A DNA stretch of 35,076 nucleotides from a virus. The notes beneath the pieces were generated by a model that was not told where the DNA came from, made no database searches, and was given only the letters and a program-made list of their open reading frames with translations. Below, one piece after another: positions 1 to 35,076 of this stretch. Within the stretch, counting starts at the first letter, position 1, and each line of letters begins with the position of its first letter. The position numbers and the translations under genes are program-made. The DNA lies in the IMG/VR virus record IMGVR_UViG_3300009151_000020, positions 1 through 35,076 of that record; one strand, written 5' to 3'.

Positions 1-123
1 GATCTCAGCTATGTCACGGATAAAGTCATCTCGTCGCACGTACTTGTTATGGAGGTCTTTAGCCTCCTCGTCCAACCGGTCCAGCGTAGTCATGATGCGG
101 TTCAGTACCCAGCCGCCAAAGCA
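1..123. repeat. Terminal direct repeat, left copy (contig closure)
   Basis: Bases 1-123 are identical to 34954-35076 as far as I can read. The gene running through the repeat (168 leftwards to 1, then 34953 to 34900) stays in frame when the ends are joined. This is best explained as assembly overlap of a circular or circularly permuted genome, not as a biological terminal repeat. Confidence 0.95.
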
Positions 124-168
124 TCCTGCGATTGTGATGCCAATGTTAACAATCGATTGCATGTCCAT
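1..168 (-). CDS. Small membrane protein of the lysis region, N-terminal part (gene split by contig ends)
   Basis: Read across the circular join, this gene runs from the ATG at 168 down to 1 and continues from 34953 to its stop at 34900, giving 73 residues. Residues 5-25 form one membrane span with a glycine-rich centre. A charged helix follows (RLDEEAKDLHNKYVRRDDF), then a lysine-rich end (KLDAKADK). A second ATG two codons in (162) is an alternative start. It lies between the last ejection protein and a secreted protein with the lysis genes next, so it may be a holin-class or inner-membrane spanin-like factor. The architecture fits but no catalytic motif is present, so the role is inferred. 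Confidence 0.85.
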   Translation of the reverse strand, partial: MDMQSIVNIGITIAGCFGGWVLNRIMTTLDRLDEEAKDLHNKYVRRDDFIRDIAEI

Positions 169-206
169 GAGCAGCCTATGGTTAAAATTATTAACTACAA
201 AAACAT

Positions 207-2279
207 TTATTCAACACCAGGAAGCATTTGATATGCTGCTGAACCCATAGCAGAACCTACTGGTGTAACAGCAAACAAACCAGCACGTTGAGCTGCTTGC
301 TGGCGTTGTTTTGCTACTTGTTCTCCTGCTCTAGTCATTGACCGTAAATTGTTTTGTCCTTCGAGATTACCAGACAATAGAATGCGACCTAATTCGTTTC
401 TTGTTGTTTCTGGCATTTTAGTTCTGTTCAACAAATTTACTATGCTTTGTCCCATTCCCATCGGACTAGAACCGGCAACACCCGCAGCAATTCCGGCAAC
501 ATCTTTTAACGCACCCAAACCAAGATCGTCAGCGGCGGCAAGTCGGCTTGCGGTTTGTGAGCCTTTATCTGTAGAATTTAACAATCTAAACCGTTCTTCA
601 ATTGCCATTTTTCTAGCAAATTGTTGATAGGATTGTTCATTGCCAAAAATTGCTTGTAACTTTTCTTTAACAACCGGATTTTTATAAGCGTTAATTATTT
701 CCGTTCTTCCGCCAAGCGAAGTTCCTAACTTTTGCCTTAATGATTCAAATGCACCAACTCTAAACGCATCCATTTCGGATTGACTAAAGTTTTTAATTTG
801 ATCGCTAATTCTTGCTTCTGTTTGTGCTAATGATTTTGAACCAATATTTGCAGCATCTTTTAATTCTGCTGGTCCTGCAAACGCATCGCGTGCCAGTTTA
901 TATATTGAGTTTCCAGCTTGATCTTTAGGCGATAATCTATCTAACTTATCAATTAAAGAAACACGAATAGAATCAAGGTCTCGGCTTTCAGTAGTTGGTT
1001 TTCTGCTTTCGCCTAACTTTGCACTTTCGGACATATCCCAAAGCGTTTTTTTAATTTTGTCCAAAGCTGCCAAAGGAACATCGTCGCCTTCTTTTATTAA
1101 CGATAAATCAATGTTTAACTCGCCTCTACGTCTTGATGATACTTCAGCAGCTTTATGTGCTGCTGGCTCTCTTGCTAACAATTTTACAAGTTCTTCATCT
1201 GCCCGGACAGATACATTTTTTAGTTGATCGTAAAGCGGCGCAGCATCAGCAACTTGTTTTGCTGTGAGTGCATCTAACGTTGGCGCAAGCCTTTGCCCTT
1301 GTACTCCCATTGCTTCTTCGGCACGAGCAATCATGCGCGGAGCAGCACCAACATGTTCGCGTTGCCGAATAAACCGCGATACAGCTTCCTTTGTGCTTCC
1401 TGGCAATGTTGCAATCGTATCTAACAATCCTCTTGTGCTAGCGCCTCCAACGTCTGCTAACACGGCAGAATCGCCCAGGTTTAATAATGTATTACGTGCC
1501 CCTATTACAGGATTTCCTTTTATTTGTTGAGCTTCTGCATCCCTAGCCAAAGCCTTCGCTGCTTCAAGTTGTGCTGCGGTTGTTGCACTTGCTGGGTTAA
1601 ATCGTTGCATCATGTTACTGCCCAATGCACCAACACCACGCGCTACAGGGACCGAAGCACCACCGAGCACAGAACTTAAAGCACCACCCATTAACGCATC
1701 AACTCCAACACCGCCTAAAGTGTCGGCAGTAGATGAACCAGCACCACCGGCAGCCCCGTAAAGTGCACCAGTCCCGGCTGCGGTTAAACCTTGACCCAGC
1801 ATATTTAATTCTGGCGCTTTTGACATAGCATTTGCCACTTTTGGCGCTGCGCCAATTACTCTCAAAACGCTTAACGGCGCTGATGCCATTGTCTGCGTTA
1901 TTCCAGATATATAAGGATTTTCCTTTTGTTCATATTCAGCAGCACCGCGCAAATAATCTCTATTTGCTGCGTAATTTTCCCCAAAATTTCCACCTTTTAC
2001 TAAGGTGTCATAGGCACCACCAATAGCACCACCAAGTTCATCAGCAAAACCAAGTGTCGGTCCTTGCATTACAGAAATTAATCCTCTAGCTGCTCCAGGA
2101 GCATTTGCGCCAGCTTCTTTATTTTTGTTTACAGACAAACTTTCAATAATGCTTTTGTTTGTATGCCCGCCTTTTACAGCAGCGTTGTAATCTATGTTAT
2201 TAAAAGCGGAAATATCTTTAGCAATATCGGCGTCAGAATAACCAGCTTTTCTTGCGCCTTCAATATCGTAACTTGCCAT
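207..2279 (-). CDS. Putative DNA ejection/internal virion protein (690 aa)
   Basis: This large protein is encoded last in a run of three virion genes at the end of the late block. The N-terminus carries two loosely repeated units, YDIEGARKAGYSDADIAKDIS near residue 4 and a weaker copy near residue 30, of a kind seen at the start of phage virion-associated proteins. Long Ala/Gly-rich stretches (residues about 130-225 and near the C-terminus) alternate with charged helices, as in proteins injected with phage DNA such as P22 gp16/gp20. Its start overlaps the upstream stop by one base, so the two are probably translationally coupled. Codon use is visibly more AT-rich than in the head genes. Function is inferred from position, size and composition. 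Confidence 0.75.
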   Translation of the reverse strand: MASYDIEGARKAGYSDADIAKDISAFNNIDYNAAVKGGHTNKSIIESLSVNKNKEAGANAPGAARGLISVMQGPTLGFADELGGAIGGAYDTLVKGGNFGENYAANRDYLRGAAEYEQKENPYISGITQTMASAPLSVLRVIGAAPKVANAMSKAPELNMLGQGLTAAGTGALYGAAGGAGSSTADTLGGVGVDALMGGALSSVLGGASVPVARGVGALGSNMMQRFNPASATTAAQLEAAKALARDAEAQQIKGNPVIGARNTLLNLGDSAVLADVGGASTRGLLDTIATLPGSTKEAVSRFIRQREHVGAAPRMIARAEEAMGVQGQRLAPTLDALTAKQVADAAPLYDQLKNVSVRADEELVKLLAREPAAHKAAEVSSRRRGELNIDLSLIKEGDDVPLAALDKIKKTLWDMSESAKLGESRKPTTESRDLDSIRVSLIDKLDRLSPKDQAGNSIYKLARDAFAGPAELKDAANIGSKSLAQTEARISDQIKNFSQSEMDAFRVGAFESLRQKLGTSLGGRTEIINAYKNPVVKEKLQAIFGNEQSYQQFARKMAIEERFRLLNSTDKGSQTASRLAAADDLGLGALKDVAGIAAGVAGSSPMGMGQSIVNLLNRTKMPETTRNELGRILLSGNLEGQNNLRSMTRAGEQVAKQRQQAAQRAGLFAVTPVGSAMGSAAYQMLPGVE

Positions 2280-3826
2280 TACGGTCTCCTAAAAGACTCA
2301 ATAGGCGGCGCTCCTGAAGGAGTAGCGTTTGTTGTTCTTGTGCTTGAAGATTCCAAATTATACAAAGGCTGTTGATGAACAGAAGATAGCGTTTTATTCA
2401 TTTGATTAACGATACCTGATGCTCTATTTAAATTTCTTCTAATAGTTTCAATTGAAACCAATCCTTTATTAAATGCTACCGGATTAGGTATCACTTCTTC
2501 TAATATTTTTAAATCGCCGCCATTTAAAACACCTAAATTAAACATTTCTTTTGCTATCAAAGAAGCCGATTTTGATAGCTGGGTAATTTCTGCACGACGA
2601 GAAGGATTAACCATGTCCGATGGTGTAAAGTCTGCTATTCCTTCTTTAAGGTTATTAATTGCATTGTTTGTATTAATAACGCCTTTTAGTTCTTTTGTAT
2701 ATGATTCTGGCAATGGTTTAGATATTTGAACTTGAGTCCCTGCAAGTGAAGAACCAGGGCTAACAGGTGCGCCACCAGGCATTACTGATGGTGCACGTTG
2801 CCCAGGTATACCTGCACCTTGTTGTGCTCCAGCAGAAACAAACCCAGTGTTACCATAATTTACTGGGAATGTTTGTAACGTTTTTGGGTTAACTGCTATT
2901 AATCCCGTAGAACTTTGTTGGATTGACAATCCTGGATTTGCTTTTTCCCACGCAAATTTATCTTTGTCAAACTTAAATCTGTCTTGTGCCAACTTAGCTG
3001 TAACTCCTGGAGCATTAACAGCATCTTGAAGCGTTGCAATAACAGCAGGTGGAGCATTGTTTGCTATTGCGTTATCTAAATCAACTTGAGCTTTAGCCGG
3101 ATTGGTTTGCGGTATTGTAGGTGCGCCAGCTATTGGAGTGCCAACAGACGTTCTGGCAGCAGGGTTCATGTTAACAATCTTGTCGCCGACAACTTGCGGT
3201 TTTTCCATAGTTGCTTGAATAATTTGCAAACCAGAAGGTGACGAATGAGCTATTTTCCAAGCATTGGGGTTTGCTGCGTATTCTTTTAACGATTTTGCCA
3301 ACGCATCTTCTTCTGATTGCATTTTTACTGCATATTTTCCAGCTATTGGGTCTGCGTAAAGATTTCTTACATACAAAGGTATATCTTCTAACCCTTGAAT
3401 GTTATTTACTTCTTCTTTATGTCTCAATAATGATTTATCAAGTAAATTGCTTTCGTCTAACAATTGTTTGTTTGGCAAACCAGAAAGATTTAATTTTTTT
3501 GTACTTAACTCTAAGCGGTCTAATTCTTCTTTTCTACGCATTTCGTCTAATTTTGGGATTGACGAACCAGCACCGCCAGCCGCCAAAGCAGACCGCACTT
3601 TACCGTAATCAATAGTACCGTCTGGACCAATGGCATCTTTATAAGCGTTACTCATCGCGTTTTGTACTTTTTCTTCGCGTTGCGCTTTGCCGAGTGTGTA
3701 CTGCGCCAGCGCGTTCTGGTTTTCTTGCGCCCGAGCCGCAGCAGCTTGATCCATGCCGGTCACAAACGCATTGCCGATGCTCTGCGATCCGGGTGGGTTC
3801 AGTAGTCCAAAGTTTAGTTCAGCCAT
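2279..3826 (-). CDS. Putative DNA ejection protein (515 aa)
   Basis: The N-terminus is a glutamine- and alanine-rich helix (residues about 20-60, ARAQENQNALAQYTLGKAQ). The middle is low complexity, rich in Pro, Gly, Asn and Ala (about residues 225-375). A helical C-terminal domain contains KEMFNLGVLNGGDLKILEEV, a pattern I associate with podovirus internal proteins. The gene lies 6 bp downstream of the gp7-like gene and touches the next ejection gene. No enzymatic motif is visible. The order of one small and two large proteins matches the P22 gp7-gp20-gp16 set, so this is probably delivered into the host envelope during DNA entry. Exact equivalence is not established. Confidence 0.75.
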   Translation of the reverse strand: MAELNFGLLNPPGSQSIGNAFVTGMDQAAAARAQENQNALAQYTLGKAQREEKVQNAMSNAYKDAIGPDGTIDYGKVRSALAAGGAGSSIPKLDEMRRKEELDRLELSTKKLNLSGLPNKQLLDESNLLDKSLLRHKEEVNNIQGLEDIPLYVRNLYADPIAGKYAVKMQSEEDALAKSLKEYAANPNAWKIAHSSPSGLQIIQATMEKPQVVGDKIVNMNPAARTSVGTPIAGAPTIPQTNPAKAQVDLDNAIANNAPPAVIATLQDAVNAPGVTAKLAQDRFKFDKDKFAWEKANPGLSIQQSSTGLIAVNPKTLQTFPVNYGNTGFVSAGAQQGAGIPGQRAPSVMPGGAPVSPGSSLAGTQVQISKPLPESYTKELKGVINTNNAINNLKEGIADFTPSDMVNPSRRAEITQLSKSASLIAKEMFNLGVLNGGDLKILEEVIPNPVAFNKGLVSIETIRRNLNRASGIVNQMNKTLSSVHQQPLYNLESSSTRTTNATPSGAPPIESFRRP

Positions 3827-3832
3827 GATCTA

Positions 3833-4612
3833 TTACCCGTAAAAACCAGGGGTTGTTATGTCGTAGGACGGCACACTACCACCACCGCCAAACCCGTACA
3901 CGTTGCCAAAGTCGCCGGTCATGTTTGCTTTGGCGGCGTTAAAGTATGGGTTTGATCCTCCGCCTTGATTCCCGTACATCCTGCCCAGCACGTTCGCTGC
4001 ACCGCCGTAGGCTGAGTTCTGTTGCCCCGCTGATGCCATCGCAGCGTTGCCTACGTTACCGGCGTTGCTCATCATAGCGTTGCCGACGTTGCTCGCCATG
4101 TTCGCGCCGTATGCGCCCAAACCGTTGGCAGTTGATTGACCTACACCGGCAAGGCTTTGCTGCGCACCAAGCATCATATTTCTATTAGCCATTTCGTTGT
4201 TAAAATAAGTTTGCCCTTGCTCTCCAACAGCTTGCGCGGCTGTGCGGGCTTGCTCGTCCAGCGCCCCACCGCTTAGGTATCTACCTCTGGCTGCTTGGTT
4301 ACGGCCTAGCAAGTCCATCGTTCGTTTTAACGAGTTCTGATAAAACGGCGAATCTTGAAAATTAGCCATACTGATTGGCTGATCAAACCGCCCACCGGGT
4401 TTTAAATCCGTTGAGAGCCGGTTGAACGCGGCGGTGCCACCGGTTAGGAAGGGCTGCTGGTTTGCCTGGTTAATGTCGAACTGGCGGCGCTGCTCGCCTA
4501 TGCTTGCGTTGCTGGCTGCGGTAGACGCGTTTGCTGCGGTGTCAGCAGCGTCAGACGATGCGTTAGCAGATATTAACGCGCCACCAATTGTGGCAACGGC
4601 GGCGAATGGCAT
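3833..4612 (-). CDS. P22 gp7-like DNA transfer protein (259 aa)
   Basis: The first 35 residues are rich in Ala and Ser (LISANASSDAADTAANASTA). A conserved-looking block follows around residues 40-125 (RRQFDINQANQQPFLTGG, DSPFYQNSLKRTMDLLGRNQAARGRYLSGGALDEQ). The tail is rich in Gly, Ala, Asn and Met. This pattern is common in phage DNA transfer proteins that are packaged in the head and ejected. Length is close to P22 gp7 (about 230 residues). The gene is separated by 2 bp from the oxygenase gene upstream and by 6 bp from the next ejection gene. Role in DNA entry is inferred from family resemblance and gene order. Confidence 0.8.
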   Translation of the reverse strand: MPFAAVATIGGALISANASSDAADTAANASTAASNASIGEQRRQFDINQANQQPFLTGGTAAFNRLSTDLKPGGRFDQPISMANFQDSPFYQNSLKRTMDLLGRNQAARGRYLSGGALDEQARTAAQAVGEQGQTYFNNEMANRNMMLGAQQSLAGVGQSTANGLGAYGANMASNVGNAMMSNAGNVGNAAMASAGQQNSAYGGAANVLGRMYGNQGGGSNPYFNAAKANMTGDFGNVYGFGGGGSVPSYDITTPGFYG

Positions 4613-4614
4613 AG

Positions 4615-5148
4615 TTATGTCTCCTTACGAATGCAAGCGATCAACGTGATACGTTCGTACTTCGTATCATTGGTGACCCAGTGTAAATTCTGGTTGTTAA
4701 ACGTAAACACATCGCCCGGCTTTGTTTCTAAACTTTCGCCTTCAAACTGGAACAACTGCCCAGGCGCACTTGTAATCTGCACAGCAAACTTCTCGTACCG
4801 TAACGCGTGCCAGCCATTATCCCTATGCGGCTTACAAGTAGCTCCAGGCGGTATACGTGTAATCAACACACCGCCAAGCTCTACACCCTGCACGTACCGC
4901 ATCAGGTCAAAGCACAAAGGCTTAACACCCAATACGTCAGCCAAAGGATACCAATGAGCGTCATGCGGGAGGTTGTCTTTGGTCCGTTCCGGGTCGCCGT
5001 ACCTTGCCCATATATCGTTTAGCCCGTGATGCGGGCTATCAGCATCAACAGTACGGTTTGTATGTTCATCCCATAGGTGCGGGTTCTGCTGAAGATTCCA
5101 GTAGATGCCCGAGACATTTAGCCCTTGACTGAGGCGTTCTATTTTCAT
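4615..5148 (-). CDS. Fe(II)/2-oxoglutarate-dependent oxygenase-like protein (177 aa)
   Basis: The protein carries the facial triad of the Fe(II)/2-oxoglutarate oxygenases: HxD at His108/Asp110 (in CKPHRDNGWH) and a distal His156 (QNLHWVTND). Arg166 (YERITL), ten residues later, is where the co-substrate carboxylate is normally bound. The C-terminal half reads like an aspartyl/asparaginyl beta-hydroxylase or phytanoyl-type double-stranded beta-helix (GQLFQFEG, KPGDVFTFNN). Its start overlaps the cupin stop by four bases (ATGA). Substrate is unknown; in a tail/ejection operon it could hydroxylate a virion or host protein. The fold assignment is firm from the motif set, the role is not. Confidence 0.82.
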   Translation of the reverse strand: MKIERLSQGLNVSGIYWNLQQNPHLWDEHTNRTVDADSPHHGLNDIWARYGDPERTKDNLPHDAHWYPLADVLGVKPLCFDLMRYVQGVELGGVLITRIPPGATCKPHRDNGWHALRYEKFAVQITSAPGQLFQFEGESLETKPGDVFTFNNQNLHWVTNDTKYERITLIACIRKET

Positions 5149-5447
5149 GCTGCCATCAACTTTAACGATTCTTCGGCTTGCTGTCTCGGCGCTAAATCGT
5201 CAGCCCACAAGCACAGCCAAACAATATCCGTTACCGCGACAACAGTGTGGTGTGTATGCGCCGGCACCGACAGCATCTTGTAGCCAGTCACTCGTTCTGT
5301 TTTTCCGTCCACCGTAACGTCAGCAGTGCCGGACACCAGCACTGACAAATGATCATGAACGTGAGTGTGCGACTTGAGTTTATATCCCGCCGGAGCCGTA
5401 GTCTCTACGACAAACACGCCACCGTCATCATGGAACTGGATGCCCAC
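5145..5447 (-). CDS. Small cupin-fold protein (100 aa)
   Basis: A single cupin domain fills the protein. Motif 1 is a histidine cluster, His27, His29, His31 and His33 (KSHTHVHDHLSVLVSG). Motif 2 is GYKMLSVPAHTHH around residues 56-67. These are the usual metal ligands, so the protein probably binds Fe, Mn or Zn. The gene touches the upstream structural gene by one base and overlaps the oxygenase gene downstream by four, so the two metalloprotein genes are likely co-translated. Substrate and biological role are unknown. A sugar- or amino-acid-related function cannot be told from sequence. Confidence 0.78.
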   Translation of the reverse strand: MGIQFHDDGGVFVVETTAPAGYKLKSHTHVHDHLSVLVSGTADVTVDGKTERVTGYKMLSVPAHTHHTVVAVTDIVWLCLWADDLAPRQQAEESLKLMAA

Positions 5448-5782
5448 TAGCTAACCTCCCGCCCGCTTGCCCGGATGTTGATCGACGTTGCTGTGCCGGC
5501 TAGGGTGGAGATAAACCCACTCGCCGCAAGCACCTGGCCGACAATCTCAGGGAAAGTATATACCTCAGAGGCTTGCAGCGTCTTGGTTTTCGTGATCAAG
5601 TTCTGATTGCCGGCGGTGTCGCCACCGGTGACCAGGTTGATGCTCAAGGTCGCAGCCACCGCGCTGTAGTTGGTAGCGGTGAACTTGTCGATGATTGTCG
5701 TCACAGCCGTAGCGGTGTACTGCGTGGTCTGGCTGTTCTCCGCAGTCTTGGCGGGGATGAGAACTTTTACATAGACTGCCAT
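5447..5782 (-). CDS. Putative small virion or fibre-associated protein (111 aa)
   Basis: The sequence is rich in Thr, Ala and Val with short alternating stretches that suggest an all-beta fold (ITDK-like loops, SAVAATLSINLVTGG, LQASEVYTFPEIVGQVL). There are no cysteines and no membrane span. It lies after the tailspike-like genes and overlaps the cupin gene by one base. Similar small beta proteins occur in phage structural operons, where they act as decoration or fibre-attachment proteins. I do not recognise a named family. The virion role is inferred from composition and position. Confidence 0.7.
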   Translation of the reverse strand: MAVYVKVLIPAKTAENSQTTQYTATAVTTIIDKFTATNYSAVAATLSINLVTGGDTAGNQNLITKTKTLQASEVYTFPEIVGQVLAASGFISTLAGTATSINIRASGREVS

Positions 5783-5783
5783 G

Positions 5784-5834
5784 TTATTTCTCCAAAGCTA
5801 TCCGGTCAACGACTTGGGTTTTTTCTAAAGCCAT
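5784..5834 (-). CDS. Sixteen-residue ORF resembling the start of a conserved phage protein
   Basis: The reading frame gives MALEKTQVVDRIALEK and then stops one base before the next gene's ATG. A GGGG run lies about 8 bases upstream of its ATG. The first twelve residues match from memory the N-terminus of a common phage protein of about 70 residues that begins MALEKTQVVDRIE. The rest of that protein is missing. It is either a truncated remnant or a short leader peptide coupled to the gene at 5782. A longer reading of the same frame, up to 6002, overlaps the tailspike gene and looks spurious. Confidence 0.45.
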   Translation of the reverse strand: MALEKTQVVDRIALEK

Positions 5835-5884
5835 TTTGATACCCCAATCAAAACCAAGAAGCCAGTGTTCCGCACTGGTACGGT

Positions 5885-7285
5885 TTACGCAATCAATCCA
5901 AAAGATTTCCAAGTACCTGGAGTGCCAGCAACTGTGCAGACAAACCCAACGTAACCAGCAGAAGCAGGGGCGCTGTTGTACACAATATCGCCTACGCGCC
6001 ATGTGCCAGTTGTCGGTGCAACTGCTTGTTTGCGAGGTAGATAGACGCCACTTTCTGCATTGTTTTCAAGCACCAGTAAACCACCTGTATAGTCGGCGGC
6101 AATATCTACATAAAGTGCTTTAGCAAAAAAGTTGTAGCCAACATAAACAGGCGCTACAAGTACAGTTGTAATGGAAATACTGTTGGTTGGCAATGTAGAA
6201 ATACACCTATTATTTTCAACAAAACATTGACCAGGGCTGTTTAATTGAATGTCGTTGGTGGTCATTCCAACAAAATGATTTCCTGTAAGCCTGTGATGGT
6301 ATTGGTTTGTATTTGCTGGCCCGTTAATACGAATACCAGCTAAAACTGTTCCTGTAGCTATACAGACATTGCCCTCAATATTTATTTGCGATTGAATGGT
6401 TGACCCAAGACCCACGCCATAGATACACGCATCACCCGCACCGCTACCATCAACTTGAATGTAATTATCTTTGATGTTGAATATGTTGTTTACTGTGGAA
6501 TATCTAATGCCATTGACACTTGCTTCCAAGTCATTGTCAAGGATATTTACAAAAATTGCGCTGCCAATAACAATGTCAGTGTTAAAACCATAGATAACAT
6601 TTCCAACTACGTGTATGCCTTCGCAACCAGTACCGTCCATAAACACGCCAAACTCATCAGCCGTACCGCTAAACGAATCGCCACTTTCAAAAACTATTGT
6701 GTTGTTGCAAACATTGTGATTTAACGCATAAGTTCCAAAATCAAACGCTTGGTTTACTTTAGATATTTGCAAATCTCTGTAAGAACATTGCCAAGTGTTG
6801 TTAATAGTAAAGGCTTTGTTAAAGTCCCTTATGCGTAATCTACTGAAATTTAAACCATCTCTTGAGTCAACACTGACAACCCCGCCTGGGGGCAATATAG
6901 ACTGGACTGCTGTCCAGTTAGCCGTTGATCCGATTGCGCCTTGCAACCCAAAATCTTGGTAAAACATACACCCGTTGTCGTATGACGCAGAGTTAAAGGT
7001 CAGGCCATTGCAAGATTTTGGAAAGATAGTGGATACAGAACCGCCTCCACCAAACATGGATACTCCAAATGGAATTGTTAACGAAGAATCAATTCGATAT
7101 TTTCCAGCAGGAATATATACCGCACCACCACCCGCTGTGTTAACCGCAGTAATAGCAGCTTGAATAGCGGTTGCGTTATTTGTCCCAGCACCTGTGGAAG
7201 TGTTGTAATCCGCTACTGCGCCATAGTCCAAAATATTGGCAACAGCGCCAGTAATCATTGAATAGGAGACTTTTGTCAAGCTCAT
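5885..7285 (-). CDS. Tailspike-like protein with right-handed beta-helix (466 aa)
   Basis: Residues about 15-110 read as a pectate-lyase-superfamily entry (ILDYGAVADYNTS, ATAIQAAITAVNTAGGGAVYIPAGKYRIDSSL). Asn/Ile/Val-rich rungs with NxI/DNxI patterns follow, typical of a parallel beta-helix, up to about residue 390 (IEGNVCIATG, RLTGNHFVGM, VENNRCIS). The last 60 residues form a small beta cap. Such proteins bind or cut host surface polysaccharide. There is no head-binding domain here; the candidate for that is the separate gene at 7897-8394. Catalytic residues cannot be assigned by eye. Codon use is more AT-rich than in the head genes, as expected for a host-range module. Confidence 0.82.
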   Translation of the reverse strand: MSLTKVSYSMITGAVANILDYGAVADYNTSTGAGTNNATAIQAAITAVNTAGGGAVYIPAGKYRIDSSLTIPFGVSMFGGGGSVSTIFPKSCNGLTFNSASYDNGCMFYQDFGLQGAIGSTANWTAVQSILPPGGVVSVDSRDGLNFSRLRIRDFNKAFTINNTWQCSYRDLQISKVNQAFDFGTYALNHNVCNNTIVFESGDSFSGTADEFGVFMDGTGCEGIHVVGNVIYGFNTDIVIGSAIFVNILDNDLEASVNGIRYSTVNNIFNIKDNYIQVDGSGAGDACIYGVGLGSTIQSQINIEGNVCIATGTVLAGIRINGPANTNQYHHRLTGNHFVGMTTNDIQLNSPGQCFVENNRCISTLPTNSISITTVLVAPVYVGYNFFAKALYVDIAADYTGGLLVLENNAESGVYLPRKQAVAPTTGTWRVGDIVYNSAPASAGYVGFVCTVAGTPGTWKSFGLIA

Positions 7286-7294
7286 ATTAGTTCC

Positions 7295-7894
7295 TTAGAC
7301 TATGTACGTAATACAAACCTGAAAACGCTTTGCAGACACGTTGACGTTTGTTAAAAAACCAGTAGCACCTACAAATCTAAACCCCGTACCGCTACCTTGT
7401 GGATTTGCTGTAATCCAAGCGCCGTAATCGGTATATCCAATTGATGCTACTCCGCTTGGTGCAGAAGCTGTTGTAAATGGCAAACCACTAACCAAAGTTG
7501 TGTTTCCGTTTGCAGTTATTGGGTACGTCACATCGCAAATTGCCGTAACAAGCCTGCCAATTTTTGTGTAAGTGCTTGTTCCCGTAATGGTAAAAACCAG
7601 CCCAGCACCAGACCCATCTGAAGGAGTCCAAGTACCTTCCTCGTACCAGTTCAATAACTGGCTCGTCATGCCCGCTGCGGGGGTGTTGGCGGTGAAGTTG
7701 ATGCCCTTGGCTGCTGTGCTTGGAACTAGGTTGCCCGTGGACATAACGTAGTCTGCTGCACTTACCGAGCGCCCCGCTGTCAAGTTAGCAACCGTAACTT
7801 TTACCGTTGCACTTGACTGAACAACCGGCAATGTCTCCGTACCCGCCAAAGGCGTGGACGCAGAACTTAACGCCGATATTTTGCTGTTAGCCAT
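7295..7894 (-). CDS. Tail fibre/tailspike-associated protein (199 aa)
   Basis: The N-terminus (KISALSSASTPLAGTETLPVVQ and TVKVTVANLTAGRSVSAADYV) is a sequence type often seen at the start of phage receptor-binding and fibre proteins. Residues about 80-199 include NWYEEGTWTPSDGSGAGLVF, a beta-rich motif also found in tail fibre tips, and alternate Thr/Gly/Val throughout. The gene sits between the head-binding-like and beta-helix genes with gaps of 2 and 9 bp, so the three are probably made together. The family resemblance is from memory. Whether it trimerises with its neighbours is unknown. Confidence 0.72.
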   Translation of the reverse strand: MANSKISALSSASTPLAGTETLPVVQSSATVKVTVANLTAGRSVSAADYVMSTGNLVPSTAAKGINFTANTPAAGMTSQLLNWYEEGTWTPSDGSGAGLVFTITGTSTYTKIGRLVTAICDVTYPITANGNTTLVSGLPFTTASAPSGVASIGYTDYGAWITANPQGSGTGFRFVGATGFLTNVNVSAKRFQVCITYIV

Positions 7895-7896
7895 GC

Positions 7897-8394
7897 TTAG
7901 TTGTACATCACTTCAATAAGCGAAGTTAACGGCGGCGCGGTTGAAAAAGTAAGTGCTGTCGCCGCAACTGTGTACGTGTTTTTGTTTTGGTACACGCCGT
8001 TTATATAAACAAACGTGTAGTTTTCGCCTAACGACGATGCGCTTAGCGTAAATACTGTTTGCGAGCCAGTGCCGGTAAAATTATCTACTTGATAGCCGGA
8101 AGCACCAAGACCAATTATATTGTCATATGAAGCAATTAGAACATCTGCGCTTGTGTATATAACAAACTTGTACGGAGGAGACTCTATCCAAATTTCGCCT
8201 CCTGAAACGCGCCCCGCAGAGTTTAGAATAATTGGATTGGTATGCGCAGTGTTTCCCGACGAGCTTGTATAGCTAGTCTTTGGAGTCGTTGTCCCCGCTG
8301 CATACGTGTATATCTTGCCGCCAGAAAGAGGCGAGCCGTTGTCGGTAAAGAACTGCGCCCCAACGCCGCCTAACGGGGAGAGAAATACGGCCAT
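7897..8394 (-). CDS. P22-tailspike-type head-binding domain protein (165 aa)
   Basis: Residues 1-95 (FLSPLGGVGAQFFTDNG, PLSGGKIYTYAAGTTTP, NPIILNSAGRVSGGEIWI, YKFVIYTSADVLIASYDNI) match the layout of the phage head-binding domain that anchors tailspikes to the virion neck. A second small beta domain occupies residues about 100-165 (FTGTGSQTVFTL, FVYINGVYQNKNTY). In P22 this domain is fused to the beta-helix of the spike. Here it ends with its own stop, and the beta-helix lies two genes downstream. It probably serves as an adaptor between the tail and the receptor-binding proteins. The stop at 7897 is clear in the given sequence. Confidence 0.82.
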   Translation of the reverse strand: MAVFLSPLGGVGAQFFTDNGSPLSGGKIYTYAAGTTTPKTSYTSSSGNTAHTNPIILNSAGRVSGGEIWIESPPYKFVIYTSADVLIASYDNIIGLGASGYQVDNFTGTGSQTVFTLSASSLGENYTFVYINGVYQNKNTYTVAATALTFSTAPPLTSLIEVMYN

Positions 8395-8398
8395 TTGT

Positions 8399-9205
8399 TT
8401 ACTCCAGCAATAAATTGTTGAACGAGCTGTATTGCGTCATCAACCAGTTTGTTCCGTCCGACACTAGCGTAGCGGAATCGCCCGCCGATGCCGCAAGTAT
8501 AGCTGTTCCCGCAGCGCCACCCGCTTGTGGCACGACATTCGACGAGGCTGATATTACAGTCTGCACTTGATAGTTCTGAATGTGAAGCACCCGCCCGCTG
8601 TAGCTACTGGCGGTTGGCAGGGTAACGGTGCAGGAGGCAGACGGCTTATTGTTGATTAGCCAAACGTCTGTCGCTGCAACGGTGAAGTTTGCCGTTTGTG
8701 TGACCGGAGCAGCAACGGGCTGCTTGGCGTTGAACGTAGCCCAGTCTGTGCTGGATAGGTAGCCGTTGACCGATGAAGTGGCTACGGGCATCGAGATCGC
8801 CGGTGCCGTACCACCTGAGCTAACTACCGGAGCTGTGCCAGTGACAGCCGTCACGGTTCCGATGGTCGGCGGCGGTTGCAAATACGCGCCTTGGATCGCG
8901 GCTTCCAGGTTCTCAAACCGCGCCATCATCGCCATAAGTTGCGCGGCGTCGAACGTAGCCAAGAAGTTGCCAGATTGGTCTTGGTACTCCGGCGAAATAT
9001 TGTTATTGACCTCTTTAAGTATCTCGGTGAAGTCAGGCTGGTTTGGCGGTCCAATCTGCAACTCGTCAAGCGTCACCGCGTTAGTGCCGCCGCCAGTCAA
9101 GACGTACAAGTTGTAGAAGAACCGATACCATTGCCGCGACAACAGCCCGGTGCGTTCGTCCATCAACGGGATGCGCGGCGCGGGGATTTGGGTAATGTCA
9201 AGCAT
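8399..9205 (-). CDS. Putative tail fibre/tail adaptor protein (268 aa)
   Basis: I place the start at the ATG at 9205 (MLDITQIPAPRIPLMDERTGLLS), which overlaps the gp10-like stop by 8 bases; an in-frame start at 9235 would add ten residues. Residues 1-35 contain PRIPLMDERTGLLSRQWYRFF, an N-terminal pattern recurrent in podovirus tail proteins. A short helical segment (about residues 80-105) is followed by a Thr/Ala/Val-rich beta region (TGTVTAVTGTAPVVSSGG, STDWATFNAKQ), which I associate with fibre shafts. It follows the head-completion genes, so it may join the neck to the spike. Exact role is inferred. Confidence 0.7.
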   Translation of the reverse strand: MLDITQIPAPRIPLMDERTGLLSRQWYRFFYNLYVLTGGGTNAVTLDELQIGPPNQPDFTEILKEVNNNISPEYQDQSGNFLATFDAAQLMAMMARFENLEAAIQGAYLQPPPTIGTVTAVTGTAPVVSSGGTAPAISMPVATSSVNGYLSSTDWATFNAKQPVAAPVTQTANFTVAATDVWLINNKPSASCTVTLPTASSYSGRVLHIQNYQVQTVISASSNVVPQAGGAAGTAILAASAGDSATLVSDGTNWLMTQYSSFNNLLLE

Positions 9206-10640
9206 TGGTCGGAGTGATGAACAACTCTGCGCCAACGATAGCGATCTTCACCGGGTCAGTGCCCGATACCTCGTACACCCGGTCCCGAATCTTCTCGGTC
9301 ATGCCAAGCCGTCGCCAGAACGTGCGGTAGCCGTAGCTGCCTATCGTGCCCATCGAGGCCCAGTGTTCGTTTGACCATGTGTGGCCACCGTCATCCGACC
9401 AGCGCAGCATAACCTGCGGGTCGCTGCCCTGCCCGTTGTTCAGCCCTACGCCTGTTTCGGCGTCTAGTTGCAACGAATGGTGCGTGCTGCGCTTTAGGTT
9501 GTTCTCGCCCGGACCTAACGCCCGCCAGGATCGCAGCCACTTCTGGATGCTGCTGTTGTCGGCGTATATGTCCAAGTCCAGCGTGTAGATGTTGCCGTTC
9601 TCAAAGTCGCCAACAACTGTGTTGTTTGCAAAGTTGCACTGGCAGTTCGACCGATGCCGGGTAAACGCGCCGTTGAGGAAACCAGCACGCTCGTGCCAGG
9701 CTTGGGTCGCTACGTCGTACACCCACGTTGCGTTGGCAGATGGAAAGTTCAGCACGTAGAAGGCGTGGCCCTCTTGCTGGTACGTGTACGCTACCGCGTC
9801 CGAGATAGTGGTGTACTGCTGGATGGCGTACTCAATGGCGTGCGTCGAGACTCGGACGCCGCTGTAACCTTTGTTCTGGTACACAATGCCAAAGCCACGA
9901 GCATCAGCGCCAAGCCAGAACAGCGCGTTGTCGAGCTTGGCGATTGAGAACGCAGCCGCGCAGCCGATCTCGTTTAATGCGCCTTGAATCGGTGCCAACG
10001 GAAAGTCAATCAACGCAGCGTCGTACCAAACCTCAACCGTATCAGTGCCGAACACCCACAACTCGCGGTGATCGACCGCTACAGCGACAACACCGTCAGG
10101 TGACCCCTCTGCACTGGCAAAGTCCAACGGAGCGATCATGGTGCCATCCAAGAGGCTGGTGGCCCATAGTCTTTGGCTGTTTGGCTCGTTGAATATAAAG
10201 TATCCGTCAAGATACTGCACCGTGACCGCGCCAGGGAAGTCAACGTCCGTAATTTGTACAAAGACACCGGTGACGTCGTTGTAGACGTAACTAGCAGGGT
10301 TACACGCAAAGAACAACTGCACGCCGTTATCCGCAATCGATACCGGGCCGGTGCCCGACACGTCACCGATCTTGACGGGCGTTCCGGTCAAGCTTGGAAC
10401 TTTGTAGACCTCGTTGCCTGATACGACATAAAAGTTGCTGCCGTTGGTCTGGTGTGCCCACAGCGCCCGGATAGGACCAACGCCTATGGTCTGTTGAAAC
10501 TTCAGCCCAGGCGCTCGGTTCAGAAACGCCGGCTCTTTGCCGCCTTCTGGGATTACTTCGGGAAACAGGTTAACCATGCGGTTATCCGCAGCATTGATAC
10601 TGCGGGCTACATACGAGCTACCCAGGATGCGCGTTTTCAC
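9198..10640 (-). CDS. P22 gp10-like packaged-DNA stabilisation protein (480 aa)
   Basis: Length (480 residues) is close to P22 gp10 (472), the hexameric tail hub that plugs the portal after packaging. The N-terminus (GSSYVARSINAADNRMVNLFPEV, GKEPAFLNRAPGLK) is characteristic of this family. The body is a series of beta-blade-like units with aromatic residues (LWAHQTNGSNFYVVSGNEVY, WVFGTDTVEVWYDA, LRWSDDGGHTWSNEHW). The gene abuts the gp4-like gene with no gap, matching the gp4-gp10 order of P22. No enzyme activity is expected. Assigned from family layout and gene order. Confidence 0.87.
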   Translation of the reverse strand: MKTRILGSSYVARSINAADNRMVNLFPEVIPEGGKEPAFLNRAPGLKFQQTIGVGPIRALWAHQTNGSNFYVVSGNEVYKVPSLTGTPVKIGDVSGTGPVSIADNGVQLFFACNPASYVYNDVTGVFVQITDVDFPGAVTVQYLDGYFIFNEPNSQRLWATSLLDGTMIAPLDFASAEGSPDGVVAVAVDHRELWVFGTDTVEVWYDAALIDFPLAPIQGALNEIGCAAAFSIAKLDNALFWLGADARGFGIVYQNKGYSGVRVSTHAIEYAIQQYTTISDAVAYTYQQEGHAFYVLNFPSANATWVYDVATQAWHERAGFLNGAFTRHRSNCQCNFANNTVVGDFENGNIYTLDLDIYADNSSIQKWLRSWRALGPGENNLKRSTHHSLQLDAETGVGLNNGQGSDPQVMLRWSDDGGHTWSNEHWASMGTIGSYGYRTFWRRLGMTEKIRDRVYEVSGTDPVKIAIVGAELFITPTNA

Positions 10641-11351
10641 TTAATAGTTGCCGCTAAAAATATTAAAGCGTTGCCGGGTCGCTACGATGCTGTACGGCAG
10701 ACTCATGATATCGTCAGGGTTGTTGATACGCTTGATGTTGCGCTTGCTTGACATAGCAATGCGCTGCACTTGCGGCGATGGTTCTACGCCAAACTCGGCG
10801 GCTATCTCAGAAGCCAAATTGAAGCGAAACGCACGTAGATAGCCTGGCGGAATTACTAATTCCGTGGATAACGTAGCCGGCTCGACCAACTCCGTAACGC
10901 TAACAAAGTGCCACTCCAGCACCTTCGTCGGCACTGGGTAGATGTACATCGACATGTTGGGCATGTCCATGTTCGTCCATATCACCTGCGGATAGGTCGA
11001 TGTGACCGTCTTGACCGCGATGCCGTTGTACTGCTGTTGATTGATAATCTTGATGCCAAAGCTGATGTTGTTCGCCGGGTCGCGGAAGTAGGTCGAGTCG
11101 TCCAGCAACACGGGACGATTGCCTACGAAGTCACCAGTTGGGCCTATCGTGCGTGACTTAAGATTAGGCGGCCAGCTAAATATCTGATCTTGCGTTGAGA
11201 ACACAGACAACCGTTCAGACGACCAGCTATCAAGCATCTGGTTCATCGCGGTCAATGCGTCCTGCGAAGTAGCTGCCGAAGGCGTTTCGCCCTCGGCCAA
11301 TTGACCGATCAGTCGTAACGCTCCGTTAATCTGGTCGTTCGCTGTCGTCAT
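10641..11351 (-). CDS. P22 gp4-like head-completion (tail accessory) protein (236 aa)
   Basis: The first 60 residues (NGALRLIGQLAEGETPSAATSQDALTAMNQMLDSW) are the recognisable helical start of the gp4-like family, which binds the portal and receives the gp10 hub. The C-terminal half (VIPPGYLRAFRFNLASEIAAEFG, RIAMSSKRNIKRIN) is helical and basic. Length exceeds the 166 residues of P22 gp4, as in many environmental podoviruses. P22 gp4 also has a muramidase-like activity, but no catalytic pair can be assigned here. It overlaps the upstream small gene by four bases (ATGA) and abuts the gp10-like gene. Confidence 0.85.
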   Translation of the reverse strand: MTTANDQINGALRLIGQLAEGETPSAATSQDALTAMNQMLDSWSSERLSVFSTQDQIFSWPPNLKSRTIGPTGDFVGNRPVLLDDSTYFRDPANNISFGIKIINQQQYNGIAVKTVTSTYPQVIWTNMDMPNMSMYIYPVPTKVLEWHFVSVTELVEPATLSTELVIPPGYLRAFRFNLASEIAAEFGVEPSPQVQRIAMSSKRNIKRINNPDDIMSLPYSIVATRQRFNIFSGNY

Positions 11352-11524
11352 GCCGTTAGCTCCCTACGAGGTCTACCGCGAGGTTTTGCCAGTTCATTGA
11401 CAGGCTCGGGTAATTCTACGCCAATTTCGTAGCGTTCCCAGCCATTCTTTTCATCGGCCTCTGCTTCAGCCTCAAGAATAGCAACCTTGTTGCCGTGGGT
11501 AGGGTGCCGCAGATAGATAACCAT
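11348..11524 (-). CDS. Small conserved phage protein (58 aa)
   Basis: The frame begins MVIYLRHPTHGNKVAILE, followed by an acidic stretch (EAEADEKNGWERYEIG) and a basic Arg/Pro-rich end (KPRGRPRRELTA). From memory this matches a small protein commonly found next to head-completion genes in podoviruses of Proteobacteria. The gene lies between the 141-residue protein and the gp4-like gene and overlaps the latter by four bases (ATGA), which supports its reality. No domain of known function is visible. The protein may be a DNA- or capsid-contacting accessory factor. Confidence 0.8.
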   Translation of the reverse strand: MVIYLRHPTHGNKVAILEAEAEADEKNGWERYEIGVELPEPVNELAKPRGRPRRELTA

Positions 11525-11539
11525 AACAGTCCTTCAAAA

Positions 11540-11563
11540 CCGCCCCCTATCGCTAGAGGGCGG
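11540..11563 (-). terminator. Probable rho-independent terminator after the 141-aa protein
   Basis: On the minus strand, CCGCCC pairs with GGGCGG, with an inner CTA/TAG match. The stem is followed by TTTT and lies 8 bases past the stop at 11571. A second terminator-like hairpin follows the coat gene, so head-gene expression may be stepped down here. Confidence 0.6.
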
Positions 11564-11570
11564 GAGTTAC

Positions 11571-11996
11571 TTAGGACAGACGATACAGCGTCCAGGTAGC
11601 AGCCGCAGTCCGACGGCAACGGAAGATCGCCGACGAGATAACCGTCACGCCGCTGTTAGCTGCAACAGTAACGTTACCGACCAGCGTCCAGCCGGTGCCA
11701 ACTGCAATGGTTGCATCTTCAGCGTCCACGGTCGAAACGTTGATAAACACAATCTCAAACGCTGCGTTGTTCTGCATGTTGGTAAAAGTTGCGTCCATCA
11801 ACGTGCCGGTGGGCAACGTCAAGGTACAAGCTGCTGCGCCGGCCTGGTTGATGGTAATAATACCAGCCGACAATTGCGCCACGGTCAGAGTTGCAGTAAC
11901 AGACGCAGTTGCGGGGGAAACCTGCGGGATGAATTCCATTTCATTCTGGTTGCCATCAGTGTACTGATAACCACCGCCAACGGAAGGAAGTGCCAT
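11571..11996 (-). CDS. Putative capsid decoration/structural protein (141 aa)
   Basis: The N-terminus, MALPSVGGGYQYTDGNQNEM, is a short polar arm. The remainder is a Thr/Ala/Val-rich beta sequence (TATLTVAQLSAGIITINQAGAA, IAVGTGWTLVGNVTV) resembling decoration proteins that trimerise on capsid surfaces. It is encoded immediately after the coat gene and is flanked by two terminator-like hairpins, so it may be made in large amounts. No catalytic motif is seen. The role is inferred from composition and position. Confidence 0.72.
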   Translation of the reverse strand: MALPSVGGGYQYTDGNQNEMEFIPQVSPATASVTATLTVAQLSAGIITINQAGAAACTLTLPTGTLMDATFTNMQNNAAFEIVFINVSTVDAEDATIAVGTGWTLVGNVTVAANSGVTVISSAIFRCRRTAAATWTLYRLS

Positions 11997-12023
11997 GATT
12001 GATGCTCCTAATAGGTTGAAATA

Positions 12024-12042
12024 CCCCCGCGCTAGGCGGGGG
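12024..12042 (-). terminator. Terminator-like hairpin after the coat gene
   Basis: CCCCCGC and GCGGGGG form a seven-pair GC stem with a five-base loop, 8 bases past the coat stop at 12051 on the minus strand. The downstream tract is weak (TATTTC), so it may act as a partial terminator or as an mRNA 3'-end stabiliser rather than a full stop. Confidence 0.55.
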
Positions 12043-12050
12043 CAGTTTGA

Positions 12051-13262
12051 TTAGCCCCAGATACGACAGGCCATCTGTGGACGAATGGTGCTGAAGCCGT
12101 ACAAAACGTCAACACGGCAAGGCATACGGTCGTTGTTAATATCGTACTGCCGCACGATACGCATCGAGATACCGTTATGCACCTGGCGGGAAGCCATGTC
12201 TACGCCTTGGGGCAGCAACAAGTCAGCGGTAGCCATCGTGATCGCGTTTTTGTGATAGACCAAGTTTTGCGGGTAAACCGTAGAAGCCGAGCCAAGGAAC
12301 GTGATCACAGCCGAAGCAGCAGGGAACGAGTCAACGGAAGCCAGCGCATTGGTCGCCGTGTACAGAGGCGGCGAAATGTTGATGGTAGCCGAAGTGCTGG
12401 TCAAAGTCTGATCAGCGGTGACCACAAACTGTTGCAAGCTACCGACCGACTGACGGGTCTGCGGGTTGACGGTGTAAACACCAGCGATGGTGAACACGTC
12501 GCCCTGCTTGATGGTCTTGGTGCCGTTGGTGTAGGTAATGTCCAACGTCGCAACACCTTGCGTGGTCGGCGGGGTGCTGGCCGACACGATAGGTGCCACT
12601 GGCAAGCTGCCGGTGGTGTGCGTCGAGATTGACTGGCTCATGTTGACTTCTTCGTAGCCCAACACGTTTTCGCCCATCATGCCGGACTTGAACTGGCTCG
12701 AAATAGAACCTGTCGGGTTGAAAAAGCCTTTCATGCCATCGACCAACGCAGCGTTAGCAGCGGGGTTAACCGTTGCGTAGCGGGGCGACAAAGGCGATGC
12801 GTACTCGTTCAGCTTTTGCCCAGCTTGCAGCAACACAAGCGAGGTGGCCGGGGTAGTACCAGGGGTGCCAACCGAAGAAAAGATCGACTTGTATGCGGTA
12901 GCCACGTCAGCGTCAACCGATGCAGCCAGTTGGCTAATACGAGGTTTCAGCACACGTTCTGCAAAGTCGTCCAACTGCATCGTCAGCTCGGCAGATGTGA
13001 AGTTAATGCCGATGTGCTTCTGGCTCGCAACGGTCAACGTGGTGTACTGCTCGTTGTCGTCTTGAACTTGCAAAGCGGCACCGTCGGTGACCAGAGCGCG
13101 GTCAGGCAGACGAATACGAAGGGTCGAGCCAATCTTAGCGCCTTCGGCGGCAAAACTGTCGTCGTACTCTTTGTTGATATTGCGGGAGATCACCAAGTTG
13201 TTCTCGAGAATCTCGAGAGACTTGCGGGTGATCATGTCAATGGTAAGTAGGCTGTTGGCCAT
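12051..13262 (-). CDS. Major capsid (coat) protein, P22 gp5-like (403 aa)
   Basis: The opening (SLLTIDMITRKSLEILENNLVISRNINKEY) is the signature of P22-type coat proteins. A basic spine (GSTLRIRLPDR), the VASQKHIGINFTSAELTMQLDDFAERVLKPRISQLAASVDADV block, and an inserted beta domain (about residues 220-330) follow. P22 gp5 has 430 residues, so this is slightly short but within range. The coat protein assembles the icosahedral HK97-fold shell with help from the scaffold encoded just upstream. An AAGGA Shine-Dalgarno element lies about 9 bases before the ATG. The terminator-like hairpin downstream fits high expression. Confidence 0.93.
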   Translation of the reverse strand: MANSLLTIDMITRKSLEILENNLVISRNINKEYDDSFAAEGAKIGSTLRIRLPDRALVTDGAALQVQDDNEQYTTLTVASQKHIGINFTSAELTMQLDDFAERVLKPRISQLAASVDADVATAYKSIFSSVGTPGTTPATSLVLLQAGQKLNEYASPLSPRYATVNPAANAALVDGMKGFFNPTGSISSQFKSGMMGENVLGYEEVNMSQSISTHTTGSLPVAPIVSASTPPTTQGVATLDITYTNGTKTIKQGDVFTIAGVYTVNPQTRQSVGSLQQFVVTADQTLTSTSATINISPPLYTATNALASVDSFPAASAVITFLGSASTVYPQNLVYHKNAITMATADLLLPQGVDMASRQVHNGISMRIVRQYDINNDRMPCRVDVLYGFSTIRPQMACRIWG

Positions 13263-13284
13263 GATTCATGTTCCTTAAAAGATA

Positions 13285-14055
13285 TTAGCGATTTCTCTTG
13301 GCTTCCATCTTTTTCACCTGTCGTGCCCGTTCAGCTTCAATCCATTGGCTGGTACTCATAGCCTTGATAGACCGTGAGTCAGTTGTATCGTAGTTGCTCG
13401 AACCCCCGCTTCGGGGTGTGATAGGTGAAATCGGCGCTGGCGCTTTCGAGGTTTGTTTAGTTACTGGCTCAGAAGCTACCTTAGCTTCCAAACGTCCTAT
13501 TTCTTTCGCTTGCAGAAATGGTGCGAGTCGGGCAATGCGATCCGCTTCTTTCGGATTTGTGCCTAGATAATATGCAATATCTGGACCGTTATCCGATGCT
13601 TGAATTGTCTGCGCCATCACGTCCGTAATTGGTAGCTTGGGGTTGTACGCGACTTGTTCAAAGTCCTCGTATTTATCCCGCGCTGCTTCTTCCTTGTCGT
13701 GATAACTGCCGAGCAATTCTTGCTGCTGCTTCGCAAACTGTTGCTGCTGAACGATCTGCTGGGCTTTGGAATTCGTCAACGCATCAACGTATTCCTCTGT
13801 CGTTGCATACTGATCAGGAGTGACCTGCGTTGCTTGGGCTGGTTTTGGTGCTTCGACCGACCTTGCTTCGCGTTCCCACTTGCGCTGTTCTCTTGCAAGC
13901 CGTTTCCCAATGGCTGCATCAAGTTCGTCTTGGCTAAATAGCTTTGACTCTTTGACTTCACCATCGATTGCTTCCGGCGCTTCTACTATGGGTTCAGGCG
14001 CTGCCGTAGCTTCCTGTTCCTGCGCGGGTTGTTCCGCTAATACTTCTTCAGACAT
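13285..14055 (-). CDS. Scaffolding protein (256 aa)
   Basis: The protein is highly charged and almost wholly helical. An acidic N-terminus (EEVLAEQPAQEQEATAAPEP) precedes SQDELDAAIGKRLAREQRKWEREA, a motif typical of phage scaffolds. A glutamine-rich coil (QQIVQQQQFAKQQQELL) occupies the middle. The basic C-terminus (QWIEAERARQVKKMEAKRNR) is the part that usually binds the coat protein. It lies directly upstream of the coat gene, as in P22. Scaffolds guide procapsid assembly and leave before DNA packaging. Confidence 0.88.
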   Translation of the reverse strand: MSEEVLAEQPAQEQEATAAPEPIVEAPEAIDGEVKESKLFSQDELDAAIGKRLAREQRKWEREARSVEAPKPAQATQVTPDQYATTEEYVDALTNSKAQQIVQQQQFAKQQQELLGSYHDKEEAARDKYEDFEQVAYNPKLPITDVMAQTIQASDNGPDIAYYLGTNPKEADRIARLAPFLQAKEIGRLEAKVASEPVTKQTSKAPAPISPITPRSGGSSNYDTTDSRSIKAMSTSQWIEAERARQVKKMEAKRNR

Positions 14056-14095
14056 GTTGATTCCTGAGAATCCCTGACGAGCCGCGCCAGTGCGG

Positions 14096-14587
14096 TTAAA
14101 TCTTCATTGCTGCAACCTTATCTTGGAAAGCCATAACACGGGCGTCCAATACTTTTTGTGCTGCGGTCAGCATATCCCGAACGGTGATAAGTTTAGCCTC
14201 ACGCTCGGTAGCCAACAACTCACGCGCAGACAATGCCATGTCTTTCGCGGCTTGTTCTTTTGCGGTGTTTTGACTTTCCACACTGAAGCTACTTTCTTCA
14301 GCGTCCAAGTCTGCTCTACGAACTGCGGTAACAGCCGCAAGTTCGTTTGCTTTGTTAGACCGAGATTGCGCGTCAGTTAGTATGGCTTCCGCTTCTGCTT
14401 TTGCAGCGTTTAGTACATCAACCGCCTCTGCTTTGAGCCGGATAGTAGCTTCTACCGCGCTCAATGCACCCTGGCGCTGCTCCAACTCATCCCGCACCGC
14501 AATGAATTTTAACAAATCTTCCGGCAGTTGCTCGGTAATGTACCGCACTAGATTAACGGGTTGTTGCGCGTCGTTTGAAACGTCCAT
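14096..14587 (-). CDS. Coiled-coil protein upstream of scaffold (163 aa)
   Basis: The start at ATG 14587 (MDVSNDAQQ) is preferred because GGGGG lies about 5 bases upstream. An in-frame start at 14644 would run into the neighbouring gene. Residues about 30-150 form a continuous Ala/Glu/Lys-rich coiled coil (KAEAVDVLNAAKAEAEAILTDAQSRSNKANELAAV). No catalytic motif is present. Position between a structural protein and the scaffold suggests an assembly or scaffold-assisting role. I do not recognise a named family. Confidence 0.75.
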   Translation of the reverse strand: MDVSNDAQQPVNLVRYITEQLPEDLLKFIAVRDELEQRQGALSAVEATIRLKAEAVDVLNAAKAEAEAILTDAQSRSNKANELAAVTAVRRADLDAEESSFSVESQNTAKEQAAKDMALSARELLATEREAKLITVRDMLTAAQKVLDARVMAFQDKVAAMKI

Positions 14588-14597
14588 AGTGCCCCCG

Positions 14598-14903
14598 TTA
14601 AGCGTAGTAGCTAATGTTAAGTTTTGCGCCGCCGGCCTGTTCAAAGAACTTGATCTTGGTCAGGTCGCCATCGTATTGCAAAGTTACGCCGACTGCCAGC
14701 GGCATACCAACCGTTGCCGAGGGGTTAGTTCCGTCGTCACGCCAACGAACGGCTTGCGCTTCTGGCGTAATGATAGCAATAGAGGGTTTGCAACTTAGTC
14801 CTTGCACATCCACAATTGGAACGGTCAATGACGTTGCAGTGCTCACATCGGTAATTTGTTGATACCCGAGGCGAGTAGTAATTGCTTTTAGATTTAGTGA
14901 CAT
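14598..14903 (-). CDS. Small conserved virion protein (101 aa)
   Basis: The sequence includes AQAVRWRDDGTNPSATVGMPL and ends in AGGAKLNISYYA. From memory these match small proteins of podovirus and siphovirus head operons, in which RWRDDGTNPT and GAKLNVSYY recur. It is predicted all-beta with no membrane span. It abuts the large glycine-rich gene without a gap. The role is probably structural (capsid surface or fibre base), but no experimental match is known to me. Confidence 0.75.
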   Translation of the reverse strand: MSLNLKAITTRLGYQQITDVSTATSLTVPIVDVQGLSCKPSIAIITPEAQAVRWRDDGTNPSATVGMPLAVGVTLQYDGDLTKIKFFEQAGGAKLNISYYA

Positions 14904-17357
14904 TTAGAATCTTCCGGTAAAAGACCGCAATCCTATTATTGACTCACCTGCGGTAAGAGTCAAGGTTCCCGTGTATATACCGCCGGGACCATACACAACG
15001 CCTTGCAGTACCACTGACGGATCGGGGTACAAAGACGCGCTGCTTGCGGTGCCTACAATAATAGCCCCAAGTCCAACTAAAACGCCACTACTTGCGTGCG
15101 TTGCAAGTCTACTCGCTGCGCCAACTATAATAGCCCCTGGCCCAAACAATACGCCAGATGCGTTAGTTATGTGAGGTACTGACGCAGCACCTGTAACAAC
15201 CGCCCCCGGACCAGTTAAAGCGCCTGAAGTGGGGTGCAAATTAAACCGGAGCGCAGCACCCGTAACAACCGCCCCCGGACCAGTTAAATCGCCTGAAGTG
15301 GGGTGTACCGTAAACTTTAGCGCAGCGCCGGTAACTACCGCGCCAGGCCCGGTTAGTGCGCCGTCACTGGTTTTACCCGCAGCGCCAGGCGTATAGGAAA
15401 TAACGATAAGACCCTGTGCACCCGCGCCGCCAGTAGCGGCTACCAACAATGTACTGCCCCCTGCACCCGACCCGCCAGCCCCGTAAACTACGCTTGCAAT
15501 TCCAGCTACTGCACCACCGGATGACCCACCAGCCCCACCGCCGCCACCAATAGTATTAAATATATCCTGGCCTACACCACCTGCTTTTCCTCCTGTATTT
15601 CCTGACCCGCCGCCGCCGCCACCACCAAAAGTACCAACAGTAGCCGCAGCGCCGCCGCCAGTGCCGGCTGAGTTATTACCACCTGTGCCACCGGTTGCGG
15701 ATGTAGCGTTGCCACCTACTGAACCACCGCCATTACCACCACCGCCACCACCGGCTGTAGTTGCATTTGTTGAAGCAGAAAATCCAACGCCACCAGCACC
15801 ACCAGCACCATTCGGCCCCGCCGCGCCGCCACCACCACCACCAGTAGTGGCAAACCCAGAAGTTGTAGTTATTGAACCTGCGCCACCAACACCACCGGAT
15901 TGTGTGCCTGTTCCGCCCGCGCCTCCAACTGATGTTGGTGTTGTTGTGGTTGTACCTCCAGAGCCACCAATTGCTGTGTTAGTTGTTGCCCACGATGTTG
16001 TTCCACCCGTTCCACCCGCGCCGCTAGTAGCGCCAGCAGTACCACCCAGCCCAATTGCAATCGCTATAGAAGAACTTGCAGTTGTAGAGTAGTTTGTTAC
16101 AGCCCGGTAGCCACCGCCACCACCGCCAGCACCGCCAGCTTTGTTTGTTGCGCTAGTGGGCCTTGAACCGCCACCACCGCCACCGCCAGCGATCATGTAA
16201 ATCGTATTACTAGACGAACTCCAGTCGCTTGGGACCGTCCAAGTTGTCGTTGCTGTATTGGTTATCTGGTAAACCTTAATTGCACCAACACCACCCGATT
16301 GAAACAACCCCCCCGTGTTATTGCCAGAGTTTGTAGAGTTTGACCCAAGATACCAAACATACGGCGTTGTTCCGTCTGTTGCGACCGCTGGCGTAAACGC
16401 AATATCTGTAACGGAAAGATAGTCTGTACTTACAGTACCACCACCTGTAAGGGTAATTGTTCTTTGCGTTCCCCCGCTGGTGCTGTTTAATGTAAGTAAT
16501 TTACCAGTAGTTCCGCCAGCAGAAAAAGCAGCAACTGTTTGAGTTGCAGCAAACCGAATTGTCGTTGCACCAGTAACCGAATAAGTATTAGTTATGTCGC
16601 TAAAAGTATTTGCGCCGGTTATTGATAACGCGCCCGCGCCGCCTTGATTGATAGCGCAGTTAAATATAGACCCGCCGCCAACAAATGTTTTTACAGTTGC
16701 GCTAGTTAAACTAATCGAACCAGTGCCCGTACCAGCAGTTGTGGTAAAACCAGTTGGTACGGCGTTGTTAAAGGTAGTTGTTGAAGCTGCGACAATAACT
16801 ATAGAACCGCCATTAAAGGTTAAGTTCTTGGTGCCAGTTGCCGTTAAAAATGTTGTTGTTGAGCTTGTGCTTGATAGCGTTAATGTTTGCCCGTTAAGAT
16901 CAAGTGTTCCATTGGCAAGTGTTACTGTCCCTGCTACATTCTGCGAAGTAGTTAAGTTAGTTTGTAAAGTCCAATAGCCACCAACACCACTAAATAGTAT
17001 TGGGCCTAACAGCGTTACACCGTTTGTGGTTATTGTTCTGCCAGTAGAAGTAGACTTAAAGCTAATAGTTCCAGTGCCAGTAACAAATGTCGTTCCCGCA
17101 ATTAACGACATTGACCCGCTAATTTCTAAAGTTGCAGCGTGGTTAAACGCAACCGTTCCAGCAGAAACGGTTATATCAAGACAAGTTATTGTTGTTGCGG
17201 TAGTCGTCGTTACAGTGTACGTTCCGGCTTGGTCAAAAAATACCGAATCCGCTGCTGTAGGCGCAGTTGCGCCGCTGCTACCGCCAGACGATGCTGACCA
17301 ATGGGTAGTTGTCGTGTTCCAAGTTCCTGCCCCGCCTACCCAGTAACGATTCGCCAC
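14904..17357 (-). CDS. Large repetitive glycine-rich adhesin/fibre-like protein (817 aa)
   Basis: The N-terminus, MANRYWVGGAGTWNTTTTHW, is common in phage surface proteins. Residues about 50-330 are Thr-rich and beta-strand-like, in a solenoid style. Residues about 385-640 form a glycine-rich domain with many GGGGG runs. The C-terminal part (about 650-815) carries six imperfect 23-residue repeats around GPGAVVTGAA and GPGAIIVGAA. There is no signal peptide. Such composition is typical of fibre tips and adhesins that contact the host or other surfaces. It lies between portal-proximal and scaffold genes, away from the tail module, which is unusual. Function is inferred. Confidence 0.8.
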   Translation of the reverse strand: MANRYWVGGAGTWNTTTTHWSASSGGSSGATAPTAADSVFFDQAGTYTVTTTTATTITCLDITVSAGTVAFNHAATLEISGSMSLIAGTTFVTGTGTISFKSTSTGRTITTNGVTLLGPILFSGVGGYWTLQTNLTTSQNVAGTVTLANGTLDLNGQTLTLSSTSSTTTFLTATGTKNLTFNGGSIVIVAASTTTFNNAVPTGFTTTAGTGTGSISLTSATVKTFVGGGSIFNCAINQGGAGALSITGANTFSDITNTYSVTGATTIRFAATQTVAAFSAGGTTGKLLTLNSTSGGTQRTITLTGGGTVSTDYLSVTDIAFTPAVATDGTTPYVWYLGSNSTNSGNNTGGLFQSGGVGAIKVYQITNTATTTWTVPSDWSSSSNTIYMIAGGGGGGGSRPTSATNKAGGAGGGGGGYRAVTNYSTTASSSIAIAIGLGGTAGATSGAGGTGGTTSWATTNTAIGGSGGTTTTTPTSVGGAGGTGTQSGGVGGAGSITTTSGFATTGGGGGGAAGPNGAGGAGGVGFSASTNATTAGGGGGGNGGGSVGGNATSATGGTGGNNSAGTGGGAAATVGTFGGGGGGGSGNTGGKAGGVGQDIFNTIGGGGGAGGSSGGAVAGIASVVYGAGGSGAGGSTLLVAATGGAGAQGLIVISYTPGAAGKTSDGALTGPGAVVTGAALKFTVHPTSGDLTGPGAVVTGAALRFNLHPTSGALTGPGAVVTGAASVPHITNASGVLFGPGAIIVGAASRLATHASSGVLVGLGAIIVGTASSASLYPDPSVVLQGVVYGPGGIYTGTLTLTAGESIIGLRSFTGRF
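15183..15305. repeat. Tandem 69-bp repeat inside the glycine-rich gene
   Basis: Two nearly identical copies lie at 15183-15236 and 15252-15305 (54 matched bases, period 69 bp, or 23 codons). More diverged copies lie on both sides (about 15050-15375). The close DNA-level identity of this pair suggests a recent duplication or gene conversion within the array. Confidence 0.8.
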
Positions 17358-17367
17358 CTGTGGCTAT

Positions 17368-17760
17368 CTATGCAGATAACGCTGCGTAGGTGAGCGAAGA
17401 ACAAGACACCGTGTCTCCTGCGGCGATCGTCAACCCGCCGGTCATGTTAATGTCCGATGCAGAAGCAGCTACCGCGCACTGAATAACAATCGTGGCGCCG
17501 GATGTTTGCAGAGTAGCAAAGGCTACGGCAGAAGCGTTACCAGTGGCGTTGGTGTCTGAACTAATTGCGTTAGCCGTTGCAGTTCCCGACGATGATGCAC
17601 CAAACGCCGTTGCGCTTAACGGCAGTGTGGCAACCGCAGTGCCTGGGCTTGCAACGCTACTTGGTGAAATCCGAAATACCAGCTTGCCAGAAGTGCTGAT
17701 AAGCGCCGTTACAGCGTCAGTCGCCGCGTTCCGCGCTGCTGTCGAGTGGGTTACCGCCAT
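17368..17760 (-). CDS. Putative structural protein (130 aa)
   Basis: The first 20 residues (THSTAARNAATDAVTALIST) form a helix like those at the start of some head-associated proteins. The rest is Ala/Ser/Thr-rich with beta character (GTATANAISSDTNATGNASAVAFATLQTSGATIVIQCAV). It ends 10 bp before the glycine-rich gene. No enzyme motif is seen. The first 44 bases overlap the downstream end of the 57-residue gene in another frame, which suggests coupling. A virion role is inferred. Confidence 0.7.
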   Translation of the reverse strand: MAVTHSTAARNAATDAVTALISTSGKLVFRISPSSVASPGTAVATLPLSATAFGASSSGTATANAISSDTNATGNASAVAFATLQTSGATIVIQCAVAASASDINMTGGLTIAAGDTVSCSSLTYAALSA

Positions 17761-17890
17761 TTTGTAGCTCCTTTAGCTGCTGCTCGTCGAGAAAGCCGGT
17801 AAGTTTAAATTCTTCAACTTTCCCTGTGTCTTTGCGCGTTACCTGGATCGTCATGCCGACCTCACCTACTTGGCCTGTCAACGAACTCAT
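17717..17890 (-). CDS. Small conserved phage protein (57 aa, or 45 aa from the second ATG)
   Basis: The frame contains MTIQVTRKDTGKVEEFKLTGFLDEQQLKELQ, a pattern I have seen in small proteins of podovirus head operons. The ATG at 17890 overlaps the upstream stop (ATGA). An internal ATG at 17854 has a GAGG element 5 bases upstream and may be the true start. The 3' end overlaps the next gene by 44 bases in another frame. No function is known. Its size and two-strand-plus-helix look fit a protein-interaction factor. Confidence 0.65.
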   Translation of the reverse strand: MSSLTGQVGEVGMTIQVTRKDTGKVEEFKLTGFLDEQQLKELQNGGNPLDSSAERGD

Positions 17891-18255
17891 GCCAAGAAGC
17901 GCAGCTTGTACAGCGTGCGAAGGTAGATTTCAATGATGTTGTCGATTAGCTGTTGCAACGACATGTCTGATTTGTCCACAACGTCATACCGGCAATCTTC
18001 AATTTGCTTGAGCGAATTTTCCAAGAACTCAATGATGTTTGACGTTTTCTTGGCAGACATAAGCGAGATTGGACCCATCAGCCCATGCCGGCCTTGATAA
18101 GCCTCGGCAAAATCATCTGCTGCGCCAACGATGCGGTCGTAGAAGATGTTTAGCGCCATGTGCTTCGAAAAGCTGCGGGTGTTCAGATGGACGCTATGCG
18201 CCACGTCGCGGGCAAGAAACAACATGCCTACAAAATCTGCGGCTTTGTACATCAT
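17887..18255 (-). CDS. DUF5856-like helical protein (122 aa)
   Basis: The sequence is all-helical. FLARDVAHSVHLNTRSFSKHMALNIFYDRIVGAADDFAEAYQGRHG has the spaced His, Glu and Asp residues of ferritin-like bundles and resembles the phage family DUF5856. The C-terminal half (NIIEFLENSLKQIED) is another helix pair. Metal binding is possible but not proven. It overlaps both neighbours by four bases (portal stop at 18252, small gene start at 17890), so it is embedded in the head operon. Its role in the virion or infected cell is unknown. Confidence 0.72.
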   Translation of the reverse strand: MMYKAADFVGMLFLARDVAHSVHLNTRSFSKHMALNIFYDRIVGAADDFAEAYQGRHGLMGPISLMSAKKTSNIIEFLENSLKQIEDCRYDVVDKSDMSLQQLIDNIIEIYLRTLYKLRFLA

Positions 18256-20456
18256 TGCGGAACCCCTTGTTGTGGCATACCCTGTTCCATACCTTCTTGC
18301 GGCATCTCAGGCATACCCGGCATGTCTTGGTCCCGCCCAGGCATCTCGTTCACCAGATCGCCGCTTGTGATCATGCCGTGGACTGTGCCCATAACTATGT
18401 CTTGGATTTGTTCCTCACTCATGCCGGCTTGCACTGCGCTAATCCGCTTAGTCTCGGCATCGTAAGCCTTGACTTGGCTGTCGAACTGCTTGACTTGCAA
18501 GTCTTGTGCTTCCATCGACTTGCTGACGTTTTGCAGCATCATGTGCATCTGGTCCATCTCTTTGCCCATCGCTTGCATCTGCTGCTGCGCTTGTGCAAGT
18601 TCTGGTGATGCGTCTGACTCGTTAAGCAACTTCGGATCAATGGTCTTGGCAAACCGTTGTGACATTTCTTGAGCGCCGGGCCAATCCATGTTTTTGATAA
18701 AGAGATCACCAGCAACCGCCCACAAGTTTGGGTTGCCTTGCAACAACCGCGACATAGCATCTAGTGACTCTTGCCGCTTCGTCATGTAGCTCGGTCCCGT
18801 CGTCGATACAACGTCGTACTTTCCCACTGACGGGTTGTATATCTTCTTGATCGTTGCACCTGTTTGCTGATCTACAATTTTACGAACAGGCATAGGTTGC
18901 GTCGGGTCAATCATCGCTTGGTCTGTTTCTCCATCGATGCCAATAATTCGTGCAATGCGTTGCGTGTCGTAAATCTTCGGGATCATGTCAACGAGCTGCC
19001 GGGTAGAGTACCGAATCGCACGCGCTAAATTGTCCACAAAATGATACGTGCCGGTATCGCCTTGCTTTTCACGCGCAAGGATTGCTCTGCCCGAGGTTTC
19101 ATTGCTTTGTGATCCAAGACTTGCATCGTATTGCCCAGTCGTGCCTTTGATATCGTCTGCTGCGCCCATCTTGGCTTGCAGAAGCCCGCTAGAGGCCATA
19201 GGAGGCTGCGAACGCGCTGGCAATGGCAGAGGGCCACCCTGACCGTCAGTGACGTCTGGGTTAACTTCTAAGTAGGGCCAGTTGTTGATGTTAGCCGTTT
19301 TCCACTGCTGTTCGTAGCCTTCAAACTGACCGCCGTAACCGATAAACGGTGCTTTGGGAGCCAGCGCAAGCATTTCTGCTTCTTGGCTTGCCCAGTAGTT
19401 ATACATACGTTGGGCGTCTTTGGCGTTGCGTATGATGCCCGATATGTACATGCGTCCATCAATTTCAAATTCGTTTCCGATTACTCGAATCACTGGAATA
19501 TATTTACCTGCCCAGTCTTTTTCCTCCAGAATTTCAAAGCCGTTAGTTTTGCACCACTTAACGGTTTTTACATCAACCTCACGGGTTTTAATTGGCTTCA
19601 AACCCATTTCTTCGGCTTGCTTTGCTTCTTTTGAGCCAGCCATTGCTGAGATATTGCCGTGATACTGGTTGAGAGTTTTGTTTTCGTGCTGAATGTAAAA
19701 GTATTCAGCAATCCGCACCGTATCTTGATTGATCCAGGCGTTTAATGCACCGTCACCGACACCGTATTGCAGACTTGAAAGCGTTGCAGAGTCAGGGAAT
19801 TGACGTTCGTAATCTTCTTTTGTGAGTTCTTGACAGACAAAACACCATTCAGCATCCGAACCGCATGGGTCTTGGATCGTCGGGTCCATGTAGACACTAA
19901 AAGAATCACGAATACGTCCGATCCGCAGGTCTTGCTCGAAACTGTTATCGTCGCAATACTCTGTGTAAATACGAAAGTAACCCTCGCCAAAGGTTACCTG
20001 ATTGTCACAAGCAGTGTCGTAGGCTACGTCAGCGTCCGAGATGTACTCAATGTGCCGCACGATGCCGTTAAAGATTTCTGCAACCTCAATGTCAGCTTTG
20101 TCGTCAGCGGGGATGACCTTACCGCTCGGCCTGTTCTGCCGCTGGTCGTTGGTGACCTGTAGAACGTGTTGTGGCAGCTTGTTGATCGTCAGGCAAGGGC
20201 GAGCATTGATTGTCTGCCCTTGGATGCTCCCACGCGTTGCTAGTACATCTGCGGGCCATTGCCACTGGTTGTCCGGGCTGGCTGCACGAAAGCGCAGGTC
20301 GTCCAACTCGTCCTCGCGGGAGTCTGAGTACGCCGAGATCGCCATCGTTAGACGAGTACGCATGGTTGCTAGAATCTCACCTTTGTCGCGGTCTGACTTA
20401 GACCCGCCAGAAGATATGGCTCCAGCTTCAGTGACTCCTGAGTCTTGATAGGCCAT
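18252..20456 (-). CDS. Portal protein, P22 gp1-like (734 aa)
   Basis: Length is close to P22 portal (725 residues). Family landmarks include RLTMAISAYSDSREDELDDLRFRAASPDNQWQW near the start, RPCLTINKLPQHVLQVTNDQRQNRPSGKVIPADD, and VTFGEGYFRIYTEY. The C-terminal region (about residues 600-734) is a long Gln/Met-rich helix, like the barrel of the P22 portal. Twelve copies form the channel through which DNA is pumped by the terminase. It overlaps the DUF5856-like gene by four bases and touches the small basic gene upstream by one. Confidence 0.93.
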   Translation of the reverse strand: MAYQDSGVTEAGAISSGGSKSDRDKGEILATMRTRLTMAISAYSDSREDELDDLRFRAASPDNQWQWPADVLATRGSIQGQTINARPCLTINKLPQHVLQVTNDQRQNRPSGKVIPADDKADIEVAEIFNGIVRHIEYISDADVAYDTACDNQVTFGEGYFRIYTEYCDDNSFEQDLRIGRIRDSFSVYMDPTIQDPCGSDAEWCFVCQELTKEDYERQFPDSATLSSLQYGVGDGALNAWINQDTVRIAEYFYIQHENKTLNQYHGNISAMAGSKEAKQAEEMGLKPIKTREVDVKTVKWCKTNGFEILEEKDWAGKYIPVIRVIGNEFEIDGRMYISGIIRNAKDAQRMYNYWASQEAEMLALAPKAPFIGYGGQFEGYEQQWKTANINNWPYLEVNPDVTDGQGGPLPLPARSQPPMASSGLLQAKMGAADDIKGTTGQYDASLGSQSNETSGRAILAREKQGDTGTYHFVDNLARAIRYSTRQLVDMIPKIYDTQRIARIIGIDGETDQAMIDPTQPMPVRKIVDQQTGATIKKIYNPSVGKYDVVSTTGPSYMTKRQESLDAMSRLLQGNPNLWAVAGDLFIKNMDWPGAQEMSQRFAKTIDPKLLNESDASPELAQAQQQMQAMGKEMDQMHMMLQNVSKSMEAQDLQVKQFDSQVKAYDAETKRISAVQAGMSEEQIQDIVMGTVHGMITSGDLVNEMPGRDQDMPGMPEMPQEGMEQGMPQQGVPQ

Positions 20457-20593
20457 TATTTCTTTTTCTTGGTTGCTTCGCGCTTAACGGCATAGCTGAT
20501 CGCCACCGCTTGCTTGATAGGCTTGCCGGCCTTCACTTCCGCCTTGACGTTCTGGCGAAAGGCCATTGGGCTGCTGGACTTTTTCAGAGGCAT
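20456..20593 (-). CDS. Small basic phage protein (45 aa)
   Basis: From the ATG at 20593 the protein reads MPLKKSSSPMAFRQNVKAEVKAGKPIKQAVAIS and ends in a lysine-rich tail. Short proteins of this type (MPLKKG…QAVAIA) are very common beside phage portal genes. An upstream in-frame start at 20716 would overlap the neighbouring gene and is rejected. The strong positive charge suggests DNA or RNA binding, possibly with packaged DNA. It touches the portal start by one base. Confidence 0.8.
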   Translation of the reverse strand: MPLKKSSSPMAFRQNVKAEVKAGKPIKQAVAISYAVKREATKKKK

Positions 20594-20594
20594 T

Positions 20595-20741
20595 TCATTT
20601 CTTCTTCGCAGTTTTGGCCGATTGCACAAACGCTTTCGCTGTTGGTGCGCCGGGCGTGCCGGGCTTACGCATCTTCTCTTTGCTACCTGCTGCGATGCGG
20701 TCGCGTTTATCCGCAATATTGCTGTACAGTCCGGCTTTCAT
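20595..20741 (-). CDS. Small basic phage protein (48 aa)
   Basis: The frame gives MKAGLYSNIADKRDRIAAGSKEKM, then a RKPGTPGAPTAKAFVQSAKTAKKK ending. The KMRKPG and GAPT elements recur in small basic proteins next to podovirus portal genes. It sits in a run of three short basic genes with gaps of one base, which supports it as real. No function is known. As with its neighbours, nucleic-acid or virion binding is a guess from charge. Confidence 0.78.
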   Translation of the reverse strand: MKAGLYSNIADKRDRIAAGSKEKMRKPGTPGAPTAKAFVQSAKTAKKK

Positions 20742-20742
20742 G

Positions 20743-21000
20743 TCAGCACTTCCATCGTTTAAGTGATGCTTTAGCCCGTTCTGCCGGGCCGCTGGCTTTA
20801 GCTACCACGCCTGACATTCTTGCGCAAAAGGATGCTTTGCGCCCTTTGTCGGCTGCGGTCTTGGGGCTGGGCGCGGGAGCCTTCAGGTTGCTTCCCGTTG
20901 CGGCATTGTACTTAGCCCGCCCTTTGGCTGTTAGGCCAGCCCCTTGGCTGATAGGGAGCTTTTCGCCCCTGCCAACTGCTAAAGACACACTCTTTTTCAT
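20743..21000 (-). CDS. Small basic DUF6321-like protein (85 aa)
   Basis: The sequence has GLTAKGRAKYNAATGSNLKAPAP, KGRKASFCARMSGV and a KASLKRWKC ending, the arrangement I associate with DUF6321 phage proteins. The conserved SFCARM cysteine and the terminal WKC are both present. The central part is shorter than in typical members. It overlaps the upstream structural gene by four bases. The positive charge fits DNA association, but the biological role is unknown. Confidence 0.75.
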   Translation of the reverse strand: MKKSVSLAVGRGEKLPISQGAGLTAKGRAKYNAATGSNLKAPAPSPKTAADKGRKASFCARMSGVVAKASGPAERAKASLKRWKC

Positions 21001-21410
21001 AGCAAATGAATAATAGCAAAGTTCAACACAACCGCCTCAGACAACGGTGTAGCTGCGGTGATGTTTCGCAGGTTAATAGCCGCCGAACCAGCAGTCAAGC
21101 TAGTGACCCATACGTTGTACGAGGCCACCGTTGCGCCGCTTGCAATTGTCAGCAACAGTGTGTCTTTAGCCGAAATGGATGAGTTTGTTAGTGTGAAGCC
21201 TACGTTGGTAGCGCCGTTCAAAGACGCGGCGTTCATCGTGATTTGGCCGCAGGGCGCGTTTAACGTAACGCCCGTTGCTTTGCTGGTTGCCTGCGTTACC
21301 GACCCTTGCGCTGCCGCCGTGTAGCCCAACGTCACGTTTGCAGCAAGCGTATCCGCACCATTAATGTCTTGGTCCGAGTAAGCAATTCCAATTGACTTGC
21401 TGTTTGCCAT
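20997..21410 (-). CDS. Putative virion protein, paralogous start to next gene (137 aa)
   Basis: I choose the ATG at 21410 (MANSKSIGIAYSDQDINGADT) over 21440 because its opening matches that of the neighbouring gene (MANQNSIGIAYSDQAINGGTV). The rest is a beta-rich Thr/Ala/Val sequence (TLNAPCGQITMNAASLNGATNVGFTLTNSSISAKD) that differs from its neighbour. It probably forms a small structural protein. No Shine-Dalgarno element is clear, so translation may depend on the gene upstream. Confidence 0.72.
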   Translation of the reverse strand: MANSKSIGIAYSDQDINGADTLAANVTLGYTAAAQGSVTQATSKATGVTLNAPCGQITMNAASLNGATNVGFTLTNSSISAKDTLLLTIASGATVASYNVWVTSLTAGSAAINLRNITAATPLSEAVVLNFAIIHLL

Positions 21411-21412
21411 GA

Positions 21413-21799
21413 TTAGCTGGCGGTAGTTACCGCGACCCAAGTTGTAGCACCGTCCGAGTTAACGTACAAACGGGTGCTGGTGCTGGAGCCGTCCGAGCGC
21501 AAGTAGAGCGACCCTTTAGCCGCCGACACCGTAGGTGCGCCCGAGCCGAGGTAGATACCAAAGCCAGCCGTAGAGGTCGCCAGCACAGCCGATTGACCAC
21601 CGGCGGTGATTGCCGTACCGCTACGCGCTGTGACAACGCCCGTGTTTGACACCGACGCAGCAGTAACCGCGCCCGTTGCGGCGACGGTTGTGAACGACCC
21701 CGACGCAGCCGTGGTGCCGCCGATGACGGTGTTATCAACTGTACCGCCGTTGATAGCCTGGTCGCTGTATGCGATGCCGATAGAATTTTGGTTAGCCAT
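21413..21799 (-). CDS. Putative virion/fibre protein (128 aa)
   Basis: The N-terminal 20 residues match the next gene. The middle (TTAASGSFTTVAATGAVTAASVSNTGVVTARSGTAI) is a Thr/Ala-rich repeat seen in phage fibre and surface proteins. The last 45 residues (PTVSAAKGSLYLRSDGSSTSTRLYVNSDGATTWVAV) are a beta motif common at the C-termini of fibre-type proteins. It is the first structural gene after the large terminase. Function as a surface or fibre component is inferred from composition. Confidence 0.75.
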   Translation of the reverse strand: MANQNSIGIAYSDQAINGGTVDNTVIGGTTAASGSFTTVAATGAVTAASVSNTGVVTARSGTAITAGGQSAVLATSTAGFGIYLGSGAPTVSAAKGSLYLRSDGSSTSTRLYVNSDGATTWVAVTTAS

Positions 21800-21826
21800 T
21801 TAAGAATCCAGTCAATGAAATACGAG

Positions 21827-23176
21827 TTATGCGCCCATCCAGCCGGTTGAATTGCTGGAAATATATTGCGACGGTGTTGCTTGCTTGCGTTGTGCTTTAG
21901 CATCGGTTTTGATGATGCCTGGGAATAGCTTGGTCATTGCCCAGACGAATGCGTCTGCCCGGTTTGGGCTGCGTTCGCCCATGTAACCGTTAGTAGTCAT
22001 CGAACAAAGTTCATCTTCTAACTCGGGGAATGTGCCACCGAATCGAATCTTGCCTTGCTCAGTTAGTGCTGAAACGGGTTCCGCTCGCACAGCTTTGCCT
22101 CTTGAAGCGTTGATAAGTTCGCATTTCAAATATGGATTGGCACTTTTTATCACATGTCGGACCATTTCGCCACCATAATTTTTTTCAGCCACCACTAAAT
22201 CGGCTGCGTGACGATCATAAGCAGTCGCCACGACATTAGCCCAAACGCTTGGACCAGCCTTCATTGTGCAATCTTCCAGGACGTAGGCTTTGCCATCGAT
22301 ACCCAGACCCGCAACAACAATTCCTATTTCGTCATTGCCCGCGTTGTCTGTATCGCCACTGCCCGACGGGTCTACAGCCACCACCACCCGCAACATGTCC
22401 GGCAAGCCCGAAGTCTCACGGTAAGTGTCGATCATTTCCACATTCCACAGTGCACCTGCTGCAACGTCTGCAAACTTTCCTTCGAGGAACCGCAGACGCA
22501 TCCGAGCCGGCAAGTTCTCCAGTTCTTTTATGTAATCAGGCGGCAAGTTCTCGATGTTGTCCCGTGGGTTCATCACCATCGAACCGAAGTTTGCAATATC
22601 GGGCAGAGGCTTGCCGCTCTCCGGCTCAATCTTCTTGACGAACATCTTGTAGGTCCAGTGCGCCATAGACGGAGGATTGCAGTCGTAAAACGCCTTCAGA
22701 CGCATTTGCCTTTGCTTGTCGCCGACTGTTGCCACGCAGTTCTGTGCAAGCCGTGTGACTGCCATGTTGCGAGCTGATAACGGTATCTGGCTGCACTCGT
22801 TAAAAAAGATCGTGGCGTACTCTTGCCCCAGAATCTTTTCGGTGCGGTCTTTGTCGTCAAGGCCACCAAACCATATTTGGGAGCCGTTAGGAAACGTCGC
22901 ATACCAGTCGGTCTTGTCCAAAGTGTAGGTAAGCTGCGGGAAGCACAGTGCCATTACCTTTGGAAATGTATCCAAGATTACGGACGACTTTACATGGTTG
23001 AAACGGAACCGCAAGACAACGTGCCTGCTCTTTGGTGCAAGAGTAGCTCGGATGATTACGGCACGAAGCGCTACAAACGTCTTACCTGACCTGCTACCAC
23101 CTACCAGCATCACATGCTTAGCATCACCCGTCATAAGCCCTGTAGCTCGATTCTGGGCTGCTGTAGGGCTATACAA
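21827..23176 (-). CDS. terL: Terminase large subunit (449 aa)
   Basis: This packaging motor has an ATPase and a nuclease domain. Walker A is GGSRSGKT at residues 26-33 and Walker B is ATIFFNE at 121-127. The nuclease triad is probably Asp269 (VVAVDPSGSGD), Glu331 (VVAEKNYGG) and Asp408 (SPNRADAFVW). Length is in the normal range for headful-type terminases. It pumps DNA through the portal and cuts the concatemer. The start overlaps the small subunit gene by 8 bases. Confidence 0.95.
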   Translation of the reverse strand: MYSPTAAQNRATGLMTGDAKHVMLVGGSRSGKTFVALRAVIIRATLAPKSRHVVLRFRFNHVKSSVILDTFPKVMALCFPQLTYTLDKTDWYATFPNGSQIWFGGLDDKDRTEKILGQEYATIFFNECSQIPLSARNMAVTRLAQNCVATVGDKQRQMRLKAFYDCNPPSMAHWTYKMFVKKIEPESGKPLPDIANFGSMVMNPRDNIENLPPDYIKELENLPARMRLRFLEGKFADVAAGALWNVEMIDTYRETSGLPDMLRVVVAVDPSGSGDTDNAGNDEIGIVVAGLGIDGKAYVLEDCTMKAGPSVWANVVATAYDRHAADLVVAEKNYGGEMVRHVIKSANPYLKCELINASRGKAVRAEPVSALTEQGKIRFGGTFPELEDELCSMTTNGYMGERSPNRADAFVWAMTKLFPGIIKTDAKAQRKQATPSQYISSNSTGWMGA

Positions 23177-23579
23177 GGTCGGCGTCCTGATTGTTAATTT
23201 GAATCATAATGCCGCCGCCATCTTTGCCGGTAAGTTCCTGCCTAACTGTCTCTGACCAGCGCATCTGTGATTTCGTCCACCAGATCATTGCAGTCGTATC
23301 TCCGCCCATTGCTTTTTGAAATAGCGTCTTGCCTACCTGCCCGTTAGCCTTTGCCTTGCCTGATACCAGCTCAGTAACGAAGTGAGCGCGGAGTGTGTCG
23401 ATGTGGATTCCATCACGCACTAATGCGCCTATCTGGTCGATGGGCAGGCCATAACCTGAAAGCGCTTCTACCTGTTTACGCTCGGAATCAGTGGGTACAA
23501 AGGCTGGGCGGCCTGACCCTTCACGAGCACCGCCATTGCCGCCAATCTTTTTATAAGTAGGTTTATCAGTTTTAGCCAT
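23169..23579 (-). CDS. terS: Terminase small subunit (136 aa)
   Basis: The basic N-terminus (GGNGGAREGSGRPAF) precedes an HTH-like region (SERKQVEALSGYGLPIDQIGALVRDGIHIDTLRAHF). The helical core (GKAKANGQVGKTLFQKAMGGDTTAMIWWTKSQMRWSE) is typical of phage small terminases. It should bind the packaging start site and recruit the large subunit. It overlaps both the Mom-like gene upstream and terL downstream by 8 bases, so all three are probably translated together. Confidence 0.9.
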   Translation of the reverse strand: MAKTDKPTYKKIGGNGGAREGSGRPAFVPTDSERKQVEALSGYGLPIDQIGALVRDGIHIDTLRAHFVTELVSGKAKANGQVGKTLFQKAMGGDTTAMIWWTKSQMRWSETVRQELTGKDGGGIMIQINNQDADLV

Positions 23580-24264
23580 GTGTAACCTGCGCGAAAGGTT
23601 GATTCTCTGCGTGTAATGGAGCGGGTGGGTCGGTGTCGCGCCGCCGCTGTTCTGGCTGGTCGCCAGTCATCGCCTGCTTCACCCGCTTTGGATATGGTTT
23701 TGCTAATGGTGCAATCTTAGCACTCATCATCTTGTCAAGTGGCATTAGGTATCTGTGCTTTCCAGTTACAACCTTTTTAGGCAAGTTGCTTTGGTTTACA
23801 CCAGCATCATCAACTGTCTTTTTGTGTGACCACTTCCCTTTGTAAAAGACTTTTAGTGCCTTGCAACTTGGCCCAGTGTAAAGCCAGTTGCAGGCTTGGT
23901 AAATCCCACCATGATGGCCTTGATCTGGGTCAGCATAAGAAACTATCAAACGCAAACCTTTTTGTGACTTCACCAAAAACCTTACTGCCAATGCCATTAT
24001 TTTACTAACTGGCACTTCATGCTTTGTCAGAGCAATCCTTGTTAACTCACAACCATCCTCTTGCTGTAAGCCAAAAGGTTTAAGCATATTGTTATTAGCA
24101 CCTCTGCTAAAGATGACAACCCCAATAAACTTATTATCTTCCCATGCTGCTACTTTGACCAGTTTACCAACAGGCAGACATTTGCTGTAATGCCAATTTA
24201 AACAAGCATACTTAGCAGCCTCATGGCTTGCCCAGTCAATTTTAAGCTCAGGCTTGTCTTGCAT
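23572..24264 (-). CDS. Mom-like DNA adenine modification protein (230 aa)
   Basis: The start at ATG 24264 is chosen; an extension to 24294 needs a TTG and lacks support. Residues about 8-130 look like the Mom family, which has an acetyltransferase-like fold and makes N6-(carbamoylmethyl)adenine in phage Mu. Landmarks are NWHYSKCLPVGK (23-34), FIGVVIFSRGANNNM (46-60), ELTRIAL with Arg77, and SYADPDQGHHGGIYQACNW with Asp112 and Tyr122. The last 60 residues are a basic, proline-rich tail. It lies between a ParB-like gene and the terminase genes, so DNA may be modified just before packaging. Family assignment is from memory of the conserved blocks. Confidence 0.78.
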   Translation of the reverse strand: MQDKPELKIDWASHEAAKYACLNWHYSKCLPVGKLVKVAAWEDNKFIGVVIFSRGANNNMLKPFGLQQEDGCELTRIALTKHEVPVSKIMALAVRFLVKSQKGLRLIVSYADPDQGHHGGIYQACNWLYTGPSCKALKVFYKGKWSHKKTVDDAGVNQSNLPKKVVTGKHRYLMPLDKMMSAKIAPLAKPYPKRVKQAMTGDQPEQRRRDTDPPAPLHAENQPFAQVTHG

Positions 24265-24751
24265 CGAACTCTTTCCCGCAATGAGGACAAGCAATCCACT
24301 TCGGTTCGAGTTCGTCCAACTTTCCTTGATCGTCCTCTGTTCCTGGTTGGAAGTCTGGCGTATTCAATGCTGCAATCTCATCGGCTGTAAACCCAGTCAT
24401 ATCCAGGTCGAAGCTCATGTCCTTCAGGTCTGTCAACTCAACCGCCAGCATTTCATCGTCCCACCCAGCATTGAGTGCCAGCTTGTTATCAGCAATAACA
24501 TAGGCTTTTTTCTGTGCCTCTGTCAAATGCGTGAGCCTGATGCTTGGTAGGTCAGCTAGTCCTAGCTTTCTCGCTGCCATCACTCTGCCATGCCCTGCGA
24601 TGATGCTTCCAGTCTCGTCGATCAGCACCGGATTCGTGAAGCCGAACTCTTTGATGCTTGCTGCAATCTGCGCTACCTGACCGTCTGAATGCGTGCGGCT
24701 GTTCCGAGCATACGGAATAAGCGCCTCTATTTTCACCTGTTCAATTTTCAT
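24248..24751 (-). CDS. ParB/Srx-fold protein with C-terminal zinc-ribbon-like end (167 aa)
   Basis: Residues 5-70 form a ParB N-terminal domain (IPYARNSRTHSDGQVAQIAASIKEFGFTNPVLID, then GHGRVMAARKLGL). The GHGR box is at 53-56. Residues about 75-110 (LTEAQKKAYVIADNKLALNAGWD) are the usual extension in phage ParB-like proteins. The end, CPHCGKEF, gives one CxxC pair. Phage ParB-like proteins often neighbour DNA methyltransferases; here the partner is Mom-like. There is no ParA or centromere array, so partitioning is unlikely. AGGAAAT precedes the ATG. It is the first gene of the late block and may regulate or modify DNA. Confidence 0.85.
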   Translation of the reverse strand: MKIEQVKIEALIPYARNSRTHSDGQVAQIAASIKEFGFTNPVLIDETGSIIAGHGRVMAARKLGLADLPSIRLTHLTEAQKKAYVIADNKLALNAGWDDEMLAVELTDLKDMSFDLDMTGFTADEIAALNTPDFQPGTEDDQGKLDELEPKWIACPHCGKEFDARQA

Positions 24752-24765
24752 GATTTCCTATAAGC

Positions 24766-24809
24766 AATAGCAACGTTTTTGTGAGCGCCCGTTACGCCCT
24801 ATTGCTATT
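24766..24809. promoter_or_regulatory. Inverted repeat in the late-operon leader
   Basis: AATAGCAA (24766-24773) and TTGCTATT (24802-24809) are perfect eight-base inverted arms separated by 28 bases. They lie in the predicted leader of the late transcript, with the right-hand end of the RNA hairpin just before the Shine-Dalgarno site of the ParB-like gene. This could be a protein-binding site or an RNA structure controlling late translation. Confidence 0.45.
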
Positions 24810-24856
24810 TACGGGTGGGGTTAGCCAGCGCGGTGAAGGAGAGAATACGCCTAAAC

Positions 24857-24862
24857 ATTATA
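24857..24862 (-). promoter_or_regulatory. Candidate -10 box of the late promoter
   Basis: The minus strand reads a consensus TATAAT about 105 bases before the ParB-like start. No good -35 box lies 17 bases upstream (the sequence there is close to TAAATT), so the promoter may need an activator. The adjacent palindrome at 24861-24879 overlaps its spacer. Confidence 0.45.
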
Positions 24863-24879
24863 CAACTTCTTATGTTGTA
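24861..24879. promoter_or_regulatory. Palindromic operator candidate (TACAAC-N7-GTTGTA)
   Basis: Perfect six-base arms surround a seven-base centre (TTCTTAT). The palindrome fills the spacer next to the candidate late -10 box, a typical location for a repressor or activator dimer. It differs from the TGCAA-N6-TTGCA element in the early region, so another protein probably binds here. Candidates in this genome are the ribbon-helix-helix-like 115-residue protein and the HTH protein at 33542-33865. Confidence 0.5.
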
Positions 24880-24979
24880 AATTTATTTTCATTTATGTGC
24901 ATATTTCTCACACAAGAGTCTTTTATGCGTATATTATTCTTACATCGGCTCAGTTCTGCCGCAACCCAAGGAGAGCAAA

Positions 24980-25165
24980 ATGCGCAAAACCCACCTGGCA
25001 CACACCGTAAAATTTGGCCCCATCTGCAAAAACGGTCGAATTGGCGGGGCACTTGGAGGCGAACACCTTACCGTTAAATTCTCAGAGTTTGTAAATGAAC
25101 CTGCAAACTACCAGTGCGAGCGATGCAAAGGAAGCAAGTTGTTCACTTTCTTATCACGCAAATAA
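24980..25165 (+). CDS. Small protein with CxxC motif (61 aa)
   Basis: A strong Shine-Dalgarno (AAGGAG) lies 6 bases before the ATG. The sequence has GALGGEHLTVKFSEFVN and ends in ANYQCERCKGSKLFTFLSRK, so one CxxC pair is present with another Cys near residue 16. It may be a small zinc-binding DNA- or RNA-contacting protein. It is the first gene of a two-gene plus-strand unit divergent from the late operon. I do not recognise the family. Confidence 0.7.
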   Translation: MRKTHLAHTVKFGPICKNGRIGGALGGEHLTVKFSEFVNEPANYQCERCKGSKLFTFLSRK

Positions 25166-25172
25166 AACACCT

Positions 25173-25188
25173 GCCCGGTTCGCCGGGC
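25173..25188 (+). terminator. Stable UUCG hairpin between the two plus-strand genes
   Basis: GCCCGG and CCGGGC close a TTCG tetraloop, one of the most stable RNA hairpins. It lies 7 bases after the 61-residue gene. There is no clear T-tract, so it may attenuate or stabilise the mRNA rather than terminate. Confidence 0.45.
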
Positions 25189-25212
25189 GTCATTTACCAC
25201 TGGAGAGAAAAA

Positions 25213-25560
25213 ATGAACTTCACATCAAGCGTAAACAAAATCGCAAACAGCAACCGGCCCTTTGCGGTTGTCGTTGCATATCAAATATCAGTCTATCCTA
25301 AAGGTGAAGTCTTGAGCCAGCACAAGAGTCACGAGCTGGCAGAGGCAGCGATGAACGCGAGTCTTTTGGCTCGCAACGGCTGGTGCAAGATCATGGATGC
25401 CAGGGAATACGCCGAGCCTTTAAAAAAAGGTCGCCCTGCTGAACTCAAAGATGGTCGGGCAATCAACGTCTACCTCGATGCCGCATCGATCACCGCAGCA
25501 GAGGCGCTAGGCAACGGTTCGATAAGCGCCGGCATCAGAGCAGCACTTGCAGATAAATAA
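25213..25560 (+). CDS. Ribbon-helix-helix-like regulator (115 aa)
   Basis: The start at 25213 is preferred because GGAGAG lies about 6 bases upstream; an in-frame start at 25114 would overlap the gene before. The N-terminal part is a small alpha/beta domain (FAVVVAYQISVYPKGEV, HELAEAAMNASLLARNG). The C-terminal 40 residues (GRAINVYLDAASITAAEALGNGSISAGIRAALA) match a ribbon-helix-helix pattern seen in plasmid and phage repressors. It is a candidate for binding the palindrome at 24861-24879. Its 3' end overlaps the minus-strand nuclease gene by 91 bases. Confidence 0.75.
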   Translation: MNFTSSVNKIANSNRPFAVVVAYQISVYPKGEVLSQHKSHELAEAAMNASLLARNGWCKIMDAREYAEPLKKGRPAELKDGRAINVYLDAASITAAEALGNGSISAGIRAALADK

Positions 25561-25880
25561 TCGCCCTGAAGCCCATCTGATGCGTTTGGATGGGCTTGTA
25601 CGTAGTAACTTCGCATGGTCTTGACGATTGTCTCAACTCCCTGCGTGTCTCGCACCAACGCCCGGATGCCTTTCCATTTCTCAGCCCATTCGGTTTGTAG
25701 TTCGTTTTCCTTTCCTTTGCCTGATTTCACCTCCACGAGCCACGTAATACCCTGCGTTGCTACCAGTAAGTCAGGCACACCTTTGCCCATTGCGGCTAGA
25801 GATAGCACCGAGCACCCCAATCGTCTGAAGCAATCGACGATTTCTGTGTGGTTTTTATCTATTTTTGATGCTCGCCGCAT
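25470..25880 (-). CDS. VRR-NUC-like nuclease (136 aa)
   Basis: The core has KGVPDLLV (Asp37 in a G-V-P-D motif) and WLVEVKSGKGKENELQTEW with Glu50 and Lys52. This is the PD-(D/E)xK nuclease arrangement of the VRR-NUC family, which cuts branched DNA or resolves junctions. The usual domain would end near residue 95. The extra C-terminal 40 residues are Ser/Ala/Pro-rich, and about 30 of them lie antisense to the ribbon-helix-helix gene. It is the last gene of the early minus-strand block and overlaps the Ref-like gene by 22 bases. Confidence 0.82.
   Translation of the reverse strand: MRRASKIDKNHTEIVDCFRRLGCSVLSLAAMGKGVPDLLVATQGITWLVEVKSGKGKENELQTEWAEKWKGIRALVRDTQGVETIVKTMRSYYVQAHPNASDGLQGDYLSASAALMPALIEPLPSASAAVIDAASR
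25570..25596. terminator. Hairpin between convergent genes
   Basis: AGCCCATC and GATGGGCT are perfect eight-base arms around an 11-base loop, 9 bases past the plus-strand stop at 25560. The stem lies inside the 3' part of the minus-strand nuclease gene. No T-tract is present on either side. It may mark the meeting point of the two transcripts. Confidence 0.4.
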
Positions 25881-26149
25881 ATCGCCCTCGTCTGCTCTAA
25901 TAACTCAAGTTCAGTACCGTAGCGCCGCTCAAATTCAGTTCGCCAGGGATGCCGGCTTACAGCTTCCGCATTATTCACCTGGCCTCGATGATGCACCGCG
26001 CACAGTCCAATCGCATGATAGTGCCCCATGCGTCTGCCACCGCTCAGGATGTGGTGAATCTCTGCGGGACTCTCATAGCCTGCTTGCCGGCATACGATGC
26101 AGCCATGCGCTCGTATGGCGTTGTGGAAACGCAGTTCGTCTTTGTTCAT
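25859..26149 (-). CDS. Ref-like HNH/RecA-dependent nuclease (96 aa)
   Basis: The protein carries CIVC at residues 17-20, IHHIL at 31-35, GLCAVHHRGQ with Cys50, His53 and His54, and SRHPWRTEFERRYGTELELL. This layout fits the phage Ref family (P1 recombination enhancement function), a small HNH enzyme with bound zinc that cuts DNA at RecA filaments. The length is short compared with P1 Ref (about 186) but typical of the core in lambdoid-type nin regions. It lies between NinB and VRR-NUC, both recombination proteins. It could equally be a general HNH endonuclease. Confidence 0.82.
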   Translation of the reverse strand: MNKDELRFHNAIRAHGCIVCRQAGYESPAEIHHILSGGRRMGHYHAIGLCAVHHRGQVNNAEAVSRHPWRTEFERRYGTELELLEQTRAICGEHQK

Positions 26150-26478
26150 CCTTCCACACTTTCATGAGCAGGTATTTTTATGCCTGCATGGTAACTCGCA
26201 GCGTTAAGCCATTCGAGCCACTCCGAGAATCGCTTTTTACCGTACCTGCTTGTTCTGCGTCCAAGCATAACCATGCCGCCCTGAAGTCCTGGCGAGATAC
26301 GCGGCGAAGTCTCACCTTCAAAAGCCGCAGTCAATATATCTTTCCATTCCTCGTCGGTAAGCCAACAAAGAGTACCGTTTATAGGCCATTGTTTTTGTTT
26401 TGCCCAGGCTTGCAGGATAGGCCATTGAACCGCATTCTGGCTTGAGTTGCGCCGCTCCTCACATATCGGGCAGTTCAT
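26146..26478 (-). CDS. ninB: NinB-like recombination protein (110 aa)
   Basis: The sequence reads QNAVQWPILQAWAKQKQWPINGTLCWLTDEEWKDILTAAF, then PRISPGLQGGMVMLGRRTSRYGKKRFSEWLEWL. These blocks match NinB (lambda Orf), which binds ssDNA-binding protein and helps load recombinases. A CPIC pair at residues 3-6 is an added N-terminal feature, perhaps a zinc knuckle. The overlap of four bases with both neighbours supports an operon with the Ref-like and 221-residue genes. Family assignment is clear; the exact function is inferred from lambda. Confidence 0.85.
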   Translation of the reverse strand: MNCPICEERRNSSQNAVQWPILQAWAKQKQWPINGTLCWLTDEEWKDILTAAFEGETSPRISPGLQGGMVMLGRRTSRYGKKRFSEWLEWLNAASYHAGIKIPAHESVEG

Positions 26479-27140
26479 GCAGCCACCTCTTTAATTTTGT
26501 AATCGTGGAAAACAACGCCGAGACTTGAATCGCCAACCTTGCAAGGTTTAACCCACACCTGCTTTCCAGATGGATGCTTGCGCCAGTGGCCACGACGATC
26601 ATGCAGCCGCGGGCTTGCATGTGTGCCGCCCTGGTTCTCTGCTTTCTCTTGTTTTGGTCCAATCTCGACTGTCGTCCAATCAAACGTAATTCCAGATTTA
26701 CCTGTTGCTTTGCGAACTCGATTAGCCCATGTGTTTTGTGGTGTTGCTCGATATCCGGTCGATGCTTTTGAAATCTTGTTCAGAGTAGCCAGGACCATTC
26801 TATGCACAGGCATTAACTCTTTATAAGTTATTTGTACATTTTTACGATACAGGCTTATTCCTTCGGAATGTTCGACGTAAGCATACGGCTCAAAATATTT
26901 CTTGTGCCACATTGACCCGCCGCTGACCGTTACCGAGTGTTCACCTTGGATCAGCCACAAAAAGAAATCTTTTCCTCCAGAATCAAGCCCGACAATGCCT
27001 GTGCGCTCAAAAGGTAAATGCATTATCACATCAGCAGGTATGCGTTCATCCTGGGCCGGCGGCACTTGCCCAACGTCGAACCATAGCGCTAACTCTGGCT
27101 CTGGGGAAAATTTAATCGCTTTCTGAATCAGCGGAGTCAT
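26475..27140 (-). CDS. Conserved phage hypothetical protein (221 aa)
   Basis: No family with known function is recognised. The N-terminal region (LALWFDVGQVPPAQDERIPADVIMHLPFERTGIVGLDSGG) is an alpha/beta domain. The C-terminal part (ASPRLHDRRGHWRKHPSGKQVWVKP, VGDSSLGVVFHDYKI) has the HxRRxHWR and GKxVWVxxxxVGD pattern that I have seen at the ends of phage early proteins. It lies in the recombination/replication operon, between NinB and an HTH gene, with four-base overlaps. A role in DNA metabolism is plausible but unsupported by catalytic motifs. Confidence 0.7.
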   Translation of the reverse strand: MTPLIQKAIKFSPEPELALWFDVGQVPPAQDERIPADVIMHLPFERTGIVGLDSGGKDFFLWLIQGEHSVTVSGGSMWHKKYFEPYAYVEHSEGISLYRKNVQITYKELMPVHRMVLATLNKISKASTGYRATPQNTWANRVRKATGKSGITFDWTTVEIGPKQEKAENQGGTHASPRLHDRRGHWRKHPSGKQVWVKPCKVGDSSLGVVFHDYKIKEVAA

Positions 27141-27358
27141 TGCACTTCCCCTACAAACTTCGGCGCTACCCAGGAATATTGCGCGACATGTTTCCCGTTA
27201 TCCAGCTCGATCATTTCTGATTTAACCGGATAGCCGGCACGTTGCAACTCAGTCATTCTCTGGCTCAGCGCCATGACTCCGTAGCGCTGTAGAGCGTCCA
27301 GAGTCGTAAGCAGTTCGCCCCGTTGCAAAGCATCCAATAACACTTCACGCTGGCTCAT
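27137..27358 (-). CDS. Helix-turn-helix protein (73 aa)
   Basis: The ATG at 27358 is chosen because GGGAGG lies about 5 bases upstream; an in-frame start at 27382 would lie deeper inside the P-like gene. The sequence (MSQREVLLDALQRGELLTTLDALQRYGVMALSQRMTELQRAGYPVKSEMIEL) matches small winged-helix HTH_39-type proteins that phages encode near replication genes. The final segment (GKHVAQYSWV) is a beta wing. It overlaps the P-like gene by 14 bases and the following gene by four. It may bind DNA to regulate or assist replication. Confidence 0.8.
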   Translation of the reverse strand: MSQREVLLDALQRGELLTTLDALQRYGVMALSQRMTELQRAGYPVKSEMIELDNGKHVAQYSWVAPKFVGEVQ

Positions 27359-27881
27359 ACGCCCTCCCTGTATCTGCTTCAATTACTTCCTTTGCCCACT
27401 TCGTTGCGATGTGCGGCATAGACTCTCCGTTTCGTTCTCGCTCCAGCAGTTCATAGGCCCATTGTTTTCCTGGAGACTTGGAAAGTATCTTTGTCTTTAT
27501 TTTCTCCATTGCGTCAACTCCGATCGTCGTCAAAACCTTAGGTGCCATCAGCATCGGCACAATCGGCTCTGGTGCTGCTTTGCAGAGCTGATAAAACTCC
27601 ACCGAGTTCGGAGGCCAGACCATTTCTTTCTGCATCCTGCCCAGAGCGTACTTAATCTGCTCGGCTGTCATATCGGCAAGCTGCTCGCCCCAGAACTCGC
27701 ACCATTCCAAAAATGTCTCGTCGTCAACAAAGAACGAAGTGAACTTAGCTTGGTAGATCGTCGAAAGACGCTTGTGCAGTGCGCGAACCCAAACTTCTTT
27801 GAGCCAGTTCGGTTGCCAGTTCTTGCTGTAGCAATTCGTCGATCCTGAGCCGGTTTGCTGGTGCTGGATTGTATTTTGCAA
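27345..27881 (-). CDS. Lambda P-like replication protein (178 aa, TTG start)
   Basis: A TTG at 27881 has AAGGAG exactly 6 bases upstream and gives MQNTIQHQQTGSGSTN as the start. Homology-like blocks begin at about residue 30: HKRLSTIYQAKFTSFF, LADMTAEQIKYALGRM and WPPNSVEFYQLCKA. These fit lambda P-type helicase loaders, which recruit the host DnaB helicase to the phage origin. The gene overlaps the upstream DUF1376 gene by 137 bases in another frame, which is unusually long. An in-frame ATG further upstream (28100) would deepen the overlap and lacks a ribosome site. The family call is moderate. Confidence 0.7.
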   Translation of the reverse strand: MQNTIQHQQTGSGSTNCYSKNWQPNWLKEVWVRALHKRLSTIYQAKFTSFFVDDETFLEWCEFWGEQLADMTAEQIKYALGRMQKEMVWPPNSVEFYQLCKAAPEPIVPMLMAPKVLTTIGVDAMEKIKTKILSKSPGKQWAYELLERERNGESMPHIATKWAKEVIEADTGRAYEPA

Positions 27882-28512
27882 TTTTCTCTCCTTGTTGCTG
27901 TTTAAGTGCGAATACGCCTTTCCAACCATTTGCCGTTGATTGATCCAGAACTGCGGCAACGTCCTGCCCCTGCGACTGCATAACCTGCAACTGCGACACG
28001 ATAAGCTGCTTTGCTCGATCAGTAAACGGTCCTTTGCCAGCCTGGCGTGATTCTGCGAATCCTTGCCAGGCTTGTAGAGGCATCCAATCGGGCACTGCAA
28101 AAATATGTTTTTCTTTATGGTTTATGGTTACTGGTTCTCGGTTCTCGGTTAGGGTTATTTTGGGTTCGGTGTGGCTAACCGGTGGGTTATTGGTGGGTTT
28201 ACTCTTTGGCCTTCCACCCTTGATTCCATTGGATTTTTGTTTTTGAAGGAACGAGTGATAAGCGGCAATTTCTAGGTCTGCTCGCTTGTTGCGGTAGCCT
28301 TCCTCGGTCAGCAGGAAGAACTCATCCAGGACCAATTTTACCGTTGCGGAGTCAACTCGCAAGCGTCTGGAAACCTGTGGGATATCGATGGGTATCGGCG
28401 TTTCGGTGTCGTAATAGACGTCGAGAAGTCGCCGGTAAGCTATATCTTCTAACGGCGTTAAATGTGCCGTGTGCTTAAGATAATCGCCAATATGATGTTG
28501 GTAGTAATACAT
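27745..28512 (-). CDS. DUF1376 (YdaU-like) replication-associated protein (255 aa)
   Basis: From the ATG at 28512, preceded by GGAGG 4 bases upstream, the protein begins MYYYQHHIGDYLKHTAHLTPLEDIAYRRLLDVYY. This is the classic DUF1376 start. The middle (RRLRVDSATVKLVLDEFF) looks like a winged helix, and a linker rich in Lys, Pro and Asn follows. The C-terminal region (VPDWMPLQAWQGFAESRQAGKGPFTDRAKQLIVSQLQ) resembles the tail of phage initiator proteins. It probably acts with the P-like protein in replication initiation. An earlier in-frame start at 28545 is rejected, as it lacks the strong ribosome site. Confidence 0.85.
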   Translation of the reverse strand: MYYYQHHIGDYLKHTAHLTPLEDIAYRRLLDVYYDTETPIPIDIPQVSRRLRVDSATVKLVLDEFFLLTEEGYRNKRADLEIAAYHSFLQKQKSNGIKGGRPKSKPTNNPPVSHTEPKITLTENREPVTINHKEKHIFAVPDWMPLQAWQGFAESRQAGKGPFTDRAKQLIVSQLQVMQSQGQDVAAVLDQSTANGWKGVFALKQQQGEKIAKYNPAPANRLRIDELLQQELATELAQRSLGSRTAQASFDDLPS

Positions 28513-28529
28513 TTTACCTCCAGTAAGGT

Positions 28530-28595
28530 AGTGATGCGCCGTCACCCAGTACTGGCTGGGATTAGCTTGCGTGGCCTGCCGACCAACGCATCACT
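28530..28595 (-). ncRNA. Predicted structured leader before the DUF1376 gene
   Basis: AGTGATGCG (28530-28538) and CGCATCACT (28587-28595) are perfect nine-base arms. Inside them CCCAG and CTGGG form a second stem (28545-28560). A third pairing, TGCGTGG with CCAACGCA (about 28568-28590), would compete with the outer stem. The element fills almost the whole 95-base gap between two minus-strand genes and ends just before the GGAGG of the DUF1376 gene. A translational switch, processing site or replication-associated structure is possible. No known RNA family is recognised. Confidence 0.4.
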
Positions 28596-28607
28596 GGTTA
28601 TTATAAA

Positions 28608-28805
28608 TCAAATTTCCTTCGCCTGCTCCATAAGTTGCTTGAGAATCACGCGCTGCCTTGCCATTGAAATCTTTGCCTTTGCTTTGCTGCAAGCAATGCA
28701 CGAGCCGTTGATCGTCCACCGCTTCGTCGCTGTGCAAATCTTGCACGCCGAGCCGTCAAAATGTTTCTCGCCCTGGGCTGCGGCTGTCATTCGCTGAGAT
28801 TGCAT
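28608..28805 (-). CDS. Small zinc-finger-like protein (65 aa)
   Basis: The start at 28805 (MQSQRMTAAAQ) has AAGGA about 7 bases upstream; an in-frame start at 28832 would lack it. Two Cys pairs, CKIC and CIAC, are separated by 13 residues (CKICTATKRWTINGSCIAC), a four-cysteine zinc-ribbon layout. The basic C-terminus (KAKAKISMARQRVILKQLM) fits nucleic-acid binding. It lies between the methyltransferase and replication genes. Small proteins of this type are common in phage early regions, but none has a defined function that I know. Confidence 0.75.
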   Translation of the reverse strand: MQSQRMTAAAQGEKHFDGSACKICTATKRWTINGSCIACSKAKAKISMARQRVILKQLMEQAKEI

Positions 28806-28844
28806 ATTTGTCCTTGTGTAAACCAACATCATAAACTAAAACAA

Positions 28845-29621
28845 TTATATTTCATTGCCCATTAAAATTTTCCATGCTGTTGCGGCACACAAAGGCACTT
28901 GTCCATTCCCAATGGCTTTAAGTCTGTCCACCCTAGAGGCCACCCCATTAGCCACTCGACCCACGTTGGGTTCAGATGACCACCAACCTGCGCCGCCAAC
29001 GTCGGCGTGTGCAAATTGCTTTCGCTTGGCGCGTTTGTTTCCTTGGCATTGTGTGCTGTTGGAGTGGGCCATATCGGTTTTGCATATCGTTTCTGCATTG
29101 ACGGTGCTAATTGATTCGCTGTGGCTGTTACTGTGGGCCACAATCCAGATTCGCGCTCTAAGATGGGGCGCACCAACGTCTGCTGCTGATACGACACCCC
29201 ATCTTGCATCAAACCCCAGCGCGGCCAAATCTCCAAGCACTGTTCCAAGTCCGCAAGAAGTGAGCATTGGACTGTTTTCCACGAATGCGTATCGTGGTCG
29301 TACTTCCCCAATAATCCTTGCCATTTCAGACCAGAGTCCTGATCGACTGCCGGAGATTCCTGCACCGTGTCCTGCGGCACTGATGTCTTGACAGGGAAAC
29401 CCTCCAGATACAACTTCAACAATTCCTCGCCACGGCTTGCCGTCAAAGGTGCGAACGTCATCCCAAATCGGGAAAGGCGGGAGAATTCCGTCATTTTGTC
29501 GGGCACACAATACGCTTGCTGGGTACGGTTCCCATTCAACGGCGCAGACGGTTCGCCATCCGAGAAGTTTTCCGCCGAGAATTCCTCCACCAGCGCCTGC
29601 GAAAAGAGCCAGCTCATTCAT
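28845..29621 (-). CDS. C5-cytosine DNA methyltransferase (258 aa)
   Basis: The enzyme should transfer a methyl group from S-adenosylmethionine to cytosine C5. Motif I is FAGAGGG (7-13), motif IV is GGFPCQDIS with catalytic Cys77, motif VI is ENSP (115-118), motif VIII is RARIWIVA (155-162), and motif X is AIGNGQVP near the end. The region between motifs VIII and X, which holds the target recognition domain, is short, and total length is below the usual 300-plus. Its ATG overlaps the Cro-like stop. A second ORF of 251 residues lies entirely inside it in another frame. It could protect phage DNA from restriction. Confidence 0.9.
   Translation of the reverse strand: MNELALFAGAGGGILGGKLLGWRTVCAVEWEPYPASVLCARQNDGILPPFPIWDDVRTFDGKPWRGIVEVVSGGFPCQDISAAGHGAGISGSRSGLWSEMARIIGEVRPRYAFVENSPMLTSCGLGTVLGDLAALGFDARWGVVSAADVGAPHLRARIWIVAHSNSHSESISTVNAETICKTDMAHSNSTQCQGNKRAKRKQFAHADVGGAGWWSSEPNVGRVANGVASRVDRLKAIGNGQVPLCAATAWKILMGNEI
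28862..29617 (-). CDS. Nested alternative-frame protein within the methyltransferase gene (251 aa)
   Basis: The ATG lies four bases after the methyltransferase start (ATGAATGAG). The frame stays open for 251 codons, ending 17 bases before its host gene. The product begins MSWLFSQALVEEFSAENFSDG and contains APLTASRGEELLKLYLEGFP, SLLADLEQCLEIWPRWGLMQDG, WPTPTA, and GGHLNPTWVEWLMGWPLGWT near the end. From memory these blocks match a frequent phage protein of unknown function. AGGGA lies 6 bases before this ATG, a better spacing than for the methyltransferase ATG. No catalytic motif is seen. Either both proteins are made or this frame is constrained by its partner. Confidence 0.6.
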   Translation of the reverse strand: MSWLFSQALVEEFSAENFSDGEPSAPLNGNRTQQAYCVPDKMTEFSRLSRFGMTFAPLTASRGEELLKLYLEGFPVKTSVPQDTVQESPAVDQDSGLKWQGLLGKYDHDTHSWKTVQCSLLADLEQCLEIWPRWGLMQDGVSYQQQTLVRPILERESGLWPTVTATANQLAPSMQKRYAKPIWPTPTAHNAKETNAPSESNLHTPTLAAQVGGHLNPTWVEWLMGWPLGWTDLKPLGMDKCLCVPQQHGKF

Positions 29622-29806
29622 TGTCCCTTCCGCTTGTACTTAGATGCATCCACCATCAGCAAGCCAGCAGTAAGAACCTGGAGCTTGTAGGCCATGCCTT
29701 CAGCTACGTACTCGCCCCACTGCTCGACTGCCTGCCGAGTGATTCCGAGAGCCTCTGCAAGCTGCCTGCGCCCACCGAAAAAATTCACTGCCTTAATCGT
29801 TTTCAT
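29618..29806 (-). CDS. Cro-like repressor (62 aa)
   Basis: The small HTH protein reads VNFFGGRRQLAEALGITRQAVEQWGEYVAEGMAYKLQVLTAGLL, close in layout to lambdoid Cro/CI-type proteins. Helix 2-turn-helix 3 is about residues 14-32. Only a short C-terminal tail follows, so it has Cro rather than CI size and no cleavage domain. It is the first gene of the minus early operon, with a candidate promoter at 29832-29860. The TGCAA-N6-TTGCA palindrome at 29856-29871 is the likely operator. No divergent CI-like partner is present. Confidence 0.85.
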   Translation of the reverse strand: MKTIKAVNFFGGRRQLAEALGITRQAVEQWGEYVAEGMAYKLQVLTAGLLMVDASKYKRKGQ

Positions 29807-29831
29807 AGGTCAACCCTCGTTGTAAAAATGC

Positions 29832-29860
29832 AATATATATTATTTTTGTTATTTGTGCAA
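29832..29860 (-). promoter_or_regulatory. Candidate early minus-strand promoter
   Basis: The minus strand reads TTGCAC (29860-29855), a 17-base spacer and TATATT (29837-29832). This promoter would start transcription near 29825 and drive the Cro-like operon. The operator overlaps its -35 box. Confidence 0.6.
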
Positions 29861-29871
29861 TTTGCGTTGCA
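29856..29871. promoter_or_regulatory. Operator 1: TGCAA-N6-TTGCA
   Basis: The palindrome TGCAATTTGCGTTGCA overlaps the -35 boxes of both divergent early promoters. A protein bound here would block both. A further TGCAA half-site lies at 29829-29833, next to the minus-strand -10. The element recurs at 31943-31958 with the same centre length. The Cro-like protein is the obvious binder, by inference. Confidence 0.65.
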
Positions 29872-29895
29872 AAGAAAGATTAATTGCTTTATTAT
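29867..29895 (+). promoter_or_regulatory. Candidate early plus-strand promoter
   Basis: TTGCAA (29867-29872), a 17-base spacer and TATTAT (29890-29895) form a good sigma-70 promoter. It lies 31 bases before the ATG at 29927. Its -35 box shares five bases with operator 1. Confidence 0.65.
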
Positions 29896-29926
29896 CTCTA
29901 AATCGACAACGAACTAGGGGAAAAAG

Positions 29927-30235
29927 ATGAGCGCTTTATCAAATTGGGAAACCCTGCAAGAAATGGGTTATTCGGAGCACTTTGATTGCCTGGAGGCTGA
30001 GCAAATGAAATTTGATACCGAAGTTGAGCATGTCATAACCGATATCGAACTCGGTCGCCCTATGACCGCGAAGGAAGTCTGCGGCTACATCGATGGCGAG
30101 AAAATGGACATGGTGATGCAGGTCATTGCTCGCCACATCTACGAGCAGCATCCGAAGGACGACACGCAGCCGGAGAAGTTATTGCGTGCTTTGCTCGACA
30201 ACGCTGTGCGTGCTTTTGTAAAGGAACAAGCATGA
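29927..30235 (+). CDS. Early phage protein of unknown function (102 aa)
   Basis: It is the first gene of the plus early operon, with a GGGGAAAAAG element before the ATG. The protein is helical and acidic (NWETLQEMGYSEHFDCLEAEQMKFDTEVEHVITDIELG, then GRPMTAKEVCGYIDGEK). The C-terminal half (HIYEQHPKDDTQPEKLLRALLDNAVRAFVKEQA) is also helical. No domain is recognised. First genes of such operons often encode antiterminators, host take-over or anti-defence proteins, but nothing in the sequence picks one of these. It overlaps the next gene by four bases. Confidence 0.75.
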   Translation: MSALSNWETLQEMGYSEHFDCLEAEQMKFDTEVEHVITDIELGRPMTAKEVCGYIDGEKMDMVMQVIARHIYEQHPKDDTQPEKLLRALLDNAVRAFVKEQA

Positions 30236-30465
30236 AACCGGTACAGCAGTACCGTACAACAGGCACCACGATCGCCAATGCGGTTCGCATTGCAGTGTAT
30301 GCGGTCGGTGCAGCAGCTTTTGCCTACGTCGTGTTGCTTGCGATTGTTGGATGCAGCAAAACGCAAGTAGCAAGCCAGGAAGTCGCACAAGAATTTGCCT
30401 TTTCCGAAGCCTGGGCAAGCGAACAAGCAAGACTCAATGAACGAAAACTAACGAGGCAAAAATGA
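30232..30465 (+). CDS. Single-span membrane protein or lipoprotein (77 aa)
   Basis: Residues about 18-40 are hydrophobic (VRIAVYAVGAAAFAYVVLLAIVG) and end at Cys41 in IVGC, a lipobox-like match. A charged tail follows (SEAWASEQARLNERKLTRQK). If cleaved at Cys41 it would be a lipoprotein; otherwise it is a single-pass protein with a cytoplasmic N-terminus. It is encoded between an early unknown gene and ERF with four-base overlaps. Early phage membrane proteins often act in superinfection exclusion. That role is only a suggestion here. Confidence 0.65.
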   Translation: MKPVQQYRTTGTTIANAVRIAVYAVGAAAFAYVVLLAIVGCSKTQVASQEVAQEFAFSEAWASEQARLNERKLTRQK

Positions 30466-31043
30466 ATAAATCAGACAGCATTTCAGGCCTAGCAGCAGCT
30501 CTGGCAATCGCCCAGGGGCAGATGAAAGGCGCAATAAAGGATAGCGCTAACCCGTTCTTCAAATCAAAGTATGCGGATTTAGCTAGCGTGGTCGAGGCGA
30601 TTAGAGTCGCATTTTCCTCAAACGGATTGAGTTACATTCAAACCGTCGAACCATCCGACAAAGATGAAGTGCGCGTAGAAACTACGCTGCTGCACAGCAG
30701 CGGCGAGTGGATTGCATGCGGTGTCTTGTCTCTGCCGGTCAGCAAAGCCGATGCCCAGGGTTACGGCTCTGCGCTTACCTATGCCCGTAGGTATAGTTTG
30801 TCAGCCGCGGTCGGTGTGGCACCAGAGGATGACGACGGTAACGCAGCCAGCGCAGCCAAGCCAACAATGGATTTCACCCCGCACATTGAAAAGATCAACG
30901 CTTCGATGACGATGGACGAATTGCAAGAGTCATTCAAAGTTGCATACAAGATCGCACAGGCAAGCGGAACAGCCGCAGCAATGGCGATGCTGACGACCGC
31001 AAAGAACGCTCGCAAAGAAACGCTCAAGGATGTGCCCCTGTGA
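30462..31043 (+). CDS. erf: ERF-family single-strand annealing protein (193 aa)
   Basis: The ERF signature is clear: NPFFKSKYADLASVVEAIRVAFSSNGLSYIQ (30-60) and ADAQGYGSALTYARRYSLSAAVGVAPEDDDGNA (97-128). ERF of P22 circularises or recombines ends by annealing single strands. Length is close to P22 Erf (204). The C-terminal 50 residues (MTMDELQESFKVAYKIAQAS) are helical. It overlaps the exonuclease gene by four bases, so a two-part recombination system is encoded. It acts on phage DNA in the cytoplasm. Confidence 0.93.
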   Translation: MNKSDSISGLAAALAIAQGQMKGAIKDSANPFFKSKYADLASVVEAIRVAFSSNGLSYIQTVEPSDKDEVRVETTLLHSSGEWIACGVLSLPVSKADAQGYGSALTYARRYSLSAAVGVAPEDDDGNAASAAKPTMDFTPHIEKINASMTMDELQESFKVAYKIAQASGTAAAMAMLTTAKNARKETLKDVPL

Positions 31044-31642
31044 TTGCCCAGGGAACCCCTGAGTGGCTTGCAGAACGTGCTGGCAAGGTAACCGCCAGCA
31101 TGATTTCTGCGGTACTTATGAAGCCAGAAACGGCTGGCTATCGAGACTATCAGGCGCAGCTTGTTGCCGAGCTGCTAACCGGCAAGCCGCAAGGCTCGGA
31201 TTACAGCAATGCAAACATGGTTTACGGAACTGAAACCGAACCTCTTGCACGATCAGCATACGAGGTCCACACGGACTTCGTGGTTGATGAAGTAGGGTTA
31301 TGTCAGCATCCAGTTATAACGCGCTCTGGTGCCTCTCCTGACGGTCTGGTGGGCATCGATGGCCTGGTGGAAATTAAGTGCCCGAAGGTCAGCACGCACA
31401 TTGACTATTTGCTTGCAGGCGTAGTCCCGTCAAAATACAAAAACCAGATGATGTGGCAGATGGCTTGCACTAACCGCGAGTGGTGCGACTTTGTAAGTTA
31501 TCGCCCCGATCTACCCGCAAATTTGCAATTGTTCATCGTTCGTTTTCAACGCGACCCAGCGCGTATTCTGGAACTAGAAGCCGCAGTTGTCGCCTTTTTG
31601 GACGCTGTGGATGTGATTTTACTTAAACTCAAAAAGGTATAA
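31040..31642 (+). CDS. YqaJ-type viral exonuclease (200 aa, GTG start)
   Basis: The start is a GTG that overlaps the ERF stop (GTGA). The lambda-exonuclease-like fold shows GTPEWLAERAGKVTAS at the N-terminus, then SGASPDGLVGIDGLVEIKCPK with Asp101, Glu111 and Lys113 as the PD-(D/E)xK core. SKYKNQMMWQMACT follows as a substrate helix. This enzyme should resect linear double-stranded DNA 5' to 3' for ERF-mediated annealing. The gene pair ERF plus YqaJ mirrors lambda Beta plus Exo. It is close to the usual length for this family. Confidence 0.9.
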   Translation: MIAQGTPEWLAERAGKVTASMISAVLMKPETAGYRDYQAQLVAELLTGKPQGSDYSNANMVYGTETEPLARSAYEVHTDFVVDEVGLCQHPVITRSGASPDGLVGIDGLVEIKCPKVSTHIDYLLAGVVPSKYKNQMMWQMACTNREWCDFVSYRPDLPANLQLFIVRFQRDPARILELEAAVVAFLDAVDVILLKLKKV

Positions 31643-31644
31643 AA

Positions 31645-31923
31645 ATGCACATTATTATCACCTGGCACGACAAACAATTTAACCTTGATATTGCTGCATC
31701 AGAGCAGCGCGAAGCGTTCCTATCGATCAAAGGATGCCGCCTTGTTGAAGGCAGCAAAGGTCCGTTTGTATCTTTCCCATCGCGCAAGAATGAAGCGACA
31801 GGAAAATACTGGAACCATGTCTGGGCTAACGCATCTTTCCAAGACGATATTGTGCGGCTTGCCAAGGCTTCGCAGCCAGCGATTAATGAAACTGCACCGA
31901 TAGACGACGACATTCCTTTCTAA
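31645..31923 (+). CDS. Single-strand-binding-like protein with DDDIPF tip (92 aa)
   Basis: The body (EAFLSIKGCRLVEGSKGPFVSFPSRKNEATGKYWNHVWANASFQDDI) resembles SpoVG-type or phage ssDNA-binding-like small beta proteins. The final residues, PIDDDIPF, repeat the tip of bacterial SSB (DDDIPF), which docks RecO, RecG, PriA and other SSB partners. It follows ERF and the exonuclease in the operon. I infer that it coats single-stranded phage DNA or competes for SSB partners. Full OB-fold SSB proteins are longer, so this is a different scaffold with the same tail. Confidence 0.78.
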   Translation: MHIIITWHDKQFNLDIAASEQREAFLSIKGCRLVEGSKGPFVSFPSRKNEATGKYWNHVWANASFQDDIVRLAKASQPAINETAPIDDDIPF

Positions 31924-31930
31924 TTTTATA

Positions 31931-31970
31931 TGCTGCGAATGATGCAAGAATTGTTGCAATGTTCGCAGCA
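31931..31970 (+). repeat. Large nested inverted repeat behind the SSB-like gene
   Basis: Nine-base arms TGCTGCGAA and TTCGCAGCA enclose three-base internal bulges, then TGCAA-N6-TTGCA. Forty bases in all form a near-perfect dyad 7 bases past the stop at 31923. It may end or pause the upstream transcript, but it also holds an operator. Confidence 0.75.
31943..31958. promoter_or_regulatory. Operator 2: TGCAA-N6-TTGCA
   Basis: The arms and the six-base centre (GAATTG) have the same spacing as operator 1. The right arm overlaps a TTGCAA -35 box, as it does there. The same regulator, probably the Cro-like protein, would bind both sites. Confidence 0.6.
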
Positions 31971-31982
31971 CTTGTATATAGT
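31954..31982 (+). promoter_or_regulatory. Candidate second early promoter
   Basis: TTGCAA (31954-31959), 17 bases and TATAGT (31977-31982) give a sigma-70 promoter 29 bases before the ATG at 32012. The -35 sequence and spacer match the promoter at 29867-29895 exactly. Confidence 0.6.
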
Positions 31983-32011
31983 TTATTCACTTACAACAAC
32001 TGGTGGAATAA

Positions 32012-32098
32012 ATGATTAAAATATTTTCAGCGATGGCGCTTGTAGGAATTGCGGCGCTGTTCTTTGTTGCGCTGATTGCTGCACTTTTCTTTAGCTGA
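32012..32098 (+). CDS. Tiny membrane peptide (28 aa)
   Basis: GGTGG lies 6 bases before the ATG. The peptide (MIKIFSAMALVGIAALFFVAL, then IAALFFS) is one membrane span from end to end. It is the first gene downstream of the candidate second early promoter. Such short phage membrane peptides can act on host membrane proteins or as toxins or antiholins. No homology is claimed. It is supported by ribosome site, position and a clean stop. Confidence 0.6.
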   Translation: MIKIFSAMALVGIAALFFVALIAALFFS

Positions 32099-32105
32099 GG
32101 GAATT

Positions 32106-32246
32106 ATGAGTCTGACAACAAGAGCACGACAGTTGCACAAGAACCGCCTAAACGCAGCCAAGTGGGTTCTGGCAGTGCGTTACCTGCGGAGCCGAAACTT
32201 ATGGATTCTTGAGAACGGGCGCAGGCCCGGTTGGGGCAACAAATGA
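32106..32246 (+). CDS. Small basic protein (46 aa)
   Basis: GAGGGAATT precedes the ATG. The product (TTRARQLHKNRLNAAKWVLAVRYLRSRNLWILENGRR and a Gly/Trp/Lys tail) is strongly basic. It overlaps the next gene by four bases (ATGA), which supports it. The shape suggests a DNA- or RNA-binding helix pair. No family is recognised. Confidence 0.7.
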   Translation: MSLTTRARQLHKNRLNAAKWVLAVRYLRSRNLWILENGRRPGWGNK

Positions 32247-32419
32247 GCAATAACCTGAATGCTGCGTGTGATGATGCTTGGAATGCGTGGGGTGTTGCAC
32301 ATGCTGCGTTTATTGCTGCGAAAGCTGCGTGTGATGTTGCAAGGGCTGCGAGAACTGCTGCATTGGCTGCTGCGAAGATTACGGATGCTGCGTTGGCTGC
32401 TGTGATGGAGAAATCATGA
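32243..32419 (+). CDS. Alanine-rich coil protein (58 aa)
   Basis: The start at 32243 gives MSNNLNAACDDAWNAWGVA; a longer in-frame start at 32231 would overlap the previous gene further. Alanine makes up a large share of the residues, mostly in the units AAFIAAKAAC, AARAA and AALAAA. The DNA repeats short GCTGCG-type units. The predicted structure is one long helix. Alanine-rich short coils of this kind recur in phage accessory regions, but their role is unknown. It overlaps both neighbours by four bases. Confidence 0.65.
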   Translation: MSNNLNAACDDAWNAWGVAHAAFIAAKAACDVARAARTAALAAAKITDAALAAVMEKS

Positions 32420-32628
32420 ACGACGACAGGATGCACGAGATATACCAGCTCCAGCAGCACATACGGTCCTTGAACGCAGCGCTGCCAATCGACTCGATTA
32501 CGCTGCGTGACTTCTTCGCAGCAAGTGCGATGCAAGCGTTGATCTCGCGTGACCGCTTTGCGCTGTTTGACTACGCGACCCCGGCGTATGTGATCGCCGA
32601 CACAATGATCGAAGCGAGGAAGAAATGA
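32416..32628 (+). CDS. Conserved small phage protein (70 aa)
   Basis: The sequence holds ITLRDFFAASAMQALIS and TPAYVIADTMIEARKK. The ITLRDYFA...AMQALI plus AYxxADAMxxAR pattern recurs in short proteins of many phages and prophages. It is helical and has no membrane span. The four-base overlaps on both sides embed it in the accessory operon. Function is unknown. Confidence 0.82.
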   Translation: MNDDRMHEIYQLQQHIRSLNAALPIDSITLRDFFAASAMQALISRDRFALFDYATPAYVIADTMIEARKK

Positions 32629-33032
32629 AACAGTGCAAACACATCAAGGGGTCTTACGAGTGCGGAAGTTATGCTTTCAATTTGCACGCCGATAACATCG
32701 ATCAAGGCGATCTTTGCGACGTACATTATTGGCAAGATCAAGCCGAAAATAGCAGCGCAGATTATACCGGGTGGGACGATATTCCTGCTGGCACAGAACT
32801 TAATACTTTCAAACCTGACTGGGATGCAATGGCAGTCATGGTTGAGGAGCAGCAGCGCATGGCAAAGCGTATTGAAGAATTGGAGCGCCCGTGGGTAGGG
32901 CTGACTGGGTTAGAGCTTAGAAATATTGCCCGACAATTCCCTGAACACCACAGGGTTTTTGAGGATCACTGGGATGTGATTGTAAGTTTACTGCATGAAG
33001 CAGGAGCCCAGTTAAAGGGGAAGAACACATGA
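32625..33032 (+). CDS. Conserved phage protein with Cys/His N-terminus (135 aa)
   Basis: The N-terminal part (CKHIKGSYECGSYAFNLHADNIDQGDLCDVHYWQ) has Cys4, Cys13, Cys31 and His34 in a spacing that could bind zinc. A coil follows (VMVEEQQRMAKRIEELERPW), and the C-terminal part (GLTGLELRNIARQFPEHHRVFEDHWDVIVSLLHEA) is helical. Similar layouts are common in phage accessory operons, without a defined role. Four-base overlaps link it to its neighbours. Confidence 0.78.
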   Translation: MKQCKHIKGSYECGSYAFNLHADNIDQGDLCDVHYWQDQAENSSADYTGWDDIPAGTELNTFKPDWDAMAVMVEEQQRMAKRIEELERPWVGLTGLELRNIARQFPEHHRVFEDHWDVIVSLLHEAGAQLKGKNT

Positions 33033-33448
33033 CTGCGATACCAATAAAAGAGTTAGCGCAACGAGTGATGGACGACTATAACGCAGCAATGACACTAAAG
33101 GATTATCAAATGTCTAGGGATAAAGAGTACGACGCTTATTGTATCAAGGCCGGGATAGAGAACCGGAACAGCACCAGTTCGTACCCACAGCCAGAAGTTA
33201 AAGAAACAGCGCCAGTTGTTGAGGCTGTAGCGCATCTGGAGAATCAATTATCCGAATTGCAAGACAGGCTTAGGCTGCTGGAAATGCAATTGTCTCCAGT
33301 TTGTGGGCCACTCGAAGCTCACGAAGATCGGCTTGGATTATCTGGCATTGGCAACTCACCAATAGCTATCAAGATTAACCACCAGACCGGCGTTGCAAAG
33401 ATTATGACCGAGCGCATAACGCTGTTAATTGCAGCTTTGGAAGTGTGA
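33029..33448 (+). CDS. Phage accessory protein with coiled coil (139 aa)
   Basis: The first 30 residues are helical (IKELAQRVMDDYNAAM). A Pro/Glu-rich linker precedes a coiled coil (AHLENQLSELQDRLRLLEMQL). The C-terminal part (PIAIKINHQTGVAKIMTERITLLIAALEV) is beta then helix. No family is recognised. It closes the accessory run before a one-base gap and a tiny ORF. Confidence 0.7.
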   Translation: MTAIPIKELAQRVMDDYNAAMTLKDYQMSRDKEYDAYCIKAGIENRNSTSSYPQPEVKETAPVVEAVAHLENQLSELQDRLRLLEMQLSPVCGPLEAHEDRLGLSGIGNSPIAIKINHQTGVAKIMTERITLLIAALEV

Positions 33449-33449
33449 A

Positions 33450-33509
33450 ATGACAAGTGATGAAATTTATAGACTGATTGAAGACAACGGATTGACGTTC
33501 AGAGTTTAG
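33450..33509 (+). CDS. Nineteen-residue ORF, possible remnant
   Basis: The ORF, MTSDEIYRLIEDNGLTFRV, begins one base after the preceding stop, and a GAAGTG lies before its ATG. Its start resembles the first residues of common phage proteins that continue for 60 or more residues, but here it stops early. The -35 box of the next promoter lies inside its end. It may be a truncated gene or a leader peptide. Confidence 0.4.
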   Translation: MTSDEIYRLIEDNGLTFRV

Positions 33510-33520
33510 TTTCATACGAT
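33492..33520 (+). promoter_or_regulatory. Candidate promoter for the HTH gene
   Basis: TTGACG (33492-33497), 17 bases and TACGAT (33515-33520) lie 21 bases before the ATG at 33542. The -35 box matches the consensus at five of six positions. It would allow separate expression of the last plus-strand gene. Confidence 0.5.
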
Positions 33521-33541
33521 AACTTCATTAAGGTCCATATA

Positions 33542-33865
33542 ATGCCCTACGCACCTATCACTCAGCCGCTGCGCTCTGTCACCGTCATCGAGGGCCAAGT
33601 CAAAACCGTAGCGCAGTTAGCTGACATGGCAAAACGCGCAACCGCGCAGCGCCAGAGCATGTCCACCCAAAAAGCCACGAGCCGGGCGCTGATCAAAGAG
33701 TGCCATGCACTTGCAGCGCTGAAGTTAAATCAAAATCAAATATCGCAGCAACTCGGAATTAGTTACGAGTCCGTTCGCTATTATCTGAAAAGAAAGGTCT
33801 TGTCCCCATCCGATCGATTATTAATGCTGACCGACGTGGAGCTAAGGACGGTGAGTCAGGTATAG
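33542..33865 (+). CDS. Helix-turn-helix regulator (107 aa)
   Basis: The N-terminal half is polar (KTVAQLADMAKRATAQRQSM). The C-terminal half (LAALKLNQNQISQQLGISYESVRYYLKRK) is a classic HTH, with recognition helix ISYESVRYYLKRK. No ligand domain is seen. It has its own promoter at the end of the early operon and is a candidate activator of the late promoter, by analogy with late regulators in similar positions. Its last 107 bases overlap the endolysin gene on the other strand. Confidence 0.72.
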   Translation: MPYAPITQPLRSVTVIEGQVKTVAQLADMAKRATAQRQSMSTQKATSRALIKECHALAALKLNQNQISQQLGISYESVRYYLKRKVLSPSDRLLMLTDVELRTVSQV

Positions 33866-34214
33866 ATACATGCGTCCAGGAATCAAACTCTCGGATGATC
33901 TGATCGTAGGGTAGCCTGGACGCGATCACAGCCATCACAACCGCGTCAGGCGTCATGCCTGGCACTCGTATGTCAGCGGCACAGCCAAGCCTGTGCTGGC
34001 TGTTGTCGTGGCTTCCAACAGCATCGTTGACTGCCTTTGAGCGGTACGCCGAGTTGACCATCACCGGCTTACCGCCCAATACTTCTTTGACTGTTTCTAA
34101 AAACTCAGCCAGCCGTTGCAAGTTGAGCCGCGCCGCCAGGTCCGGGGTGTTGTCCAGCGTCCGGTGGTCGGTGACGGTCAGCTCGGCAAGCGTGAAGTGC
34201 TCGGTTAGTTTCAA
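33759..34214 (-). CDS. Endolysin, M15 peptidase family (151 aa, TTG start)
   Basis: The zinc ligands are visible: His74 and Asp81 in NSQHRLGCAADIRV and His115 in SWTHVSI. The N-terminal part (LTEHFTLAELTVTDHRTLDN and NSAYRSKAVNDAVGSHDNSQHRLG) matches phage D-Ala-D-Ala-type or L-Ala-D-Glu peptidases that cut peptidoglycan stem peptides. The start codon is TTG, sharing a TTGA with the holin stop. No signal peptide is present, so export needs the holin. The C-terminal end (SALIIDRMGTRPFF) is typical; nine extra residues follow. Confidence 0.9.
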   Translation of the reverse strand: MKLTEHFTLAELTVTDHRTLDNTPDLAARLNLQRLAEFLETVKEVLGGKPVMVNSAYRSKAVNDAVGSHDNSQHRLGCAADIRVPGMTPDAVVMAVIASRLPYDQIIREFDSWTHVSIPDSPSLAPRRSALIIDRMGTRPFFSDNSERTRN

Positions 34215-34372
34215 CGATCAGCGCGAACAGCGCCGCCCAAGCCAAGCGCGGCGGCAAGTCCTTGGACCAACAGTTGGTACTGCGGTGGGACCAGTGGAAT
34301 CCCAACGGCAAATAATACCCCTAGACCCGCCAAAGTTGATGCTTCCCCAAACCGTTTTCTGAGCCAGCCCAT
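34211..34372 (-). CDS. Holin-like small membrane protein (53 aa)
   Basis: From the ATG at 34372 the frame reads MGWLRKRFGEASTLAGLGVL, then FAVGIPLVPPQYQLLVQGLA and a short Gly/Ala-rich helix, ending GAVRADR. Two hydrophobic stretches (about 13-28 and 34-49) around PLVPPQYQ make a hairpin membrane protein. This is typical of small phage holin-like proteins encoded before endolysins. It overlaps the endolysin TTG. The holin call rests on topology and position, not on a known motif. Confidence 0.75.
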   Translation of the reverse strand: MGWLRKRFGEASTLAGLGVLFAVGIPLVPPQYQLLVQGLAAALGLGGAVRADR

Positions 34373-34381
34373 ATTAATCCT

Positions 34382-34903
34382 TTAAAAGTTACCGCCTACT
34401 GGGTTTACAGTACCGACAGGCGCATCGGTGACGACTTTTGTTCCATGTCTCACTCGCCCATTATTAAGTGGCGATTCGTTGATCGGTCCGTAGCATGACG
34501 CAAGCTGCACACCGTTTACCAGTTTGGCTTGCTTATCACACAAAAACGACCACTGGTTGCTCATCCCTTCGGTCTTGCTTGTTACAAGAATGCGTGGGAC
34601 CAGTGGTGCCACGGCCCAGGACGGTGCTTGTGGAGCTTCGCTGACGGTTGAGAACAGCGACCAGACTTTGCCAGGAGGCGCTTTGCAACTGCCGTTCATC
34701 AACGCACCGTTGGCAATAGACTTGCCTTGCAAGACCGGGCAAGTCGCCATGCCTTCGGCAAACCGTTTGCCTTGTACCGTAATTATCTTACCTGTTGGCA
34801 TCGAACCAGACGCGGCGCAAAGGGCGTACTCGGTATCGCATATCATCAGATCAGCAGCTACGGCAGAGTTGGTAAACAACAGCAATATAAGAAGTTTTTT
34901 CAT
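34382..34903 (-). CDS. Secreted phage protein in the lysis module (173 aa)
   Basis: A signal peptide is clear (MKKLLILLLFTNSAVAA), with probable cleavage after the AVA at residues 14-16. The mature part has an even number of cysteines and matches from memory a family with CDTEYALCAASGSMPTGK, PPGKVWSLFSTVSEAPQAPSWAVAP and GMSNQWSFLC. The predicted location is the periplasm or host outer surface. It lies between the transmembrane protein and the holin gene, overlapping the former by four bases. The function is unknown; it may aid lysis or block re-infection. Confidence 0.82.
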   Translation of the reverse strand: MKKLLILLLFTNSAVAADLMICDTEYALCAASGSMPTGKIITVQGKRFAEGMATCPVLQGKSIANGALMNGSCKAPPGKVWSLFSTVSEAPQAPSWAVAPLVPRILVTSKTEGMSNQWSFLCDKQAKLVNGVQLASCYGPINESPLNNGRVRHGTKVVTDAPVGTVNPVGGNF

Positions 34904-35076
34904 TTGTCAGCCTTCGCATCAAGTTTGTCGTATATACCTTGAAGCATTGTTTTGATCTCAGCTATGTCACGGATAAAGTCATCTCGTCGCACGTACTTGT
35001 TATGGAGGTCTTTAGCCTCCTCGTCCAACCGGTCCAGCGTAGTCATGATGCGGTTCAGTACCCAGCCGCCAAAGCA
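34900..35076 (-). CDS. Small membrane protein of the lysis region, C-terminal part (continues at 1-168)
   Basis: This is the 3' part of the split gene described at 1-168, ending in KLDAKADK and a TGA that overlaps the ATG of the secreted protein. The bases 34954-35076 repeat positions 1-123, so this copy lacks only the first residues, which lie at 124-168. No new function is implied. Confidence 0.85.
   Translation of the reverse strand, partial: CFGGWVLNRIMTTLDRLDEEAKDLHNKYVRRDDFIRDIAEIKTMLQGIYDKLDAKADK
34954..35076. repeat. Terminal direct repeat, right copy (contig closure)
   Basis: This copy is identical to 1-123. Removing one copy and joining the ends gives a 34,953-bp circle with one intact gene through the junction. 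Confidence 0.95.

Follow-up and report, generated by a model that had tools for sequence, protein, structure and literature searches.

Analysis of a 35,076-nt stretch of viral DNA (IMG/VR record IMGVR_UViG_3300009151_000020, hereafter the window) showed that its ParB-like gene and the Mom gene that follows it belong to a widespread arrangement, in which a DNA-modifying enzyme and the C-terminal tail of the ParB protein are swapped between phages as one cassette and the ParB core remains constant. The class of this tail tracks the type of enzyme and not the core. Together, the two genes probably form a two-part DNA-modification cassette composed of a ParB adaptor core, an enzyme-specific docking tail and an exchangeable enzyme.

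The locus consists of four consecutive minus-strand genes (24751-21827). These encode the ParB-like protein (24751-24248; 167 aa, C-terminal end ...WIACPHCGKEFDARQA), a Mom-family DNA adenine modification enzyme of GNAT fold (24264-23572; 230 aa from its ATG), the terminase small subunit TerS (23579-23169; 136 aa; phrog_309, 4.5e-13) and the terminase large subunit TerL (23176-21827; 449 aa, TTG start; PF03237, 2.3e-17, and PF17289). An earlier, sequence-only reading had described these genes as each overlapping the next, and the open reading frames agree with it, with overlaps of 17, 8 and 8 nt in gene order. Its statement that no ParA is present was borne out as well: profile searches with PF13614 and PF01656, each of which recovered 14 of 14 positive controls, detected no ParA-type ATPase in the 35 kb record, which is possibly incomplete. 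Since no ParA accompanies it, partitioning, the role implied by the usual phage annotation "ParB-like partition", is unlikely. Between the ParB cassette and a VRR nuclease gene lie two small plus-strand ORFs (24980-25165 and 25213-25560), oriented opposite to their neighbours and preceded by plausible ribosome-binding sites; a Pfam search of both gave no match. The window further contains a gene for a short C5-cytosine DNA methylase (28845-29621, minus strand; PF00145, E 2.7e-30), and the phage may therefore carry two kinds of DNA modification.

The 230-residue protein, which had been called Mom-like from its sequence, was identified as Mom by profile search (PF25680, E 4.4e-39; 134.7 bits against a curated cut-off of 27.1), and it also matched phrog_1384 (E 2.2e-55). 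Its AlphaFold2 (AF2) model (pLDDT 87.8) has the GNAT-like Mom fold, and the best match in the PDB was the crystal structure of Mu Mom (8BV8, E 2.7e-11), whose entry describes an inactive S124A mutant. When 55 Moms, that of Mu among them, were aligned, S87 of the window protein fell opposite Mu Ser124 and was nearly invariant, and E73, L74, R76, S109, G119, Y122 and Y172 are invariant; Mu Mom also keeps H25, Y26, E73, R76, S109, D112, Y122 and Y172 of the window protein. Given the correspondence of S87 to Mu Ser124 and the retention of the invariant residues, the enzyme looks catalytically intact as judged from its sequence, and its product would presumably be N6-carbamoylmethyl-adenine, that is, adenine bearing a carbamoylmethyl group. 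Although family and fold are the same, the Mu and window proteins are about 21% identical, and Mu mom lies at the genome end whereas the window gene precedes the terminase.

The ParB-like protein is built from a ParB_N domain (PF02195, 3.9e-07; 30.5 bits against a cut-off of 26.3) and, past codon 126, a C-terminal stretch of some 40 residues; it matched phrog_620 (4.6e-63) and also phrog_498. The ParB/Srx-fold core (codons 1-126; 24374..24751, minus strand) was modelled by AF2 with pLDDT >90 across most of its length, and its closest structures are Noc, ParB and Spo0J proteins (Z about 15, rmsd 1.4-1.8 across 91-92 residues; Z 15.5 for Noc 7NG0). With these canonical CTPase clamps it shares the N-terminal fold and the GxxR nucleotide-site motif, of which G53 and R56 are invariant in alignment A5, and the modelled fold suggests nucleotide-dependent loading onto DNA. 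Unlike them, the 167-aa protein has neither a parS-binding HTH nor a C-terminal dimer domain detectable by profile search, and it has no ParA. The tail (codons 127-167 plus stop; 24248..24373, minus strand) follows the motif PDFxPGTEDDQGKLDELxPKxxxCPxCGxEF and contains what appears to be half of a zinc-ribbon knuckle, C155-P156-H157-C158 (codons at 24278..24289, minus strand), recognised from the sequence and from weak zinc-ribbon matches (PF24460, PF13248). C155, P156 and C158 are invariant in alignments A3 and A5. Among the PADLOC defence profiles, the sole match was to a methyltransferase model whose span takes in the ParB region. As a separate observation, five enterobacterial prophage contigs (L496-L500) break at the identical base of the ParB gene (locus position 3379, directly after GCCCGGTA) and run beyond it into differing sequences, some of them from late genes; this may be a recurrent deletion point, a packaging-site cut or an artefact.

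The adjacency of ParB and Mom is far above chance. A Mom-first scan of viral contigs for the Mom type of the window (type A) yielded 73 loci, 67 of them with enough upstream sequence. ParB lay directly upstream in 65 of these 67, and the two exceptions are Mom fragments that comprise only a short C-terminal piece. A second, very divergent type (type B) was searched with the Mom of Psychrobacter phage Y8A, which is annotated as "hypothetical" but matches PF25680 at E 1.8e-55; of its 79 loci, 71 have ParB as the immediate upstream neighbour, and seven of the remaining eight have it within about 1 kb. In bacterial genomes the pair was present in 21 of 35 loci, including those of Tolumonas, Yersinia, Serratia, Nitrosomonas, Methylosinus, Paenibacillus and Lysinibacillus. 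Among named phages it occurs in Enterococcus phage phiEf11, Microbacterium phage Appa, Salinibacter phage B2_17 and Arthrobacter phage Zartrosa, where a small gene separates the two, and it extends to Appavirus, Marthavirus and prophages across many phyla. The survey thus supports the neighbourhood noted in the window but not the idea of an undescribed one-off, because individual pairs are already annotated in public records. The Moms of Mu, Salmonella VSiP, Alsa_2, phiSHEF2 and ICP1 have no ParB annotated alongside, so that the link is confined to particular Mom lineages. Mom genes of actinomycete prophages from Lentzea and Crossiella (L343, L345) likewise have no ParB, and terminase-like genes lie directly downstream of them. 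Two loci (L028, 516-1723; L030, 500-1710) carry tandem Mom genes after a single ParB with a very divergent core, and three contigs (L262, L277, L311) each hold two ParBs with type-B Mom partners. Many pairs neighbour the terminase, but this is no requirement: those of Appa, Zartrosa and phiEf11 lie away from it.

The same ParB family was also found with other enzymes in related phages, where the genes again overlap and usually again lie just before the terminase. Judged by family, these partners are known or predicted DNA-modifying enzymes. Moraxella phage Mcat8 has a C5 methylase in this position, Pasteurella phage Pmp13 a protein in which ABC ATPase and GNAT domains are combined, and L177 and L218 have D12 methylases; TAGT glycosyltransferases, in three divergent versions, occur in E. 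coli phage 613R10, L179 and L208. In a fused alternative, the ParB core is joined to an N6/N4 methyltransferase (N6_N4_Mtase). The earlier remark that phage ParBs accompany methyltransferases holds accordingly, with 38 of 179 dereplicated ParBs fused to one; a natural ParB-Mom fusion was not found among the loci examined. In one locus (L185, 1378-2382) the same ParB is followed by a PLP-dependent enzyme (PALP, below the Pfam cut-off), which is possibly an unrecognised DNA-modifying enzyme. A misfit neighbour was seen in Fusobacterium phage phiFN37, where a ParB with a CPxC tail is paired with a small uncharacterised gene. The family further includes YnaK of the E. coli Rac prophage, a ParB/Srx family N-terminal domain protein encoded upstream of the terminase (L515, 4079-4682; L516, 4079-5795). 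Intact Rac-like prophages carry ParB, a gene in the TAGT position and the terminase, and intact YnaK copies are followed by a TAGT glycosyltransferase, whereas the K-12-type copy, a truncated form, no longer has this partner. A match to this ParB family is present in 1575 of 5426 E. coli genomes.

The position directly before TerS and TerL in most loci raises the possibility of a packaging function, in which ParB would nick or mark the packaging start and base modification would control terminase cutting. The pac site of phage P1, which requires Dam methylation, offers a parallel (PMC12707154), and the ParB-methyltransferase BCE_0392 of a Bacillus cereus prophage, for which no specificity was identified, was reported to have a concatenation activity linked to nicking, and a role in replication or packaging has been suggested for it (PMC3459991; cited also in PMC5512222). 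However, the Appa pair is located off the terminase, among replication genes behind SSB, and the enzymes found in one and the same place differ greatly in their chemistry, a diversity more in keeping with protection than with a single pac signal; this explanation is quite unlikely. Several ParB/Srx domains, those of BCE_0392 and Osa among them, have also been described as nucleases (PMC5512222), and endonuclease domains are joined to Moms of jumbo phages (PMC7824862). Both reports could fit a restriction-like pair, in which a ParB/Srx nuclease would attack DNA of the host or of rivals and its partner would protect that of the phage. Such a nuclease would have to be blocked by adenine-, cytosine- and sugar-modifying enzymes alike, the best structural relatives of the core are nucleotide-binding ParB/Noc proteins, and the genes adjoin the terminase in a late position, all of which make this scheme very unlikely.

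Comparison of related loci revealed how the enzymes are exchanged. At the DNA level, the core of the window is 78-81% identical over nt 1-379 to those of fused ParB-methyltransferase genes (best 81.4% over nt 1-377) and at most 77.8% identical, in long matches, to other Mom-linked ParBs; the best fusion cores are thus as close to it as the Mom-linked cores, or closer. Similarity to the fusions ends near nt 377-387 (codon 126-129), and in most of them at nt 377-379. Elsewhere, Mom-linked and fused cores reach up to 97% protein identity. The fusions (phrog_498; BCE_0392) accordingly share the core lineage and the slot of the window, but the window protein ends after its tail: the CPxC tail takes the place of the methyltransferase domain and Mom is a separate protein. 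One such relative (L099) has TerL 92% and the VRR nuclease 75% identical to those of the window, with the common order NinB-Ref-VRR-[cassette]-TerS-TerL, and holds a ParB-methyltransferase fusion in the slot. The exchange is most precisely delimited in a locus with ParB and Mom (L087) and one with a ParB-methyltransferase fusion (L222). Their identity is 93.6% in the 1825 nt upstream, 94.6% as far as ParB nt 379 and 93.9% in 2001 nt of the terminase region downstream. The segment between is unrelated, being tail plus Mom in one and the methyltransferase domain in the other, and the break falls at codon 126 of ParB. The same pattern separates an ABC-GNAT locus (L163) from a methyltransferase locus (L210), with about 80.6% identity on both sides. 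These comparisons define the exchanged unit as tail plus enzyme. The slot upstream of the terminase is a hotspot of recombination that can be filled in many different ways, and the two genes might accordingly be mere passengers in it with no functional link. This view is largely refuted and hardly credible: ParB and Mom remain paired in places other than the slot and in different phyla, the edge of the exchanged segment lies within parB, a change of enzyme brings a change of tail, and methyltransferases occur fused to the core.

The relation of tail to partner was counted on the 179 dereplicated ParBs, using tail classes drawn from text patterns that were partly defined after the data had been seen. 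All 69 ParBs with a type-A Mom (MomA) have the CPxC tail, and all 10 with an ABC-GNAT partner have a GYKC tail; for type-B Moms (MomB), 44 of 49 have a cysteine-free QxxI...NGN tail by pattern and the other five look alike by eye. In ParB-first loci, the full tail with CPxC and DQGxL accompanies 40 of 40 type-A Moms, and CPxC without DQGxL accompanies 9 of 9 C5 methylases, so that the knuckle by itself does not specify a Mom partner. In a tree built from the cores alone, partner labels change at least 57 times. This tree (132 columns) is poorly resolved, with 71 of 172 branches open, and reliance was therefore placed on its starred branches only, where independent pairs agree in 12 of 12 cases for MomA (p 0.0005), 8 of 8 for MomB and 7 of 7 for type A versus type B. 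The correlation could arise by linkage alone, as the tail lies inside the exchanged segment. A function of the tail is nevertheless favoured, because CPxC and the surrounding motif are conserved while identity among CPxC-tailed ParBs, of the cores and of the whole proteins alike, falls to 27-36%.

A knuckle-bearing protein encoded just upstream of mom also recalls phage Mu, where the zinc protein Com controls Mom. As in the window, the small com gene of Mu lies directly upstream of mom and overlaps it, but in the window a ParB-fold protein stands in its place and no Com gene was recognised by profile search. The zinc knuckle and the overlapping junction might then control the translation or timing of a toxic Mom. 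Mom has been reported to be toxic on expression and silent in lysogens (PMC12707154), and the tail (DELEPKWIACPHCGKEF) gave a weak profile match to Com (DSFDHIEIRCPRCKRHI). With a probability of 9%, that match is too weak to establish homology, and no Com family profile was matched. A special RNA structure at the mom start was rejected, its folds being not clearly better than those of shuffled sequences (z -1.2). Moreover, the tail is retained where mom lies 160-220 nt away or behind another gene (Zartrosa, L146), which marks it as a protein-level feature and not merely a ribosome-binding site for mom; the ParBs of type-B Moms have tails without cysteines, and those of C5 methylases have the knuckle. 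Control of Mom synthesis by the ParB tail is therefore unlikely.

The adaptor arrangement accounts for a core that occurs in two forms, one with an enzyme fused to it and one with a separate enzyme and a matching tail. The simplest reading of this pattern is that core and enzyme have to work jointly and that the tail substitutes for a covalent link. On this basis, the ParB/Srx core would bind DNA and probably a nucleotide, and would load its partner enzyme onto phage DNA or concentrate it there. Docking would fall to the C-terminal tail (for this Mom, DQGxL ... CPxC), and in the methyltransferase case covalent fusion to the same core would replace docking. Once the phage genome has been replicated, and shortly before it is packaged, Mom may then attach its bulky group to adenines and thereby shield virion DNA against restriction in the next host; enzyme and tail would pass between phages as a single cassette, leaving the core in place. 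That Moms of Mu, Salmonella VSiP, ICP1, phiSHEF2 and actinomycete prophages function without a ParB speaks against a strict need for an adaptor and indicates that ParB is dispensable for the chemistry. A role of ParB in directing or regulating modification, as the sequence-only reading had proposed, is the best-supported interpretation.

Parts of this picture are already known, namely the ParB-methyltransferase fusions and the annotation of ParB and Mom as neighbours in public records. In phiEf11 (PHIEF11_0062/0063) and Appa (gp46/gp47), a CPxC-tailed ParB-like gene directly precedes a Mom 45-50% identical to that of the window; the genes are annotated singly as "ParB-like" and "Mom-like" with no stated link, and their genomic context differs. 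We found no description of the exchangeable cassette, the tail rule or the ParB-Mom pair in the literature searched, whose coverage did not extend to the most relevant older surveys; within it, enzyme exchange on a common ParB core with an enzyme-specific tail is apparently new. A more general proposal, put forward tentatively and with less than even confidence, is that the nucleotide-gated loading core of ParB fold serves as a universal phage platform, into which unrelated enzymes plug by fusion or through tails and on which cassettes recombine at a fixed point in parB. If so, a phage could change its DNA chemistry in one step.

The modular cassette gives many phage proteins annotated as "ParB-like partition" a testable function, and the coexistence of fused and split versions makes the role of ParB in the ParB-methyltransferase fusions testable as well. 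Genes that follow this ParB core provide a route to unrecognised DNA-modifying enzymes. More broadly, the cassette suggests how phages can quickly change a DNA chemistry that resists restriction.

Follow-up and report, generated by a model that had tools for sequence, protein, structure and literature searches.

Predicted Cro operators at divergent early promoters and at an inserted cassette in a P22-like phage genome with no detectable CI

Two exact copies of the dyad TGCAA-N6-TTGCA, at 29856-29871 (site 1) and 31943-31958 (site 2), are probably operators through which the P22-type Cro encoded by the phage achieves a one-way turn-down of early transcription without CI. The window analysed was the whole of IMG/VR record IMGVR_UViG_3300009151_000020 (35,076 bp). 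Both dyads had been placed at these positions by the initial annotation and were confirmed, and the genome-wide count that it had suggested returned exactly these two. Dinucleotide shuffles contained a mean of 0.18 dyads and reached 2 once in 100, so that the count alone is modestly significant.

Genome layout, the Cro protein and lysogeny genes

An exact 123-bp direct repeat at both ends of the record (1-123 and 34954-35076) fits a complete circular assembly. The portal, scaffold, major head protein, head closure and DNA ejection genes mark a virion of the P22/short-tail type, and a leftward block holds the replication, methyltransferase, Mom-like and packaging genes. The cro-like gene (29618-29806, minus strand) encodes 62 aa with the recognition helix ITRQAVEQW and is followed on its 3' side, with an overlap and in one operon, by a C5-cytosine methyltransferase gene (28845-29621, minus strand; PF00145, E=2.7e-30). 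The recombination operon (29927-31923, plus strand) was assigned from profile matches and consists of ORFs that abut or overlap: two small ORFs at its start, then the Erf annealing protein (30462-31043, plus strand), the YqaJ exonuclease (31040-31642, plus strand) and, as the last gene, an SSB-like ORF (31645-31923, plus strand). The SSB label was given from position and an acidic C-terminal tail, Pfam returning a sub-threshold SpoVG match only.

Three other observations were made on the gene content. A Mom-like DNA modification protein (23572-24294, minus strand) and the C5-cytosine methyltransferase coexist in one small phage, and both likely have an anti-restriction role. An 817-aa protein inside the structural block (14904-17357, minus strand) matched nothing in PHROG (E<=1e-4) or in Pfam (E<=0.1). 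Behind the rightward operon lies a 107-aa helix-turn-helix protein (33542-33865, plus strand) with weak matches, a possible second regulator.

The 62-aa protein matched PF14549 (P22_Cro) with E=1.1e-16 and 60.8 bits against a cut-off of 30.2, over residues 3-59, and its PDB match was P22 Cro (1rzs, E=1e-9). It was classed as a P22-type Cro, the P22_Cro domain covering its full length of about 60 aa and the predicted operators adjoining its own gene appearing to fit its recognition helix. Assignment as a YdaS-type regulator or toxin was rejected, as YdaS_toxin scored 31.3 bits over residues 5-30 only and P22_Cro was far better; no YdaT partner was present among the genes neighbouring cro. A scan of genome contigs for cro loci gave two distant loci only (Halomonas and a Rhodoferax MAG), and no annotated phage had a DNA-level match to the site-1 region.

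HTH_3 (PF01381), S24 peptidase (PF00717) and tyrosine integrase (PF00589) domains were absent from the 35-kb record, in agreement with the earlier statement that no CI-like partner is present. None of 15 related records, which include several of 33-37 kb and some that may be fragments, had an S24 or integrase (PF00589) domain. The arrangement of a lambdoid lysis/lysogeny switch, a CI-type repressor (HTH_3 + S24) divergent from cro together with a PF00589 integrase, is thus not seen. E. coli phage 720R4, which has a Cro match, was set aside; its annotated CI adjoins cro in a temperate-type layout. The literature searched, with partial coverage, described no CI-less, Cro-only P22-like phage.

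Site 1 and its covariation with the Cro recognition helix

The right arms of both dyads open TTGCAA (29867-29872 and 31954-31959), followed after 17 bases by TATTAT (29890-29895) or TATAGT (31977-31982) and further downstream by ATGs at 29927 and 32012, just as had been described. At site 1 these elements form the rightward early promoter TTGCAA-N17-TATTAT (29867-29895, plus strand), which was called by the promoter scan. The likely leftward cro promoter TTGCAC-N17-TATATT (29832-29860, minus strand; -10 at 29837-29832) was read from the sequence, the scan calling a version with a 16-bp spacer. The left arm of site 1, which had been said to cover the divergent cro -35, does overlap TTGCAC (29860-29855, minus strand).

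Site 1 therefore overlaps both divergent -35 boxes, and it is designated here as the predicted operator O2 (TGCAA-TTTGCG-TTGCA); in relatives its arms are conserved and its N6 is variable. A weaker predicted operator, O3 (AGAAAGATTAATTGCT, 29873-29888), lies 17 bp to the right of O2 and fills the spacer between the -35 and -10 of the rightward promoter. One arm of O3 is damaged in the window (GAAA), and the O2-O3 offset of 17 bp (18 in some) recurs in relatives. O1 (TGCAA-TATATA-TTATT, 29829-29844), over the cro -10, is a weak candidate picked by eye; its counterpart in relatives, TGCAATATACC-TTGT, was likewise seen by eye across the whole group. Neither O3 nor O1 had been noted in the initial annotation.

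All positions of the 35-kb record were scored with a matrix made from relatives only. Site 2 (31943) was the best position, followed by site 1 (29856) and O3 (29873). Shuffles reached maxima (mean 14.6) close to the absolute scores of site 1 and O3, so that score alone is not decisive and rank and location count in combination. A larger regulon was rejected: GCAA-N6-TTGC at 538, 1249 and 14337 lies in a coding-dense minus-strand region and ranked below the three promoter sites. Nine further GCAA-N6-TTGC matches in relatives were attributed to chance because they are within long open frames and have no good -10 at the matching distance.

At 109 unique cro loci the recognition helix was compared with the dyads lying no more than 170 bp upstream of cro. 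GCAA-N6-TTGC was present at 15 of 18 loci with the helix [ST]RQAVE.W, the other 3 having N7, and at none of the remaining 91. With the helix SRQAVYAW the dyad was GTCAA-N6-TTGAC (13/13 loci), exactly one such site occurring per record; its core TCAA-N6-TTGA was present at the same 13/13 loci, at 0/18 [ST]RQAVE.W loci and at 1/78 elsewhere. Shuffled sequences in this test gave a mean of 0.25 and a maximum of 2. The loci are partly related, many being of one clade with about four separate N6 lineages (the window group, L095/L161, L100 and L109), and the counts therefore make the loci look more independent than they are. Separate cases of N6 with an otherwise divergent Cro are L095/L161, L100 and L109.

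Two side observations concern these loci. L107, L108, L110 and L112 encode longer Cro-like proteins with the helix TRQAVEQW and have GCAA-N7-TTGC upstream, one base wider than with the short Cro; N6 or N7 spacing may follow the Cro dimer interface. At L095/L161 the cro leader appears to be very short or absent, a GTG standing just after the predicted -10, which recalls the leaderless cI of lambda.

Both arms of site 1 coincide with -35 hexamers (TTGCAC and TTGCAA), as they would if the dyad were merely two divergent -35 boxes and no operator, and in L084/L087 O2 has lost its left arm, which has drifted to the good -35-like TTTACA. This explanation is nevertheless improbable. As a -35, TTGCAA is poor, and it persists only at loci whose Cro has the matching helix; the dyad occurs again at site 2, where the left arm has no evident minus-strand promoter. 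The O3 half-site also switches, from TTGC where the helix is AVE to TTGA where it is AVY; since O3 lies outside any -35 box, the dyad signal is not a promoter artefact. Control of both promoters by a regulator of the host that recognises TGCAA-N6-TTGCA, in place of Cro, would account for one motif common to two sites and is very improbable, because the motif shifts with the recognition helix of Cro between phages that have most flanking genes in common, and adjoins cro in every case. The earlier reading of site 1 as a Cro operator is strongly supported by the helix/operator covariation, the 17-bp tandem operators and the conserved arms around a variable N6, and the adjoining P22-type Cro very probably uses site 1 as an operator.

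Site 2, its insert and its hairpin

Site 2 (TGCAA-GAATTG-TTGCA) overlaps the predicted promoter TTGCAA-N17-TATAGT (31954-31982, plus strand), which was called by the scan and has 9 of 12 consensus bases. The lack of an O3 at site 2 counts against the Cro reading. Site and promoter are contained in 183 bp (31924-32106, plus strand) that run from the ssb stop to the next ATG and are absent from relatives. In L084, L118 and L119 ssb is joined directly to a homologue of the gene at 32107, which in the window is a 46-aa ORF (MSLTTRARQ..., 32107-32247, plus strand) and which lies directly 3' of ssb in L084 and L118. Other ssb-bearing relatives likewise have ssb running straight into a gene, and 31924-32106 was for this reason taken as an insert. 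When the insert was searched by blastn against the phage collection, the only matches were at the ssb end or were short and spurious.

The insert carries a 28-aa hydrophobic ORF (MIKIFSAMALVGIAALFFVALIAALFFS, 32012-32098, plus strand) with a plausible ribosome site and no Pfam match, the product of which is probably a single-pass membrane protein. No terminator was called by the scan within the insert after 32098, and the hairpin at the left end has no U-tract. Placed as it is between genes that are adjacent in relatives, the insert has the look of a moron that Cro would control.

The dyad of site 2 is the centre of a near-perfect 40-bp dyad, TGCTGCGAA-N3-TGCAA-N6-TTGCA-N3-TTCGCAGCA (31931-31970), which overlaps the predicted operator and the -35 of the insert promoter. 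It is predicted to form a strong RNA hairpin on both strands (-22.4 kcal/mol, z=-3.7 for the plus strand and z=-4.8 for the minus strand), and site 1 has no comparable fold. Site 2 with its 40-bp dyad recurs only in L106, a contig 99.9% identical to the window. The 40-bp dyad and the insert under site 2 had also been missed earlier.

The hairpin could act as something besides an operator. The main rival explanation for site 2 is that it primarily serves the recombination operon as a terminator or RNA-processing hairpin, standing before an independent promoter, and that the operator match is incidental. The stability and z-scores of the fold, a terminator-like site called at 31952-31970 and the possession by the insert of its own predicted promoter, as in morons, all argue in this direction. 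Against this, the stem is not followed by a proper U-tract (CUUGUAUAUAG), and its inner arms are an exact Cro operator with the right N6 gap, the same type of -35 overlap as at site 1 and the best match in the genome. The hairpin explanation is accordingly considered unlikely, and the Cro-operator reading of site 2 is well supported by its first place with the relatives-only matrix. The initial annotation had joined both sites in a small regulon. Its two predicted operators stand; normally the regulon does not reach beyond the cro intergenic region, site 2 being an addition peculiar to this lineage.

Proposed circuit and comparison with known systems

From the sites, promoters, covariation, insert and lack of detectable lysogeny genes, the following course of Cro binding, repression and timing may be proposed. 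On entry, the early promoters would fire left and right from their shared region. Cro dimers would then occupy O2, over both -35 boxes, and O3, in the spacer of the rightward promoter, and accumulating Cro would shut both the leftward operon (cro, cytosine methyltransferase and replication genes) and the rightward recombination operon (Erf, YqaJ exonuclease and SSB). Site 2 would give the later-acquired cassette, a promoter and the 28-aa putative membrane protein, the same early-on, late-off timing, and the genes behind the cassette would probably come under site-2 control too. With no CI, the circuit is read as a one-way turn-down of early transcription and not as a lysis/lysogeny switch. Lambdoid Cro control would here take a new form, a variant without CI.

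A wider reading, put forward tentatively and at slightly less than even chances, is that Cro-only early timing is the rule throughout a clade of P22-like phages that appear to be obligately lytic, with repeated co-change of Cro specificity and tandem operators, cassettes joining the regulon through a Cro operator, and the site-2 hairpin as a second control layer.

Cro is known chiefly as half of a bistable switch. The retention of Cro, tandem operators and a matched helix with no detectable CI or integrase suggests that early-gene turn-down is useful in itself in lytic growth. In AVE/TTGC and AVY/TTGA nature offers a pair on which the Cro recognition code can readily be tested, and the site-2 insert is a candidate for a newly arrived gene wired into the phage's own regulon.

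As in P22 and lambda with their Cro and OR/OL, a Cro (here of the P22_Cro family) is found with tandem operators (here predicted ones) in the form of small dyads on divergent early promoters, with Erf recombination genes on one arm, O-like replication genes on the other and P22-like head genes. Unlike P22 and lambda, the window phage has no detectable CI, integrase or S24 protein, and its early promoters stand back to back on one operator cluster, the cI region between them being missing. Its half-site TTGCA, the 17-bp operator spacing and the further operator on an inserted cassette also differ. The insert resembles phage morons in being short, in lying between genes adjacent in relatives and in having its own predicted promoter and a small ORF; unlike them, its promoter bears the phage's own predicted Cro operator and its right end has no clear terminator. 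TgrL of Caulobacter phage phiCbK is a phage-encoded XRE-type regulator with high expression at the earliest stage that represses host genes (PMC10688885); it and the window Cro are both phage-encoded regulators, and they differ in protein family and operator. The half-sites of lambdoid Cro proteins have been proposed to follow the recognition helix (Hall et al. 2005, J Mol Biol 350:667, as reported in PMC4488713). The present sequences appear to widen that rule to P22-type Cro proteins from uncultivated phages, a new branch in which the change from AVE to AVY goes with the change from TTGC to TTGA.
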